A DNA stretch of 64,000 nucleotides from Aggregatilinea lenta (GTDB lineage Bacteria > Chloroflexota > Anaerolineae > Aggregatilineales > Aggregatilineaceae): positions 1 through 64,000 of the forward strand of contig NZ_BFCB01000002.1 in NCBI RefSeq assembly GCF_003569045.1. The letters are read 5' to 3'. Of the stretch, positions 1-64,000 are shown in pieces (the first letter of the stretch is position 1; each line of letters begins with the position of its first letter). A program made the position numbers and the translations under genes. Below the pieces are notes generated by a model. The model saw only the letters and a list, made by a program, of their open reading frames with translations, was not told the origin of the DNA and made no database searches.

Positions 1-486
1 TCGGTCTGCAACGACCGCACGGATGCCGAAAAGGCCGCGATCCTGGCCGCTGGCGTGCCCGAAGAGAACATCTTCCCCGTTCCGTACACCGGCGAATCGC
101 TGTCCGCACAGGACGCCGCTGGCCCCATCGTCACCGCCAATCCTGACGTCACCAACTGGATCGTGTTTGGCTGCAACGACGAAGGTGTGCTCGGTACGCT
201 GAATGCCCTGGCGACCGCCGGCATCAACCCCGACGACGTCATCGGCGTCGGTCTGGGCGCGTACGAAGCCTGCAAGCCGTGGGCGGCAGATCAGCCCTCC
301 GGCTTCAAGGCCGCGCTGTTCATCTCGGGCCTGGACGTCGGCACGACGGCGGCGCAGGTGCTCTACGACGCGGTAGCCAACGGTGTTGAGCCGCCCGCCG
401 AGACGTTTGCTCCCACCTCGATCGTGAATCCGTCCAACTACTTGGACACCATGGATTCCATCTCGCTGGCGAACTGCTCGCAGTAG
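1..486 (+). CDS. Sugar ABC transporter substrate-binding protein, C-terminal part (cut by window edge)
   Basis: The reading frame is open from the first base, so this is the last 161 residues of a longer protein; the start lies outside the window. The fragment looks like the C-terminal lobe of a periplasmic sugar-binding protein (PBP type 1). It has a WIVFGCNDEGVLG strand-loop where ligand contacts usually lie, followed by GVGLGAYEACKPW, GFKAALFISG and a final strand ending in VEPP. The order of these blocks resembles L-arabinose-binding protein AraF, but ligand specificity cannot be read reliably. It is followed after 98 bases by a sugar ATPase and a permease on the same strand, so it is the binding component of that transporter. 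A strong hairpin (501-531) follows the stop. Confidence is high for family, low for the sugar. Confidence 0.88.
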   Translation, partial: SVCNDRTDAEKAAILAAGVPEENIFPVPYTGESLSAQDAAGPIVTANPDVTNWIVFGCNDEGVLGTLNALATAGINPDDVIGVGLGAYEACKPWAADQPSGFKAALFISGLDVGTTAAQVLYDAVANGVEPPAETFAPTSIVNPSNYLDTMDSISLANCSQ

Positions 487-500
487 TTGCTAATCTTTCG

Positions 501-531
501 TCCGGGGGCAAGAGCAAGTCTTGCCCCCGGA
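501..531 (+). promoter_or_regulatory. Intercistronic hairpin after binding-protein gene
   Basis: Perfect inverted repeat with 13-bp arms (501-513 and 519-531) and a 5-base loop. No T-run follows, so it is unlikely to be a full intrinsic terminator. It sits 14 bases after the stop of the binding-protein gene and before the ATPase gene. This is where sugar-transporter operons often carry an RNA hairpin that protects the abundant binding-protein mRNA from 3' decay and lowers readthrough. Function is inferred from position. Confidence 0.7.
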
Positions 532-584
532 CCTGCACGATCATCACCTAATGTGGTGTGAACCTCGGAAGAGAGTATTTGGCC

Positions 585-2168
<1,584 letters not shown>

Positions 2169-2171
2169 CTT

Positions 2172-3320
2172 ATGAGCGCTGAACACGCTTCTCAAGCACC
2201 TATCAATCGATCGTTTATGACGAATATCGGCGGGGCTTTTCGCCGGAATATCAACCGCATCGGCGCGGATAACCTCTCGCTGATTCTGGCGCTGGTCATT
2301 CTGGTGTTCCTCATCACCGTGGTCAGCGGGTGGGCTGGCTACGACGGGGGCGACAAGTTCTTCTCCTGGCAAAACCTGATGAACAGCGTGGCCCAGGCCA
2401 TCGTGATCGTCGGTCTGCTGGCGATTGGCGAAACTGTGGTCATCGTCGCGGGCGGCCTCGACATCTCGGTCGGCTCCGTCGCCTCGATCGGCTCGGTCGT
2501 CGCGGCGTCCGTACTGGTCGGCGTGGGCACGTTCGGCTCGACGCTCCTGCCCACCGGCAACGTTGTCGTCGCGGTCCTTGCTGGCATCATCGCGGGCATG
2601 GTCGCGGGCGCGATCAACGGCTTCATCGTAACCGTCCTGCGCGTAAACCCCATCATCGCCACACTGGGCACCCTGGCCGCTTTCGCAGGCATCGCGTTCC
2701 TACTCGCGCCGGATGGCAAGCCGATCGGCGTGGTGACGCAGCCGGACTTCACCTGGCTGGCGCGGCACCGTCTCTTCACCGATGTTGGCATTCCCGATCT
2801 GAACGGCTCGGCGTGGACTGGCATCCCGGTGCTGACGGTGATCTTCGTCATCGTGACCATCATCATCCACATCCTGATGGCCTACACCGATTTCGGTCGC
2901 GCAATCTACGCGATCGGCGGTAACGAAGTCGCCGCCCGGCTGGCCGGTATCAGCCTCACCCGCATCCGTATCGGCATGTACATGATCTCCGGCGGTGTTG
3001 CTGGTCTGGCAGGTGTGCTGCTGACGGCACGCACCACATCCGGTAACCCGATCAATGGCGTCGGGCTGGAACTACAAGCGATCACGGCAGTCTTCCTGGG
3101 TGGCGCGGCCACGACCGGCGGCAAGGGCACCATCATCGGCACGTTCCTGGCGGTCATCTTGGTCGGCGTGCTCAACAACGGCATGAATCTGCTGGGCTTC
3201 AACACCTTCGTCCAGCGTGTCGCGCTCGGCCTGCTGCTGATCGGCGCGGTTGCGATTTCGCAGTGGCGTCAGGTGCGCGAGGAAAAAGTGCGCGCGCGGG
3301 CGCTCGCACTTCAGTCATAG
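2172..3320 (+). CDS. Sugar ABC transporter permease (RbsC/AraH type)
   Basis: Integral membrane channel subunit, 382 residues. Repeated long hydrophobic segments run from about residue 35 to 370. It has the family landmarks: GGLDISVGS after the third helix, NGFIVTVLRVNPIIATLGT in the middle, and a late cytoplasmic loop GRAIYAIGGNEVAARLAGI that contacts the ATPase. Translation starts 3 bases after the ATPase stop, so the two are almost certainly coupled. It is the last gene of this transporter before a strong terminator (3356-3391). The transported sugar is not determinable from the permease. Confidence 0.93.
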   Translation: MSAEHASQAPINRSFMTNIGGAFRRNINRIGADNLSLILALVILVFLITVVSGWAGYDGGDKFFSWQNLMNSVAQAIVIVGLLAIGETVVIVAGGLDISVGSVASIGSVVAASVLVGVGTFGSTLLPTGNVVVAVLAGIIAGMVAGAINGFIVTVLRVNPIIATLGTLAAFAGIAFLLAPDGKPIGVVTQPDFTWLARHRLFTDVGIPDLNGSAWTGIPVLTVIFVIVTIIIHILMAYTDFGRAIYAIGGNEVAARLAGISLTRIRIGMYMISGGVAGLAGVLLTARTTSGNPINGVGLELQAITAVFLGGAATTGGKGTIIGTFLAVILVGVLNNGMNLLGFNTFVQRVALGLLLIGAVAISQWRQVREEKVRARALALQS

Positions 3321-3355
3321 TCCGCAGCGGGCGGGCATACAGTTCTGATTTTTGG

Positions 3356-3391
3356 ACCAGGACGGGTCGCAGCTGGCTCGTCCTGGTTTTT
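3356..3391 (+). terminator. Rho-independent terminator
   Basis: Perfect 9-bp stem ACCAGGACG (3356-3364) paired with CGTCCTGGT (3379-3387), 14-base loop, then a run of five T. It closes the binding protein-ATPase-permease transcript and separates it from the two URO-D genes. Confidence 0.85.
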
Positions 3392-3517
3392 GAAAGCCCA
3401 AAATTGTTCGGGCGCTCGCAGCGGGCGCCCACCCCCTTCGACAGGCGCTCGACTCCATCGAGTTGCAGCAGTTCCCCATGTGAGTGCTGCTAGCCCATAC
3501 TGCAAAAGGAAAACGTG

Positions 3518-4615
3518 ATGGCTCAACAAGACTGGTGGAACGTAGAGCTGGCAGGCAAGCCGGATTTTGAGACAGCCATGAAGCGGCTCGAAGCGTGGTA
3601 CAACGGTGAAATCCTGGACCGCGTGCCGGTCCGGTTTGTTGCGCACAATGCCGCCTTCAACCTGGGCGGGACGGAAGGCCAGCGCCCGGCGGCGGAACAG
3701 AAGAAGCGCTGGTTCGAGGTGGAGCGCCGCGTGGATGACTATGTGAAGTCGATCGAGGGCAAGCGCTATCACGGCGAGACGTTCCCCATGTTCGACCCCA
3801 ACCTGGGACCGGATATCTACGCTGCGTTTTACGGCGCGGAGCTGACCTTTGGCGAGGTCACGTCCTGGTCGCACCCGGTCGTGCACGATTGGGACGACAT
3901 ACAGAAGCTCAAGCTGGACATGCACAACGAGTATTTCACCACCATCGAAGCCCTGATGCAGTGCGCTATCGAACGCTGCGCGGGCAAGTCGTTAGTGGGG
4001 TACACTGATCTTCACCCCGGCGAAGACTGCGCGATGGCGTGGCGCGGCATCGAGCGCTTCTGCCTCGATCTGGTCGAATACCCGGACGAGGCCAAGCAGC
4101 TTATTGAGATCGCCTCTGCTGACTTCCACCCGATCTTCGACCACTTCGACGCCATTCTGAAGGCTGGGAACATGCCTTCCATGTGCTGGATCGGGCTGCC
4201 CTCGTTCGGCAAGTTCCACGTGCCAAGCTGTGACTTTTCGGCCATGATCTCGTCGCGGCACTTCGTCGAGTTCAGCCTGCCGATCCTCAAACGCGAAGTT
4301 CAGGGCATGACGAACGTCGTCTACCACGTGGATGGGCACGGCGTCGCGCGCCACATCGATCACATCCTCAGCGTGCCGGAGGTCCAGGGCATCCAGTGGG
4401 TGCAGGACATGGGCACGGGCCGCCCGATCATGCAGTGGCTGCCGCTGATCAAAAAGGTCCAGGCGGCAGGCAAGGGCATCATCGTCGATTTGCAGGTGGA
4501 CGAGCTGGAAGCGTTCGTCGACGCGATGGAGCCGCAGGGCATCTTCCTGTGGGTCGGCACGGAGAACGAGGACGAACAACTGGCGATCATCAAGCGGCTG
4601 GAGAAGTGGCACTAG
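3518..4615 (+). CDS. URO-D superfamily protein (uroporphyrinogen decarboxylase-like)
   Basis: 365-residue soluble protein of the uroporphyrinogen decarboxylase/methyltransferase superfamily (TIM barrel). The URO-D-like end is recognisable from NVVYHVDGHGVARHI, the strand-ending IQWVQDMGTG and the C-terminal IFLWVGTENED. It lacks the N-terminal arginine-rich substrate pattern of true HemE, so heme synthesis is unlikely. Family members outside HemE include corrinoid methyltransferases and many uncharacterised enzymes in sugar operons. GTG (3515) and ATG (3518) are adjacent; ATG after AAAAGGAAA is preferred. It is followed by a second, shorter relative (4679-5767). Reaction unknown. Confidence 0.8.
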   Translation: MAQQDWWNVELAGKPDFETAMKRLEAWYNGEILDRVPVRFVAHNAAFNLGGTEGQRPAAEQKKRWFEVERRVDDYVKSIEGKRYHGETFPMFDPNLGPDIYAAFYGAELTFGEVTSWSHPVVHDWDDIQKLKLDMHNEYFTTIEALMQCAIERCAGKSLVGYTDLHPGEDCAMAWRGIERFCLDLVEYPDEAKQLIEIASADFHPIFDHFDAILKAGNMPSMCWIGLPSFGKFHVPSCDFSAMISSRHFVEFSLPILKREVQGMTNVVYHVDGHGVARHIDHILSVPEVQGIQWVQDMGTGRPIMQWLPLIKKVQAAGKGIIVDLQVDELEAFVDAMEPQGIFLWVGTENEDEQLAIIKRLEKWH

Positions 4616-4678
4616 GCGGCGAGCGAACCCCGGATCGGCGTGCATCTTCGAGTGACTAAACTTACAGGACAAGAGACG

Positions 4679-5767
4679 ATGAAGCACCGCGAACGAGTAG
4701 TCATGGCCCTTAACCACGAAAAGCCCGACCGCTGCCCGATGCAGATCAGCTTCACGCCGGAGTTTGTTGCGCGGCTGCGTGACGATATGCAGGTCGGCGG
4801 CGACACCCTGCACAACCCGCACGGCGGCGGCAACACGTACGCGTTGGAGCGCCTGCTCGACCAGGACATGCTGCTGACGTCAGTCGGCTGGGCGAACTCG
4901 TACTACCAGGACACCGAGCAGTACACGGACGAATGGGGCATCGGCTGGGGATCGAAAGAATATGTCACGCCGTTCGGCACGGGCCGCTACACCGAGATCG
5001 TCGGGCATCCGCTGGCCGAAGTCGATGCGGTCCGCGCGTACACCGCCCCGGACCCCACCCGCCCCGACCTGTACGAAGAAGCAGCGCGCGTGATCCACGA
5101 CTACAAGGATGAGTATTGGATCGTCGGCGTCACGGTGACGACCATCTTCGAGGCGGCCTGGGCGCTACGCGGCTTGCAGCAAATGCTGATCGATCTGGTG
5201 GAAGATCCCGATCTGGCCGACGAGATCCTGGAATTCCCCTACCGCTACCACCTCGCCGCCGCGCGCAAGCTGGTGGAGATGGGCGTGGACATGATCTGGA
5301 CGGGTGACGACATTGGCACGCAGAACGGCATGCTGATCTCGCCGCGCATGTGGAGGCGCTTTCTCAAGCCGCGCATGGCGACCTTCATCGCGGAACTGAA
5401 GTCAATCAACCCCGACATCAAGGTGGCCTACCACTCGGACGGCGACATCAGCCCGATCATCCCGGACCTGATCGAGATCGGCCTGGACGTGCTCAACCCG
5501 ATCCAGCCTGCGTGCATGAATCCCGACGACCTGGAACGCCAGTATGGGGACAGGTTGTGCTTCTGGGGGTCCGTCGACGAGCAGTACACGCTGCCGATGG
5601 GATCGCCCGACTACGTGAAGGCGGAAGTCATCGAGCGCCTGAAGACGCTGGGGCGTCGCGGCGGCCTGATCCTCGGCCCGACGCACCACGTCCAGCTCGA
5701 CACGCCGCTCGAAAACTTCTGGGCGATGGTCAACACGATCAAGGATACGCCTTACAGCGCGCTCTAG
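4679..5767 (+). CDS. URO-D superfamily protein, second copy
   Basis: 362 residues, same superfamily as the preceding gene but clearly diverged. It begins MKHRERVVMALNHEKPDRCP, the classic start of URO-D-like proteins. It continues with GVDMIWTGDDIGTQNGMLIS, VAYHSDGDISPIIPDLIEIG and the HVQLDTPLENFWAM end. The DGD and ILGPTHHVQ segments line the presumed active site of URO-D-like methyltransferases. An upstream in-frame start at 4640 is possible, but 4679 has AGGACAAGAG before it and the correct family N-terminus. It probably shares a transcript with 3518-4615 (63-base gap). The role is unassigned; the association with a sugar importer and an aldo/keto reductase suggests modified-sugar metabolism, which is inference. 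Confidence 0.82.
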   Translation: MKHRERVVMALNHEKPDRCPMQISFTPEFVARLRDDMQVGGDTLHNPHGGGNTYALERLLDQDMLLTSVGWANSYYQDTEQYTDEWGIGWGSKEYVTPFGTGRYTEIVGHPLAEVDAVRAYTAPDPTRPDLYEEAARVIHDYKDEYWIVGVTVTTIFEAAWALRGLQQMLIDLVEDPDLADEILEFPYRYHLAAARKLVEMGVDMIWTGDDIGTQNGMLISPRMWRRFLKPRMATFIAELKSINPDIKVAYHSDGDISPIIPDLIEIGLDVLNPIQPACMNPDDLERQYGDRLCFWGSVDEQYTLPMGSPDYVKAEVIERLKTLGRRGGLILGPTHHVQLDTPLENFWAMVNTIKDTPYSAL

Positions 5768-5866
5768 CGCCGGATCTACCTCGCTCACGGCAGGGCGCGG
5801 CACCGTTGTGCGCTGTGCCCTGCGTTCAGGCTCACCACATTTCACGCCTCGCCAACCGAACGAGGC

Positions 5867-5897
5867 TTGACTTCGAGCGCGCTCGAACTTGTATAGT
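5867..5897 (+). promoter_or_regulatory. Sigma-70-type promoter with embedded palindromic operator
   Basis: TTGACT (5867-5872), 19-base spacer, TATAGT (5892-5897), about 40 bases before the aldo/keto reductase start. The spacer contains a perfect 16-bp palindrome TTCGAGCGCGCTCGAA (5872-5887) centred on CG, the form expected of a LacI-family operator. A repressor bound there would block RNA polymerase directly. Which repressor acts is not known; one LacI-type gene is at 35152-36177. Confidence 0.62.
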
Positions 5898-5938
5898 GGT
5901 AACATCACGCGTTATGTACCAACAGAGGAGACATTAGC

Positions 5939-6946
5939 ATGGCGACGACACGGTTAATGCGCACCCTGGGGCGCTCTGGCATCGAGGTAAGCGCGTTAGG
6001 CCTGGGTTGCTGGGCCATCGGCGGGCCGTTCTGGGCAAGCGATGGCACCGCTGCCGGTTGGGGCGAAGTGGACGACGACGAATCGGTCCGCGCCATCCAT
6101 CACGGCCTGGAGCTGGGCCTGAACTTCCTTGACACGGCGAACGTCTATGGCACCGGGCACAGCGAGCGCGTCGTGGCGCGCGCCGTCGAGGACCGCCGCG
6201 ATCAGGTCGTGATCGCGACCAAGTTCGGCAACCTCTTCGACGAATCCACGCGCCAGATCACCGGATCGAGCGCCGCGCCGGACGACATCCGCAGCGCGTG
6301 CGAAGCCTCGCTGCGCCGCCTGAACACGGACTACATCGACCTCTACCAGCTCCACATCAACGACTACCCGGCGGACAAAGCGGGCATCGTGCGCGACACG
6401 CTGGAGAGCCTCGTCGCGGAAGGCAAGATCCGTGCCTATGGCTGGAGTACCGACTTCCCGGAGCGGGCGCGCGTCTTCGCCGAGGGGCCGCATTGCGCGT
6501 CGATCCAGCTCAACGAAAACGTGCTGGAAGACAACGCCGCCGTAATCGCGCTTTGCGAGCAGTTCAATCTCGCGGCGATCAACCGGGGACCGCTGGCGAT
6601 GGGACTGCTAACTGGCAAGTACAACGCCAGCTCCAAGCTGGCCTCGGACGACGTGCGCGGCGACCGCAGCCCGGCGTGGATGGCCTATTTCAAGGACGGC
6701 AAGCCCAGCCCGGAGTGGCTGCAAAAGCTCGACGCGATCCGCGAAATCCTCACCAGCGAAGGCCGTACCCTGGCCCAGGGTGCGCTGGCGTGGTTGTGGG
6801 CGCGCAGCCCGCAGACTCTGCCGATCCCCGGCTTCCGCACCGTCGCGCAGGTGGACGAGAACGCAAGGGCGATGCAGTACGGCCCGCTCCAGCCGGATCA
6901 AATGCGCGAGATTGACGCGCTGCTGGCCCGCGAGCCGGTCGCCTGA
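5939..6946 (+). CDS. Aldo/keto reductase
   Basis: 335-residue cytoplasmic NAD(P)H-dependent oxidoreductase with a TIM-barrel fold. The catalytic tetrad is visible: Asp and Tyr in FLDTANVYGTGHSE, Lys in VIATKFGN and His in LYQLHINDY. The N-terminus MRTLGRSGIEVSALGLGCW is typical, as is the C-terminal IPGFRTVAQVDENARAM cofactor-binding region. Start ATG 5939 has AGAGGAG just upstream. It has its own promoter and palindromic operator, so it is inducible apart from the URO-D pair. Family members reduce aldehydes or oxidise sugars; a sugar or sugar-aldehyde substrate is likely from context but not shown. Confidence 0.92.
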   Translation: MATTRLMRTLGRSGIEVSALGLGCWAIGGPFWASDGTAAGWGEVDDDESVRAIHHGLELGLNFLDTANVYGTGHSERVVARAVEDRRDQVVIATKFGNLFDESTRQITGSSAAPDDIRSACEASLRRLNTDYIDLYQLHINDYPADKAGIVRDTLESLVAEGKIRAYGWSTDFPERARVFAEGPHCASIQLNENVLEDNAAVIALCEQFNLAAINRGPLAMGLLTGKYNASSKLASDDVRGDRSPAWMAYFKDGKPSPEWLQKLDAIREILTSEGRTLAQGALAWLWARSPQTLPIPGFRTVAQVDENARAMQYGPLQPDQMREIDALLAREPVA

Positions 6947-6975
6947 GCGGCTCACACATCATTCTGCGACAATAG

Positions 6976-7013
6976 CGAGCCGGGTTCCACCGTCCCACGC
7001 GGCACCCGGCTCG
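6976..7013 (+). terminator. Probable terminator hairpin after aldo/keto reductase
   Basis: Perfect 10-bp stem CGAGCCGGGT (6976-6985) with ACCCGGCTCG (7004-7013), 18-base loop, 30 bases after the reductase stop. The following sequence is only weakly T-rich, so termination may be partial. Confidence 0.5.
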
Positions 7014-7155
7014 TGCTTCCAAACGCCCTCCCGACTCAGCCCCATTGCGGTACACTTGCTCATTACATGCCATGACGACCGTATAACGGGCGGTAGGCTC
7101 ATCCGTACAGCGGCGGTGCGGGGCCAGTGCGCCGAGCCTGGGAGGAATTGCGATC

Positions 7156-7866
7156 ATGATCGACCAGACAAACCCGTTCCACATCCTGTTGATCGAAGAC
7201 GACGACGCGGTCGCCCAGAGCCTGCAAGACGGCCTGGAACGCGAGGGTTTCACCGTCGCGTGGGAACCGACTGGCCACGAGGGCATCCAGTACGCACGCG
7301 AGCATAACCCGCACCTGATCATCCTCGACATCCGGTTGCCGGACGGGTCCGGGGTGGATTTCTGCCGCCAGATGCGCCAACTCAAGCTGCACCAGCCCAT
7401 CCTGATGTTGACCGTGCAGCGCGACGAGATCGACAAGGTGCTAGGCCTGGAAATGGGCGCGGACGACTACATGACCAAGCCCTACAGCCTGCGCGAACTG
7501 CTGTCGCGCCTGCGCGCGCTGCTGCGCCGGGCCTATGGTGAGCTATCCACCATCAACGGCGGCGATATCCTGTACGTGGCTGATCTGGTGCTGGATCGCG
7601 CCAGCGGCCAGGTGTGGCGCGGCAACGATCTGGTCAACCTGACGCCAATCGAGTTCAGGCTGCTGACCTACTTCGCACAGAATCGGGGCCAGGCCCTCAG
7701 CCGCCGCCAGATCCTCGACGCGGTGTGGGGCTACAGCGCCGAAGTCGAAAGCGACCGCACCGTGAACGTGCACATCCGCCGCCTGCGCGAGAAGGTCGAG
7801 CCGGACCCCGACCAGCCGAGCATCATCCTGACCGTGCCGGGCATCGGCTACCGCTTCGCAGGCTGA
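7156..7866 (+). CDS. OmpR/PhoB-family response regulator
   Basis: 236-residue cytoplasmic transcription regulator. The receiver domain (about 8-125) has the acidic pocket IEDDD, the phosphoacceptor Asp58 in IILDIRLPDG and the conserved Lys108 in YMTKPYS. The C-terminal winged helix (about 135-235) has the recognition region LSRRQILDAVWG and the RTVNVHIRRLREKV helix ending in GIGYRF. GGAGGAA precedes the ATG. It pairs with the histidine kinase at 7996. Its likely targets are the 11-bp phased box arrays at 7926-7952 and 9707-9733. Confidence 0.95.
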   Translation: MIDQTNPFHILLIEDDDAVAQSLQDGLEREGFTVAWEPTGHEGIQYAREHNPHLIILDIRLPDGSGVDFCRQMRQLKLHQPILMLTVQRDEIDKVLGLEMGADDYMTKPYSLRELLSRLRALLRRAYGELSTINGGDILYVADLVLDRASGQVWRGNDLVNLTPIEFRLLTYFAQNRGQALSRRQILDAVWGYSAEVESDRTVNVHIRRLREKVEPDPDQPSIILTVPGIGYRFAG

Positions 7867-7925
7867 TCACCCAGCCGGTCCGCCGCCTGTATACGATCCG
7901 CTCTGGGTCCGGCGGTTAAGAAATC

Positions 7926-7952
7926 GTAACCGCGCCGAAACCCGGCTGTGAC
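7926..7952 (+). promoter_or_regulatory. 11-bp phased direct repeats, OmpR-type box, before kinase gene
   Basis: Three half-sites at exact 11-base steps: GTAAC (7926), GAAAC (7937) and GTGAC (7948), with a weaker GTTAA 11 bases before (7915). The array ends 43 bases before the kinase start. OmpR/PhoB-family dimers bind tandem half-sites on an 11-bp period. The same arrangement recurs before the double binding-protein gene at 9793, so the adjacent regulator is the natural candidate. Binding is inferred. Confidence 0.6.
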
Positions 7953-7995
7953 CTCGATCCAGCAGAGTAGCGCAACCATCGAAAGGGACAAGACG

Positions 7996-9696
7996 ATGCG
8001 ACTTCACTCTATCCGCTGGAGACTGACCTTCAGTTATGCCGCCATAGCGTGTCTGGCCGCCCTCGCGTTGGGGACCGTCTTGCTCAGCACGATGCGCGGC
8101 TACTATGCCGGGAAAGAACGCGCCTATCTCACCGCCAATGCCGAGAGCTTCGAAGCGCTGCTCACCACCGCCTCCGCCGAAAACGTGCCCATCAGTGCGC
8201 TGCAGCCCCAGCTCAAAAATCTGGCGTTCTTCGCCAACGTGCGCGTGCGCGTGATCGACGGCCAGGGCTTCGCGCTGGTCGATACGGGCAATCCTGACGA
8301 TCCGTACGTGATCTCGTTCGTGTATGCCGCGTCCGATCACGTCATGGATAATCTGCGCTTCGAGACCATCTCGCTCGCCCCGGTTACGGCGACGGGCGCG
8401 AGCAACGCACAGGGCGGCGGTGCGGTCGCGTCGGCATCCGGTGACCTATGGCAGGTCAGCATCCCTCCCGATGCCACTGTCTATCCCTCAACCGGCTACG
8501 TCCCGCTGCTCCAATCCCAGCTTGGCACGCAGGTCGGTCAAGCGCCCGCCGGGGCCAACGAAACCATTCAAGCCCCGGCAGCCAAGTCCGAGGGGACGAT
8601 CAACGTGGTGTCCACCCTGCCCCTATCGAGCACGTTTTACGGCTTCGCGCTGGGGGACGGGGTCAGCAGTCGCAAGGACATAGACGTCATGCGGCGCTCC
8701 AGCCAGGAAGTTGAGAGCACTATTGTCGGTGCCAATCAGGGGCGCGTCGCCACGCTCGTGCTGTCGGACGGTCCCGCCTACGGCAGCGACATCGTGCAAA
8801 GCACGGCGCGCGGCTGGCTGCTTGCCAGCAGCATCGCCATTTTGCTGGCAGCGGCAGCCGGCTGGATCGTCAGCTACCAGATCAGCAAGCCGCTGCTGGC
8901 ACTGACCGAAGCCACCACTAACATGATGGCGGGCGACCTGTCCACACGGGCCAACATCGCGCGGCGCGACGAGCTTGGCGTGCTGGCGCTGTCGTTTAAC
9001 GCCATGGCCGACCAGATCCAGGAAATCGTCGTCACGCTGCAACGCTTCGTCGCGGACGCCGCCCACGAGCTGCATACGCCGCTCACCGCGCTGCGCACCA
9101 GCCTGGAAGTGGCCCAACGTGAAGCGCCCTCCGCAGCCATGCAGCGCGCCCACGAGCAGGTGATCCGCCTGGAACGCCTGACCGATGGCCTGCTCGAACT
9201 ATCCCGCGTCGAGGCCAGGTCGGGCGGGGAGCCGCCTACCCCCGTCGACCTGGGTCTGTTGATCCGGTCCACCAGTGAGCTGTACGCCTCGCGTGCCGAA
9301 CAGGCCAATCTCAACTACGCGCTGTCCCTGCCCGACGACTCGCCGCGCGTGCTCGGTTTTGCCGGACAGTTGGGCGGCGTCATCGCCAACCTGATGGACA
9401 ATGCAATCAAGTTCACACCCGCTGGCGGCAGCGTTTCCCTGACTCTGCGCACCGTGGATCAATACGTGGAGATGATCGTGCTTGATACGGGCATCGGCAT
9501 CCCTGCCGACGACCTGCCACAGTTGTTCGAGCGCTTCCGCCGGGGCCACAACGCGGTTCACTACCCCGGCAGCGGTCTGGGACTAGCCATCGCGAAGGCG
9601 ATCGTCAGGGCGCACGGCGGCACGATCGCGGCGGAAAGCGGGGACGGCGGCACGACGATCACCGTGCGGCTGCCGCAAGCTCCCGCCCCGCCCTGA
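7996..9696 (+). CDS. Membrane sensor histidine kinase
   Basis: 566 residues. A first transmembrane helix (about 10-32) and a second (about 274-296) enclose a large extracytoplasmic sensor of roughly 240 residues with no family I recognise. It contains a TGASNAQGGGAVASAS low-complexity stretch. Next come a HAMP domain, then HisKA with H357 in DAAHELHTPL, and an HATPase domain with N-box NLMDNAIKFTPAGG, G1 LDTGIGIP and G2 GSGLGLAIAKAI. An upstream GTG at 7948 is in frame, but ATG 7996 follows GAAAGGGAC and gives the proper N-terminal helix. It is partner to the response regulator upstream. The double solute-binding protein next to it could present ligands to this sensor. Confidence 0.93.
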   Translation: MRLHSIRWRLTFSYAAIACLAALALGTVLLSTMRGYYAGKERAYLTANAESFEALLTTASAENVPISALQPQLKNLAFFANVRVRVIDGQGFALVDTGNPDDPYVISFVYAASDHVMDNLRFETISLAPVTATGASNAQGGGAVASASGDLWQVSIPPDATVYPSTGYVPLLQSQLGTQVGQAPAGANETIQAPAAKSEGTINVVSTLPLSSTFYGFALGDGVSSRKDIDVMRRSSQEVESTIVGANQGRVATLVLSDGPAYGSDIVQSTARGWLLASSIAILLAAAAGWIVSYQISKPLLALTEATTNMMAGDLSTRANIARRDELGVLALSFNAMADQIQEIVVTLQRFVADAAHELHTPLTALRTSLEVAQREAPSAAMQRAHEQVIRLERLTDGLLELSRVEARSGGEPPTPVDLGLLIRSTSELYASRAEQANLNYALSLPDDSPRVLGFAGQLGGVIANLMDNAIKFTPAGGSVSLTLRTVDQYVEMIVLDTGIGIPADDLPQLFERFRRGHNAVHYPGSGLGLAIAKAIVRAHGGTIAAESGDGGTTITVRLPQAPAPP

Positions 9697-9706
9697 TTAC
9701 GAAACC

Positions 9707-9733
9707 TTAACTTCCCCGGAACCCCACCGCAAC
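9707..9733 (+). promoter_or_regulatory. 11-bp phased direct repeats before double binding-protein gene
   Basis: Three half-sites at exact 11-base steps: TTAAC (9707), GGAAC (9718) and GCAAC (9729), ending 59 bases before the start at 9793. The pattern and orientation match the array at 7926-7952. It is a probable binding site for the response regulator 7156-7866, which would put the binding protein under control of the neighbouring two-component system. Confidence 0.6.
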
Positions 9734-9792
9734 CTGCCGCCCGCACAGTAGAGCACAGTTATCTACCCCTCCCTTTAGCGTAAGGAGAAACG

Positions 9793-12513
9793 ATGCGCGT
9801 GCTCAAATACCTTGCGGCGGCAGCGCTGCTGCTGTCGGTCCTGGTCGCGGCGGTGGGTCCGCTGCAGGCCCAGGGCGAAGACATCGTGTTGCAGCTGGCC
9901 ATACCCGGTTACATGGAAGATATGTTCAACGCCGGGGTGCTAGATCAGTTCGAGAAGGATCACCCCGGCATCCGCGTCGAGCTAGTTTCCAGCGGCGGCC
10001 AGGTGATGACGATCAGCTTCGGCAGCAGCGCCGGACGCGGCGACATCGAGGACGTGCTCGATGCGCGTGAAGCTTACGCGCAGTCGGCGGACGTGCTGGC
10101 AGTCGGCTCAGCGGACCTCACGCCCGAAGTAACCCGTGCGGGCTACTTCCTCGACCTCGCGCCGCTGATCAACAGCGACCCCAACCTGAACAGCGCCGAC
10201 TTCTACACTGCGGTGTGGCAGTCGTTCCAGTGGGACGGCGGCGCGTGGGCGCTGCCTGTCTCAGCGGATCCCATCCTCCTGTTCTATGATCCCGCCGCTT
10301 TCGACGCCGCGGGACTGCCCTATCCGAATACGTGGCAGAGCTTCGAGGATGTTGAGCACGCGATCCGCACCCTGACGCAGCTCAAGCCGGACGGCACGGT
10401 CGAATCGCTCGGCTTTAGGGACGAGCAGGGTGCTCTCAACCTGCTGCTGCGCTCGCTTCTGGACCAGGGCGTGTACGACGAGAGCGTATCGCCGAGCGTG
10501 CCCCGCTTCGATTTGCCCGCGCTGCAAGACGTGCTCACTGGCTGGGCGCAGATGCAGGCCGACGGGCTGTTCAACCCGCCGCGCACGGACGGTGATCTGT
10601 CGCCAACCCTGTTCGACGCGCCGCTGACGCTCTCGCGCAGCGCCTTCGGCTTCGACGTGCCCGACGCAGCACCCAAACTGCCCGCGCTGCTGCCGGGCGG
10701 ATACGCCGGCCTCGACGTCAACGGCTTCGCGGTCAGCAGCGGCACGCAGCACCCCGAAGCGGCCTACGAGCTGGCCAAGTACCTGACCACCAGCGCCCAG
10801 GTGGCGACGAGCTTCATCGGCGGCACACCCGCCCGGCGCGACGTGATGGCCGAGACGGTGAACAACGGTCCGCTGGTAGGCCGCGATGCCGAAGCCTCGC
10901 CGGAGCTGGCCGCACTGATCCCCACCGCGCTCGACCAGGCGTTTCCGGTGGGCGAGACGCGTTTCACCGAGTACCTGCCGCAGGCAATCGACGCGATGGT
11001 CAATGATGGCCTCGATGCCTCCCAGGCGCTGCAGCAGGTCGAGGACACGGCATTGGCGCGTCTGAGCGCCGCCTCGGCGCGCCGCGACGCCGGACCGATC
11101 GCGGTCGCCACGCCCGTCCCCACCGTCGAACTGGCCCCCGGCGAGATCGCGCTCAAGGTCGGCGTTTCGTCGTTCATGTCGCCGCTGCCCAACCAGGATC
11201 GCTGGGACGCGTTCGTGGACGACTTCGTCGCGCGCGACCCAGAGGTCGGCGACGTACAACTTGAATCGGGCCGGGTAGGATCGCTGGCGGACATGGCGCA
11301 GCGATATGACTGCTTCTACGCGTCCGGCAACGTCGTGCCCACCGCCGATCTCAGCCTGTTGCGCAGCCTCGACCCGCTGCTGAGCGCCGATCCAACCTTC
11401 GACCCCGGCGGCATGGTGAACGGCGTCATGCAGCAGGTGCAGCGCGACGGCCAGACCTGGGGACTGCCGGTCACCATCCAGCCGCTGGCGATGCGCTACA
11501 ACTCCGATGTATTCGCTCAGGCGGGCGCGCTCACGCCCGTGGACGGCTGGACGGCGGAGGAGTTCGAGTATGCACTGGAGGTGCTCAAGACGATCACCGG
11601 CGACGCCGAGCCGTTCGTGCCGCGTTCATCGGGCAACACCTACCTGTTGATGCTGATCGCGGCCTACGGCGGGCTGCCGCTGGACTACAGCACGACGCCA
11701 CCCACGATCAACTTCACCGATCCGGCCACCGTCGAGGCCATCCGGCGCGTGCTCGACCTTGCCCGTGACGGCTACATCGACTACTCCGAGTTGGCAAGCA
11801 CGGGTAACGCCGTCACGATCTCGGTGGTCGAGGGCGGTGCAACCCCGCTCTACACCGAGACGCTGCATGGCATCGGCAGCATCGGCGGCCTGGGCGGTGG
11901 TGGTATGGTGGCGATCGCCAGCAGCGCCGGCAGCGGCGACGAGGCCGGAGCGCCCGCGCAGCCCCAGACCGTCGATCCGCTCGTCACGTTCCCGCACGGC
12001 TCGGTCTACACGCCGATGTCCTACGACATCAGCGCGGCCTACATCAGCGCCAACACGGCCTCCGTCGAGGCGTGCTACCGTTTCATCAGCGAGCTGTCAC
12101 GTCGCCCGGACCTGCTCACCGAGATGCCCGCCCGCCACTCGCTCATCAACAGTTCCGACATCGCCAGCATCCAGGGGCAAGAAACCGCCCAGTTCTATCA
12201 GACGATGGAAGCGCTGTTGCAAAGCCCGAACACGGTCCTCTTCCCCACCGGCCTCAGCTTCAATCCTGCCACGGCGGGCGACACCCTGCTCCCCTTCTGG
12301 CTCAACCGCGCCTTTGACCACTACATCATGGAGGACGCCGACCTGGAAACGGAGCTGGTGGCAGCCGAACAGTTCACCAAAGACTTCCAGACCTGCGCCG
12401 CCGCGATCGCACCCTACGATGCGGCCACAGATGACTATGGGCAGTATTTCGAGGCGTTTGCGAACTGCGCCGTACAGGTCGATCCCTCGACCGCGTCGTA
12501 CTTCGGCAGCTGA
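9793..12513 (+). CDS. Double-domain extracellular solute-binding protein (two fused SBP domains)
   Basis: 906 residues, about twice the usual length of family 1 solute-binding proteins. A signal peptide with an AQG cleavage region spans about 1-27. The first binding domain covers about 28-430: WALPVSADPILLFYDPAAFDAAG is the usual hinge region and NGFAVSSGTQHPEAAYELAKYL the late helix. After a Pro-rich linker (near VATPVPTVELAPGE) comes a second binding domain of about 455-900. It repeats the plan, with WGLPVTIQPLAMRYNSDVFAQAGA and TAEEFEYALEVL. The halves are diverged, not a recent duplication. No permease or ATPase is adjacent; the neighbours are a two-component system. It may feed a transporter elsewhere or act as a ligand receptor for the sensor kinase (inference). 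Confidence 0.9.
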   Translation: MRVLKYLAAAALLLSVLVAAVGPLQAQGEDIVLQLAIPGYMEDMFNAGVLDQFEKDHPGIRVELVSSGGQVMTISFGSSAGRGDIEDVLDAREAYAQSADVLAVGSADLTPEVTRAGYFLDLAPLINSDPNLNSADFYTAVWQSFQWDGGAWALPVSADPILLFYDPAAFDAAGLPYPNTWQSFEDVEHAIRTLTQLKPDGTVESLGFRDEQGALNLLLRSLLDQGVYDESVSPSVPRFDLPALQDVLTGWAQMQADGLFNPPRTDGDLSPTLFDAPLTLSRSAFGFDVPDAAPKLPALLPGGYAGLDVNGFAVSSGTQHPEAAYELAKYLTTSAQVATSFIGGTPARRDVMAETVNNGPLVGRDAEASPELAALIPTALDQAFPVGETRFTEYLPQAIDAMVNDGLDASQALQQVEDTALARLSAASARRDAGPIAVATPVPTVELAPGEIALKVGVSSFMSPLPNQDRWDAFVDDFVARDPEVGDVQLESGRVGSLADMAQRYDCFYASGNVVPTADLSLLRSLDPLLSADPTFDPGGMVNGVMQQVQRDGQTWGLPVTIQPLAMRYNSDVFAQAGALTPVDGWTAEEFEYALEVLKTITGDAEPFVPRSSGNTYLLMLIAAYGGLPLDYSTTPPTINFTDPATVEAIRRVLDLARDGYIDYSELASTGNAVTISVVEGGATPLYTETLHGIGSIGGLGGGGMVAIASSAGSGDEAGAPAQPQTVDPLVTFPHGSVYTPMSYDISAAYISANTASVEACYRFISELSRRPDLLTEMPARHSLINSSDIASIQGQETAQFYQTMEALLQSPNTVLFPTGLSFNPATAGDTLLPFWLNRAFDHYIMEDADLETELVAAEQFTKDFQTCAAAIAPYDAATDDYGQYFEAFANCAVQVDPSTASYFGS

Positions 12514-12523
12514 TCCGCGCCTA

Positions 12524-12565
12524 AAACGAACAGGAGCCGTCCCGGTCGGGGGATGGCTCCTGTTC
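12524..12565. terminator. Bidirectional terminator between convergent genes
   Basis: Perfect 11-bp stem GAACAGGAGCC (12528-12538) with GGCTCCTGTTC (12555-12565). On the minus strand it is followed by GTTTTAGG, giving a short U-run after the isomerase gene that ends at 12597. On the plus strand it follows the double binding-protein gene by 14 bases. Confidence 0.72.
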
Positions 12566-12596
12566 TGATTTCCCGCTTCAAAGGATGCCGGGGAGT

Positions 12597-14012
12597 TTAG
12601 CCTTCGTGGCGGTACACGTCCCAGCCAAAATACGTCTCGAACGCCTCGGCCAGTACATCCGCCGAGTGCGACGCGTTCATCGCGGCGTGGTGCTCGAAGC
12701 CGTTGCGGCACACATACTGCATCAGTTTTTGCAGGCCGGGCACTTCGACCACCGCGCGGCTGCCGAACGTGTCCAGCGGATCGTCCACGTACTGCCCGTC
12801 GCCCACGTAGGTGCGGATGCGCCCGTGCGTGTCGTCGGTGGTCAGGCGCGCGTAGCTGAACGGGCCGGACGGCGTGCGCCCGGCGACCGTGCCGTACGTG
12901 TTCTCCGTGCCGAGCGTCGTCGCCAGGATCTCGGCGTTTGCCATCTGCACGTCGCCGAAGAAGCTCTTGGCCCAGTTGCCACAGTGGAACAGCACGCACT
13001 TGTCGGGATCGTCGGCGTAGTTGTTGTTCCAGTCCACCAGCGCGCTTGGCTGGCCGGACGCAAGCTGGAGCGCGTACATCGACACTGTGCCGGTGATGTC
13101 CACCTCGCAGGCACTGGGCATCAGGCCCTCGCTCATCATGCTCATCACCGTGCAGACGTTCACGCCGTAATTCTGCTGAATGGACGTCCAGCACTGGATC
13201 GCGGTGGCGTCCAGGTCGTTGGCGGCCATCCAATCACCGATGACCACGGCCAGCTTGGCCTGCCGTACGACCGAGTCCGACGGGACGCCGCCCGTGGGCA
13301 CGTAAGCGCGGATCGCGTCCAGCCGTTCCTGCACGCGCGCATCGTCACTCGCGAGCTTACCCGCCCAGCCGAACACCTCGGACAGGTCGATCGTCGTGAC
13401 GCTGATGCCAGACGCCTGGAGCAGCTTTTCACTGAAGCGCGTCGTGTTGAAGTTGCCGGGCCGGGCACCGATCGCGCCCAGGCGCGCCTTTCGCAGGCCG
13501 TTGACCACGCGGCAGACCGCGATGAACTTTTCCAGATCGCGGCGGAACGAGTCGCTGGCCGGGTGAATTGTGTGGCGCTCGGTCAGGCTGAAGGGGTAGC
13601 CGTACTGCACGAGGTTGTTGCAGACCGAGATTTTGCCACAATACGCATCACGGCGGCGCTCCACGGTGAACTGGCCGAGGTCATCCGGGTACGCCTGCAC
13701 CAGGATCGGCACGTCCAGACCGGACAGCTTGATTGTGTCCGCCACGCCGCGCTCGTCACCGAAGTTCGGCAGCGTCACCAGCACGCCGTCGATCTCCTCG
13801 CGGTGCTGGCGGAACAGCGCCGCGCATTCCTTGGCGTGCTCCCACGTCTCGACCGCGCCCAGCTTGGTCGCGTTTTCGTCCAGGATCACCGGCTCGATGT
13901 CCATCTCCGCGAACAGGGCGAGGATGTCCTGCCGCCCTTCCGTCACCAGACGATCCGGGAAGAAGTCGCGGTTGCCGACGATCACAGCCAAACACATTTT
14001 GCCGTTCTTCAT
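12597..14012 (-). CDS. L-fucose/L-arabinose isomerase family protein (copy A)
   Basis: 471-residue cytoplasmic aldose-ketose isomerase-like protein (COG2407 type). N-terminal blocks include [13 protein letters not shown] and the [18 protein letters not shown] region. Further on are [51 protein letters not shown] and LFHCGNWAK. The late Glu, Asp and His residues are where metal ligands fall in this fold. A longer frame begins at 14030, but ATG 14012 follows AAAGGA and is preferred. It is the last gene of the operon that holds a kinase and a sugar importer, 75 bases after the kinase. A full-length paralogue of identical length is at 50464-51879. The substrate is unknown; aldopentoses, deoxyhexoses or related aldoses are possible. 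Confidence 0.87.
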
Positions 14013-14087
14013 GCCTGTCAATCCTTTCAAGGAGGGGTTTGAAGTGTCTTTAGCTCACAAATTCCATCTGGAATAAATCAGTGCAAC

Positions 14088-15596
14088 CTAGTGCAGCGCG
14101 TGGCTAATCGCCTTCACCGCCGGGTACACCTGGCGATAGAGCGCGTAGCGATCCGTATACTGCGCGTGGCGATCCGCGTCGGGCGCGACGTGGCGATCCA
14201 GCTTCACGGACGCATCTGCCGCTGCACGCACATCCGCGAAGCAGCCCGCGCCTACCCCGGCCAGCAGTGCCGCACCCCAGCACGCCGCGTCGGTCACGCG
14301 CGGGACGCTGACGGGGATGCCAGTGATATCCGCCTTAAGCTGCACCCACAGCGCCGACCGCGCCCCGCCGCCGATCGCGCGCAGCTCCTCGATGGGCACG
14401 CCGCCGTCACGCAGCAGATCAAGATTGACGCGCAGCTCGTAAGTCAGCCCTTCCAGAAGCGCCTTCGCGACCTCGGTCTTGGTCGTGGCGAAGGTCAGAC
14501 CCAGGATCGCGCCCTTTGAGGCCGTGTCGAAGGTGGGCGTGCCGCTGCCCGCGAAGTGCGGCAGCACCAGCAGCGAGGACGGATCGAACGACGCGTCAGC
14601 CAGGATCAGGTCGTAAGCGTCCGCACCATCGGTGCGCGCCCGGTCGATCTCCTCGTTGCAGAACACATCCCGGAACCAGCGCAGCAGCAGCCCGCCGCTG
14701 TGGTTGAGTGTCATCGCCACGTAGAGGTCGGGCACGACGTGCCTGTAAACCGAGATGTTGCCCTCGTACAGCGCAGCGTTCAAAGTTGGCTCGGCCAGCG
14801 CCACCTCGACTACTTCCGCCGTGCCGGTGGAGACCATCGCCAGCCCGGGCCGCGTCAGGCCGACGCCCAACGCGCCGCAGGCCTGATCGTGCCCGCCCGT
14901 GACGATCAGCGGCGGCGCGGCGAAGCCCAACACCTCTGCCAGCGCGTCCATCATCGGCGCGACAGCCGATCCGGACGGGCGCACCGGGGATAGGCGGGCC
15001 GGATCCAGGCCCAGCGCTTCAAGCACCGACGCGGACCAGTCGCCTGTGCGGATATCCGCGAGCTGCGTGCGGGACGCGAGACAGTGGCTGATGGCGCGCT
15101 GCCCGGTCATTTTTGAGATCAGGAAATCTTCGTAGAGCAGGAAGTGCGCCGCGTCGCGCCAGATCTCCGACTCGTGTTCTTTCAGCCACAGCAGCTTGGG
15201 CAGCGTGTTGATCGTGTGCACCGGCATGCCCGTATGCTCGAACAGCCACTCCGCACCGAACCGCTCGCGCAGCCACGCGTTTTGCGCATCCGTGCGGGTA
15301 TCCATGCCCAGAATCGCCGGACGCAGCGCGCGCCCGTTCGCATCGACCGGGATCACCGCTTCGCCCTGCACGGAGAGACCGATCGCCGCGACGTTCGCCG
15401 TACCCGCCTTGACGAGCACCTCGCGCAGCGACTCCTGAGCCAGCGTCCACACGCCTTCCGCGTCCTGCTCCGCCCACGACGGATGCGGGATCTCCACCCG
15501 GTATTCGCGGCTGGCGCTGGCGATCAGCGTCCCGTCCGCATCGAAGAGGGCCGCTTTGCAGCCGGTCGTACCGATATCAAGCCCGATGAGCAACAC
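14088..15596 (-). CDS. FGGY-family carbohydrate kinase, xylulokinase-like
   Basis: 502-residue cytoplasmic kinase of the FGGY family. The N-terminal phosphate-binding signature is LIGLDIGTTGCKAALFD. The body has the QGEAVIPVD strand, GMDTRTDAQN and LYEDFLISKMTGQ. The second domain carries TGGHDQACGALG, STGTAEVVEVAL and a C-terminal adenosine-binding AIGGGARSALWVQLKADI with ACWGAALLAGVGAG. The spacing fits xylulokinase-like proteins better than glycerol kinases. The start is a GTG 4 bases after the permease stop, so it is translated with the transporter. Together with isomerase copy A it should phosphorylate the ketose made by that enzyme. A ketopentose is the most likely class; the exact sugar is not readable. 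Confidence 0.88.
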   Translation of the reverse strand: MLLIGLDIGTTGCKAALFDADGTLIASASREYRVEIPHPSWAEQDAEGVWTLAQESLREVLVKAGTANVAAIGLSVQGEAVIPVDANGRALRPAILGMDTRTDAQNAWLRERFGAEWLFEHTGMPVHTINTLPKLLWLKEHESEIWRDAAHFLLYEDFLISKMTGQRAISHCLASRTQLADIRTGDWSASVLEALGLDPARLSPVRPSGSAVAPMMDALAEVLGFAAPPLIVTGGHDQACGALGVGLTRPGLAMVSTGTAEVVEVALAEPTLNAALYEGNISVYRHVVPDLYVAMTLNHSGGLLLRWFRDVFCNEEIDRARTDGADAYDLILADASFDPSSLLVLPHFAGSGTPTFDTASKGAILGLTFATTKTEVAKALLEGLTYELRVNLDLLRDGGVPIEELRAIGGGARSALWVQLKADITGIPVSVPRVTDAACWGAALLAGVGAGCFADVRAAADASVKLDRHVAPDADRHAQYTDRYALYRQVYPAVKAISHALH

Positions 15597-15599
15597 GCT

Positions 15600-16652
15600 T
15601 CAGTCTCCCGAACTGCTGACGATCCCGTGCCGTGTCGTCTCTACGCGCGGCGGCTGCGTGACGCGGTCGGTGGGAATACGGATGTAGCGACGACGCAGCC
15701 TGGCGAGACGCATGCCGCGCAGGCTGTCGAAGAAGACCGCCAGGAAGATCACCGTCGCCTGGATCATCGGCTGGAGATAAAGGTTGACGTTAGTGAAGAC
15801 GAGGCCGTTCTGCACCATCTGCACCAGCACCGCGCCGATGACCGCGCCGAACGCGTTGCCGACACCGCCGAACAGGCTCGCGCCGCCCAGCACCGCTGCC
15901 GCGATGGCGTCGAACTCATCACCCTTGCCGAAGGGCGCATCCAGCCGCCCAATCTGGCTGACCAGGATGAAGCCGGACAGCGCCGCGCACAGCCCACTGA
16001 TCACGTACACGCCGCCCATCACGCGGTCGGTCTTGATGCCCGCCTTCCTGGCGGCTTCCACGTCATTGCCCACCGCGTAGACCTGACGGCCAAACGTCGT
16101 GCGGGTCAGCACGATGTGCCCGATGACGACCACCAGCGCGAACGCGACGATCGGCAGCGGAATGCCCAGCACCTCGCTGCGGCCAAAGTCGAGCACTGGC
16201 TGCGGGAAGTCCAGCGACCGGGACTTGGTGATGGCCGTGCCCAGGCCGCGCCCGCCGACCATCGTCGCCAGCGTGGCGATGAACGGGGCGATACGCAGCT
16301 TGACGATGGCGAAGCCGTTGACCGCGCCGAACAGCATACCGACCACCATCGCCAGCAGCAGTGCCGGGAATACGCCGATGCCCTGGTGCCGGATCGCCTG
16401 CCCCGCCACCAGCGGCGCGAGGTACATGATCGAGCCGACTGACAGGTCGATTCCGGCGGTGAGCAGCACAAACGTCATGCCCACCGCAGCCATGCCAATG
16501 AACGAGGCCTGCTTGACAATGTTCTCAATGTTCTGCGGCTGCAAAAACTGCGATGACTGCACGCCAAAGAACAGGAAGATCGCCACAAACAGAATTGGCG
16601 TCGTATTTTGCAGCAGTAAGAGCGTCAGGCGCTCGCGGCTAGAGGCTTTCAT
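15600..16652 (-). CDS. Sugar ABC transporter permease (second permease of this operon)
   Basis: 350-residue RbsC-type inner-membrane subunit. Landmarks are LLTAGIDLSVGSI after the early helices, NGFAIVKLRIAPFIATL mid-protein, the ATPase-contact loop GRQVYAVGNDVEAARKAGI and LGGASLFGGVGNAFGAVIGA near the end. The C-terminus has a basic tail. Its start overlaps the ATPase stop by 14 bases, which implies translational coupling. With 18167-19342 it is the second permease of the same transporter, so the channel is probably a heterodimer. Confidence 0.92.
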   Translation of the reverse strand: MKASSRERLTLLLLQNTTPILFVAIFLFFGVQSSQFLQPQNIENIVKQASFIGMAAVGMTFVLLTAGIDLSVGSIMYLAPLVAGQAIRHQGIGVFPALLLAMVVGMLFGAVNGFAIVKLRIAPFIATLATMVGGRGLGTAITKSRSLDFPQPVLDFGRSEVLGIPLPIVAFALVVVIGHIVLTRTTFGRQVYAVGNDVEAARKAGIKTDRVMGGVYVISGLCAALSGFILVSQIGRLDAPFGKGDEFDAIAAAVLGGASLFGGVGNAFGAVIGAVLVQMVQNGLVFTNVNLYLQPMIQATVIFLAVFFDSLRGMRLARLRRRYIRIPTDRVTQPPRVETTRHGIVSSSGD

Positions 16653-18162
16653 GACCGTTCTCCTCGCGGAAGGCAGACCGTAAGATGTTTTCTTTATTGA
16701 AGTCGCGCCGGGCGAACTCGCCCCGGATCTCGCCCCGGCTCATGACGAGGATGCGGTCGCACATGCCCATCAGCTCCTCCAGCTCGGACGAGATGAACAG
16801 GATGCCCGTGCCCTGCCCGGCCAGGTCGTTGATGATCGAGTAGATCTCATACTTGGCGCCCACGTCGATGCCGCGCGTCGGCTCGTCCATGATGAAAATC
16901 GACGGCTTGGACATCAGCCACTTGGCGATGACGACCTTCTGCTGATTGCCACCGCTCAGACTCTTGGCGGGCTGCTGCTCGATGTCGCCACACTTGATTT
17001 GCAGGGTCGCGGTGACTTTTTGTGCCGCGTCGGTCAGCTCGTCGTGGCGAATGAAGCGCGTGAAGCGCTGCTTGAATTGCGGCAGCGACACCAGCGACAG
17101 GTTATCCGCGATGGGCATTTCCATCAGCAGGCCCTCTTCGCGCCGGTTCTCGGTCACGAAGGCGATCTGGTTCTTGATGCTGCCACTCACGCCGACGCGG
17201 TAGGTGCTGCCCCCGTTCAGGCGCACCTCCCCCGTGCCGAACTCGTCCAGGCCGAACAGCAGCCGCGCCAACTCCGTGCGTCCCGACCCCATCAGGCCGA
17301 AGACGCCCAGTACCTCGCCCTTGCGCAGCGTAAAGTTGATGTCTTCCACGATGCCGGTCTGGCAGACGTCCTCGACCTGCATCAATACGTCATCCGCTGG
17401 CTCGCTCTCGCGGACCGGGTACAACTGCTCGATGCTGCGCCCCACCATCAGCGAAATCATGCGGCTGACGTCGAAGGCCTCTTTCGGCCCCTCGGCCACC
17501 AGCTCGCCGTCGCGCAGCACGGCTACATCGTCTGCGATTTGCAGCACGTCGCCCAGGATATGGGAGATGTAGATCATCGTTTTGCCCGCCGCGCGCAGCC
17601 GGTCGATGATGCCGAACAACTGCTCCGTTTCGCGCGCCGTCAGCGACGTGGTCGGCTCGTCGAAGATAATGATGTTCGCGTCGATGCTCAGCGCCTTCAT
17701 GATCTCGACCAGTTGGCGCTCGCCCGGCGACAGTTTTTCCACCAGCGTGTTCGGCGCCAGTCTGAGGCCCACCGAGTCGAGCAGTTCCTCGGCGCGCTTG
17801 CGAATCGCGCCCCGGTCAATCAGCGGCAGGGGCTTACGGCGCGGCAGCGCGTCGATGAACAGGTTTTCTGCGATGCTCAGGTTGGTGAACAGGTTCAGTT
17901 CCTGATGAATGAACGCAATGCGAGCGTGTGTCGCGTCGGACGCGCTGCGCGGCTGGTATGGCGCGCCGTCGATCAGCATCTCGCCGCTGTCGGGCCGGAT
18001 CACGCCGCCCAGGATATTCATCAGCGTGCTTTTGCCCGCTCCGTTCTGCCCGATGAGGCCCATGATGTGGCCGCGTGGGATCGCCAGCGAAATGTCGCGC
18101 AGGGCATGGACGCCAAAGAACGTCTTGGTGATGCCGTGAAAATCCAGAATATTGTCGGTCAT
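16639..18162 (-). CDS. Sugar ABC transporter ATP-binding protein (double ATPase)
   Basis: 507 residues, two ATPase domains. Domain one: Walker A GQNGAGKST, signature LSPGERQLVEI, Walker B IIIFDEPTTSL. Domain two: degenerate P-loop GLMGSGRTELARLL, signature LSGGNQQK, Walker B IFIMDEPTRGID. The intact first-domain P-loop and altered second one are normal for monosaccharide importers. It lies between two permease genes: 4 bases after permease one and overlapping permease two by 14. It energises the transporter served by the binding protein at 19487-20539. Confidence 0.94.
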   Translation of the reverse strand: MTDNILDFHGITKTFFGVHALRDISLAIPRGHIMGLIGQNGAGKSTLMNILGGVIRPDSGEMLIDGAPYQPRSASDATHARIAFIHQELNLFTNLSIAENLFIDALPRRKPLPLIDRGAIRKRAEELLDSVGLRLAPNTLVEKLSPGERQLVEIMKALSIDANIIIFDEPTTSLTARETEQLFGIIDRLRAAGKTMIYISHILGDVLQIADDVAVLRDGELVAEGPKEAFDVSRMISLMVGRSIEQLYPVRESEPADDVLMQVEDVCQTGIVEDINFTLRKGEVLGVFGLMGSGRTELARLLFGLDEFGTGEVRLNGGSTYRVGVSGSIKNQIAFVTENRREEGLLMEMPIADNLSLVSLPQFKQRFTRFIRHDELTDAAQKVTATLQIKCGDIEQQPAKSLSGGNQQKVVIAKWLMSKPSIFIMDEPTRGIDVGAKYEIYSIINDLAGQGTGILFISSELEELMGMCDRILVMSRGEIRGEFARRDFNKENILRSAFREENGHESL

Positions 18163-18166
18163 CGCG

Positions 18167-19342
18167 CTAAGCCTCCCGTGCCAGCAGCCGGGTCCGCGTC
18201 ACATCGGTCAGCGCGGCCAGCAGAATGATCGCGCCCTTGACCATGTCAATATAGAACGCCGACAGGTTCAACAAGTTGAGCGAGTTAGACAGCAGCACGA
18301 AAAACAACACGCCCATGAACGTCCAATGGATCTTGCCCTTGCCGCCGAACAGGCTTGTGCCGCCAATAACCGCCGCGCCGACCACATCCAGCAGCAGGTT
18401 TTCGCCCAATGTCGGGCGGCCCGCCTCAAGACGCGCCGTGTAGAGGATGCTGGCGACTGCCGCGCAGAACCCGCTGATCATGAAGACCAGGATGATCACG
18501 CGCTTGACCGGCACGCCCGACACCGCCGCTGCTGCACGGTTCGCACCGACGGCGTAGATCTGCCGCCCCAACACGGTGCGCGTCAGCACGATGTGCCCGA
18601 CGAACCCCAGCGCCATCGACAGCAAAGCCGGGTACGTGATGAACGACAGAATATCGCGCCGCGTAATTTTCGACGCCTTTTCGCCCACGTAGAGCGAAAT
18701 CATGTCGCCGTTGCCCATCTTGAGGAAGGTTTCAGGGATGCCCCGGATGTTTTCAGACTGGGTCAGGTAGATGGCGACGGCGCTGAAAAACGTCATCGAC
18801 ACCAGCGTCACCATGAACGCGGGCATGTTGAAGCGCGCCACGGCCAGCCCGTTCAGCAGGCCGATGAACATTCCGATCAGCAGCATCACCATGACGGCGG
18901 CGGCCACCGCGAAGGAACTGCCCGCTAAAATACCGCCCTCTTCGGTGAGCAAATGGCCCCACAGCGGGCTGCGCTCCAACACCGTCGCGCTGGCCGATTC
19001 GACCATCACCACCGCGCCCGCGACGCTCGTCATCGCCATGACGGACGTCTGCGACAGGTCGATGCCGCCGATGAGCAGCACGAAGGTTTGTCCGGTCGCA
19101 ATCGCAAACAGCGGCCATGCGTTCGCCAGCATATTGCTCAGGTTGGCGGGCTGGTACAGCGCCGGTTTGAAAATCGCCAGGATGAGAAAATAAGCGATGC
19201 TGATGTAGAGGATGAAGTATTCAGAGAATAACAGTCGCCTCAACAACTGGTGGGTGCCCTGCCCCGACCCAGGCCGTTTAATGAGGCCGCGCTGGCCGCT
19301 CATCTTCGGTTCCACGCCTGAAAACTTTTCTACCGTTGCCAT
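18167..19342 (-). CDS. Sugar ABC transporter permease (first permease of this operon)
   Basis: 391-residue RbsC-type membrane protein. It is longer than its partner because of an N-terminal extension of about 45 residues and an insert containing TEEGGILAGSSF. Landmarks are LLIGGIDLSQTSVM, NGLAVARFNMPAFMVTLVSM and the coupling loop GRQIYAVGANRAAAAVSGV. The track-length frame opens at 19447, but ATG 19342 follows TAAGGATA and is a better start. It sits downstream of the binding-protein gene after a hairpin (19434-19462). Confidence 0.9.
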   Translation of the reverse strand: MATVEKFSGVEPKMSGQRGLIKRPGSGQGTHQLLRRLLFSEYFILYISIAYFLILAIFKPALYQPANLSNMLANAWPLFAIATGQTFVLLIGGIDLSQTSVMAMTSVAGAVVMVESASATVLERSPLWGHLLTEEGGILAGSSFAVAAAVMVMLLIGMFIGLLNGLAVARFNMPAFMVTLVSMTFFSAVAIYLTQSENIRGIPETFLKMGNGDMISLYVGEKASKITRRDILSFITYPALLSMALGFVGHIVLTRTVLGRQIYAVGANRAAAAVSGVPVKRVIILVFMISGFCAAVASILYTARLEAGRPTLGENLLLDVVGAAVIGGTSLFGGKGKIHWTFMGVLFFVLLSNSLNLLNLSAFYIDMVKGAIILLAALTDVTRTRLLAREA

Positions 19343-19433
19343 GAATGTATCCTTAAGCAAACCAAAATCAAGCCCTGTTCTGCCCTGCGTGTCGCCGGAT
19401 ACCCTGCCGGGATAATCCTCGCGTGCAGGCGGC

Positions 19434-19462
19434 GCCGGAGGGCGCACTGGGCACCCTCCGGC
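19434..19462 (-). promoter_or_regulatory. Intercistronic hairpin after binding-protein gene
   Basis: Perfect 9-bp arms GCCGGAGGG (19434-19442) and CCCTCCGGC (19454-19462) with an 11-base loop, 25 bases after the stop of the binding-protein gene on the minus strand. No T-run follows. Same position and character as the hairpins after the other binding-protein genes in this window; probably an mRNA-stabilising element. Confidence 0.62.
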
Positions 19463-19486
19463 CTCCGTGCGAATAATTCAAGGCTG

Positions 19487-20539
19487 CTACTGGTCGAGGA
19501 AACCCTCAGAGAAGAGCACGCAGCCCCACATATCCATTTCTTCGAAGTCCAGGGTGCCCAGCGTCAGCGCGAAGCCGGGATCCGGGATAAGTTCGTTCGG
19601 CTGGTAGTTCTCGTCGTTGATGGCCTGCAGCAGCGCGTCCATAGTGGCCTGCGCTTCGAAGAACAGGTCCTGAACGCCCGTCGCGTCCACGTAACCGTCT
19701 TTCATCAGGCTGCACGCGGTCGCGTCGCCGTCCAGGCCGCCCAGGATCACGTGGCCCGGCTGCCCGGCGGGAACCCACTTGCCCATGGGTTCCAGGACGG
19801 AGCGAATGGTCGGGTAAAGAAAGTCAGACGACGTGAAGATGAAGTTGATGTCCGGGTTGCCCTGCAGGGCGGCTTCCAGGTTCGCCAGCGCGGTGGCGGC
19901 GTCCCACTCGGTCGCTACTTCAATCGGGGTTTCGAACAGGTCTGGGTACTTTTCGATCACATTGTAGAAGCCATCACGACGGCCTACCGCGTTGGGGTCA
20001 CCCAGGTCACCGACCAGGATCAGGGGCACGATCTTCTCGCCGCTGGTCTCGATCTGGCGCATTGCACGCTGGGCCATGAACTCGACCGCCTTCTGCGCGA
20101 TGATTTCGTTGTCCGCCACGATCACCAGGGCGTTGTTGGGATTGTCGTCCGAGGGCGGGCGGTTGAAGACCGCAATCGGCACGTCATTGTCGTTCGCTTC
20201 GCCGATGATGGTCACGGCGCTCTCGCCATCCTGCGGGATCATGATGATGCCATCGACGCCCTGGGCGATGCAGTCACGCACCTGCTCCAACTGGCGGTTG
20301 GCGTCCTGGTTGCCGTTGACTTCGATCACGTCAACGCCCAGGTCAGCCAGCGTTTCCGTGATGGCGCGGTGACCGGCTACCCAGAACTCGGTTTCAAGAT
20401 CCTGAAATGCAAAGCAGATGGTCAGGCCTTCCTGGGCATGCGCCACAGGAGCGGGCTTGGCAAGCGGCGACACGAACGTCGCGGCGAGGACGGCCACCAC
20501 CAGGACAGCCACGGTCAGGAAATGGGTAAACTTTTTCAT
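19487..20539 (-). CDS. Sugar ABC transporter substrate-binding protein
   Basis: 350-residue exported binding protein. It has a signal peptide of about 36 residues ending in a VAHAQ cleavage site. PBP type 1 landmarks follow: AFQDLETEFWVAGHRAITETL, IPQDGESAVTIIGEAND, VAVFNRPPS and the second-lobe FIFTSSDFLYPTIRSVL and GGLDGDATACSLM. Most homologues are ribose/galactose-type binders; the ligand is not inferable in detail. It is a single-domain protein, unlike the other two complete RbsB-type binding proteins in the window. A palindrome (20571-20582) and a long inverted repeat (20589-20643) precede it, which suggests its own control point inside a long gene run. Confidence 0.92.
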   Translation of the reverse strand: MKKFTHFLTVAVLVVAVLAATFVSPLAKPAPVAHAQEGLTICFAFQDLETEFWVAGHRAITETLADLGVDVIEVNGNQDANRQLEQVRDCIAQGVDGIIMIPQDGESAVTIIGEANDNDVPIAVFNRPPSDDNPNNALVIVADNEIIAQKAVEFMAQRAMRQIETSGEKIVPLILVGDLGDPNAVGRRDGFYNVIEKYPDLFETPIEVATEWDAATALANLEAALQGNPDINFIFTSSDFLYPTIRSVLEPMGKWVPAGQPGHVILGGLDGDATACSLMKDGYVDATGVQDLFFEAQATMDALLQAINDENYQPNELIPDPGFALTLGTLDFEEMDMWGCVLFSEGFLDQ

Positions 20540-20570
20540 TTTTGGTATCCTCTCTTATAGTGCATCGTAA

Positions 20571-20582
20571 AGCGGATCCGCT
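20571..20582. promoter_or_regulatory. 12-bp perfect palindrome before binding-protein gene
   Basis: AGCGGATCCGCT is a perfect palindrome 32 bases before the binding-protein start on the minus strand, next to a TATAAG that could be a -10 element. It is a candidate operator, but a 12-bp GC-rich palindrome alone is weak evidence. Confidence 0.3.
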
Positions 20583-20588
20583 ATTTGC

Positions 20589-20643
20589 GCACGCGCCCAA
20601 CACGAAGTTCGATCTCGAGTCAGCTTCGTGGTTGGGTGCGTGC
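20589..20643 (-). promoter_or_regulatory. Long imperfect inverted repeat between dehydrogenase and binding-protein genes
   Basis: Left arm 20589-20607 and right arm 20624-20643 pair over nearly 20 bases with one mismatch and one bulge (GCACGC, CCCAAC and ACGAAG blocks match). It lies in the 193-base gap before the binding-protein gene and has no T-run. It may be a processing or attenuation structure that separates the catabolic genes from the transporter genes. Confidence 0.5.
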
Positions 20644-20732
20644 CATTTGGGTCAGTCTCATCGTGTTGCGCCGCACCTCCTTGTGTTACGGTCACCTGCC
20701 AACTTACCTTACTCGTGAGAGACAATCTCAAC

Positions 20733-22085
20733 TCAGGTATTCTGCGCAGCGATCTCGTTGAGCGTTTGCAACAGCGCCGGCTCTTCGATCTCGCCCGCCA
20801 TCCAGCGATCCTGCAGCTCGCGCAGGCGGATCGCCACCGACCCCGACGGCAGTTGTACGTCGTCGTAGGTGATAATCTCGCCCTTCTTCACGGGACGGGT
20901 AATCACCGCGCCTTTGGCGATGCCGACCGGCAGCGCGCGCTTGGCGGCGGCGTTCTCGTACCGGTCGGTCATGCTGTAGTGCGTGTGCCCGCCGATGCGT
21001 TCCAGCTCGCGGCCCGGTTCCAGGTCGACCTTGGCGACGGAGACCACTTCGGCCACCAGACGGCGACCGGGGGCCATCGTCGAGCGGCCCTGCACCACCG
21101 CCTGCGCCACCGACAGCGGTACTTCCATGCTGCATAGATGGAACGGGCGCAGCAGCACGTAGTTGGGGCCGTGGCCCATGTCGCGCAGGATCAGCGCTTC
21201 ACGCAGGCGAGGTTTATCGGTGGTGAAGACCAGGAAAACGCCCGGCGCGAGGTCGCCGATCACGTAATCGACCACGCCGTTCTGGCTCAACAGCCCGCCC
21301 TGCGACTTCAACGCGAAGACGTCCTTGAACTCAGCGATGTTAACGTGCGGGCCGTGCAGACCGAACACATCCGGCACGAGGCCCGTCGCGTTCGCCACGC
21401 ACGCCATCTCGATCATGGTCTTAGAGCCGTCCACGAACTCGATCAGCATTTCGGGCGTCAGGCCGCGCCGCGCCGCTTCCTCAGCCAGATCTTCCGGCAC
21501 GGCGTCACGGTTGAGCGGGTTGTTCTTGCCCTTGCCCGCCGCGACGATGGTCAGGCCCAGCGCCGTAGCGAAGTCGTACAGCTCGTACAGCGCGCTCGGC
21601 TCGTCGCCCGCGCCGATGGCGTAGATCACATCATGCTGGTCCGCGTACCACTTCAGCAGCGGGCCGACCGTGATGTCCATCTCGACGCTCATCGTGACGA
21701 GGTGCTTGCGCTGGAACAGCGTGCGCAGTGCCGCGCGCGCGCTCACTTCGGGATGCCCGGTTGATTCGATGATCGCGTCGATCTGCGGCGCGTCAGTCAC
21801 GAGACGATAGTCGCCCACCGCCACGAACTTGTCCTGCATTCGCGCGCGGTTTACGTCGTCGAGCGTTTCAGCCACGGCGACGCACTCGCGATTGTGGCCC
21901 GCGATGCCGTAGGCGTTCACGGCGCGGTCGAGGTCGATGTCCGCGATCAGCACGACGCGCTGCGATGGCATCAGCGACACCTGGCTGACGATGTCGGTGC
22001 CCATTTGTCCCGCGCCGATTAGGCCGGTGCGGATGAAGCGTTCAGATGTTTCGAGTGCTTTGAGATCTTCAGATAAGCCGAACAT
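20733..22085 (-). CDS. COG4091-type NAD(P)-dependent dehydrogenase with C-terminal SAF domain
   Basis: 450-residue cytoplasmic protein. The N-terminal Rossmann domain has the dinucleotide motif GLIGAGQMGTDI. It is followed by the homoserine-dehydrogenase-like middle with AIIESTGHPEVSARAAL and YAIGAGDEPSALYELYDF. The C-terminal part holds a SAF domain (PVGIAKGAVITRPVKKGEIITYDDV, shown here as GVITRP and EIITYDDV landmarks), as in sialate synthase and altronate dehydratases. This is the predicted-homoserine-dehydrogenase group COG4091, whose members often lie in sugar operons rather than with threonine genes. It begins 9 bases after the alcohol dehydrogenase stop. The substrate is unknown; a branched or modified sugar acid is possible. 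Confidence 0.82.
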   Translation of the reverse strand: MFGLSEDLKALETSERFIRTGLIGAGQMGTDIVSQVSLMPSQRVVLIADIDLDRAVNAYGIAGHNRECVAVAETLDDVNRARMQDKFVAVGDYRLVTDAPQIDAIIESTGHPEVSARAALRTLFQRKHLVTMSVEMDITVGPLLKWYADQHDVIYAIGAGDEPSALYELYDFATALGLTIVAAGKGKNNPLNRDAVPEDLAEEAARRGLTPEMLIEFVDGSKTMIEMACVANATGLVPDVFGLHGPHVNIAEFKDVFALKSQGGLLSQNGVVDYVIGDLAPGVFLVFTTDKPRLREALILRDMGHGPNYVLLRPFHLCSMEVPLSVAQAVVQGRSTMAPGRRLVAEVVSVAKVDLEPGRELERIGGHTHYSMTDRYENAAAKRALPVGIAKGAVITRPVKKGEIITYDDVQLPSGSVAIRLRELQDRWMAGEIEEPALLQTLNEIAAQNT

Positions 22086-22094
22086 GGCGTTCTC

Positions 22095-23150
22095 TCAATC
22101 CAGACTTCCGTTAGGGGCCAGCACAACTTTCAATTCGGTTGCATCCATCGCCGCCTGGAACGCCGCCTGAACCTCGGTCAGCGGATAGACGGCGGTGATG
22201 ATCTTGTCGGCCTCGATCAGACCGCGATCCAGCAGGTCGAGCGCGACCTGATGCATGCTGGGGTGGTACGAGAAATTTCCGATGATGCTGAGTTCGTTGT
22301 AGTGGATGCGGTTGCTGTCAAGGTGCGTGATAGGGTCTGCCTTCGGCAGGCCGCCGAACAGCCCCACGCGCCCGCGCTTGCGCACGATCTCGACTGCCTG
22401 CGCCTGCGCCGACTTCACTGGGCAGGCCACGATCGCCACGTCCGCGCCGCGCCCCTCGGTCAGATCGCGCACATCCGCCACGACGTCCGTCAGGTTGTTG
22501 TCGAACACTTTCCACGTGCCCATGTCGCGGTTCTTGAAGATGTCCAGTCGCCCGCCCGTCACGCCGACCATAATCGGCTTCGCGCCGCGCAGCCTGGCGA
22601 CCTGGACGTGCAGCGCACCGATCGGCCCGTCGCCGATGATCACGACGACCTCGCCGGGCTGCACGTTGAGCGACTGCTGTGCCCACAGCACCGAGGACGC
22701 GGGTTCGGCCAGCGCCGAGCGCCGGTCGGAGAGCGTTTCGGGAATGCGGTGAATGATGCCGTCCTGCAAGATCGCCGCCGGGAGCTGCATATAGTCGGTC
22801 ATGCCGCCCGCGTAATCCAGGCCCAGCAGCTTCCAGTTTTCACATAGGTTGTAAAACCCGGCCTTGCAGTAGTAGCACTTGCCGCACGACACGTCCGCTG
22901 CCACGGCGATGCGCTCGCCCACCTTATAATCCGTGACCTCCGGCCCCACTTCCGCGATCACGCCCGAAATCTCGTGGCCGAGAATCTGGAAATCGCGGTC
23001 GGCGCGCAGCCCGTGCTTGAAAGCGCGCAGGTCGCCGCCGCAGATGCCGCACGCGGTCACCTTGAGGATTGCGCCGTCGGCGGGCAGATCGGGATAGGGC
23101 ACTTCTTCGCAGGCGATTTGGCCCGCGCCACGAAAGACGACCGCGTTCAC
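22095..23150 (-). CDS. Zinc-dependent alcohol/polyol dehydrogenase (MDR family)
   Basis: 351-residue cytoplasmic oxidoreductase, the usual length for sorbitol/threonine dehydrogenase-like MDR enzymes. Catalytic zinc ligands appear in TACGICGGDLRAF and LGHEISGVI. The structural zinc lobe is DVSCGKCYYCKAGFYNLC, and the Rossmann motif is IIGDGPIGALHVQ. It overlaps the SIS isomerase gene by 4 bases and is followed by the COG4091 dehydrogenase. It probably oxidises a polyol or a sugar hydroxyl in the same pathway. Specificity is not visible. Confidence 0.92.
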   Translation of the reverse strand: MNAVVFRGAGQIACEEVPYPDLPADGAILKVTACGICGGDLRAFKHGLRADRDFQILGHEISGVIAEVGPEVTDYKVGERIAVAADVSCGKCYYCKAGFYNLCENWKLLGLDYAGGMTDYMQLPAAILQDGIIHRIPETLSDRRSALAEPASSVLWAQQSLNVQPGEVVVIIGDGPIGALHVQVARLRGAKPIMVGVTGGRLDIFKNRDMGTWKVFDNNLTDVVADVRDLTEGRGADVAIVACPVKSAQAQAVEIVRKRGRVGLFGGLPKADPITHLDSNRIHYNELSIIGNFSYHPSMHQVALDLLDRGLIEADKIITAVYPLTEVQAAFQAAMDATELKVVLAPNGSLD

Positions 23151-23764
23151 CGTGCGCCATCCTCTCGTTCCGATGCCAGCGCGTGCCCCACCGCACCGCC
23201 AGGATGCGTCTGCCCGAACGCTTCTTTGGTGTAGCCGCGCAGCCCTAACAGGACCACGCTCAGGGCGTCAGCCATCGCACACACCGTCAACGAGCTTCCC
23301 GTGGCGATCATGCCGTAGGGGTCCACGTCCGGCGCGGGGTGAATTTCGAGCACGTGATCGCTCATCCGCCCCAGCGTCGAATCCGGCTTTTCGGTGAAGG
23401 CGATCACGGTCGCGCCGCGATCCTTCGCGTATCCGGCCAGATAATTGACTTCGACCGTCTCGCCGCCTTTAGAAATGGCGATCAACGTATCGTTGGCCGT
23501 CACTGCGCCCGCCAGCCCGTGCTGGCTGTCGCCGGGGTGAATGAACAGCGCGGGCGTACCGCAGCAGGTCAGCAGGTGCGCCGTGCGCGCGGCAACCGCG
23601 TGCGATGTGCCCGACCCCGCCACCAGGACGTGGCCGGTGCAGTTGAGCAGCGCATACGCTACATCGATGAAACGCTCGTCGAGCTGCGATGCCAGGGCCG
23701 CAATGCTTTCGCTCTCCTTCTGAAGAACGTCACGAGCCGTCTCGAATATCGTCTCCGGTAACAC
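23147..23764 (-). CDS. SIS-domain sugar-phosphate isomerase
   Basis: 205-residue single SIS domain. It carries the phosphosugar-binding segments VAGSGTSHAVAARTAHLL and ISKGGETVEVNYL, plus the late HPGGAVG motif that is typical of arabinose-5-phosphate isomerase-like proteins (KdsD/GutQ). The CBS pair that KdsD has is missing, so the protein resembles the short GutQ-like or hexulose-phosphate isomerase forms. A GTG at 23794 would extend it by 10 residues, but GTG 23764 has AAGGAG 7 bases before it and is preferred. It is the first gene after the promoter at 23863-23891. A ketose/aldose pentose-phosphate interconversion is likely, given the epimerase nearby. Confidence 0.82.
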   Translation of the reverse strand: MLPETIFETARDVLQKESESIAALASQLDERFIDVAYALLNCTGHVLVAGSGTSHAVAARTAHLLTCCGTPALFIHPGDSQHGLAGAVTANDTLIAISKGGETVEVNYLAGYAKDRGATVIAFTEKPDSTLGRMSDHVLEIHPAPDVDPYGMIATGSSLTVCAMADALSVVLLGLRGYTKEAFGQTHPGGAVGHALASEREDGAR

Positions 23765-23820
23765 CAGCCAGCTCCTTAATCCTTGCGTTCGCACATACTA
23801 CCAACGTTGCCCTGATAATT

Positions 23821-23858
23821 ATTGAACATATTCTCAATTATGATGATTTGCTCAATAT
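23821..23858 (-). promoter_or_regulatory. Probable SorC-family operator between promoter and SIS gene
   Basis: The 18-bp inverted repeat ATTGAACATATTCTCAAT (23821-23838; 7 of 9 positions pair) is followed by another ATTGAGCAAA half-site on the minus strand near 23848-23857. The half-site TGAACATA is shared with the palindrome at 25763-25782 before a SorC regulator gene. It lies downstream of the promoter, so binding would act as a roadblock, as known for CggR-type SorC members. Confidence 0.55.
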
Positions 23859-23862
23859 CTTT

Positions 23863-23891
23863 ATGGTATGCCCACTCAATCGCTTTGTCAA
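23863..23891 (-). promoter_or_regulatory. Sigma-70-type promoter for the SIS/dehydrogenase genes
   Basis: On the minus strand TTGACA (23891-23886), 17-base spacer, TACCAT (23868-23863). It lies about 100 bases before the SIS gene start, with the SorC-like operator between. The rest of the 23765-24066 gap is AT-rich near the operator and otherwise shows nothing. Confidence 0.6.
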
Positions 23892-24066
23892 CGGGTTAAA
23901 TTGTGTCTTTCAATGGGGCTTTTACGGGCAATATCGATGTGAAAATGGCGTCGAGGCGCGGGCCTCAACGCGTGTACTTATATATCCCAGGACGGGTGGC
24001 AGCCAGGGCGAGATGCGCTGCTGCCGGATGTCGCGGCAAGAAAATGCTCGGCGTTTACATAAGCCT

Positions 24067-24747
24067 CTACCCTGCTAAGTCCCTCACTACGCTCTCGCGC
24101 AGCGCGGCGATCCCTGCGGCTACGCCACCCGGCGCGCCAAACACCGCTGTGCCCGCTACCAGCACGTTCGCACCGTTGGCGACGACTTCCGGCGCGGTTC
24201 CGGCGTGAATGCCGCCGTCCACTTCGATCTCGATCTCGTGACCCAATGCCTCAGCTCGTGCCCGCACGTCGCGGACCTTGCGCAGCGTGGTGTCCACAAA
24301 GCGCTGCCCGCCAAAACCGGGATTCACCGTCATCACCAGGACCATGTCCACGAACGGCAGAATGTCTTCCAGCAGGCACACGGGCGTTGCGGGATTGATC
24401 GCCACGCCAGGACGCGCGCCCGCCTCGCGGATCTGCTGCACGACACGGTGCAGGTGCGGGCAGGTTTCGGTGTGCACTGTCACCCACGACGCCCCGGCGG
24501 CGACCATCGACTCAACATGCCGTTCCGGATGCACGATCATCAGGTGCACATCCAGCGGCAGCGATGTCGATTTGCGCGCCGCCGCAATGATCGGGAGTCC
24601 GAACGAAATCGGCGGCACGAACACGCCGTCCATCACATCGACGTGAATCCAGTCCGCCCCGGCGCGCTCGGCCTCAGCAATCTGCTGGCCCAGACACGCG
24701 AAGTCGGCGGCAAGAATGGACGCTGAAAGTCGAACCGGCAAGGTCAT
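24067..24747 (-). CDS. rpe: Ribulose-phosphate 3-epimerase
   Basis: 226-residue TIM-barrel enzyme that interconverts D-ribulose 5-phosphate and D-xylulose 5-phosphate in the cytoplasm. Landmarks in order: RLSASILAADFACLG, the metal/catalytic VDVMDGVFVPPISFG, PLDVHLMIVHPE, VLVMTVNPGFGGQ and the phosphate loop EIEVDGGI. All catalytic His and Asp positions appear present and the length is standard. It starts 10 bases after the SorC gene stop, so the two are co-transcribed. This makes it a dedicated pathway copy rather than housekeeping. It links the kinase product to transketolase substrates. D-allulose-6-phosphate epimerase is a possible alternative within the family. Confidence 0.93.
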   Translation of the reverse strand: MTLPVRLSASILAADFACLGQQIAEAERAGADWIHVDVMDGVFVPPISFGLPIIAAARKSTSLPLDVHLMIVHPERHVESMVAAGASWVTVHTETCPHLHRVVQQIREAGARPGVAINPATPVCLLEDILPFVDMVLVMTVNPGFGGQRFVDTTLRKVRDVRARAEALGHEIEIEVDGGIHAGTAPEVVANGANVLVAGTAVFGAPGGVAAGIAALRESVVRDLAG

Positions 24748-24757
24748 GTATCTATCC

Positions 24758-25729
24758 TCACCTGCCCTCAGAAAGTTCCAATAGCCGGGACGCCAGCACG
24801 CGATCCGTGATCAGCACGTTGATCAGCCGCCCACGCAGCGCCGCATGGACCGCCCGCGCCTTGTTCTGTCCCCCGGCCACGCCAACCACCCGCTCGATTT
24901 GCCCCAACTGCTCCAGCGTCATGCCGATCACCAGCTCGTCCAGCGCAGAGCGGATCGCGCATCCTTCGGCGTCGAAAAAGCGCAGGCCGATGTCCCCCAC
25001 CGCACCCAGCGCCAGCACGCCATCCAGTTGTGCCTGCGTCATGATCGAGCCGTCGCGCATCACCACCGAGGTGGGTTCCGGCACGCCGATGCCCACGAAC
25101 GCGATGGTGATCGAGGGGAACAGGCTGAAGGCGCTCTGCACGTGGCTGTCCGACAGCAGCGCAGACTTGGTGCGCTGGTCGGCCACAATGCCTGGCGCGG
25201 GAATCAGGGTGAGCTTCGCACCCAGCAGGTGCGCGAGGCGGCTGCTGATGTCAGTCGCGTGGATTTCCGCTTCCGGTGCACCCAGCCCACCAATCGTCTG
25301 CACGACGCGTACGCGGCGCGTCTTATAGGGATGCAGCGCGTTGACCATGGCGTTCAGCGTCGTGCCCCAGGTGATGCCGAGCACGTCGCCGTCTTCGACC
25401 ATGCGCTGCAAATAGCCCGCGCCCGCCGCGCCGAGCGTGGTCATGCGCATCTCTGGCGAGACGCCGTCCTCGACGTCCACCACGATGGCTTCCTTCAGCC
25501 CAAAACGCGCTTCAAGCTCGTTTTCAAGCTGGCTGTAGCCGCCTGACGGCATCACAACGCTGATCTGGACGATTCCCTGAAGTTCGGCTTGCTGCAGCAG
25601 GCGCGATACTTTGGAGCGTGACAGGTGCAGCCGCTCGGCAATCTGCTGTTGCGTCAGGTGGCGCTCGTAGTAGAGCTTGCTCACCTTGCTGAGGAGGCGG
25701 ATGTCGCCGGATGGAGAGAGTGCGGGCAC
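24758..25729 (-). CDS. SorC-family (sugar-binding) transcriptional regulator 1
   Basis: 323 residues. The N-terminal helix-turn-helix is in LTQQQIAERLHLSRSKVSRLL. It is followed by the sugar-phosphate-binding SorC domain with GGYSQLENELEARFGLKEAIVV, GITWGTTLNAM, VVQTIGGLGAPE and VGVAGGQNKARAVHAALRG. Members bind a sugar phosphate and act as tetrameric repressors or activators. An inverted repeat (25763-25782) 33 bases upstream is the likely autoregulatory operator, and a related site precedes the SIS gene. It shares a transcript with rpe. It is one of three SorC proteins in the window. Confidence 0.92.
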   Translation of the reverse strand: MPALSPSGDIRLLSKVSKLYYERHLTQQQIAERLHLSRSKVSRLLQQAELQGIVQISVVMPSGGYSQLENELEARFGLKEAIVVDVEDGVSPEMRMTTLGAAGAGYLQRMVEDGDVLGITWGTTLNAMVNALHPYKTRRVRVVQTIGGLGAPEAEIHATDISSRLAHLLGAKLTLIPAPGIVADQRTKSALLSDSHVQSAFSLFPSITIAFVGIGVPEPTSVVMRDGSIMTQAQLDGVLALGAVGDIGLRFFDAEGCAIRSALDELVIGMTLEQLGQIERVVGVAGGQNKARAVHAALRGRLINVLITDRVLASRLLELSEGR

Positions 25730-25762
25730 GCTCGTTAACCTATCTTCAAGTCAATTTGAAAT

Positions 25763-25782
25763 TATGTTCAGTAATGAGCATA
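25763..25782 (-). promoter_or_regulatory. Palindromic SorC-type operator
   Basis: TATGTTCA (25763-25770), GTAA, TGAGCATA (25775-25782): seven of eight arm positions pair. It is 33 bases before SorC gene 1 and shares the TGAACATA half-site with 23821-23838. Probable autoregulation; not proven. Confidence 0.6.
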
Positions 25783-25879
25783 CGTTCACCAACATCCACA
25801 TCGTAGTCGGAATTCGCGCGGCTGTCAAGAGGGTTTGAGGCAATTGTGAGGTTTGTCCGATCGTGCTGAGGCATGAATC

Positions 25880-25903
25880 AAAAAGCCGCCTCAGTGGGCG
25901 GCT
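25880..25903 (-). terminator. Rho-independent terminator after SorC gene 2
   Basis: Perfect 7-bp stem AGCCGCC/GGCGGCT (25884-25890 with 25897-25903). On the minus strand it is followed by a run of five T (25884-25880). It lies 20 bases after the stop of SorC gene 2 and makes that gene a separate transcript. Confidence 0.85.
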
Positions 25904-25923
25904 GAGTGGCGATTTCGCCTCGT

Positions 25924-26877
25924 TCAGTTGAGCAGGCTTTGCGCGCTGCGGTGATCGGTGATCAGCACGTCGATCAGGTGGCCGCGCAGCGCGGCGCGCA
26001 CTACATCCACTTTTTCCGGCCCGCCGACCATACCCACCACGCGGTCGATCTGCTTGAGCTGCTCCAGCGTGATGCCGAGGATGCGGTCGTTCAGGGGCGC
26101 GTCCACCGGCTGGCCCTGCGCGTCGAAGAACCGCAGCGCCGTTTCCCCCACTGCGCCCTGCGCGCGCAGGGCGTTCAATTCCTCGGCGGTGAGCACGTCG
26201 TTCCGCATGATCCACGAGGTTGGGGACGCCGCGCCAATGCCCAAAAACGCGATGCTGATCCGCGAGAACATCTGGAACGCGTTGCGCACGTAGCTGTCGG
26301 AGAGCAGCACTTCCTTGACGTGTGCGTTATCCACCAGCCCCGGCGCGGGCAGCAGCGTGAGCTTGCCGTTTAGCATCTGCGCCATGCGGCGGCATAGGCC
26401 CGTCGCGTGTTCCTCGGCTTCGGGCGGCCCCAGCCCGCCGACCATCTGTACAACGTGGACGTTACACGCCTCGCAGCGCTGCAAGGCGTTGATCATACTG
26501 TTGAGCGTCACGCCCCAGAAGATACCGATCACGTCCGCGTCCTGAATCGTCTGCTGGAGGTAGTCCGCCGCCGCGATCCCGATCCGGCGCGACACGGCAT
26601 CTTGCGACGCGTCGCTTTCGATGTCGATCAGCACGACTTCCTGCAGCCCGTACTTCTCTTCGAGCTGCTGTTCCAGGTCGGCATAGCTGCCGGGCGGCGA
26701 CATAACCGTGATCTGCACGATGCCCTCTTTGTGCGCCTGCTGGATCAGGCGTGACACCTTCGGACGCGAGAGACGCAGACGTTCGGAAATCTCCTGCTGG
26801 GTCAGGTTCTGTTCGTAATAAAGCTTGCTCACCTTGCCGAGCAAGCGGTAATCCACGGGGTTGGGTTTGCGCGCCAT
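25924..26877 (-). CDS. SorC-family transcriptional regulator 2
   Basis: 317 residues, the closest relative of SorC regulator 1 by eye. The HTH is in LTQQEISERLRLSRPKVSRLI. The sugar-binding domain has GSYADLEQQLEEKYGLQEVVL, GIFWGVTLNSM, VVQMVGGLGPPE and VGMVGGPEKVDVVRAALRG. The frame stays open to 26946, but ATG 26877 gives the family N-terminus (MARKPNPVDYRLLGKVSKLY), so I chose it; no strong ribosome-binding site is visible. It is monocistronic, with its own terminator. It may act on the same operon with a different inducer; no operator is obvious in front of it. Confidence 0.9.
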   Translation of the reverse strand: MARKPNPVDYRLLGKVSKLYYEQNLTQQEISERLRLSRPKVSRLIQQAHKEGIVQITVMSPPGSYADLEQQLEEKYGLQEVVLIDIESDASQDAVSRRIGIAAADYLQQTIQDADVIGIFWGVTLNSMINALQRCEACNVHVVQMVGGLGPPEAEEHATGLCRRMAQMLNGKLTLLPAPGLVDNAHVKEVLLSDSYVRNAFQMFSRISIAFLGIGAASPTSWIMRNDVLTAEELNALRAQGAVGETALRFFDAQGQPVDAPLNDRILGITLEQLKQIDRVVGMVGGPEKVDVVRAALRGHLIDVLITDHRSAQSLLN

Positions 26878-26961
26878 AAGTAGTTTAGCCCGGCCATACC
26901 GCCAGTTGGAATGCGTTAACAAGACGTATTCCAGTCTAGCAGGCAACCGTGCGTTTGTCTA

Positions 26962-27083
26962 AGTGCGTGTATGGAAAGCGGCTTTACCCCCTTCTCATGA
27001 CTCACGACAAGCACCTTCCGCTGTCCTGCTCCCCTTATTCCTGAGAGAGAAGGGACCGGGGATGAGGGTTTCCGGATACGGTC
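26962..27083 (-). repeat. MITE-like dispersed repeat, copy 3 (inverted relative to copies 1 and 2)
   Basis: Diverged reverse-complement copy of the 126-bp element at 34879-35130. It begins GTGCGTGTATGGAAAGCGG, contains the CTCCCC..GAGAGAGAAGGG hairpin core and ends near GGGTTTCCGGATACGG. It fills most of the gap between SorC gene 2 and the kinase gene that ends at 27091. Confidence 0.6.
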
Positions 27084-27090
27084 TAGGCGA

Positions 27091-28482
27091 TCAGGACACA
27101 TCCGGCGCGAGAGGGAACGTCAGCGTGATCGTCGTGCCCGTCTTGCCATCGCTGGCCGCCACGATCTGCCCGCCGTGCGCCTCGACGATTGACTTGGCAA
27201 TCGCCATGCCCAGGCCCGATTCGCCATGCTCCTGGTAGCGCGATGCGTCGGCCCGGTAGAAGCGCTCGAAAACATGCGGCAGGTGCTCCGGCGCGATGCC
27301 CGATCCGGTGTCCTGCACACTGAACACCAGCCGGCGATCCGCTGCACGCGCAGCAAGCGTGATCTGACCACCTTCGGGCGTATGCCGCAGCGCGTTGCTC
27401 ACCAGATTGCTCAGCACCTGTAGGATGCGGTCCGGATCGGCCTGAAACGGCGGGAGATCGGGGCCAGCCTGGACGGCCAGGGTAACATGCCGCTGCGCCG
27501 CCTGATTACCGAATGCCGCCGCCGTCAAGTCGAGCAGTTCAGTCGGGGGCATCTGACGCGTGACCAGGCGCAGCTCGCCCGCATCCGCCAGTGATAGGGT
27601 GCGCAGGTCCTCGACGAGCCGCTGCAGGTGCAGCGCTTCATCATGCATGACCTTGAATCGCTCCGGTGTGGGGGTCAGCAGCCCTTCGTAGAGCGAGGTG
27701 AGATAGCCGACGACCACCGACAGCGGCGTGCGCAGCTCGTGCGCGATGTCGGCGGTCATCTGGCGGCGCAGATAGTTCGCCCGCGCCAGATCGGCGCTCA
27801 TCTGGTTGAACGCCTCCGCGACCTGCCCCACCTCGTCGTGGCTGCGCACCGGCACCTGCGTTTCCAGATTCCCACGCGCCACGGACCGGATCGCCGCCGT
27901 GATCTCGCGCAGCGGGCGCGTCAGCGAACGCGCAAACACGACGCTGAGGACCAGCGCCAGCACGACCGCGCCGCCCGTCGCCACCAGCAGCATCTGGTTG
28001 ATCCGGTCAAGATAGGCTTCTTCGCGCGGATCGCGGCTCGACCACGGCTCGTCCTGCATGGCGTAGCCCACAACCTCGCCGTCCACCATCACCGGATCGG
28101 CGGCCTCCAGGTCTGAGGCCGCGACTATACGCGGCGAATCCTGCCTGGGCAGGATCACCTGTCCGTTGACGTCGATTAGCATAAAGCGGATTGGCGGTGC
28201 GGATCCGTCCAGGGGATCGCTTGATGCAGCGACATCACTCGACGCCTCGGATGGCGGCTGCGACACAGGCAGTCGGCCATGCACCATCTGGATGTTGTCC
28301 CAGGCGCCGTACACTTCATAGTAGGCGGTGACGTCGTTGATGAAGTTGGTGCGCTCCTGCTCCACCACGAAGTTATCGAACTCGGACGCGGTGAACGCGC
28401 GCGTCATCAGCGCCACGATCAGCACGCCCGATAGGCCGACGACGACCAGCGCCAGGGTGATTTTTATCCGCAGGGACGACAT
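27091..28482 (-). CDS. Membrane sensor histidine kinase of the CotH/VTC cluster
   Basis: 463 residues. Transmembrane helices at about 5-27 and 163-185 enclose a sensor of about 135 residues. It contains FINDVTAYYEVYGAW and a DVNGQVILPRQ PAS-like strand pair. HAMP follows (LTRPLREITAAIRSVARG), then HisKA with H248 in DIAHELRTPLS, and HATPase with NLVSNALRHTPEGG, VQDTGSGI and GESGLGMAIAKSIVEAHGG. It starts 16 bases after the response regulator stop. It is the last gene of a minus-strand run VTC-DUF4956-CotH-regulator-kinase and presumably senses an envelope signal for that system. Confidence 0.93.
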   Translation of the reverse strand: MSSLRIKITLALVVVGLSGVLIVALMTRAFTASEFDNFVVEQERTNFINDVTAYYEVYGAWDNIQMVHGRLPVSQPPSEASSDVAASSDPLDGSAPPIRFMLIDVNGQVILPRQDSPRIVAASDLEAADPVMVDGEVVGYAMQDEPWSSRDPREEAYLDRINQMLLVATGGAVVLALVLSVVFARSLTRPLREITAAIRSVARGNLETQVPVRSHDEVGQVAEAFNQMSADLARANYLRRQMTADIAHELRTPLSVVVGYLTSLYEGLLTPTPERFKVMHDEALHLQRLVEDLRTLSLADAGELRLVTRQMPPTELLDLTAAAFGNQAAQRHVTLAVQAGPDLPPFQADPDRILQVLSNLVSNALRHTPEGGQITLAARAADRRLVFSVQDTGSGIAPEHLPHVFERFYRADASRYQEHGESGLGMAIAKSIVEAHGGQIVAASDGKTGTTITLTFPLAPDVS

Positions 28483-28498
28483 GTCGCTTGTTCCGCCT

Positions 28499-29182
28499 TC
28501 ACTCCGCCCGGAAGCGATAGCCGACGCCGAACACTGTCTCGATGTACAACGGCTTGTTGGTGTCCGGCTCGATCTTGGACCGCAGGTTGCGGATGTGCAC
28601 GTCCACAGTGCGCTCCACGCCTTCTGGCGAGCCGCCTTTCAGGTGCTCCAACAGTTCCGCGCGTGAAAAGGCGCGCCCTGGCAGCGATATCAGCAGTTCC
28701 AGCAGCGCGAACTCCGACGGGGTCAGCGTGACCTCGCGCTCGTCGACGAACACCTGGTACGCGCTGCGGTCAAGCGTGATGGCGCCCGCGCGCAGCACGT
28801 CCGGCGCGACCTCTTCCTGACCGGCGCGCCGCAGCACGGCCCGCGTGCGTGCGATCAGCTCGCGCGGGCCGAACGGCTTGGTGATGTAGTCGTCCGCACC
28901 CAGTTCCAACCCCAGGACCTTGTCGGATTCTTCGAGCACCGCCGTCAGCAGGATGATCGGCGCGTCGCCTTCCTTGCGATAGATCTGGATGAACTCGTAC
29001 CCGTCCATCTCCGGCATCATGATATCCAGCAGGATCAGGTCCGGCTTTTCGTGGCGCGCCGCGAACAGTGCCTCGCGCCCATTGGTGGCCGTCACCACGC
29101 GGAAGCCCTGCTCGCCGAGCAGATCCTTGAGAAAGATCCGCACGCTGAGCTTGTCATCCACAATCAAGATCGTTTTTGCCAT
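28499..29182 (-). CDS. OmpR/PhoB-family response regulator of the CotH/VTC cluster
   Basis: 227 residues. Receiver domain with IVDD, phosphoacceptor Asp53 in LILLDIMMPEMDG and Lys102 in YITKPFGPRELI. The C-terminal winged helix has LTPSEFALLELL, FSRAELLEHL and RTVDVHIRNLRSKIEPD. The frame extends to 29212, but ATG 29182 after a GGGGGTG stretch matches the family start. It lies 30 bases after CotH. The 11-bp phased boxes before the VTC gene (32368-32406) and before the beta-helix gene (34521-34548) are the obvious candidate targets. Confidence 0.94.
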   Translation of the reverse strand: MAKTILIVDDKLSVRIFLKDLLGEQGFRVVTATNGREALFAARHEKPDLILLDIMMPEMDGYEFIQIYRKEGDAPIILLTAVLEESDKVLGLELGADDYITKPFGPRELIARTRAVLRRAGQEEVAPDVLRAGAITLDRSAYQVFVDEREVTLTPSEFALLELLISLPGRAFSRAELLEHLKGGSPEGVERTVDVHIRNLRSKIEPDTNKPLYIETVFGVGYRFRAE

Positions 29183-29212
29183 GCAACACCCCCGGTCGTG
29201 CTCGCTCGCCAC

Positions 29213-30751
29213 TCAGTCTGCTGGCTGGCTGGCGACGTACTCTTGCGCCACCGCGTAGCGCGTGTTGACGTGCGCGATCAGCGTGTCCAGTGACGCTTCA
29301 AATGCCTCGTCCGACACGCTGCTGTCTTCTGCCACATAGAGTGCAATCAGGTCGTGCAGCGTCTGGTACGTCGTTTCCATCGTCGCCGGGTCGAAGGCAT
29401 TCTCGATTGTATCCTCGACATAGCCCACGTACAGAGCGTGATATAACGGGTCGTCCAGCAGATACCGGATCAACGGCCAATCGTCGCCCAGGCTCGCCAG
29501 GTCGAGCGAAGACGTGCCGCTCGCCTCACCCGCGCCACCCCGACCGCCGCCCATGCGATCGCTGCTCAAGGCCTCGTTGTTGTCCCACGGAATCCACGTG
29601 AGTTGCCCCGTCGCCGGGTCATTATACAGGTAGTAGTTGTGCGCCATTCTACCGTACGTATCCCAGTTTTGAATCACGGTGTTGACGGCCAGCCAGTGAA
29701 CAAACTCGTCCACGTTGAACACGGATTCCAGGTTGGTGCGCCACGTTTCGGAATCGGTAAGGCGCGTATCCGCATGCAGCGCCTCGAACAGGGCAAGGAT
29801 GTCGCTGTAATCTGCTTCGTCCTCGTTGGTCTTCTTGTCGAACGTCGCCTCGTCGAACGTGCCGTCCACAAACGCCGCGCCGGTGCGTTCCGGTTTATAC
29901 AGGTTGCCGCTGTCGTCGCTGAACTGCGTTTCGATCACCGTATCATCCACGACCTCGACCGCCGTATACAGTCCGAAGTAGACCAAGCCCTCGCCATAGT
30001 CCACGTATACCGCATAAAACGCCGTATTGGCCGCCGCAATCCCGGACTCGCGGAAGAGATCGGACGCCACCTTTTCATGCAGCATCGACTCGTCGCCCCA
30101 GTTGCTGGAAAACGAAATCTGCTTGAAGCCGTAGAAGCGTTGGTTGTCGATCTCAAGATAATCATCCTCGAACTGGTCGAAGTCGAGCTTGAACGGCAGC
30201 TTGATGCTGCCACTGCGCCACGCCCCCGATAAACTGGAATTGCCCTTGAAGCGCATGCCGACGTTCGTCCAGATCTCGCCGTTGAACGTGACATCGACCG
30301 GCACCCAGATCGGGTCCTCGTCGCTGCTGGAAATCGCGCCCATACCTGCGTTCCCCATCCCGCCGGGATCGCCCGCGCCGTCAGGCTGCTGGGGCATTTC
30401 GCCGCTCTGGGGCGCACCTTCCGGCCTGTCGCCACCCTGTGGCATCTCACCACCACCGGGGCTGCCCATGCTGTCGTTCGTGCCGAATTCGCCGTACAGA
30501 TCGGTCATGTCGTCCTGCATCGCCTGCCACTCCGCCGGATCGATCTTGATCGTGATGGTGTTAACCGCGTCCTGCGGAAACACCACGTCGTAATCAGGAT
30601 CGGTCGCGTCGCTGTGCGACGTCTCGTCCCACCCATCCGGACGTTCAACCTGCCCGTCGTCCTGAGCCATTACAGACGTGCTACCCAGAGAGGACGCGAT
30701 CAACATTACGCCCAACAGCACCGCCGCCAATTTCGTCATTAGGTTCACCAT
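29213..30751 (-). CDS. Exported CotH-kinase-like protein
   Basis: 512 residues. A signal peptide of about 29 residues ends in SVMAQ. The CotH fold follows: VTFNGEIWTNVGMRFKGNSS, then KLPFKLDFDQF with FYGFKQISFSSN, then YFGLYTAVEVVDD and the active-site-like AHNYYLYN (about 370-377) with LTWIPWDNNEAL (385-395). CotH of Bacillus phosphorylates spore-coat protein; many bacterial homologues are secreted and act on unknown targets. Residues about 91-139 form a Gly/Met/Pro/Gln-rich insert with repeated GEMPQ-like units, and a second Gly/Arg patch lies near 400-412. ATG 30751 follows AAAGGAACGT. It is placed 38 bases after DUF4956 and before the two-component genes. Confidence 0.88.
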   Translation of the reverse strand: MVNLMTKLAAVLLGVMLIASSLGSTSVMAQDDGQVERPDGWDETSHSDATDPDYDVVFPQDAVNTITIKIDPAEWQAMQDDMTDLYGEFGTNDSMGSPGGGEMPQGGDRPEGAPQSGEMPQQPDGAGDPGGMGNAGMGAISSSDEDPIWVPVDVTFNGEIWTNVGMRFKGNSSLSGAWRSGSIKLPFKLDFDQFEDDYLEIDNQRFYGFKQISFSSNWGDESMLHEKVASDLFRESGIAAANTAFYAVYVDYGEGLVYFGLYTAVEVVDDTVIETQFSDDSGNLYKPERTGAAFVDGTFDEATFDKKTNEDEADYSDILALFEALHADTRLTDSETWRTNLESVFNVDEFVHWLAVNTVIQNWDTYGRMAHNYYLYNDPATGQLTWIPWDNNEALSSDRMGGGRGGAGEASGTSSLDLASLGDDWPLIRYLLDDPLYHALYVGYVEDTIENAFDPATMETTYQTLHDLIALYVAEDSSVSDEAFEASLDTLIAHVNTRYAVAQEYVASQPAD

Positions 30752-30789
30752 ACGTTCCTTTACACTCGTCGTCCCGTTACCAATAGATC

Positions 30790-31434
30790 TCAGTCGTCGT
30801 AGCCTGCATCCCCGGCAAACGCGCCCTCGCTGGTGGCGAAGCGCACATGCTGCGACTCCAGCGCGCGGGCGTCGTAGTAGACGTTAATCTGGGCCGTGTC
30901 GCGCAGAAAGTTCAACCGCCCAATCTCGATGCGCTTGATCGGTAGGCCGGTGCGTTCTTCCAGGTCGGCTTTTAGCTGCGGCCAGTTTTCGGGACGGATC
31001 ATATCGATGCGCTCGTATGTGATCGTTTTGCGGATCTCGTACTCGAAGCCCCAACCCTTTTCGAGCACGAACAGCACGCCGATCGTCGCCAGATTTGCCA
31101 CAGCGAACTCCGCGTACCCCTCGCCGCCCAGCAGGATCGAGTTCAGCACGGGCAGCGCGATCAGCACAAACAGGTACGTCATCTCGCGGATCGGGATCGT
31201 GTCCGTGCGGTAGCGCAGGATCGAGAAGATCGCGAACAGCCCAAACCCAACCCCGACGCTGATATCGGAGTTGTTCAACAGGCCCATCACGAAGAAGACG
31301 ATGGTGTTGAACACGAAGAACGTGAACACGTAGTGCTTGTCGCGCTGCTGCGGATAGTAGATCAGCCGCACGATCACGAAGACAATCGCAAAATTGATCG
31401 CGAAGTTCGCCAGAATCTCAACGAACTCACCCAT
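30790..31434 (-). CDS. DUF4956 membrane protein
   Basis: 214 residues. Four or so hydrophobic segments lie in the first 120 residues (FAINFAIVFVIVRLIYY, VFTFFVFNTIVFFVMGLL, GVGFGLFAIFSILRYRT and MTYLFVLIALPVLNSI). A soluble C-terminal half contains ERTGLPIKRIEIGRLNFLRD. This matches the DUF4956 family, which often accompanies VTC-domain and CotH genes; its biochemical role is unknown. It overlaps the VTC gene by 8 bases, so the two are co-translated and may form a membrane complex. Confidence 0.85.
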   Translation of the reverse strand: MGEFVEILANFAINFAIVFVIVRLIYYPQQRDKHYVFTFFVFNTIVFFVMGLLNNSDISVGVGFGLFAIFSILRYRTDTIPIREMTYLFVLIALPVLNSILLGGEGYAEFAVANLATIGVLFVLEKGWGFEYEIRKTITYERIDMIRPENWPQLKADLEERTGLPIKRIEIGRLNFLRDTAQINVYYDARALESQHVRFATSEGAFAGDAGYDD

Positions 31435-32257
31435 GACTCGCCTCTTTCTGCATCAGCTTGTTCACCAGCCGCAGCCGCGACTTGAAGTTATTCGTCTTGA
31501 CGCCGTCATACAGCATACAAACGCCCACACAGTACTTACTGAATGACGTGGGGCGAATGCCCAGCCGCCGCATCTGCTGCACAAACTCCGACGGCTGCGA
31601 TGCCTGCGCCTGCTTGACCTCGGCGATCGCGATGCCCGGCAGCGCCTCGTACGCGCCGCCCCACGCGAAGCGCAGGTTCAGGTCCAGCGTCAGGCGCTCC
31701 GGGCTGCGCTTACTGACCAGGGTGATGCGCTGGAACTCGTTCCACAGAGCTGGTTCCAGTCCGGTCACGTCCACCGCCGGGATCGGCTCGCCGTTCTCGC
31801 CCGCCAGCCGGTCGATGGCCGTCTCGATGTCGGGGATCTGAAAGCGCGATTTCACCGTACGATCCTGGTTGGTGCGGCGCTTGACCTCGAAGAACGCCAG
31901 GTCAGACTCGACGTACTTGCGCTCGCGCACCTTATAGCGCGATCCCCAACCGTTGTGGTGCTGGCGATAGAGCGTGAGGTCGGGCGTATCGAAGTACAGC
32001 GTCTGGTAATGGTTCACGCGTGTATGCTTGATGTCCAGCACGCGGTACGCCCCGGTCAACTGCTGCAGCACGGCGTAAAGCTGCTCTTCGCGCAGGACAT
32101 ATTTCGTGTCCACGCGGTCCAGCAGCGCAACGGCGTCCATCTCCGGCAGGCTGATCGGCTGGAACGCCGCCAGCAGCCGCTCGATACCCAGGGGTGCGCT
32201 GTCCGTAATCCGGGCGGCGTCAGGCCGCTCCGCTGACCATCCATAATATGCTGTCAT
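31427..32257 (-). CDS. VTC-domain (polyphosphate-polymerase-like) protein
   Basis: 276 residues. The fold is that of the VTC triphosphate-tunnel domain: DTKYVLREEQLYAVLQQL, NHYQTLYFDTPDLTLY, the basic SRYKVRERKYVES strand, FFEVKRRTN and EVKQAQ near the end. Alternating Lys/Arg/Glu strands are the polyphosphate-polymerase signature. Bacterial members are little studied, and polyP synthesis here is inference. A longer frame begins at 32314, but ATG 32257 has GGAG six bases before it. It is the first gene of the VTC-DUF4956-CotH-regulator-kinase run and lies downstream of the phased boxes at 32368-32406. Confidence 0.87.
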   Translation of the reverse strand: MTAYYGWSAERPDAARITDSAPLGIERLLAAFQPISLPEMDAVALLDRVDTKYVLREEQLYAVLQQLTGAYRVLDIKHTRVNHYQTLYFDTPDLTLYRQHHNGWGSRYKVRERKYVESDLAFFEVKRRTNQDRTVKSRFQIPDIETAIDRLAGENGEPIPAVDVTGLEPALWNEFQRITLVSKRSPERLTLDLNLRFAWGGAYEALPGIAIAEVKQAQASQPSEFVQQMRRLGIRPTSFSKYCVGVCMLYDGVKTNNFKSRLRLVNKLMQKEASHG

Positions 32258-32367
32258 GTTGCTCTCCAGATCGTGCATTATGCGTCTTCCAACGGCGGGT
32301 CGCTTCCAATACAACGCGGGCGTTTGCAGCAGCGCAGGATGACTGTCCGCGAATATGCTCTAAATAT

Positions 32368-32406
32368 ATTTAATGGATGTTCAGATTCTGTTTAGGCCGG
32401 GTTAAC
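32368..32406 (-). promoter_or_regulatory. Four 11-bp phased half-sites before VTC operon
   Basis: Reading toward the VTC gene: GTTAAC (32401-32406), CTAAAC (32390-32395), CTGAAC (32379-32384), TTAAAT (32368-32373), each exactly 11 bases apart. This is the layout of an OmpR/PhoB-type operator. It ends 111 bases before the VTC start. The same three-to-four box pattern precedes the beta-helix gene at 34397. The likely binder is the co-encoded response regulator 28499-29182. The remainder of the 32258-32564 gap holds an 8-bp inverted repeat (32474-32481 with 32501-32508) after the beta-helix gene and nothing else I recognise. Confidence 0.65.
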
Positions 32407-32564
32407 GCCGTCTAAAATTCCGCGCAGAAAAACAGGAGTCGTTTGCCGTGATGTGGGGGTTCCGGCAGGCGACGCCCCATGCTGGCAACCTGCCCGCCAA
32501 CATGGGGCCTCCGCCTTTAACCGGTCCTCAGTCGATCATCCCGTCCGGCGCGAGCCGGAGCGCG

Positions 32565-34397
32565 TTAGCCCCGGAACCCGCCACTGCCCATGCCACCGTT
32601 ACCGATCCACGTCACGACGCTGGACACGGTGAAGCTGGTGTAGGACGTGCCGGGCGTATAGCTCGCGTCCGTATACAGGCCGTCCGACTCAGCGCCGCTA
32701 GCCGTGCCGCCCAGGACCACCTCGTAGGTTTCGCCCGTGACGAGATCCGGCGAGGAGAACGCGATGGATTCGAACGCCTTCGAAGGCGCGAAGGTCAGCA
32801 CGTCCGTGCCATCGCTGGCCTGGATGTGAACCAGCGTGCCCGCCTGCTGCGCGCTGTCGAAGTTGACCAGCAGCGAGTTCTGCGTGGATGTTTCACCGGG
32901 TGCCTGGGCCATGCCCGCGCTGCCCGCCGTCACCAGGAAGCCGCCACTGATCGTGAACGAGCCGTCATAGTCCAGCGCGCCGTTCATGCGCTCGGTGGGG
33001 CCGTTCACGACGACCACACCGCCCGCCATGGTGATCGAGCCGTTCACGTCGATGCCGTCCCCGGTCGAGGCGATCACGATCGAGCCGCCGTTGATGGTCA
33101 GGGTATAGTCACCGCTCACCGCGACACCGCTCTGGGCCGCGCCATCCTGGGCAGGCATGCCGGGGTTCATCTGTCCCGCGTCGCCGGACTGCCCCATCCC
33201 GCCCGGACCGCCGCCACCCTGGCCGGGTCCCCACTGGTTACCGGAGCCGTCGTTGCCCCCGGCGACGTTCAGCGCGTCGTCGCTGGCGACCAGCCGCAGC
33301 GTGCCCGCGTTGATGGTGATCGCCGCGCTCTCGATGCCTTCGTACGACTGCACCACGTTCAGGTCGCCGCCGTTGATGTCCAGCGTCGTGTCGGCGTGCA
33401 CGCCGTCATCCCCGGACGCGATGGTGAATGTACCGCCGTTGATCACGATGCTATCATTGGAGTGGATGGCGTCGTCCGCCGCGTCGATGTTGAACGTGCC
33501 GCCGTCGATCTGCACGGTCACGCCCGCCTTGATGCCCTTCGCGGACAATGTCTCGTCGATGTAGGTGCCGCTGCCGCCACCAGAGAACAGGACGAAGTCG
33601 CCGCCGGTAATCGAGATGGACGTCGCCGCCGTGATCGCGTCGCCGCCTGCCGTGACGCTCAACGTGCCCGCTGTTACGGTGATGGTGCCCAGCGTCGCGT
33701 CTTCGTCGTTGTCGGCCTTCAAGCCGTCGCCGCCCGCTGCCACCGTGATCGTGCCATCCTCAATTACGAGGGCGTCCCTGCCCCGGATGCCGTCGTCCAC
33801 CGCGCTGACGGTGATCGTCCCGCCTGTGATGGTCAGTCCGTCCTTGCTGGCGATGCCGTCGTTATAGTTTCCCGCCACGGTCAGCGCGCCACTGCCGGAA
33901 ATGGTCACGTCGCTCTTGCTGAACAGCGCCGCGTTCGGCTCGTCCTCCTCCGGGTCGGCAAATACGTACGTCGTCGCATCCGACAGTGTATTCTCCGTGC
34001 CCGCGTCGAGCACGACTTCCACCGCTTCCGCATCCGCGATCACCAGCGGTGCGCTGGTCGAGCTGCTGATGTTCGCTCCGGCCAGGATCACCGTCACCGT
34101 GCCGTCGTCGACCGTGTCCACGACGATCTGCCCGTCCGCCAGCGTACCGCTGATGCGGTAAACGCCCGCCGCGCCAATGGTCGCCACACTGCCCTCGACG
34201 CTCACGCCATCGCCATCCACCGCGATCGCGTCACCGTTCAGCAGGATCTCCGTCGCGTCCGCGTCTTGCCACGCGCTGTCCTGCGCGGGAGCTTGAGCGC
34301 TCCCTGCCGACACCGGCAGCAGACCCTGGTCGTAAACCAAGCTGATCGCCAGCGCCACCACGCTTACCAGTAACCCCATCATCTTACGTTTTCCCAT
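32565..34397 (-). CDS. Exported beta-helix carbohydrate-binding-domain protein (DUF4353-like)
   Basis: 610 residues with an N-terminal hydrophobic export signal (about 7-32). Residues about 160-375 and 430-490 are a ladder of short repeats of the type ISGGTFTI followed by DDGIHSND, each ending in a turn with paired Asp. This forms a right-handed beta-helix, as in the carbohydrate-binding-domain-containing (DUF4353) family. A Gly/Met/Pro/Gln-rich linker (about 380-420) resembles the insert in the neighbouring CotH protein. The C-terminal end (about 500-600) is a separate beta-rich domain. ATG 34397 follows GGAGGGA; a longer frame to 34448 is less likely. It has its own phased boxes (34521-34548). 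Probably a cell-surface or matrix protein and possible CotH substrate (inference). Confidence 0.82.
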   Translation of the reverse strand: MGKRKMMGLLVSVVALAISLVYDQGLLPVSAGSAQAPAQDSAWQDADATEILLNGDAIAVDGDGVSVEGSVATIGAAGVYRISGTLADGQIVVDTVDDGTVTVILAGANISSSTSAPLVIADAEAVEVVLDAGTENTLSDATTYVFADPEEDEPNAALFSKSDVTISGSGALTVAGNYNDGIASKDGLTITGGTITVSAVDDGIRGRDALVIEDGTITVAAGGDGLKADNDEDATLGTITVTAGTLSVTAGGDAITAATSISITGGDFVLFSGGGSGTYIDETLSAKGIKAGVTVQIDGGTFNIDAADDAIHSNDSIVINGGTFTIASGDDGVHADTTLDINGGDLNVVQSYEGIESAAITINAGTLRLVASDDALNVAGGNDGSGNQWGPGQGGGGPGGMGQSGDAGQMNPGMPAQDGAAQSGVAVSGDYTLTINGGSIVIASTGDGIDVNGSITMAGGVVVVNGPTERMNGALDYDGSFTISGGFLVTAGSAGMAQAPGETSTQNSLLVNFDSAQQAGTLVHIQASDGTDVLTFAPSKAFESIAFSSPDLVTGETYEVVLGGTASGAESDGLYTDASYTPGTSYTSFTVSSVVTWIGNGGMGSGGFRG

Positions 34398-34520
34398 CGA
34401 TCCCTCCAGGCATTCCCTGATCTTGGCCACCGCTGCGGGGCCAGTCATTCACATTACGAGTGGACACCGCGACGCCGGAGCCGATCCGGTATCACAATGC
34501 CCCAACAATACCTGCAAGTT

Positions 34521-34548
34521 ATTTAGAAGATGTTCAGATCAGGTTAAG
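34521..34548 (-). promoter_or_regulatory. Three 11-bp phased half-sites before beta-helix gene
   Basis: Toward the gene: CTTAAC (34548-34543), CTGAAC (34537-34532), CTAAAT (34526-34521), exactly 11 bases apart and nearly identical to the array before the VTC gene. It ends 124 bases before the start at 34397. A candidate OmpR-type operator joining both transcription units in one regulon. Confidence 0.65.
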
Positions 34549-34555
34549 CGTGCCT

Positions 34556-34580
34556 AAAAAAGCCCGGCGAGCGCCGCCGG
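34556..34580 (-). terminator. Intrinsic terminator hairpin on minus strand
   Basis: CCGGCG (34564-34569) pairs with CGCCGG (34575-34580) around a 5-base loop; on the minus strand it is followed by GC and six T. No minus-strand gene is visible upstream of it, so it may end an unrecognised short transcript or insulate the beta-helix promoter from antisense reading. Confidence 0.6.
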
Positions 34581-34602
34581 ATCCCACGCGCCTACAAGCT
34601 GC

Positions 34603-34632
34603 TTGACATAGCGCCGTTAGTCGAACTACAAT
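34603..34632 (+). promoter_or_regulatory. Strong sigma-70-type promoter facing the LacI operon
   Basis: TTGACA (34603-34608), 18-base spacer, TACAAT (34627-34632). The next plus-strand gene is the LacI regulator at 35152, which implies a leader of about 510 bases. The 10-bp sequence AGAAATCGTT occurs directly repeated at 34641-34650 and 34717-34726 and could be LacI-type operator halves. The remainder of the 34398-35151 gap is filled by the tandem MITE-like repeats. Confidence 0.6.
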
Positions 34633-34878
34633 GTTATTCAAGAAATCGTTCTCACCAAATTTAGTGCACTTTCTTCCTTCAAGCAGCGCCGCAGCCGCGC
34701 CAACAGGCGAAAAACGAGAAATCGTTACCAGGCACTGTTCACTTTCGACCACTCTTTACCTCGTCCGTTCCATTAGCCAGCTCACGTCATTCACGACCGG
34801 CACTTTCTAGACTACACTGCCAGACTCTCGTCTCTGGTCCGGGCGCAGCACCTGGACAATGGTTGTCAAGAGATCACT

Positions 34879-35004
34879 TAGCGTGTGTCCGGAACCCGTC
34901 ATCCCCCGACCCCTTCTCCCTGAGGGAGAAGGGGAGCAGGACAGCCGAAGGCGCTTGCGGTAAGTAACACGAAGGGGTGTAACGCCGCTTTCCATACACG
35001 CTCT
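34879..35004 (+). repeat. MITE-like repeat, copy 1
   Basis: 126-bp unit directly followed by a second copy. It begins TTAGCGTGTGTCCGG and ends CCATACACGC, so AGCGTGT-type termini are inverted. The centre is a perfect palindrome with 12-bp arms (CCCCTTCTCCCT and its complement around one G). No coding capacity. It is consistent with a small non-autonomous element. Confidence 0.68.
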
Positions 35005-35130
35005 TAGCGTGTGTCCGGAAACCCTCATCCCCCGGCCCCTTCTCCCTGAGGGAGAAGGGGAGCAGGACAGCCGAAGGCACCTGCGGTAAGTAACACGAAG
35101 GGGTGTAACGCCGCTTTCCATACACGCTCT
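35005..35130 (+). repeat. MITE-like repeat, copy 2 (tandem)
   Basis: Near-identical to copy 1, at a period of exactly 126 bases; differences are scattered single bases such as GGAAACCC for GGAACCC. It ends just before the LacI gene start and therefore lies in its probable leader RNA, where each palindrome would form a strong hairpin. Confidence 0.68.
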
Positions 35131-35151
35131 TAGCATTTCAAGAGACTTGTT

Positions 35152-36177
35152 ATGCCGGCACCGACCCTGAACGACGTCGCCGAGCGCGCGCACGTTTCCC
35201 GCGCCACCGTTTCGCGCGTGCTCAACAACAACCCCAACGTCACCGACGAGCTTCGGCTGCGTGTGCTTGAGGCGATCCAGGTCCTGGGTTACCGTCCCAA
35301 CCAGGCCGCGCGGCGGCTGCGGGGCAGCACCAGCGACGTGTTGGGCCTCATCATCTCCGACATCGAAAATCCCTTCTTCATCTCCGTGGTGCGCGGCGTC
35401 GAAGACGCGGCTTACCAGCAGCAGATGAGCGTCGTGCTGTGCAACTCCGACGAAAATCCGGCCAAGCAGAACATGTACCTGCGCGTCATGCAGGCCGAAA
35501 GCGTCGCCGGGCTGATCGTCTCCCCAACGCACGTCGACGAGCGCGCGGCCCTGGCCGAGCTGAGCGCGGGCGGTATGCCGATCGTGCTGCTCGACCGCAC
35601 CACCAAGAGCATCAGCGCGGACGCAGTACTGATCGACAACGTCGGCGGGGCGCTGGCTGCCGTGAAGCACCTGATCGACCTCGGCTATACGCGCATCGCG
35701 ACCATCGCCGGATCGTCGCAGCTCACCACGGGCTACGAGCGCCTGGAGGGCTATCGCAGCGCGCTGGACGCCGTCGGGATGACCTTCGAGCGCGGGCTGG
35801 TGCGCACCGGCGACTTCAAGATCGAGAGCGGCTACCGCCTCATGCGCGAGCTGCTGGCCACCCCCACCCCGCCGGATGCAGTGTTTGTCGCCAACAACCT
35901 GATGACGCTGGGCAGCCTGCGCGCCGCACATGAGCTGGGCGTGCGCATTCCGGACGACGTCGCACTGATCGGCTTCGACGACATGCCCTGGTCCGGCGAG
36001 CTGTGCCCGCCGCTGACCGCCGTCGCGCAGCCGACCTACGAACTTGGCCAGGAGGCGGTCCGGCTGCTGCTGCGCAGGCGTGCCGATCCGAATGCGTTTT
36101 ATCATACGATCGTGCTCCAGCCCCGGCTCGTCGTGCGGGAATCGTGCGGCGCGCTGCTGCACCAGAGGAGGCATTGA
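35152..36177 (+). CDS. LacI-family transcriptional regulator
   Basis: 341 residues. The N-terminal LacI helix-turn-helix and hinge are clear: LNDVAERAHVSRATVSRVLN, then LGYRPNQAARRLR. The effector domain follows, with GLIISDIENPFFISVVRGVE, VAGLIVSPTHVDE, IVLLDRTT, TTGYERLEGYRSAL and DVALIGFDDMPW. The stop codon is directly followed by the GTG start of a sugar ATPase, so it is in the same operon as the transporter it presumably controls. It acts in the cytoplasm as a DNA-binding dimer, released by a sugar ligand. It is also a candidate for the palindrome at 5872-5887. Confidence 0.94.
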   Translation: MPAPTLNDVAERAHVSRATVSRVLNNNPNVTDELRLRVLEAIQVLGYRPNQAARRLRGSTSDVLGLIISDIENPFFISVVRGVEDAAYQQQMSVVLCNSDENPAKQNMYLRVMQAESVAGLIVSPTHVDERAALAELSAGGMPIVLLDRTTKSISADAVLIDNVGGALAAVKHLIDLGYTRIATIAGSSQLTTGYERLEGYRSALDAVGMTFERGLVRTGDFKIESGYRLMRELLATPTPPDAVFVANNLMTLGSLRAAHELGVRIPDDVALIGFDDMPWSGELCPPLTAVAQPTYELGQEAVRLLLRRRADPNAFYHTIVLQPRLVVRESCGALLHQRRH

Positions 36178-37746
36178 GTGGCCGATCAATCACCGCCCAT
36201 CCCGGCGGCGGACGACACACCGTCCATCCTCAGCATGCAGGACATCACCAAGCGCTTTCCGGGTGTCATCGCGCTGGACGGCGTGACCTTCGACGTGCAC
36301 CCCGGCGAAGTACACGGCCTTGTGGGCGAAAACGGTGCGGGCAAATCGACGCTCATGAACATCATGAGTGGCGTCTACACCGATTACGAAGGCCGCCTGC
36401 TGCTCAATGGCGAGCCGGTCCGCTTCCACAACCCGCGCGACGCTCAAAACGCCGGAATCGTCATGATTCACCAGGAACTAAACCTCGTCCCGGAACTGAC
36501 CGTGTACGAGAACATCTTCCTGGGCCGCGAGCACAAGACCTTCGGCGCGATCATCAACCGGCGCAGCATGCGGCGCACCGCGCAAAAGCTGATGTTCGAT
36601 CTCGGCCTGGATATCGACCCCAACTGCCCCATCAACCAGATGCGCGTCGGGCAGCGGCAGCTCGTCGAGATCGCCAAAGCGCTCAATCTGAACTCGCGCA
36701 TCATCATCATGGACGAGCCGACGTCCGCGCTCAGCGATGCGGAGGTGGCGTACCTGTTCAACGTGATCCGGGGACTGCGTGCCCACGACGTCGCCGTGAT
36801 TTACATCTCGCACCGGCTGGACGAGATCTTCGCCATCGCGGATCGTATCTCGGTGCTGCGCGACGGGCGCGTGGTCGGCACGTCGCTGGCAGCGGATATC
36901 TCGCGCCAGGAACTAATCAACCGCATGGTGGGCCGCAGCCTGGACGTGCTCTATCCGAAGGAAGACGTAGAGATCGGCGGCACGCTGCTGCGGATCGAGA
37001 ACCTGAGCCTGCACCAGGGCCGCGCGCAGATCCTGGACAACATCTCGCTGCACGTTCAGCGCGGCGAGATCGTCGGCGTGGCCGGGCTGATGGGTGCGGG
37101 GCGCACGCAGCTGCTGGAGACGATCTTCGGCGTTTACCCGCACAGCCAGGTCAGCGGCACAATCTGGTTCGGCGGGCAAGAACGCGCGATCCACTCGCCT
37201 AAAGAGGCCATCGAGATGGGCATCGGCCTCATCGCAGAGGACCGCAAAGGCCAGAGCCTCGTGCTGGAACAGTCCGTGACGGAAAACGCCACACTCGCCG
37301 CGCTGCGCGAATTTTTCTATGCCCTCAACATCATCAATCACGGGGCGGAGCGCAAAGCGGTATCCGGCATCGTCAACGATCTGAACATCAAAACGCCCAG
37401 CATCCGCACGATGGTCGCCAACCTCAGCGGCGGCAACCAGCAGAAGGTCGTCATCGCCAAGTTCCTGTTGGCGAACATCAAGCTGTTTCTGCTGGACGAA
37501 CCAACGCGCGGCATCGACGTCGGCGCGAAGGCCGAGGTCTATCACCTGATCGGCGAGCTGGCCCAACAGGGAACCGGCTTCCTACTGGTGTCGAGCGAGC
37601 TACCGGAACTGCTAGCGATCTGCGACCGCATCGTCGTGTTGTGCGATGGCCGCCTGACCGGTGAGTTCGCGCGCGAGCACTTCGACCAAGCCGCCATCAT
37701 GGAAGCTGCGACCCGTTTCACCGATACCGAAAGCTTGCCCGCTTAA
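36178..37746 (+). CDS. Sugar ABC transporter ATP-binding protein (double ATPase)
   Basis: 522 residues. Domain one: Walker A GENGAGKST, signature MRVGQRQLVEI, Walker B IIIMDEPTSALS. Domain two: GLMGAGRTQLLETI, LSGGNQQK and LFLLDEPTRGID. A GTG start abuts the LacI stop with AGAGGAGG in front, so I kept 36178. It is followed by the permease after 27 bases. This is an RbsA/MglA/XylG-type ATPase; the XylG group is close by layout (binding protein last), but that is weak evidence. Confidence 0.94.
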   Translation: MADQSPPIPAADDTPSILSMQDITKRFPGVIALDGVTFDVHPGEVHGLVGENGAGKSTLMNIMSGVYTDYEGRLLLNGEPVRFHNPRDAQNAGIVMIHQELNLVPELTVYENIFLGREHKTFGAIINRRSMRRTAQKLMFDLGLDIDPNCPINQMRVGQRQLVEIAKALNLNSRIIIMDEPTSALSDAEVAYLFNVIRGLRAHDVAVIYISHRLDEIFAIADRISVLRDGRVVGTSLAADISRQELINRMVGRSLDVLYPKEDVEIGGTLLRIENLSLHQGRAQILDNISLHVQRGEIVGVAGLMGAGRTQLLETIFGVYPHSQVSGTIWFGGQERAIHSPKEAIEMGIGLIAEDRKGQSLVLEQSVTENATLAALREFFYALNIINHGAERKAVSGIVNDLNIKTPSIRTMVANLSGGNQQKVVIAKFLLANIKLFLLDEPTRGIDVGAKAEVYHLIGELAQQGTGFLLVSSELPELLAICDRIVVLCDGRLTGEFAREHFDQAAIMEAATRFTDTESLPA

Positions 37747-37773
37747 CGCTGCATAGGACAGGGAAGAGACGCG

Positions 37774-38853
37774 ATGGGAACAGCCACTTCCACGCCCAGC
37801 CAGGAAACCGTCGAACAAGGACGGCGCACGATAAACCGGATCGTGAGCCTTATCTTCCGCTTTCAAAGCTTCTTCGGCCTGATTATTGTGTTCGCGCTGG
37901 CCATTTTGTATTCGCCGATCCGCAGCGGTGACAACATCTTTTTGAGCGAGCGCAACCTGAGCAACGTCACGCGCGACGTGTCGGAAACCGGCATTCTGGC
38001 GACGGGCCAGCTGCTGGTGATCCTGATCGCCGGAATCGACCTGTCGGTCGGCTCAGTCGTGGCGCTGGCGGCTACCGGTACCGCCTACCTGCTGATGCGC
38101 GAGGGCGCGCTCAACCTGCCCCTGATCGGCAGTGTGGACGTCTCGCCGATGGGCGCCGAACCAACCATCCTGGTGATTCTGGCGATGGGACTGATTATCG
38201 GCTGGTGGAACGGCTGGACCTCGGAGCGCTTCAAGATCCCGTCGTTCGTGACGACGCTGGCCATGCTCAGCATCGCGCGCGGGCTGGCGCATATCTGGTC
38301 GGACAACATCGCCGTGCCGATCTCGTATCGCGCGGGCGGGGCCGATCCGTCTTTTGAGATCCTGCGCGAGCGCGTCTACAACGACCTGATCCCGGTCCCC
38401 GCGATCATCATGTTCGTCGCCGCCATCGTCATGGCGCTGGTGCTGCACTACACGTCCTTCGGGCGGCACCTGTACGCGATTGGCGGCAACCAGACCGCCT
38501 CCCGCCTGTCGGGCATTTCGGTCACGCGCATCAAGATCCTCGCCTTCATGCTGTGCAGCTTCTTCGCGGCGATGGCGGGCATCGTGCATGCCGCGCAGCT
38601 CAACCAGGGCAGCCCCAACGAGGCCGTCGGCTACGAGCTGAACGCAATCGCGGCGGTCGTGATCGGCGGCGCAAGCCTGATGGGCGGAAAGGGTACGATT
38701 ATCGGCGCGATCGCCGGGGCGTTCATTCTCGGCATTCTCGACAACATGCTCAGCCTGAACAACGTCGACAGCAATACACAGCTGGTCGTCAAGGGACTGC
38801 TTGTGCTCGGCGCAGTCGCCTTGCAGCAGCTCCGCCCCCGTGACGTGGAATAG
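37774..38853 (+). CDS. Sugar ABC transporter permease
   Basis: 359-residue RbsC/XylH-type membrane protein. Landmarks are LLVILIAGIDLSVGSVVAL, the unusual loop NGWTSERFKIPSFVTTLAML, FGRHLYAIGGNQTASRLSGI and VIGGASLMGGKGTIIGAIAGA. The N-terminal cytoplasmic segment of about 30 residues is polar. It is located between the ATPase and the duplicated binding protein on the plus strand. Confidence 0.93.
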   Translation: MGTATSTPSQETVEQGRRTINRIVSLIFRFQSFFGLIIVFALAILYSPIRSGDNIFLSERNLSNVTRDVSETGILATGQLLVILIAGIDLSVGSVVALAATGTAYLLMREGALNLPLIGSVDVSPMGAEPTILVILAMGLIIGWWNGWTSERFKIPSFVTTLAMLSIARGLAHIWSDNIAVPISYRAGGADPSFEILRERVYNDLIPVPAIIMFVAAIVMALVLHYTSFGRHLYAIGGNQTASRLSGISVTRIKILAFMLCSFFAAMAGIVHAAQLNQGSPNEAVGYELNAIAAVVIGGASLMGGKGTIIGAIAGAFILGILDNMLSLNNVDSNTQLVVKGLLVLGAVALQQLRPRDVE

Positions 38854-38935
38854 CCTGGAAGGAGGATTTGGAGACCATTTCCCCGCCGGTCAAAAACAAT
38901 CATGTCCGCTTAAAGAGTTAGTAGGAGCGAAGCAC

Positions 38936-41116
38936 ATGAAAACCACTAGAATGATCGCTTTAGTCCTGGTCCTGGCCGCAATCCTGCTGGCCCCGCAGAT
39001 CGCACCCCAGAAGACCGCCGCGCAGGGCGGCGACGAATGGGTTCCCTACACCGACGATATGCTCGGCGGTGGGACCGTCAAAGAAGACGCCCGCGCCGAA
39101 GGGCCACTGCCCGACGGCTGCCCTGTTCCCGAAGCCAAAGATAGCTACGTGATCGGCATGTCACAGGCCAATCGCGCCGAACCCTGGCGCGAGGCGATGG
39201 ACAGCCAGATCGCCGCTGCTGCCGAGGATTACCCGGATATCGAGGTCATCTTCCAGGACGCCGCGCAGGACAACGCCGATCAGGTCAGCGACGTCGAGAA
39301 CCTGCTAACCCAGGGCATCGACCTGCTGATCATTTCCCCGAACGAAGCTGCCCCGCTGAACGACATCGTGCGCGAGGCGTGGGAAAGCTGCGTGCCGGTG
39401 ATCGTGCTCGACCGCAATCTGGTCGATCCCAACTACTCGATGTTCATCGGCGCGGATAACGTGGCGATCGGTCAGGCTGCCGGGGAATACGCCGCGCAGT
39501 GGTGCGCCGACAACGGCCATGACCCGTGCGAAATCGCGGAGATCCGGGGGCTGGAGGGCGCGCCGCCCGCCAAAGATCGCGGTGACGGCTTCCGCATGGG
39601 CCTCGAAGCGGGGGGCATGGACCCCGACGCCGCGATCATCTTCTCGCAAAACGCGGACTGGCTGCGCGAGCGGGCCGTGCCTGCCGCCGCAGCCGCATTC
39701 CAGGCGTATCCTGACGTAGACGTGCTCTACGGCCACAACGACCCGATGGCCGAGGGCGCGTACATCGCCGCGCAGGACGCGGGCGTGGACGTGAGTAGCA
39801 TCCTGTTCGTCGGTATCGACGCGCTGCCCACCCCCGACGGTGGCATCATGTCCGTGCTCGAAAGCCGCCTCGGCGTGACCTTCGTCTACCCGACCGGCGG
39901 TCGTCAGGCGATCGACTGGGCGCACCGTATCCTGGTGGATCACGTCAATCCGCCGTTGTGGGAAGTGCTGCCGTTCGACACGGTCGCGCCGGACAATGCG
40001 CAGGACGTGTGCAACACCTTCAACTGCCCGAACGCGCAGGCCGGTACGCCCGCCCCAACCGAAGCTGCCGCTGACGAGGCCGCGATGGCCCCCGCCGCCG
40101 AAGGCTGGACGATGTACACCGACGACATGGTGGACGGCACCGTGCTGGAGGGCTGGGAGTACCCGGCTAATGGCTCCGCGCTGCCCGACGGCTGCCCTGT
40201 TCCCGAAGCCAAAGATAGCTACGTGATCGGCATGTCACAGGCCAACCGCGCCGAACCCTGGCGCGAGGCGATGGACAGCCAGATCGCCGCTGCTGCCGAG
40301 GATTACCCGGATATCGAGGTCATCTTCCAGGACGCCGCACAGGACAACGCCGATCAGGTCAGCGACGTCGAGAACCTGCTAACCCAGGGCATCGACCTGC
40401 TGATCATCTCCCCGAACGAAGCTGCCCCGCTGAACGACATCGTGCGCGAGGCGTGGGAAAGCTGCGTGCCGGTGATCGTGCTCGACCGCAATCTGGTCGA
40501 TCCCAACTACTCGATGTTCATCGGCGCGGATAACGTGGCGATCGGTCAGGCTGCCGGGGAATACGCCGCGCAGTGGTGCGCCGACAACGGCCATGACCCG
40601 TGCGAAATCGCGGAGATCCGGGGGCTGGAAGGCGCACCGCCCGCGAAAGATCGCGGTGACGGCTTCCGCATGGGCCTCGAAGCGGGGGGCATGGACCCCG
40701 ACGCCGCGATCATCTTCTCGCAGAACGCGGACTGGCTGCGCGAGCGGGCCGTGCCTGCCGCCGCAGCCGCATTCCAGGCGTATCCTGACGTGGACGTGCT
40801 CTACGGCCACAACGACCCGATGGCCGAGGGCGCGTACATCGCCGCGCAAGACGCGGGTGTGGACGTGAGCAGCATCCTGTTCGTCGGCATCGACGCGCTG
40901 CCCACCCCCGACGGCGGCATCATGTCCGTGCTCGAAAGCCGCCTCGGCGTGACCTTCGTCTACCCGACCGGCGGTCGTCAGGCGATCGACTGGGCGCACC
41001 GCATCCTGGTGGATCACGTCGTGCCGCCGCAGTGGGTCGTCCTGCCGTTCGACACGGTCGCGCCGGACAATGCGCAGGATGTGTGCAACACCTTCAACTG
41101 CCCGAACGCGCAGTAG
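38936..41116 (+). CDS. Double-headed sugar-binding protein with two near-identical binding domains
   Basis: 726 residues, about twice the usual length of an RbsB-type binding protein. A signal peptide of about 30 residues ends near TAAQGG. Two copies of a complete binding domain follow, at residues about 58-368 and 416-726, with only three amino-acid differences that I can see (all near the final strand). The landmarks SYVIGMSQANRAEPWREAMD, FQDAAQDNADQVSDVENLL, VIVLDRNLVDPNYSMFIGAD and YGHNDPMAEGAYIAAQDAG occur twice. A Pro/Ala-rich linker of 47 residues joins them. Four Cys per copy are spaced to allow disulfides. ATG 38936 after TAGGAG was chosen; the frame to 38801 overlaps the permease. 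Last gene of the operon. Confidence 0.9.
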   Translation: MKTTRMIALVLVLAAILLAPQIAPQKTAAQGGDEWVPYTDDMLGGGTVKEDARAEGPLPDGCPVPEAKDSYVIGMSQANRAEPWREAMDSQIAAAAEDYPDIEVIFQDAAQDNADQVSDVENLLTQGIDLLIISPNEAAPLNDIVREAWESCVPVIVLDRNLVDPNYSMFIGADNVAIGQAAGEYAAQWCADNGHDPCEIAEIRGLEGAPPAKDRGDGFRMGLEAGGMDPDAAIIFSQNADWLRERAVPAAAAAFQAYPDVDVLYGHNDPMAEGAYIAAQDAGVDVSSILFVGIDALPTPDGGIMSVLESRLGVTFVYPTGGRQAIDWAHRILVDHVNPPLWEVLPFDTVAPDNAQDVCNTFNCPNAQAGTPAPTEAAADEAAMAPAAEGWTMYTDDMVDGTVLEGWEYPANGSALPDGCPVPEAKDSYVIGMSQANRAEPWREAMDSQIAAAAEDYPDIEVIFQDAAQDNADQVSDVENLLTQGIDLLIISPNEAAPLNDIVREAWESCVPVIVLDRNLVDPNYSMFIGADNVAIGQAAGEYAAQWCADNGHDPCEIAEIRGLEGAPPAKDRGDGFRMGLEAGGMDPDAAIIFSQNADWLRERAVPAAAAAFQAYPDVDVLYGHNDPMAEGAYIAAQDAGVDVSSILFVGIDALPTPDGGIMSVLESRLGVTFVYPTGGRQAIDWAHRILVDHVVPPQWVVLPFDTVAPDNAQDVCNTFNCPNAQ
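39107..40039 (+). repeat. Intragenic duplication, unit 1
   Basis: 933-bp unit encoding one whole binding domain, repeated at 40181-41113 with an offset of exactly 1074 bases (358 codons). The nucleotide differences I see are few and mostly at third codon positions, so selection on protein sequence or gene conversion keeps the copies alike. Confidence 0.88.
40181..41113 (+). repeat. Intragenic duplication, unit 2
   Basis: Second 933-bp unit, ending immediately before the stop codon. A shorter, diverged echo of the region before it (TDDM followed by a Gly/Thr/Val stretch) is also present before each unit, so the original duplication was larger than the part still near-identical. Confidence 0.88.
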
Positions 41117-41143
41117 CGCCCGCGCAATACTGCAAAATCAACG

Positions 41144-41172
41144 GAGAGGGTCGCTGCACTGGCGGCCCTCTC
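41144..41172 (+). promoter_or_regulatory. Hairpin after binding-protein gene
   Basis: GAGAGGGTCGC (41144-41154) pairs with GCGGCCCTCTC (41162-41172), 10 of 11 positions, 7-base loop, 28 bases after the stop. No T-run. Either a weak terminator or an mRNA 3' stabiliser, as after the other binding-protein genes. Confidence 0.55.
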
Positions 41173-41274
41173 TGCGTGTTCCGAAATCCCCTTCACCCCG
41201 CCCCCGATCTTGATCTATACTAGCGACTTCGATTCTGAAGAGCCGCCCCACCCTGAACCCGAAAGGCAAGCACA

Positions 41275-42087
41275 TTGGACATTCAGGCTTATCTCGACCG
41301 TATCGACTACCACGGCGATCGCCAGCCGAACTTCCAGACGCTGTCCGATCTGCACCAGGCGCATCTGATGGCGATCCCCTACGAAAACCTCGACATCCAC
41401 CTGGGGCGCACTCTCGTACTGGACGAGCGGCGCGTGTACGAGAAGATCGTCACAGGCCACCGGGGCGGCTGGTGCTACGAGATGAACGGACTGTTCGCCT
41501 GGGCGCTGCGCGAGTTGGGCTTTCCGGTCACACTGCTGGCGAGCGCCGTGAATCGGCCCGCGCTGGGCGACCGCGCCGAGCGCAACCACCTGATTCTGAT
41601 AGTCGAGCTGGACCAGCCCTATCTCGTGGATGTGGGGTTCGGGAATGGCTTTCTGCGCCCGCTGCCACTGCGCGCCGGAGTTCACCAGCAGGGCCGTTTG
41701 ACGTACGAACTCGCGCACGAAGCCGGGCGCTGGTGGTTCACAAATCACGCTTACGGTGGGCCGGGCTACGACTTCACGCTGGAGCCGCACGACCTCAGCG
41801 CGTTCGAGGACCGGTGCCACGAGCTGCAAACCGCGCCCGATTCCGGCTTCGTGCGGGTGGTCGTGTGTCACGGCTTTAGTTCCGGCGGACTGGTAACCCT
41901 GCGCGGCGCGATGCTGCGTACGATCACTGAATCGGGCGCGCATGACGACACGATCGAGGACGAAGCGACCTACCGCGACATGCTATCCGAGCAGTTCGAC
42001 CTGCACCTGCCGGACGAGGAACTTTCGGCGTTGTGGGGTATCGTCTGGCGCAAGCACCAGGCGTTCCTGCAAGAAAACGCTAGCTGA
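41275..42087 (+). CDS. Arylamine N-acetyltransferase
   Basis: 270-residue cytoplasmic enzyme that transfers acetyl groups from acetyl-CoA to arylamines or related acceptors. The catalytic triad is in place: Cys67 in HRGGWCYEMNG, His105 in AERNHLIL and Asp119 in YLVDVGFGNG. The N-terminal AIPYENLDIHLGR block is typical. Length is standard. The start is a TTG at 41275 after GAAAGG; no ATG gives a complete N-terminus. It is transcribed after the sugar operon but separated by a hairpin, with no functional link apparent. The physiological substrate in such bacteria is usually unknown. Confidence 0.93.
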   Translation: MDIQAYLDRIDYHGDRQPNFQTLSDLHQAHLMAIPYENLDIHLGRTLVLDERRVYEKIVTGHRGGWCYEMNGLFAWALRELGFPVTLLASAVNRPALGDRAERNHLILIVELDQPYLVDVGFGNGFLRPLPLRAGVHQQGRLTYELAHEAGRWWFTNHAYGGPGYDFTLEPHDLSAFEDRCHELQTAPDSGFVRVVVCHGFSSGGLVTLRGAMLRTITESGAHDDTIEDEATYRDMLSEQFDLHLPDEELSALWGIVWRKHQAFLQENAS

Positions 42088-42098
42088 CGGCTTGCGCT

Positions 42099-42368
42099 CT
42101 ACCGCGCGAAGCGCTCGGCAGACCGGGCGCGCCGCCTGGCCGCTTCAACTTCCCGGTCCTTGCGCGGCGCGGTCGTCTCCAGCGCGTCGAGCAGCTTGCT
42201 CGTCGCCGCCGTGATCTCCTCCACCGCCGCCATGAACGCAGCTTGATTCGCGTTGGAGGGCTTGTTGAACCCGCTCACCTTGCGCACATATTGCAGCGCG
42301 GCAGCGCGGATCTCGTTTTCGGTCACGGGCGGGTCAAAGTTGTAGAGCGGCTTGATGTTTCTGCACAT
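42099..42368 (-). CDS. DUF2277 family protein
   Basis: 89-residue small soluble protein. It begins MCRNIKPLYNFDPPVTENEI and continues ALQYVRKVSGFNKPSNANQA, which is the DUF2277 pattern over nearly its full length. A basic, helical C-terminal tail follows (RKDREVEAARRRARSAERFAR region). Function is unknown for the family. It lies downstream of the FAD oxidoreductase on the same strand, behind a terminator, and ends 12 bases from the N-acetyltransferase stop in convergent orientation. Confidence 0.88.
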   Translation of the reverse strand: MCRNIKPLYNFDPPVTENEIRAAALQYVRKVSGFNKPSNANQAAFMAAVEEITAATSKLLDALETTAPRKDREVEAARRRARSAERFAR

Positions 42369-42390
42369 AATCTACGGCCTCTTTCGAGCT

Positions 42391-42437
42391 AAAACGGGCT
42401 GGCCCCGGCCCTCTTGCAGCGAGGAACCGGAGCCAGC
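42391..42437 (-). terminator. Terminator after FAD oxidoreductase
   Basis: GCTGGCCCCGG (42398-42408) pairs with CCGGAGCCAGC (42427-42437), 10 of 11 positions. On the minus strand the hairpin is followed by CCG and four T (42394-42391). Partial termination before the DUF2277 gene is likely. Confidence 0.65.
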
Positions 42438-42454
42438 GCGGTTGTAGCTGGGGG

Positions 42455-43897
42455 TCAGGATTCCACCGCTGCCGAAGCGACGTTGTGGTTGAGGTGGAAC
42501 AAGTTGTCCGGGTCATAGCGATGCTTGACCGCCGCCAGCCGGTCCCAGGTCGCGCCGGGATACGCGTCATGCACGCGGTCCTTGCCCTCGTTGCCCAGGA
42601 AGTTGACGTACACACCAGTGCTACCCTGGTTGAGCGCCGCTGCGAACTCGCGGACCCAGGCTTTGTGCTGTGCCTCTTCCGCGGGATTCTGGTAGAGTGC
42701 GGCGACGTTAACCATGATCGGCTCCTGGCGATGTGCAAACGCGGTCGCCTCGACCGGCACGCGCGCCATCGCGCCGCCCAGCACGCGGATCTGCGCCACG
42801 GCCATCTGAGCACTTGATGTGTGCAGGTGGTCCAGGATCACCTGCGCCGTGTCGCGGTTGATCGTGTTCACAAACATCGACCACGAAACCGCAGTCGGGT
42901 GATAGCCACCCTCTTCCGGCGGGTACATCTCCGTGTAGTGCATGGGCCGCACCATGTCGGCCAGAGGTGCAGCCAGCGCGCGGAACGGCGCGACAGCCTG
43001 CTGCCCGGCCTCGACATCCCCGACGTAGACCAGCATCAGCATCACGATCAGCTTACCGTGCAGTTCAGCAGGCAGGAACGGCATCGGCGGCGCGATCATC
43101 ACGTTGGCAATCGTCGACAGCTCCTCCGGTGCGGCATGCGCTGCGGCGGCAACCCCGCTGATGACGTCCACCGTCGCGGGCAAAACGAGCATGCCGCCCA
43201 CGACCATGTCAACCGGGTGCAGCCGGAACTTAAAGCGTGTCACCACGCCAAAGTTCCCGCCCCCGCCCCGGAGCGCCCAGAAGAGATCCGGGTGCGACTC
43301 GGCATCGACGCGCACGATCTCGCCGTTCGCCGTCACGACGTCCGCCGCCAGCAGATCGTCGATGGTCAGCCCGTACTTGCGTACGAGGTAGCCGACACCG
43401 CCGCCCAGCGTGATCCCGCCGATCCCAACCGAGCCGGTATCCCCGAACCCGGTCGCCAGACCGTGCGAGGCCGCTGCCGTCGTGTATTCACCCGCCGTCA
43501 GCCCGGCCTCGGCCCAGGCCGTGCGGTTCTCGACGTCAATGTCCAGTGCGCGCATTGCCGCGAGGTCGAGCACGATGCCGCCCTCCGAGACGCTGTGCCC
43601 CGCCCCACTGTGGCCGCCGCTGCGCACCGCCAACTCCAGGCTGGTTTCGCGCGCGAGCCGCACCACGGCGGCAACTTCGTCCGCATTCACTGGTCGCACA
43701 ACGACCGCAGGATGGCGGTCGTGCCCGCCGTAAAAAACCGCGCGCGCCGCGTCATACCCGGCATCCTCCGGGGCGATCACCTCGCCCGTTATCAACCCAC
43801 GGAGCCGGGCAATCACCTGTGCTTCAGCGACTGGCGTGGATGTTTCGTTGGCCGGGTTGTTTCCGTTCGACGTCGTACCGTGATGATCAAACGGCAT
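42455..43897 (-). CDS. FAD-binding oxidoreductase (berberine-bridge/6-hydroxynicotine oxidase type)
   Basis: 480 residues. The FAD_binding_4 domain has VVVRPVNADEVAAVVRLARE, LAVRSGGHSGAGHS (the His position is the covalent FAD site in relatives), TAWAEAGLTAGEYTTAA and GIGGITLGGGVGYLVRKYGL with DVVTANGEIV. The C-terminal berberine-bridge-like domain ends with YVNFLGNEGKDRVHDAYP and YDPDNLFHLNHNV. The second covalent Cys of bicovalent members is not obvious. Such enzymes oxidise sugars, alkaloids or other alcohols with oxygen; the substrate is not inferable. No signal peptide is visible. Confidence 0.92.
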   Translation of the reverse strand: MPFDHHGTTSNGNNPANETSTPVAEAQVIARLRGLITGEVIAPEDAGYDAARAVFYGGHDRHPAVVVRPVNADEVAAVVRLARETSLELAVRSGGHSGAGHSVSEGGIVLDLAAMRALDIDVENRTAWAEAGLTAGEYTTAAASHGLATGFGDTGSVGIGGITLGGGVGYLVRKYGLTIDDLLAADVVTANGEIVRVDAESHPDLFWALRGGGGNFGVVTRFKFRLHPVDMVVGGMLVLPATVDVISGVAAAAHAAPEELSTIANVMIAPPMPFLPAELHGKLIVMLMLVYVGDVEAGQQAVAPFRALAAPLADMVRPMHYTEMYPPEEGGYHPTAVSWSMFVNTINRDTAQVILDHLHTSSAQMAVAQIRVLGGAMARVPVEATAFAHRQEPIMVNVAALYQNPAEEAQHKAWVREFAAALNQGSTGVYVNFLGNEGKDRVHDAYPGATWDRLAAVKHRYDPDNLFHLNHNVASAAVES

Positions 43898-43984
43898 GTC
43901 TATCCTCCTGATTGCTACTGGTTGTTCGATGGGAAGCGCAGATCCAGGTCGCTGCGATGCATCTGCGGTAGGAGAATCTACGAG

Positions 43985-44290
43985 CTAACGATGCGAATTG
44001 GTGGTTCGTGCAGCGCCCTGGCAGCACAAGATCACCGGCAGGCTCCGCACAAACGTTCTACTGATAAAATAGTCCTTTTTCTTAAAAAAGTCAATTAAAA
44101 AACTCGTTAAAATCACCTGCCGGGCAGCGCTCTTAGGGGGAACGATCGTCGTTAGCGCCGCGAGCGCTTCTTCGAAGTGCGTGATGGTGCGGTACGAATA
44201 CTCGTGCGTGAACATCGCCTCGATCAGGTTCAGCGGCAGGGTGACGTGATGCACCCTAGCGGCCAGCACATCCGCGATTTCGCGGGATGG
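43985..44290 (-). pseudogene. Possible remnant of a transaldolase-like protein
   Basis: A minus-strand frame reads EIADVLAARVHHVTLPLNLI, then MFTHEYSYRTITHFEEALAAL. This resembles the C-terminal end of transaldolase-type proteins (a DHVTLPLDLL-like strand followed by a helix and FEEA). No upstream part is present, and the last 30 residues run into AT-rich sequence without family character. I read it as a decayed fragment; it could also be chance. It is flanked by a 14-bp inverted repeat (44286-44299 with 44312-44325, 13 of 14 pairing). Confidence 0.3.
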
Positions 44291-44325
44291 GCAACGTCAC
44301 CCTGCTCTATCTGACGCTGCCCATC
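44286..44325. repeat. Inverted repeat in gene-debris region
   Basis: GATGGGCAACGTCA (44286-44299) and TGACGCTGCCCATC (44312-44325) pair at 13 of 14 positions around a 12-base loop. It lies between two decayed gene fragments, so it may mark a former element end or recombination point. Confidence 0.45.
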
Positions 44326-44375
44326 CGACGACGTGGATCTGGCCGATCCCGGCGGGGTGTAAGTGGGCGTACCTG

Positions 44376-44680
44376 TGCATGTATAACGCACCCGGCCTGA
44401 TAGTCATCGTCTATGGCCGGGGGCGGGAATGGGCCCCGAACGAATTCAAGGGCAATTTGCAGGCGTTCTTCTTCCCAATGCCGTCATCACGCTTATCGCG
44501 CGTTTTGCGGGCGGCGAGATCACGTCCAAAGTGCTGGTTAACTTCGGCTACGCGCTGCCCGCGGTGGTAGCCACCACGTCGCTGGGCGTCTACCTGAGTA
44601 TCAAGGTCAGCTCGCGCACCTTCGACCGGCTGGTGCTGGCACTGCTGGCGCTCACCGGGGCATGGCTGCTGCTCTCATAA
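44376..44680 (+). pseudogene. Frameshifted C-terminal fragment of a TauE/SafE-type membrane permease
   Basis: Two overlapping plus-strand frames join into one protein end. The first reads APGLIVIVYGRGREW, then FKGNLQAFFFP. After a frameshift near 44470-44480 the second continues NAVITLIARFAGGEITSKV, then GYALPAVVATTSLGVYLSIK and DRLVLALLALTGAWLLLS. The GLIVIVYGRG/QAFF block and closing helix match sulfite-exporter TauE/SafE-family proteins. The N-terminal two thirds are missing. It is a decayed remnant. Confidence 0.6.
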
Positions 44681-44821
44681 TCGGCGTGCCAGCCACTACA
44701 AAACAACTATCCCCGCTGCGGGGGAACGGGAATAGTTGCGTCGTAAAGCTGCCTGAATAACAGCAGCTATTACGCAGGGATAGAGCTGCCTCCGGTTGGA
44801 CAAATGATGAATTACCCGGCA

Positions 44822-44853
44822 GCAGTTGGGCGATGCGTGCATCGCCCAACTGC
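44822..44853. repeat. REP-like perfect palindrome
   Basis: Perfect 15-bp arms around a 2-base loop, with core GGGCGATGC/GCATCGCCC. It shares the GGGCGAT/ATCGCCC core with the palindrome at 50370-50397. The rest of 44681-44988 holds a further imperfect inverted repeat around 44702-44738 and a C-rich stretch near 44904-44950 that resembles part of the MITE-like element; no gene is seen. Confidence 0.6.
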
Positions 44854-44988
44854 AAATCCATCCGTTGACTTCGGCGTCGCTGAACTAAGAAGCCGCTTGA
44901 GACCCCCCATCCCCGGCCCTTCCCCTGTGAAGAGGGAGGGGTTTGGGGTGGGGATAAACACGAATCGACGTCACTTTTCAAATGGTTT

Positions 44989-46506
44989 CTAAGCCGCGTA
45001 TCCGGCCTCGGACGTCTTCGCGAACAGTTCCGGCAGCGAGAGGTTGGCCCACGGCACGAAGCGATCCATGTCCAGGCCCACCGCCTGCGCCACGCCGCGC
45101 CCGTAGTCGGGATCGGCCTTGTAGCAGTGCACGAGCTGGCGCGCGATGATGCGCTCCGGCACGCCCGCCATCGCTTCGGCCAGATTGCAGAACAACTGCG
45201 TCTTCTGGTCGGCGCCCATCAACCGGAACAGCGCACCCGGCTGGCTGTAGTAGTCCCCGTCATCGCGGTGATTATAGCGATCCGCGTCGCCGGAGATCTT
45301 CAGCGGCGGTTCGAGATAACGCGGATCTTCCGTCGGGCCGCCCATGCTGTTCGGCTCGTAGTTGACCGCGCCGCCAAAATTACCGTCGAAGCGCATGTGC
45401 CCGTCGCGGTGGTAGGTCTGCACGTCCGCGTGCGCGTGGTTCACCGGCAGCGCGGCGTAGTTCGCGCCGATGCGGTAGCGGTGTGCGTCCGCGTAGGACA
45501 TGATACGCGCCTGCAACATCTTGTCCGGCGAGAAGCTGATGCCGGGCACGATGTTCGACGGCTCGAATGCGGCCTGCTCGATCTCCGCGAAGTAGTTCTC
45601 CGGGTTGCGGTTTAGCTCCATCACGCCGATCTCCACCAGCGGATAGTCCGCGTGCGGCCAGACTTTGGTCAGGTCGAAGGGGTTAATGTGGTAGGTTTCG
45701 GCTTCGGCTTCCGGCATGATCTGCGCGTAGACGCGCCACGTCGGGTAATCGCCGCGCTCGATCGAATCGAACAGGTCGCGCTGGGCGCTTTCGCGGTCGG
45801 CCCCGACAATTTGCGCGGCCTCCGCGTTGGTCCAGTTCCGGATGCCCTGCTGCGTCTTGAAGTGCAGCTTGATCCAGAAACGCTCGTTGTCCGCATTGAT
45901 GAAGCTATACGTGTGGCTGCTGAAGCCATGCACGAAGCGGTAGCCCTGTGGCAGGCCGCGATCACTGAACAGGATCGTCACCTGATGCAGGCTTTCGGGC
46001 GAGAGCGACCAGAAGTCCCACATGGCGGTCGCGGAGCGCATATTCGTCCTGGGATCGCGCTTCTGCGTGTGGATGAAGTCGCTAAACTTGTAGGGGTCGC
46101 GCACGAAGAACACGGGCGTATTGTTGCCCACCATGTCCCAGTTGCCCTCTTCGGTGTAGAACTTGACGGCGAACCCGCGCACGTCCCGTTCCGCATCGGC
46201 AGCGCCGCGCTCACCCGCGACAGTCGAGAATCGGGCCAGGCAGGGGGTCTGCTTGCCCACTTCGGAGAACACCTTCGCCTTCGAATAGGTGGTAATGTCG
46301 TTGGTGATCGTAAACGTGCCGAACGCGCCGGAGCCTTTGGCGTGCACCACGCGTTCCGGCACGCGCTCGCGGTTGAAGGTCGCCATCTTCTCCAGAAGCT
46401 GGTAATCCTGCATCAAGAGCGGACCTCGCGCGCCCGCCGTCAGGGAGTTTTGGTTGTCGCCAATGGGGTTTCCGTGCGCGGTTGTCAGTTGTTTCTTGTC
46501 AGCCAT
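44989..46506 (-). CDS. katA: Monofunctional heme catalase
   Basis: 505-residue small-subunit catalase that converts hydrogen peroxide to water and oxygen in the cytoplasm. The active site is intact: His in [13 protein letters not shown], Asn in [11 protein letters not shown] and the proximal heme Tyr in [14 protein letters not shown]. The catalase core blocks [16 protein letters not shown] and [18 protein letters not shown] are well kept. Standard length, with no flavodoxin-like C-terminal domain. It is divergent from oxyR; the shared 135-base gap carries an OxyR box (46590-46626), so peroxide induction is expected. Confidence 0.96.
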
Positions 46507-46561
46507 CGTTATCTACCATCCTCCATCTGCACCAAATGGGCCGGTGACATATACAACTTCA

Positions 46562-46626
46562 TTGTACTCCCCCAATCCATAGGCGTATAATATAAATCCT
46601 CTATGTTATACATAGGTTATACCTAT
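46562..46626 (+). promoter_or_regulatory. oxyR promoter with OxyR tetramer site
   Basis: Promoter TTGTAC (46562-46567), 18-base spacer, TATAAT (46586-46591). ATAGGTTATACCTAT (46612-46626) fits the OxyR half-site consensus ATAGnTnnnAnCTAT at every fixed position. Exactly 7 bases before it lies a second, weaker half-site (46590-46604, ending CTAT), reproducing the two-site tetramer layout. It overlaps the oxyR transcription start, which predicts autorepression, and lies in front of the catalase gene on the other strand. Confidence 0.8.
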
Positions 46627-46641
46627 CGCACTGGGTGGATC

Positions 46642-47568
46642 ATGGAACTTCACCAGCTCGTCTATTTCGTGGCGATTGCCGAAACCGGCAGCTTCAGCCG
46701 GGCGGCGGAGCGCTGCAACGTGGCGCAGCCATCGATTAGCCAGCAGATCATGAAGCTGGAGCAGGAACTGGACGTGACGCTGTTCGACCGACTGAGCCGC
46801 CGCGTCGTGCTGACCAACGCCGGGCGCCTGCTGCTGCCCCACGCCAACCGGATTCTGGCGGAGGCGCAGGAGATCAAGCGCGGGCTGAGCGAGAACCTGG
46901 ACGACGGTCACGGGGAACTGGCAGTGGGCTTCATCCCCACGGTGTCGCCGTTCGTGCTGCCGGGCGTGATCAAGCGCTTCGGCGAGCAGTTCCCGCACGC
47001 GGCGCTGACCGTGCGCGAGGACCTGACCGAGACGCTGATCCAGGACCTGATCGACGGCACGCTCGACGTGGGCATCGTGAGCCTGCCGATCCACAACTCG
47101 CTGGTCCACACCGAGGAGCTGCTCAGCGAGCCGCTGCTGGTCGCGTCGTCGCGCAAGTACGACATCGTCAACTGGGCATCGATCCGGGTCAAAGCACTGG
47201 ACGATTTCCCGTTCATTGCGCTCAACGAGGTGCACTGCCTGGGGGAGCAGGTGCAGGCGTTTTGCTACCAGCAGAATCTGAACGTGCAGATCGTGTGCCA
47301 CACGGCGCAGCTTTCGACCGTGCAGAACTGCATCGCGCTGGGATTGGGCGTGTCGCTGGTTCCGCAGGCGCTGGCCCTCAGCGACACGTCTGACAACATC
47401 GTTTACCGCGTACTGAGCGACGCCGTGCCGCACCGGCAGATCGCCGCCGCAACGCGTCGGGGGCGCTCGCAGTCCACCCTCGCGCAGCGGTTCATCGCCC
47501 TGGTGCGCGAGGAATACCCGACAACGCGCCAGAGGAAGGACACACCGCAGATCCGCGCGACCGCATAA
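46642..47568 (+). CDS. oxyR: OxyR peroxide-sensing LysR-family regulator
   Basis: 308-residue cytoplasmic regulator. The LysR winged helix is at 1-60 (LHQLVYFVAIAETGSFSRAA, AQPSISQQIMKLEQEL). In the effector domain the redox pair falls at Cys199 and Cys208 (HCLGEQVQAFC), the same numbers and spacing as in Escherichia coli OxyR, where they form the peroxide-induced disulfide. The frame opens at 46603, but ATG 46642 after GGTGG is the family start. It is divergent from catalase with an exact OxyR box between them, so function is well supported. Confidence 0.94.
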   Translation: MELHQLVYFVAIAETGSFSRAAERCNVAQPSISQQIMKLEQELDVTLFDRLSRRVVLTNAGRLLLPHANRILAEAQEIKRGLSENLDDGHGELAVGFIPTVSPFVLPGVIKRFGEQFPHAALTVREDLTETLIQDLIDGTLDVGIVSLPIHNSLVHTEELLSEPLLVASSRKYDIVNWASIRVKALDDFPFIALNEVHCLGEQVQAFCYQQNLNVQIVCHTAQLSTVQNCIALGLGVSLVPQALALSDTSDNIVYRVLSDAVPHRQIAAATRRGRSQSTLAQRFIALVREEYPTTRQRKDTPQIRATA

Positions 47569-47947
47569 CGGGGAACGGTGAGCCTGGATAACACGAGGGC
47601 GGTGGTGTGTAAGCCGAACGGCGAGCGGTACGATCCATCGTCGGGGTTCGGGTCCACGGGCGACGGCGCACGGTGCACCTTAATCGTGCAGTGGCAGACC
47701 AGCTCACCGGCGAAGCCGGTACGTGAGGTCCCACAGTTGTCGGGATCGGCGTGAGGGTGGAAAATATTAAGGAGCAGCAGTGTTCAACGGGTTGGCAAGC
47801 CGCGCAGCCAGCCGTACAGATCGGATCGATACAACCTTGAAACGTGAGTGCGGGACAGGCTGATTGTGTCCGGCAAAGGACAGCGTGGGCTGATCCTGTT
47901 CCACCGCCTGATCGCCAACCCAAGCCGCTCGTTCTTCCGGAGACCTA
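47569..47947. other. Intergenic region without recognised feature
   Basis: 379 bases between oxyR and the FMN/iron-sulfur gene. I see no tRNA, no terminator with a T-run and no recognisable gene. A GTG at 47780 with AAGGAG in front opens a 27-codon frame, too short and featureless to call. Confidence 0.5.
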
Positions 47948-49153
47948 ATGGCCCACGCGCCTGCCCGACCGGCCAAGCCACCCCGCACAAGGAACAATTC
48001 CCGCCTGCGGAACGCGCTGATCGTTTTCATTTTGCTCGCCGCATGGCTGTACGGGTTCACCACCACCCGCGCCGACATCGCGCCACTGGTCCCAAACGTA
48101 CTACCCAGCGCGCATACGGTGGTCAAGAATGGCGACATTTTCATCGCCTATGACGCCGACCACGCCGTCGTCGGGTATGCTGCCACAGCAGATGCGACCG
48201 GCTATGGCGGGCCAGTGACCCTGTTGGTTGGCGTCGATCCGGACGGTCAGATCGCGGGCATCCAGGTGGTCGAGCAGCACGAAACGCCCGGCTTCTACAC
48301 GCTGCTGCGCGACAACCGTTTCGTTCAGAAGTTTCTGGGGTCGAGGCTGGACCAGCCGCTCGTCCTGGGCGAAGATGTAGACGGCGTGAGCGGCGCGTCA
48401 CTCAGCGCCAGCGCGGTCGCCTCCGCCATCTGGCGCTCGGTCGAAAAGATCCGAGCTGGAACAAATAAGCCCGTCTCCGCCCCGGTGCAGTTCGGCCTGC
48501 CGGAAGTGACCCTGGCGGCGCTTTTTGCGGCCAGCCTCCTGCTGCCCCGGCTGCGTAAGGCGCGCCACAAGCACACCCTGCGCTGGGCGATCATGGTCGT
48601 CAGCCTCGTGATCCTGGGTTTCACGTATAACAAACCGCTGACCATCGCCAACTTTGCGTCGCTGCTGGCGGGCTACTGGCCTACGTGGCAGACGCACCTG
48701 TACTGGTATCTCGTGTTAGGCGGATCGATCGGCGTCGTGCTGTTCAGCGGCAAAAACATGTACTGCAGCTCGATCTGTCCCTTCGGGGCCGCGCAGGAAT
48801 GCTGCGCCCGGCTCGGTGCCGCGCGGCCTTTCAACGATCCCGACTATAACCCGGTCATGTCACGCCGGATGCGCTGGGTGCCCCGCTGGCTGGCCGTGCT
48901 CGCGCTGGCGCTGGGCCTCGCGTTCCGCCAACCCGGCGCTGCCAGCTACGAGCCGTTCGGTACACTGTTCACGCTGAACGCCAGTTTCGTCCCGTGGGCG
49001 CTGCTCATCGTCGTGCTGTTCGCCTCGGTGCTCGTCCTGCGGCCCTTCTGCACCTACCTCTGCCCGGTAAAACCGGCGCTGGAATTCGTTCTATTCGCGC
49101 GCAACCGAGTGAGGTGGCTATGGCAGACCCGGACGATCGTATTTCACCCGTGA
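47948..49153 (+). CDS. FMN-binding, 4Fe-4S membrane protein (NosR/NirI-RnfG-like)
   Basis: 401 residues. One N-terminal helix (about 22-40), then an extracytoplasmic FMN-binding domain (about 70-165) ending in DGVSGASLSASAVASAI; the SGAS motif is where relatives bind FMN covalently through Thr or Ser. Next come several membrane helices and two cysteine clusters, CSSICPFGAAQECC and CTYLCP, fitting a polyferredoxin-type 4Fe-4S module. The layout is that of NosR/NirI-like electron-transfer proteins, but shorter. It probably passes electrons across the membrane to an unknown acceptor; no nos or nir genes are present. It overlaps the next small gene by 34 bases. Confidence 0.85.
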   Translation: MAHAPARPAKPPRTRNNSRLRNALIVFILLAAWLYGFTTTRADIAPLVPNVLPSAHTVVKNGDIFIAYDADHAVVGYAATADATGYGGPVTLLVGVDPDGQIAGIQVVEQHETPGFYTLLRDNRFVQKFLGSRLDQPLVLGEDVDGVSGASLSASAVASAIWRSVEKIRAGTNKPVSAPVQFGLPEVTLAALFAASLLLPRLRKARHKHTLRWAIMVVSLVILGFTYNKPLTIANFASLLAGYWPTWQTHLYWYLVLGGSIGVVLFSGKNMYCSSICPFGAAQECCARLGAARPFNDPDYNPVMSRRMRWVPRWLAVLALALGLAFRQPGAASYEPFGTLFTLNASFVPWALLIVVLFASVLVLRPFCTYLCPVKPALEFVLFARNRVRWLWQTRTIVFHP

Positions 49154-49296
49154 GGCCGCGCCAGGCACTTAACTTCTTCGTCGGGCTGTGCATCATCCTG
49201 GTGCTGATCATCCTGATCAGCCAGTACGCGGACGAGCGCACGCACCGGGATGAAATCTACCTGCGGCACGGTGTCGCGCAGGCTGCCGAGCGCTGA
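49120..49296 (+). CDS. Small single-helix membrane protein
   Basis: 58 residues. ATG 49120 is preceded by GAGGTG and lies inside the end of the FMN/4Fe-4S gene in another frame. One clear transmembrane helix (LNFFVGLCIILVLIILIS, about 17-35) sits between a charged N-terminus and a polar C-terminal tail. The overlap and tight spacing suggest co-translation and a partner role in the same membrane complex. No family is recognised. Its stop lies in a perfect 12-bp palindrome CGCTGATCAGCG (49291-49302). Confidence 0.6.
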   Translation: MADPDDRISPVRPRQALNFFVGLCIILVLIILISQYADERTHRDEIYLRHGVAQAAER

Positions 49297-49434
49297 TCAG
49301 CGTTCTCCGGTGGAGCCGGGTGCTTCCAGGTTACCCACCACCGGTGGCAGCGTGTCCAGCGGCTCCTCTCTGATCAGCGTCACGTCGTGATCGCGTCACA
49401 TGATGGGCCTGACTGGGTGCGCAGCGGGAACCGT

Positions 49435-49457
49435 GGGGCGTATAGGGTATACGCCCC
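49435..49457. terminator. Hairpin downstream of GATase-like gene
   Basis: Perfect 10-bp arms GGGGCGTATA and TATACGCCCC with a 3-base loop. It lies 20 bases beyond the stop of the minus-strand gene ending at 49478. No T-run on either strand; termination is only probable. Confidence 0.45.
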
Positions 49458-49477
49458 TGCTCCGCCGTGCCCGGTGT

Positions 49478-50233
49478 CTAGCGGCGGCCCGCCAGCCACT
49501 CGATCGACTGGATCCACAGGCGGCGATAGCCCTCCCACTGCGCGAACGGCTCCGGGCACCAGTGCGGCCCGATGTCCGACGCCCACGCGAGTGTGCGACC
49601 GCGCCCATAGCCGCGCGCCGCCAGCAGCGGGTAGCCCTGCACGGTCGCCAGCAGGCGCGCGTCCGGCTTCAGCGCCAGCTCGTTGAAGCCCAACAGCACC
49701 GGCCACTCGCCCTCGAACCCGTCCAGGATCGGGTGTGCGGGCTCGACCACGACCGGCTGCGCGCCCTCCGGCGTCTCGATGCGATCGTCGAAAGTCATGA
49801 TCTGCACGGGCAATATTTCCTCGACGGGGGTGCGATAGAACTTGGCCGCCGCGCCGATCCCCGCGAACGAATAGTAGCCGCCGCACATCAGCAGCCCGCC
49901 GCCTTGGTTCACCCATTCGCGCAGCAGCACGAGGCGGTTGGGCGAGGTCTGGCCGCGCTGCCACGTATCGGGGTGCATCAGCAGCGAGTACGCGCCGATA
50001 TCGCTCAGGATCACGGCGTCGTAAGCGTCCAGTGCGTCCAGCGTCTGCGGGAAGGTCTGGCTCGCCAGGTGGCTCGGAATGTGCGTGAGTTCGATCTCGG
50101 ACCCATCCAGGGCCTGCTGGAAGTACGCGAGGCCGGTTTCGTAGGTCGCGGTCGTCATGTAGTCGAAGCCCTTGTAGTGCGTCGTGGACATCATCCACGA
50201 TTCACCGGCCAGCAGCACGCGCAAAGCAGTCAT
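49478..50233 (-). CDS. Glutamine-amidotransferase-fold protein (PF07090-like)
   Basis: 251 residues. It begins LRVLLAGESWMMSTTHYKG and continues YDAVILSDIGAYSLLMHPD, then WVNQGGGLLMCGGYYSFAGI and RTLAWASDIGPHWCPEPFAQWEGYR (read as separate blocks). This matches the putative class-I glutamine-amidotransferase-like family that occurs in sugar catabolic loci (PF07090). The Cys of LMCGGYYSF is the nucleophile-elbow position. The catalytic role in this family is not established. It sits directly upstream of the isomerase copy B on the same strand but 230 bases away, on the far side of a REP-like palindrome. Confidence 0.8.
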   Translation of the reverse strand: MTALRVLLAGESWMMSTTHYKGFDYMTTATYETGLAYFQQALDGSEIELTHIPSHLASQTFPQTLDALDAYDAVILSDIGAYSLLMHPDTWQRGQTSPNRLVLLREWVNQGGGLLMCGGYYSFAGIGAAAKFYRTPVEEILPVQIMTFDDRIETPEGAQPVVVEPAHPILDGFEGEWPVLLGFNELALKPDARLLATVQGYPLLAARGYGRGRTLAWASDIGPHWCPEPFAQWEGYRRLWIQSIEWLAGRR

Positions 50234-50369
50234 GGCGTTTCCTTTCGAGGTCCGACAGCGTCACATGGCGATGATTGTACCCGGACGACCCCAACCGCGC
50301 CTTGAGAACACGCAGGGGGTGGGCTTGCCTCACCCGGTTTTTCGCCCGGCAGCCCTCCGGCACATACAC

Positions 50370-50397
50370 GTAGGGGCGATTCACGAATCGCCCCTAC
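50370..50397. repeat. REP-like perfect palindrome
   Basis: Perfect 13-bp arms (GTAGGGGCGATTC and its complement) around AC. It lies in the gap between isomerase copy B (ends 50464) and the GATase-like gene. Its GGGCGAT core is shared with 44822-44853. Such palindromes are commonly dispersed in intergenic DNA of large bacterial genomes. Confidence 0.65.
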
Positions 50398-50463
50398 ACA
50401 CAACATCCCTGTATTGCTTTTTCTTCTTGCTAACGGCTAATCGCTAACCGCTATTGGCTGCTT

Positions 50464-51879
50464 TTAACGATGTCGGTACGTCTCCCAGCCAAAATACGTC
50501 TCGAACGCCTCGGCCAGCACGTCGGCGGCGTAGGCGGTGGTCATGGCCGCGTGATGCTCGAAGCCGTTCTTGCAGATGTAGCGCAGCAGGTCTTGCAGGC
50601 CGTCCACGCGCACGACCGCGCGGCTGCCGAACGTGTCCAGCGGATCGTCCACGAAGGCGCCGTTGCCCACGTAGGCGCGGATCTTGCCGTGCTTGTCGTC
50701 AGTGGTGATGCGCGCGAAGCCGAACGGCCCGGCGGGCGTGCGCCCTGCGACCGTGCCATACGTGTTTTCCGTGCCCAGCGTCGTCGCCAGGATCTCGGCG
50801 TTCGCCATCTTGACTTCACCGAAAAACGACTTGGCCCAGTTGCCGCAGTGGAACAGCACGCACTGGTCCGGGTCGCTGCCGTAGTTGTTGTTCCAGTCCA
50901 CCAGCGCCGCCGGATGTCCGGTTGCCAGTTGCAGTGCGTACATCGACGCCGTGCCGGTGATGTCCACCTCACACGCGCTGGGCATAAACTTTTCGCTCAT
51001 CAGGCTCATGATCGTGCAGACGTTCACGCCGTAATTGTGCTGCAGCGAGTCCCAGCACTGGATCGCGGTCGCGTCGAGATCCAGGTCGTTCATCCAGTCT
51101 TCGATCACGACGCCGAGCTTGGCCTGCCTGACCAGCGCGGGCGCGGGGACCTGCTGCGTCGGCACGTAGGCCATCACCGTGTCGAGCTTGGCCCTCACGC
51201 GCGCGTCGTCGTCCGGCAGCTTGCCGATCATGCCCAGGATTTGCGACAGGTCGATGCTCTGCACACTAATCCCGAACGATTGCAGCAGCTTTTCGCTGAA
51301 GCGCGTGGTGTTGAAATTATTCGGGCGCGCGCCGATGGAGCCAAGGCGGGCGGACTTCATGCCCCGCACCACGCGGCACACGCCGACGAACTTCGCCAGA
51401 TCGGCCTTGAAGGCGTCCGTGTTCGGATACACCGTGTGCTCGGACGTGACGCTGAACGGGTAGTCGTACTGGTACAGGTTGTTGCAGACCGAAATCTTGC
51501 CGCAGAACGCGTCGCGGCGGCGTTCCAGGTTGAACTTATCCAGGTCGTCGGGGAACGCTTGCACCAGGATCGGCACGTGCAGGCCGGAGAGCTTGATCGA
51601 CTCCGCGACGCCCTTTTCGTCGCCGAAGTTCGGCAGGCTCACCAGGATGCCGTCGATCTCGCGGGCGTGCTCGTGGAACAGCGCGCCGCACTTCTTGGCG
51701 TGCTCCCACGTCTCGACCGCGCCGTACGGCGTGTCTTCCGGCGTGAGCGTCACGACGCCGATGTTCATCTCGTCCAGCACGGCCAGCAGGCTGCTGCGAC
51801 CCTCGGTAATCAGAACGTCCGGGAAAAAGTCTCGGTTGCCAACGATAACGCCAAGCGTGATTTTAGAAGGGGTGCTCAC
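50464..51879 (-). CDS. L-fucose/L-arabinose isomerase family protein (copy B)
   Basis: 471 residues, exactly the length of copy A (12597-14012) and similar along its whole extent. Shared blocks include [74 protein letters not shown] and [13 protein letters not shown]. The likely start is GTG 51879 with GAGGAG before it; the frame opens at 51909, inside the kinase gene end. It is the last gene of the SorC/DUF2291/transporter/transketolase operon. It probably isomerises the sugar imported by that transporter; the substrate is unknown and may differ from that of copy A. Confidence 0.87.
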   Translation of the reverse strand: MSTPSKITLGVIVGNRDFFPDVLITEGRSSLLAVLDEMNIGVVTLTPEDTPYGAVETWEHAKKCGALFHEHAREIDGILVSLPNFGDEKGVAESIKLSGLHVPILVQAFPDDLDKFNLERRRDAFCGKISVCNNLYQYDYPFSVTSEHTVYPNTDAFKADLAKFVGVCRVVRGMKSARLGSIGARPNNFNTTRFSEKLLQSFGISVQSIDLSQILGMIGKLPDDDARVRAKLDTVMAYVPTQQVPAPALVRQAKLGVVIEDWMNDLDLDATAIQCWDSLQHNYGVNVCTIMSLMSEKFMPSACEVDITGTASMYALQLATGHPAALVDWNNNYGSDPDQCVLFHCGNWAKSFFGEVKMANAEILATTLGTENTYGTVAGRTPAGPFGFARITTDDKHGKIRAYVGNGAFVDDPLDTFGSRAVVRVDGLQDLLRYICKNGFEHHAAMTTAYAADVLAEAFETYFGWETYRHR

Positions 51880-51911
51880 AGGAATCTCCTCGAACCATTT
51901 CAGGCCCAAAT

Positions 51912-53396
51912 TTAGTTGGTCAGCGTCTGGCGAACGGCGGCCTGCCAGCCCTCGATCTGCTGGTTCGCCGCTTCGACCGCCATACGCGGCTCATAATCCA
52001 CAAATGCGTGGGGGAGCGCGTCCAGCTCGTCGAGCGAGTCGTAGATCCCCAAACCGAGCGCGCCGGACAGCGTCGCGCCCAGCGCCGACAGTTCCGGCAG
52101 CGACGACGCGCGCACGACGTGCTGCGTGACGTCCGCCGTGAACTGCATCAGGAAGCGGTTGCTCACCGCGCCGCCGTCGCCGTGGACGTGGTGCAGCGCC
52201 AGTCCCGCTTCGTCCGCCATCAGGCCCAGCACGTCGTACACCTGATACGCGATGGATTCCAACGCGGCGCGCACGACGTGGGCTTTGGTCGCGGCGGGCG
52301 TCAGCCCGACGATGGCCCCGCGTGCGTCCGCGCGCCAGTAGGGGGCGCTCAGCCCGACGAAAGCGGGCACGAGGTATACGCCCGCGTTATCGTCCACGCT
52401 CTGCGCCAGCGCTTCCGTCTCCTGCGCGGAGTCGATCAACTGGAGCTGGTCGCGCAGCCACGCGATCGTCGCTCCCGTGAAGTTGATGATCCCCTCGAAG
52501 GCATACGCCGGTTGGCCGCGATACACCCAGCCGATCGTCGTCACGATGCCGTTCTGCGACAGGCGCATCTGATCGCCCACGTTGAGCAGCACCGACGACC
52601 CCGTGCCGAAGGTGACCTTCGCCATGCCGGGCCGGAAGCACCGTTCCGCAAACAGCGCCGCCTGCGAGTCGCCCATGACGCCGCAGATCGGGATCGCGGT
52701 CTCGAGCGCGCCGCCCAGATCCGTCTCTCCGAACGTCGCGCTCGATTCGCGCACGTCGGGCAGGGCACGCACCGGCACACCGAACAGGTCGCACAGGCCC
52801 TCGTCCCAGCACAGGTTCTTGATGTCGTACAACAGCGTGCGCGAGGCGTTGGTGTGATCGGTGGCGAACACGGCCCCGTTCGTCAGGCGGTAGATCAGGT
52901 ACGTATCGATCGTCCCCACCAGCGCGGAGCCGTCTTCGGCGCGCGCCTTCAGGTCGGGATACGTATCGAACAGCCATTTGAGCTTGGAGGCGGGAAAGTA
53001 CGTGTCGATCTTCAGACCGGTGCTGCGCTGAACGCGCTCGCTGTGCCCGGCTTTGACGAGGTCCGCGCAGATCGGGTCGCCCCGGCGGCACTGCCACACG
53101 ATCGCGTGGTGCAGCGGTGCGCCGGTCGCCCGGTCGAACACGACGATCGTTTCGCGCTGGTTGGTGATGCTCAGGCTGCGCAGGTCCGCACGCCGATCCG
53201 GGTTCTGATCGAGTAGCGCGCGCACGACCTGAAGCGTGTTCTGGTAAATTTCCTCGGCGTCATGCTCTACCCAGCCGGGGCGGGGGTAGTGCTGGCGGTG
53301 CTCCAATGACGTCTTGTCCAGCAGATCCCCGCGCTCGCTGAAGAACAGCGCCTTCGTAGCGGACGTGCTCTGGTCGATGGCGAGAAGTGTGCTCAT
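51912..53396 (-). CDS. FGGY-family carbohydrate kinase, glycerol-kinase-like
   Basis: 494 residues. The pattern is that of glycerol kinase: LLAIDQSTSATKALFF at the start, SITNQRETIVVFDRATG, HHAIVWQCRR, DTYFPASKLKWLFD and GDSQAALFAERCF. Further on are VTFGTGSSVLLNVG, PAFVGLSAPYWRADARG and GDGGAVSNRFLMQ. In true GlpK the same places hold the glycerol-contact residues, but many FGGY pentulose and tetrulose kinases share them. Its context (split transketolase, isomerase, SorC regulator, no glycerol facilitator) argues for a ketose or polyol other than glycerol. It overlaps the transketolase C-terminal gene by 4 bases. Confidence 0.88.
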   Translation of the reverse strand: MSTLLAIDQSTSATKALFFSERGDLLDKTSLEHRQHYPRPGWVEHDAEEIYQNTLQVVRALLDQNPDRRADLRSLSITNQRETIVVFDRATGAPLHHAIVWQCRRGDPICADLVKAGHSERVQRSTGLKIDTYFPASKLKWLFDTYPDLKARAEDGSALVGTIDTYLIYRLTNGAVFATDHTNASRTLLYDIKNLCWDEGLCDLFGVPVRALPDVRESSATFGETDLGGALETAIPICGVMGDSQAALFAERCFRPGMAKVTFGTGSSVLLNVGDQMRLSQNGIVTTIGWVYRGQPAYAFEGIINFTGATIAWLRDQLQLIDSAQETEALAQSVDDNAGVYLVPAFVGLSAPYWRADARGAIVGLTPAATKAHVVRAALESIAYQVYDVLGLMADEAGLALHHVHGDGGAVSNRFLMQFTADVTQHVVRASSLPELSALGATLSGALGLGIYDSLDELDALPHAFVDYEPRMAVEAANQQIEGWQAAVRQTLTN

Positions 53397-54343
53397 GCCG
53401 TGATGCCTACCTGAAGAAGCTGCCGGGCCGTGTTTGCCAGCCCGTCGGCGGATATGCCGTAATGATTAAAGATTTCGTTCTGGCTGCCGGTGACGGTGTG
53501 ATCGTCGGGCAGACCCACGATCTTGAACGGGACGCGCACGCCGCTCTGCATCAGCGCCGAGGCGCACGCTTCGCCCAGCCCGCCGAAGATGCTGTGCTCC
53601 TCGACGGTCACCAGCGCGCGCGTGTTCGCGGCGGCGTCCAGCACTGCCGCTTCGTCGAACGGCTTGAGCGTATGTACGCTGATCACGCCGCACGATAGGC
53701 CTTCGCCTTCCAGCACGGCAGCAGCCTGCACCGCGCGCGGCACGGTTTCACCGGTAGCCACGAACGTCACGTCCGCCCCCTGCGACAGCACGTTGGCCTT
53801 GCCCACCTCGAACGTCGCGCCCGGCCCATAGAGGTGCGGCATCGCCTGCTTGCCGAAGCGCACGTACACCGGGCGGCGCAGCGTGTAAGCCGCTTTGATC
53901 GCTTCCGCCGTCTCGAAGTTGTCCGCCGGAGCCAGCACGTCGATGTTGTTGATCGTGCGCATCACGGCGTAATCGTGCAGCGAGTGGTGCGTCGTGCCCA
54001 GCGATCCGTAGCTGACGCCCGCGCTGATGCCGACCACCGTCACCGGCTGGTCGGAATAGGCCACATCGTTTTTGATCTGTTCCAGCGAGCGCGCCGTCAG
54101 GAAGCACGCCGGAGAGACGGCGAAGACCTTCTTGCCTGCCGAGGCCAGCCCCGCCGCGATGCCCACCAGATTCTGCTCCGCGATGCCCACTTCCACGACC
54201 TGATCGGGGAACGCGGCAGCGAACGGGACCAGTTTGCCCGACCCGCGCGAATCGCTGGTGACGACCAGCAGATCGCGGTCGTGCTCGGCCAGCGCCATCA
54301 GCGTATCCGCCATCACTTCGAGATTTGGTTTTCCGGTTTCCAT
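53393..54343 (-). CDS. Transketolase, C-terminal subunit
   Basis: 316 residues corresponding to the pyrimidine-binding and C-terminal domains of transketolase. Landmarks: DLLVVTSDSRGSGKL, FPDQVVEVGIAEQNLVGIAA (the catalytic Glu that activates thiamine diphosphate), GVSYGSLGTTHHSLHDYAVM and RRPVYVRFGKQAM. The C-terminal domain has LEGEGLSCGVISVHTLKPFD and SVFGGLGEA-type residues. Its start overlaps the stop of the N-terminal subunit by one base. The pair makes one active enzyme moving two-carbon units between sugar phosphates. Confidence 0.93.
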   Translation of the reverse strand: METGKPNLEVMADTLMALAEHDRDLLVVTSDSRGSGKLVPFAAAFPDQVVEVGIAEQNLVGIAAGLASAGKKVFAVSPACFLTARSLEQIKNDVAYSDQPVTVVGISAGVSYGSLGTTHHSLHDYAVMRTINNIDVLAPADNFETAEAIKAAYTLRRPVYVRFGKQAMPHLYGPGATFEVGKANVLSQGADVTFVATGETVPRAVQAAAVLEGEGLSCGVISVHTLKPFDEAAVLDAAANTRALVTVEEHSIFGGLGEACASALMQSGVRVPFKIVGLPDDHTVTGSQNEIFNHYGISADGLANTARQLLQVGITA

Positions 54344-55179
54344 TACGCCATCACCTCGATTTCTGCTGCGGCGCGGTCCAGTTCGGCCATCGCGCGGCTG
54401 AGTTCGTCATCGGTGGGGACCTTGTGATGCCACGCGACCACATTTTCCGTGAAGCTGATGCCCTTGCCCTTGACCGTGTTCGCCAGGATCAGGTTGGGCT
54501 TGCCCGGCTCGAACGGCACGCGGTCGAACGTCTCAACCAGCGCGGCGATGTCGTTGCCGTCGCACTGCCGCACGGCATAACCGAACGCGGCGAACTTGTC
54601 CGCCAGCGGTTCCAGCGCCACAACCGTTTCGGTCGGGCCGGTGATCTGGAGCTTGTTGCGGTCGATGATGACCACCAGGTTATCGAGCTTGTAGTGCGCC
54701 GCCGTCATTGACGCTTCCCAGCTCGACCCTTCGGTCAGTTCGCCATCGCCCAGCAGCGTGAAGACGCGGTAGGGACGCTTGTCCAGCTTGGCGGCCAGCG
54801 CCATGCCGACCGACACCGACAGGCCGTGGCCCAGTGCGCCCGTATTTTGCTCGATGCCGGGGATGTCCCGCGTGGGGTGGCCGGTGAAGTGGGAGCCATA
54901 CTGCTCCATCGTGTCGAGATCCTCGACCGGGAAGAAGCCCTTGTCCGCGAGCACGGTATAGAGCGCCTCGACCGAGTGGCCCTTGCTCTGCACGTAGCGG
55001 TCGCGGGTGGGATCGTCGAAGGTGTCGGGCGAGACGTTCATGACATGGTTGTAAAGCACATTGAGGATGTCAATGCACGACAGACTTCCGCCCGTATGAC
55101 CCGCATGGGCATGGTGAATGATCTTGAGGATGGTCTTGCGGTATTCGACGGATTTCCGCTGAAGATCCTGAATTGACAT
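54343..55179 (-). CDS. Transketolase, N-terminal subunit
   Basis: 278 residues, the thiamine-diphosphate pyrophosphate-binding half. HAGHTGGSLSCIDILNVLY carries the first His region. RYVQSKGHSVEALYTVLAD and GSHFTGHPTRDIPGIEQNTG follow, then GALGHGLSVSVGMALA and the metal site GDGELTEGSSWEA with IIDRNKLQ. Split transketolases are common in Firmicutes, Chloroflexota and archaea. It follows the binding-protein gene after 304 bases. It supplies the pathway step that joins the sugar-specific enzymes to the pentose phosphate pool, although other donors than xylulose 5-phosphate are possible. Confidence 0.94.
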   Translation of the reverse strand: MSIQDLQRKSVEYRKTILKIIHHAHAGHTGGSLSCIDILNVLYNHVMNVSPDTFDDPTRDRYVQSKGHSVEALYTVLADKGFFPVEDLDTMEQYGSHFTGHPTRDIPGIEQNTGALGHGLSVSVGMALAAKLDKRPYRVFTLLGDGELTEGSSWEASMTAAHYKLDNLVVIIDRNKLQITGPTETVVALEPLADKFAAFGYAVRQCDGNDIAALVETFDRVPFEPGKPNLILANTVKGKGISFTENVVAWHHKVPTDDELSRAMAELDRAAAEIEVMA

Positions 55180-55387
55180 GCTGAACGATCTCCCTATTCC
55201 TTAGCCATTTGCCGCCTGAGGGAAACGGCTATGGCGTGCAATACCTACACCGGGCAGCCCCATGCTGCGGCGCTGGTCAACTGAGATTGGCAACTAAACC
55301 TAAGTCGTCCGGGCGTGAGAGCGAATTTCTACAAGATGTCGTAACGAGTCTTAGAGTCTTCGTGTCTATTCCCTCATGCTTCGGCGG

Positions 55388-55422
55388 CTGGAACCGGGAG
55401 CGTTCCCCTGTCCCGGTTCCAG
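55388..55422 (-). promoter_or_regulatory. Hairpin after duplicated binding-protein gene
   Basis: Perfect 12-bp arms CTGGAACCGGGA (55388-55399) and TCCCGGTTCCAG (55411-55422) around an 11-base loop, 61 bases after the binding-protein stop on the minus strand. No T-run, so probably an mRNA-stabilising or attenuating structure before the transketolase genes. I see nothing else in the 55180-55483 gap. Confidence 0.62.
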
Positions 55423-55483
55423 CGCCGGGCGGTGCACCAGTCCGGTCAGGCTGGGCTGGCGCGCCGCTGCAAGTGATTACGTA

Positions 55484-57427
<1,944 letters not shown>

Positions 57428-57436
57428 CTACACCTT

Positions 57437-57468
57437 CCGTAAAGCTGTGCGCATCACCTCCTTTACGG
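57437..57468 (-). promoter_or_regulatory. Inverted repeat between permease and binding-protein genes
   Basis: CCGTAAAG (57437-57444) and CTTTACGG (57461-57468), perfect 8-bp arms around 16 bases, 14 bases after the permease stop. It may raise binding-protein expression by protecting a processed transcript. Confidence 0.35.
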
Positions 57469-57481
57469 GAATGCGGGAAGG

Positions 57482-58549
57482 TTAGAGCTTCGCACTCCGA
57501 TCTTGAATCCGTTGTTGTAGCTGGTCGATGACCACAGCCAGGATGATGACACCACCGGTGATGACCATCTGCCAAAAGGAGCTGACACCCTCGATAACCA
57601 TGCCGTTGCGCAGCACGCCGATGACGAATGCGCCGACGATCGTGCCCAAAATGGTGCCGCGCCCGCCCGCGAGCGAGGTTCCGCCCAGCACCACGGCGGC
57701 GATGGCGTTCAATTCATACGACTCGCCGGTGGCTGGGTGCGCCGCAACAAGCTGCGACGTCACGATCAGGCCCACGATGGCGGCGCAGAAGCCGGAAATA
57801 ACGTACGTCAGCAGCGTGACGCCCTTCACCCGCACGCCCGAAAGCTGTGCGGCGCGGCTGTTGCCGCCGATAGCGTACACCTGCCGCCCGAACGGCGTTT
57901 TACGCGTGATGAAGATGGCGACCAACGCCAGCGCGATCATGATCCAGATCGAATAGGGTAGCCCCAGGAAACTATCTCGCCCCAGGCTGGGGAAACCCGT
58001 GTTGCCCAGTGCCGGATCGCCCACCAGATTGGGGAAGGTCGCGCCGTTGTTAGAGAGCATTGCAAACCCGCGCGCCATGTACAGCGTGCCCAATGTGGCG
58101 ATAAATGGCGCGACGTTAAAGCGCGTAATCAGCAAGCCGTTGATGAGGCCGACCAGCATGCCCAGCCCCAGCGCGATCGCGGCGATGACCCACACATTGA
58201 AGTAGACGACGCGGTTCAGCGGCGAGAGGATCAGGCCCTCGTTAATCAGCCCGCCCGCGATCATGCCCGTCAGGCCGACGATGGATCCCACCGACAGGTC
58301 GATGCCGCCGGTCAGGATGACGAACGTCATCCCGACACCGAGCACGGCGTTGATCGCCACCTGCTTGGCCAGGATGATCTGGTTGCCTTCCATCAGGAAC
58401 GGGTCGGACCGCAATGCGAAGAACCCGAAAACGATAAACAGCGCAATGAAGGCACGCAGTTGCAGCGCGAGCTGCCGCAGCGAGACGTTGTTACGCGGGC
58501 GCGCCGGGGCCTGAGGCTGAGCGCCGGGACGCATATCAATTTCCGCCAT
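57482..58549 (-). CDS. Sugar ABC transporter permease
   Basis: 355-residue RbsC-type membrane protein. Landmarks are FVILTGGIDLSVGSIVGLT, NGLLITRFNVAPFIATLGTLY, the ATPase-contact loop GRQVYAIGGNSRAAQLSGV and VVLGGTSLAGGRGTILGTIVGA. A polar Pro/Ala/Arg N-terminus of about 25 residues precedes helix one. Its start overlaps the ATPase stop by 14 bases, the same overlap length as in the operon at 15600-18162. Confidence 0.93.
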   Translation of the reverse strand: MAEIDMRPGAQPQAPARPRNNVSLRQLALQLRAFIALFIVFGFFALRSDPFLMEGNQIILAKQVAINAVLGVGMTFVILTGGIDLSVGSIVGLTGMIAGGLINEGLILSPLNRVVYFNVWVIAAIALGLGMLVGLINGLLITRFNVAPFIATLGTLYMARGFAMLSNNGATFPNLVGDPALGNTGFPSLGRDSFLGLPYSIWIMIALALVAIFITRKTPFGRQVYAIGGNSRAAQLSGVRVKGVTLLTYVISGFCAAIVGLIVTSQLVAAHPATGESYELNAIAAVVLGGTSLAGGRGTILGTIVGAFVIGVLRNGMVIEGVSSFWQMVITGGVIILAVVIDQLQQRIQDRSAKL

Positions 58550-60119
58550 TGGAAGTGTTATCCTTTCGTGCTAGCTCGTGACCGATGGCGGACGCTTCGA
58601 CCAACGCCTGTTGGGTCGCCTCGGTGCGATCAAATTCTTTTGTAATCCGGCCCTTGGACATGACGAGGATCCGATCGGCCATCGCCATGATCTCTTTGAG
58701 TTCCGTCGAAACGAAGATGATGCCCAGGCCCTGCGCCGCCAGATTGCGCATGATCTGGAAGATCTCTTCCTTCGCACCTACATCGATGCCGCGCGTCGGC
58801 TCGTCCATCAACAGGATCTTGGGCGAGGTCAGCAGCGCCTTCGCCACCACGACCTTCTGCTGGTTGCCGCCGCTCAGCGACGAGACGAGGTGCTGCGGGC
58901 TACTCACCTTGATCGAAAGTTCCTTGATCAGCCGCGTGATGCTCTCGTTCTCTTTTGCCGCCGAAAGGAAAAAGCTGCGCATGTAGCGTCTGAGACTGGC
59001 GAGCAGCATGTTATCGGCGATGCTTAGTTCTTGCACGAGGCCCTCGCGCTGGCGGTCTTCGGGGATGATCATCAGGCCCTGGGCGATGCGGCTATCGATC
59101 AGCCCGCGCACCTTGCGATCGTTGATCCTGATCTCGCCCGACGCTTCAGGGTGCAGGCCCATGAGGCATTCGAACATTTCTGTGCGCCCTGCCCCCATCA
59201 GACCGTACACGCCCAGAATCTCGCCCGCGCGCAGGCTGAAGGAGACGTCTTCGAGCAGGTGACCGCCACCCGGCTTGGGCAGCGTGATGTGGTTGACGTC
59301 CAGGATCGGCTCACCGAATTCGTGTTGCGGCGGATGGTAGACCATTTCCGTTTCGCGCCCGACCATGCGCTCGATGATCCAGGGCAGGTCCACCTTGCCC
59401 ATCGGCGCCTCGGCAATCAGGCGACCGTCGCGCAGAACAGTGATCACATCGCCGATCTGCATCAGTTCTTCGAGCTTGTGCGAGATGTAGATGATCGAGA
59501 CACCCGCCGCCTTGAGGTCCTCGATCACGGTGAACAGCACCTCGACCTCGGCATTGCTAAGCGCGGAAGTCGGCTCGTCCATGATCAGGATCTGCGTGTC
59601 AAAGGCGAGCGCCTTGGCGATCTCCACGATCTGCTGCTGGCCGATGCGCAGGTTCTGCACCAGCGTGCGCGGATCGATCGGCTGCTCCAGCCGCGACAGC
59701 AGAGCGCGCGTGCGGACTTCCTGCATGCGGTGTTTGATCACCGACTTGCCCTGCGTCAGCTCGTGCGCCATGAAGATGTTTTCGCTGACGTTGAGGTTCG
59801 GGAACAGGTTCAGTTCCTGGTAAATGATCCCGATGCCCTCTTCTTCCGCTTCTCGTGGCGACTTGGGCCGGATCTCTTTTTCTTCGAGCATCAGGCGGCC
59901 TTCGTTGGGCTGCTCGACCCCGGCCAGAATTTTCATCAGGGTCGATTTGCCCGCGCCGTTTTCGCCGACTAGCACGTTGACTTTGCCGCGATAGACGTTG
60001 AAGTCCACGTGGTCGAGCGCGACCGTGCCGGGATAGAACTTCGAGACCTGCTCGGCGCGCAGGATCACGCCGTCCGGCGGCGTTTGTGTTTGTGTTGGAG
60101 AGGCAGCAGGAGCAGCCAT
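58536..60119 (-). CDS. Sugar ABC transporter ATP-binding protein (double ATPase)
   Basis: 527 residues. Domain one: Walker A GENGAGKST, signature LRIGQQQIVEI, Walker B ILIMDEPTSALS. Domain two: GLMGAGRTEMFECLM, LSGGNQQK and ILLMDEPTRGID. The start codon overlaps the DUF2291 stop in the form TGATG, giving tight coupling. It energises the importer whose binding protein is the duplicated 55484-57349. Confidence 0.94.
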   Translation of the reverse strand: MAAPAASPTQTQTPPDGVILRAEQVSKFYPGTVALDHVDFNVYRGKVNVLVGENGAGKSTLMKILAGVEQPNEGRLMLEEKEIRPKSPREAEEEGIGIIYQELNLFPNLNVSENIFMAHELTQGKSVIKHRMQEVRTRALLSRLEQPIDPRTLVQNLRIGQQQIVEIAKALAFDTQILIMDEPTSALSNAEVEVLFTVIEDLKAAGVSIIYISHKLEELMQIGDVITVLRDGRLIAEAPMGKVDLPWIIERMVGRETEMVYHPPQHEFGEPILDVNHITLPKPGGGHLLEDVSFSLRAGEILGVYGLMGAGRTEMFECLMGLHPEASGEIRINDRKVRGLIDSRIAQGLMIIPEDRQREGLVQELSIADNMLLASLRRYMRSFFLSAAKENESITRLIKELSIKVSSPQHLVSSLSGGNQQKVVVAKALLTSPKILLMDEPTRGIDVGAKEEIFQIMRNLAAQGLGIIFVSTELKEIMAMADRILVMSKGRITKEFDRTEATQQALVEASAIGHELARKDNTSNGGN

Positions 60120-60811
60120 CAGTCCGTCACCTCAAGCGCTACCGGCACGATGATGATGTTGGCCGGATCGTCCAGCGTGAATGCCCCGGTGAATTTGACC
60201 GTCTTGCCTTCCATGCTGGCCGGGTCGATGTCCTGAATGCTGTCCGCGTCAGCCGCGCCGAACTTGTCGACCAGCATCGCCAGGATGCGATCGCCCATCG
60301 CGTTGGCGACCCCGGCGAAGTCTTCCTGGTTGCTAAAGTCGTTGTAAACGATGAACCCGACCGCGTCACGCACGGCGGCGCGCTGGCTGATCTTGATCAG
60401 CGGGCCGATCGTGATCGAAACGTCAGCCGTGCCATCCGGCGGGTTGAGGTCGATGGCGGCCAGCCCCGCGCGCGATGACGTGTCGAACGTCAGGATCTTG
60501 CCTTCGCCCTTGACCATGAAGCTGTATGCGCCTGTCCCGGAGCGGCTGCCGAACTGCTCGATGGCCGCGCCCTGATCTTGCGCGATCAGCGGGAGCAGCG
60601 TAGGCAGGTCCTGCGCCTGCTCGTTATAGGTGGGCATGAGCTGGCTGTCCCAGATTTCATCGACGTAGTCCGCGCCGACGAAGCCCAGCTTGGCTTCCTC
60701 GTCTTCGTTGATCGTGCGCACGGTCGCCAGGACGCAGCCGGACAAGGAGGAGGCGAGCATGCCAACTGCAACGAGCAGCGACAACCGCCGGAAAAAGAGT
60801 CTACGCACCAT
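60119..60811 (-). CDS. DUF2291 family lipoprotein
   Basis: 230 residues. The N-terminal signal has a lipobox-like LSGC (Cys26 by count of the signal region), so membrane anchoring on the outer face is likely. The body has the family pattern: GADYVDEIWDSQLMPTYNEQA, GEGKILTFDTSSRAGLAAID, ISQRAAVRDAVGFIVYNDFSNQ and the closing beta segment KTVKFTGAFTL. DUF2291 genes are repeatedly found next to sugar ABC transporters, but their role is unknown; a periplasmic accessory factor is likely. The start overlaps the SorC stop by 11 bases. Confidence 0.87.
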   Translation of the reverse strand: MVRRLFFRRLSLLVAVGMLASSLSGCVLATVRTINEDEEAKLGFVGADYVDEIWDSQLMPTYNEQAQDLPTLLPLIAQDQGAAIEQFGSRSGTGAYSFMVKGEGKILTFDTSSRAGLAAIDLNPPDGTADVSITIGPLIKISQRAAVRDAVGFIVYNDFSNQEDFAGVANAMGDRILAMLVDKFGAADADSIQDIDPASMEGKTVKFTGAFTLDDPANIIIVPVALEVTD

Positions 60812-61775
60812 GTCGTTCTAACTCCTGCAAAAGATACTCTGCGGTAAAGCGATCTGTAATGAGCACATTGATCCAGCGGCCTTGGAGCGCACCGCGCACC
60901 GCGGCATGCTTGCGCTCGCCCCCACTGATGGCAACCGTCCGCTCGACGCAGCCCAGCCGTTCCAACGGCATGCCGATCACGCGCTCGTTCAACGGCGTCA
61001 GGGCCGGAGTGCCATCCGCCCCGAAGAAGCGCAGGCAGATGTCGCCCACCGCGCCCTGTTGGCGCAGCATGCCCAACTCCGCTGCAGAGAAGATATTGCC
61101 GCTGCTGGCCAGAAGTTGGGAGGGTTGGACGGAGCCGATACCGACCAGCGCCAGCGTTACCTGCTCGAACAGCGCCAGCGTCTCGGCCACGTAGGGATCG
61201 TTGAGCAAAATGTCGCGCGCGTCGATCGAGCCGACGATGCCCGGAGCGCTCAAAAAACGCGCCGTACCGTTGACCAGCTTCGCGAGGCGATCGGTCAGGC
61301 GGGTCGCATGAACTTCAGCGCCCGGCTGCCCTACCCCACCCAGGATCTGCACGACCTGCGCGTGGGTGGCTTGCGAGATCGGGTGCATTGCATCGACCAT
61401 CGCCAGCAAGGTGGCACTCCACGACGAAATACCGATGATTTCACCCTGGCGCACGGTGTTTTCGACAAAAAACGCGGCGGCAGCCCCCAGGCTGCGCTGA
61501 ATTTCGTATTCGTTGTCGGGATCTACACAGTCGGTGATGATGACTTCGCGCAGGTTGTAGCGCTGGCGAACCTGTTCTTCGAGGTCGGCATACACTCCGG
61601 CGGGCAGGCTGACCGTTGTCCGCACGATCTTTTCGTCAATCGCGCGCTTGAGCAACCGCGAGATTGTCGCCTGGGACAGCGCGAGACGACCGCCAATGTC
61701 CTTCTGGGTGAGGCCCTCGACATGATAAAGATGGGCCACTTTTGCCATCAAACGAAGTTCTTCAATTTGCGCCAT
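60801..61775 (-). CDS. SorC-family transcriptional regulator 3
   Basis: 324 residues. The N-terminal HTH is in LTQKDIGGRLALSQATISRLL. The sugar-binding domain has GVYADLEEQVRQRYNLREVI, GISSWSATLLAM, VVQILGGVGQPGAEVHATRL and VAISGGERKHAAVRGALQG. It opens the operon DUF2291-ATPase-permease-binding protein-transketolase-kinase-isomerase and should regulate it. No ribosome-binding site is visible before ATG 61775, and AT-rich inverted repeats lie right at the start codon, so a leaderless or very short 5' end is possible. Confidence 0.92.
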   Translation of the reverse strand: MAQIEELRLMAKVAHLYHVEGLTQKDIGGRLALSQATISRLLKRAIDEKIVRTTVSLPAGVYADLEEQVRQRYNLREVIITDCVDPDNEYEIQRSLGAAAAFFVENTVRQGEIIGISSWSATLLAMVDAMHPISQATHAQVVQILGGVGQPGAEVHATRLTDRLAKLVNGTARFLSAPGIVGSIDARDILLNDPYVAETLALFEQVTLALVGIGSVQPSQLLASSGNIFSAAELGMLRQQGAVGDICLRFFGADGTPALTPLNERVIGMPLERLGCVERTVAISGGERKHAAVRGALQGRWINVLITDRFTAEYLLQELERHGA

Positions 61776-61808
61776 TTGAATATTTATTCTTATATCAATT
61801 TATATTCA
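61776..61808 (-). promoter_or_regulatory. AT-rich inverted repeat at SorC 3 start, probable operator
   Basis: TTGAATAT (61776-61783) and ATATTCA (61802-61808) form outer inverted arms 18 bases apart. Inside, GAATATTTATTC (61778-61789) is itself nearly palindromic (10 of 12). The sequence is strongly AT-rich against a GC-rich background and abuts the start codon. The expected autoregulatory operator of SorC 3. Confidence 0.5.
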
Positions 61809-61969
61809 CAACTATAGCTTACAAGGTTCTCTGACCCTTGTCAATCACTTTTCATCCGTTTGGAGTCGCCACAGGCGGAACATGGGAGAGGCGGGATAAA
61901 ATCAGGGGATAGGATAGTGTCGACGGTACGGCATTCAGCCCGACGACGCAGCAGACAAGGGAGCAAACG

Positions 61970-62764
61970 ATGACCTATCACGCGTTCGATGTGGGAAAGT
62001 TCCGGTGTGTCGTAGTACCCGATGGCCGCAGCGAGCTACCGGCCATGGAAATCGCGGCAGTGTTTCCGCCTGAATACCGGGACGAGATCCTGGCATCACA
62101 GCCAGCGCGGGAGTTCGATCTGAACTGCCTTTTGGTCGAGAGTGAGGACCAGTTGATCCTGTTTGATACCGGTAAGGGCACGCTCGATCCCGATCATTCA
62201 CCTCAACTGCTCACCAACCTGAGCGAGGCAGGTGTGACGCCAGCGGATATCGACATCGTAGTACTCACGCATGGGCACGGCGATCATATTGGCGGCGTGG
62301 TCGACGACGCGGGGCGGCTGGCGTTCCCACAAGCGCGCCACCTGATGACGCGCCTGGATTGGGACTACTGGGTCGGCCCGGCGCTGCGCCCCAGCTCTGA
62401 GCGCTGCCTGTTCCCATTGCGCGATAGCATCACCTTCATCCAGCCGGATGATCTCATCGCGCCAGGGGTGCGCGCATTAGCAGCCCCAGGGCACACACCG
62501 GGACACATCGGCGCAGCGATCGAATCGCAAGGCGAGATGCTGATCCACGTCGTGGACGCCATCCACCATTCAGTTCAGATGGCGCACCCCGGCTGGTCGC
62601 CGCGTTTTGATGTCGATCCGGTCGTTTCTGCCCAAACGCGCCGTGCGCTGTTGGAGCGGGCCGCCACAGAACGCTGCACCCTGATGGCGTATCACTTCGG
62701 GTTTCCAGGGCTGGGAACCGTCCGCGCACAGGGGGAGGGCTTCGTGTTTGCGCCCGTAGCTTAA
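61970..62764 (+). CDS. MBL-fold metallo-hydrolase
   Basis: 264 residues. The metal site is VLTHGHGDHIGG, with His101, His103, Asp105 and His106. It is preceded by ILFDTGKGTLD and followed by the second His in APGHTPGHIG, the Asp in VVDAIHH and a last His in AYHFGFPG. This matches the large hydrolase group including N-acyl homoserine lactonases and glyoxalase-II-like enzymes. The substrate is not predictable. AAGGGAG precedes ATG 61970. It diverges from SorC 3 but shows no clear shared operator beyond the AT-rich repeat. Confidence 0.9.
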   Translation: MTYHAFDVGKFRCVVVPDGRSELPAMEIAAVFPPEYRDEILASQPAREFDLNCLLVESEDQLILFDTGKGTLDPDHSPQLLTNLSEAGVTPADIDIVVLTHGHGDHIGGVVDDAGRLAFPQARHLMTRLDWDYWVGPALRPSSERCLFPLRDSITFIQPDDLIAPGVRALAAPGHTPGHIGAAIESQGEMLIHVVDAIHHSVQMAHPGWSPRFDVDPVVSAQTRRALLERAATERCTLMAYHFGFPGLGTVRAQGEGFVFAPVA

Positions 62765-62856
62765 CGTCCTGATGGCTGCGTTAACGCATTCCAGGAGTTC
62801 ACGTCAGTTTTTTGGAAGACGCGCAGGCGACGAAGTGCCGTCCGCGCTAAGGACGC

Positions 62857-63888
62857 CTAGTCCTCGGGTTCCGCCGGGTCCACGGCGAGCAGCGTGCCTT
62901 CGAACATCGCCTGCACGACGTCATCCGCCGTAATGCTACCCAGGAACAGAGACAGATCCAGCAGCTTCAGCGCCGCGAGCACATCCGCAGGGTGATACTT
63001 GACGCCGATCAGATTGGAAACCAGGCCGTCCAACGACACCAGCCCCATGAAATCGCCGGAGATCACGCACTCCGCGATCGTGCCGCCTTTCACGTCCAGG
63101 CAGATGTCCAGCTTGCCGCCGGGGAAGCGCTTGCTGTTCACGTACTCGAAGGCGGGCGCGCTGGCTGTGCTCCAGTCCCAGGTGCGGTACTTCGTCTGCT
63201 GCAGGTGCTTAATCTGTTCCAGATCCTGCTCGGAAAGCGTGTGACGGACGATCTCTTGTTCCTCGGCAAATGCCGCCAGCAGCGCCTGCCAGAACGCATA
63301 GATATCCGCGCTGCTGTCCGGCGGCAGGTACGGCTTGATGTTCGTCACGCGACTTTTGACCGACGCGATGCCCTTGGACGCGATCTTCGTGGCGTCCACG
63401 TTGAGCACGGATTGCAGCACACTCAGATCGGAATCGAATAGCAGCGTGCCGTGATGCAGCAGCCTGCCGCGCGTGAAGCGTTGCGCCGTGCCGGAGATCT
63501 TTTTGCCATCCACCACGATGTCGTTCCGGCCCTGAATCTCAGCCGGAACGCCCAACCGCCGCAGCGCATTCACTACCGGCTTGGCGACGACGGACAGATC
63601 GGCACTTTTGGGGTCATCAACCGACAGGATGAAGGAGTAGTTGAGGTTGCCCAGGTCATGATACACAGTGCCGCCGCCGGTACTGCGCCGCACGACCCTG
63701 GTACCGAGCGCCTGCGCCGCCTCAACGTTGACTTCCTTCTCTGCGTTTTGATATCGGCCTACAATGATGGCGTTCTCGTTCTGCCACAAGAGCATGATTT
63801 CGGGATACTGAGTCAGCTCGGTGAGGCAGTATTCTTCAAAGGCCAGATTCCACGTGGGATCCAGCGACTTGGTTTCCATGTAGATCAT
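62857..63888 (-). CDS. lplA: Lipoate-protein ligase
   Basis: 343-residue cytoplasmic enzyme that activates lipoate with ATP and attaches it to lysine of 2-oxoacid dehydrogenase or glycine-cleavage H proteins. The large domain has the lipoate loop VVRRSTGGGTVYHDLGNLNYS and the catalytic Lys segment NDIVVDGKKISGTAQ, then LLHHGTLLFDSDL. The C-terminal accessory domain (about 250-340) is present, as in bacterial LplA, so no partner LplB is needed. ATG 63888 follows AAAGAGA; ATG 63879 is an alternative. The convergent gap to the MBL gene contains a TGCGTTAACGCA palindrome (62777-62788) of unknown meaning. Confidence 0.93.
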   Translation of the reverse strand: MIYMETKSLDPTWNLAFEEYCLTELTQYPEIMLLWQNENAIIVGRYQNAEKEVNVEAAQALGTRVVRRSTGGGTVYHDLGNLNYSFILSVDDPKSADLSVVAKPVVNALRRLGVPAEIQGRNDIVVDGKKISGTAQRFTRGRLLHHGTLLFDSDLSVLQSVLNVDATKIASKGIASVKSRVTNIKPYLPPDSSADIYAFWQALLAAFAEEQEIVRHTLSEQDLEQIKHLQQTKYRTWDWSTASAPAFEYVNSKRFPGGKLDICLDVKGGTIAECVISGDFMGLVSLDGLVSNLIGVKYHPADVLAALKLLDLSLFLGSITADDVVQAMFEGTLLAVDPAEPED

Positions 63889-64000
63889 CGGACGGTCTCT
63901 TTAATGTGGTGCACACAGGTGCGCAATAACACGGGTTGAATGGGCAAGATTCCGGCTCAACCCTCGCCGGAAATTGTGCCGGACTATGATAGCGCAGAAT

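Follow-up and report, generated by a model that had tools for sequence, protein, structure and literature searches.

A secreted CUT2-type binding protein with two near-identical domains in Aggregatilinea lenta, and similar double proteins in its order

In type I importers, one binding protein docks across both permease halves, as in MalFGK2-MalE and related structures. The number of binding sites per importer and the value of tethering them have long been under study, mostly in systems with permease-fused domains such as GlnPQ. For the tandem domains of GlnPQ, local concentration or processive delivery has reportedly been proposed as the gain. In GlnPQ of Lactococcus lactis, two flexibly linked binding domains per chain serve one importer type; each of these domains binds on its own, and they compete with one another for docking (PMC8025302). 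The known binding proteins of CUT2 importers (ribose/galactofuranose/fructose), i.e., RbsB and YtfQ, possess one domain per chain. One domain is also present in BT1754, the periplasmic sensor of a hybrid two-component system, which binds fructose directly (PMC7782687). Tandem domains fused to permeases were found described in the literature covered, whereas free near-identical tandem binding proteins were not; this literature lacked most subscription journals, and priority is not established.

The window analyzed here comprises 64,000 nucleotides of Aggregatilinea lenta (contig NZ_BFCB01000002.1, positions 1 to 64,000). Its ORF 38936-41116 (+) encodes a 726-residue secreted protein, with AGGAG as ribosome-binding site about 10 nt upstream of the ATG at 38936. 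The gene is preceded, in this order, by genes for a LacI-type regulator (35152-36177, +; 341 aa; Pfam LacI 65 bits, Peripla_BP_3 136 bits), an RbsA/XylG-like ATPase with two nucleotide-binding domains (36178-37746, +; 522 aa; two ABC_tran stretches) and an RbsC-like permease (37774-38853, +; 359 aa; BPD_transp_2 149 bits), an order that represents a CUT2-type cassette. The best NCBIfam models for the ATPase were those of CUT2 ATPases, although its scores remained below the cut-offs of these models. Since there is a single permease gene, the permease presumably forms a homodimer. Elsewhere in the window, 32565-34448 (-) encodes a protein of 627 residues that looks secreted and contains many Gly/Asp-rich 'I.GGT..' repeats, and a long, spurious-looking ORF overlaps it on the opposite strand.

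The binding protein begins with a type I signal peptide (38936-39025, +) with cleavage near TAAQ/GG on inspection; a pattern test detected no lipobox cysteine after it. A 933-bp unit occurs twice (39107-40039 and 40181-41113, offset 1074 bp), and this repeat lies far beyond chance. The two copies differ in 23 of 933 bases and in 3 residues. In bases 1-840 of the unit there are 14 differences, each a synonymous change at a third codon position, while the remaining 9 fall into the last 93 bases and cause 3 residue changes (N/V, L/Q, E/V) and 2 silent ones. The repeated unit extends beyond 933 bp, as a segment of about 37 residues, related between the copies but diverged, lies ahead of each domain (DEWVPYTDDM... 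and EGWTMYTDDM..., about 51% identical). The signal peptide is followed on the plus strand by N-segment A (39026-39136), predicted to be mostly disordered, core A with 269 codons (39137-39943), C-tail A with the motif NPPLW (39944-40039), an Ala/Pro-rich linker of 20 aa (40040-40099), N-segment B, whose B-type is kept in orthologs (40100-40210), core B, identical in protein sequence to core A (40211-41017), and C-tail B with the motif VPPQW (41018-41113). About 57 residues, part of them predicted to be disordered, separate the end of tail A from core B. The original prediction of a single chain with two complete binding domains was confirmed to the exact coordinates, including unit length, offset and the three residue differences, as was its description as a free binding protein, i.e., secreted and separate from the permease gene.

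The target matched PF13407, a ribose/fructose-type binding domain, in two stretches with 262 bits (curated cut-off 35.1), and a double-domain ATPase and a BPD_transp_2 permease adjoin it, as in CUT2/RbsABC-like systems. It is assigned to the CUT2-type (PF13407) binding proteins of RbsABC-like importers, with sugar binding and transport predicted. RbsB and YtfQ share its domain family, operon kind and fold, but in contrast to their single domain the target has two, and it scored below the NCBIfam equivalog cut-offs for RbsB (193 vs. 337 bits) and YtfQ (207 vs. 510 bits), even when both domains were summed. Structure prediction, performed for one unit of the chain, gave a mean pLDDT of 89 with the first 27 residues disordered. 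The closest solved relative by sequence (E 1.7e-51; 35-37% identity) and by fold was the BT1754 fructose-binding domain 2x7x (Foldseek rank 1; VIA Z 34.8, rmsd 2.4 over 287 residues, 37% identity), which differs as a one-domain sensor from the two-domain, transport-type target. Since this closest solved relative binds fructose, the ligand may reasonably be guessed to be fructose or a sugar like it, and by this analogy there is an even chance that it is fructose itself. The genes neighboring the orthologs, as sampled in relatives, gave no hint at the ligand.

The preferred reading, to which a probability of about 0.45 is given as a whole, is that the target serves a CUT2-type importer as a soluble binding protein with homotypic tandem domains and acts as a re-docking carrier. 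Each chain would carry a pair of fructose-like monosaccharide molecules. One head would dock on the permease and deliver its sugar, the tethered second head would be loaded nearby in the meantime, and the two-headed protein would re-dock quickly. The advantage under selection would be local concentration or processive delivery, here by a protein not fused to its permease; by analogy with GlnPQ, local concentration and re-docking are named only tentatively as this advantage. A higher local concentration at the transporter, as suggested earlier, is plausible. GlnPQ differs in that its domains are permease-fused, come from a different family and fold class and do not share one specificity, whereas the target is free, with the permease encoded by a separate gene (37774-38853) and the protein ending after domain B, and has near-identical halves. 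It is unlikely that both heads dock together, one on each permease half; the earlier suggestion of simultaneous docking to both permease faces was not supported, one binding protein spanning both halves in type I importers.

The target is not the only protein of its kind in this genome. In a family search, nine genes, target included, had two PF13407 matches within a single frame, and all of them are adjoined by RbsA- and RbsC-like genes. Within a double, the halves share about 86-98% identity; between doubles, similarity drops to about 30% or less. The second one in the window (55487-57349, -; 621 aa, halves about 96% identical) is of the same kind but belongs to another PF13407 lineage, unrelated in sequence to the target. 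It adjoins an RbsC-like gene (57509-58474) and an RbsA-like gene (58539-60119), and its junction is common to orthologous doubles in families f1 and f8. Homotypic doubles made up 9 of the 22 PF13407 binding-protein genes (own-genome matches at E up to 1e-35), as compared to 0 of 81 PF01547, PF00496 and PF13458 matches (Fisher p 2e-7); near-identical doubling was found in none of the proteins of these three families in this genome. A genome-wide tendency to duplicate domains was rejected: in an 860-kb sample of the genome with 666 ORFs, all five near-identical whole-domain duplications, one of them seen via its antisense shadow ORF, were PF13407 doubles. Other internal repeats in the 860 kb were more divergent and mostly located in long repetitive proteins. 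Two frames of the genome with 2404 and 5168 residues (C2:281882-289093 and C3:924030-939533, both -) contain extensive internal repeats with identities of about 74% and 41%, respectively.

This distribution bears on the most probable rival, namely that doubling is a matter of dosage or economy, by which more external binding sites are obtained per secretion event and signal peptide and docking is ordinary. The halves are near-identical and hence offer no new specificity, and the protein is free with a long flexible linker, both of which would suit this explanation. It leaves unexplained, however, why PF13407 proteins were doubled in this genome but not the more numerous PF01547 proteins, and it is considered rather unlikely.

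The nearest orthologs of the target belong to MAGs named Aggregatilineales or Anaerolineae, by which the window was placed in this order. At least 31 doubles were present in 20 of 60 other genomes of the order, in seven of eight sampled families, whereas 120 genomes from elsewhere in the phylum yielded 2 (in G156 and G170) and none was found among about 155 matches listed from 12 actinobacterial and proteobacterial genomes; assembly quality was not matched between these three samples. In 40 homotypic doubles of the order, the identity between halves was 76-100%. The architecture recurs in many PF13407 lineages across the order. The claim that duplicated domains are unusual thus stands for bacteria at large, but not for this order, where they are common, and what surprises is not so much the single gene as the recurrence across the order. 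Within one transporter class, tens of free two-headed proteins can be compared here with relatives that have a single head. It may be, though this is doubtful, that the order repeatedly built free two-headed CUT2 binding proteins whose heads are kept identical by gene conversion since bivalent processive feeding is advantageous. If true, this would be a third arrangement of importer binding sites, beside free single-domain and permease-fused ones.

The history of the duplication was read from its parts. Core A and core B of the window are identical in all 269 residues (100%; pS 0.07), as compared to 88% (pS 0.43) between core A of the window and core A of D137_metabat.41 (L076). By contrast, N-segment B of the window is 84% identical to N-segment B of D137, and N-segments A and B of the window only 51% to each other. 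Accordingly sorted trees were obtained: that of the N-segments, with 36 columns only, joined window B and D137 B (95/97), while that of the cores joined A with B inside each genome (identical; 90/91). D137_maxbin.019 (L078) showed the same within-genome similarity of halves over the part available. The C-tail motif is likewise position-specific, with NPPLW in A and VPPQW, VPPRW or APPGW in B. Because N-segments and C-tails sort by position and cores by genome, we infer with high confidence that the duplication in the target group predates the split of the genomes and that the cores were homogenized later in each of them. Gene conversion is the usual cause of such homogenization. Since then, the 269-codon core has accumulated 14 silent and 0 amino-acid changes, a result whose chance is roughly 2e-9 on the assumption that one in four random changes is silent. 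This 14:0 ratio demonstrates constraint on both halves, i.e., purifying selection on both cores. Both heads are very probably functional. Of selection and gene conversion, offered earlier as alternatives for keeping the copies alike, both are supported, by this ratio and by the grouping of cores by genome and of N-segments by position.

Across the order, a tree of 117 domains (quick method) showed doubles scattered among singles, with 19 state changes, which is not a count of origins since some singles may be collapsed doubles; at least 9 of the 19 are forced by well-supported branches. In three orthogroups, the linker is kept across families (for example, PLPPAYPP.DG in f1, f2, f4, f6 and f8) and the halves mostly pair within families or genera. 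This points to old fusions that were homogenized afterwards. Such near-identical halves under concerted evolution across families represent a clear homogenization inside bacterial coding sequence. Both this homogenization and the coming and going of doubles on the tree would also be expected if an occasional harmless in-gene tandem duplication persisted neutrally and recombination kept its halves alike. Long direct repeats are readily deleted in bacteria, yet several doubles share their linker across families, and the strong restriction to one protein class argues against neutral persistence as well, which makes it improbable.

A further rival is retention: without an outer membrane, a 75-kDa protein with two heads, or one with two points of contact to permeases, may be less easily lost than a free 35-kDa protein. 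Chloroflexota are thought to lack an outer membrane. A lipobox was found in 0 of 30 doubles and in 5 of 46 singles, and lipoproteins are found in the one-domain ortholog L074 and among the singles that neighbor one clade of doubles, all of which would speak for retention. However, the difference is not significant (p 0.15), most singles lack a lipobox as well, and both doubles outside the order carry one. These two doubles resemble the target in having two near-identical PF13407 domains (halves 99.7% identical in G156 and 93.4% in G170), but differ from it by the lipobox and are rare in the sample outside the order; therefore, this architecture is not confined to free proteins. A link between doubling and a missing lipid anchor was rejected as weak and contradicted by these cases, and retention is regarded as quite improbable. 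Among the PF01547 and PF13407 proteins checked in the own genome and the family, nearly all signal peptides end in AQ without a lipobox, which is odd for this phylum.

Finally, doubling of a single-domain gene by the assembler could be suspected as several short-read relatives have one domain, but it was rejected as very unlikely in view of the 23 base differences, the unique 171-bp stretch between the units with its linker, the conserved position-specific residues and the independent assemblies, including another double in the single-contig genome G170. The target is almost certainly a real double gene. The comparison of the same locus in related genomes, proposed originally as a check, revealed the double gene in L076 and L078. 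One-domain relatives, which together with doubled coverage in this assembly had been named as evidence against the duplication, were indeed found, among them L074 on a contig of 862 kb; therefore, two heads are not indispensable. Since the contig edge falls inside the repeat in several orthologs (L082, L085, L110/L105, L111/L092), fragmented assemblies probably undercount doubles. Near-identical halves would explain why short-read assemblies of the order break, and perhaps collapse, at double genes.

Tandems with unequal halves were also observed. The two PF13407 domains of L259 (G041:C54:31100-34600, minus strand) are only 29% identical, so two-headed proteins with dissimilar heads occur as well; a frame of equal length is present in G186. 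In the own genome, a 794-residue heterotypic tandem with Peripla_BP_6 followed by Peripla_BP_4 (C2:235823-238204, -; L222:15823-18204) is adjoined by an RbsA-like gene and two RbsC-like genes, and a 683-residue frame (C3:2316482-2317936, -) contains two unequal SBP_bac_3 (PF00497) stretches and is GlnPQ-like in form.
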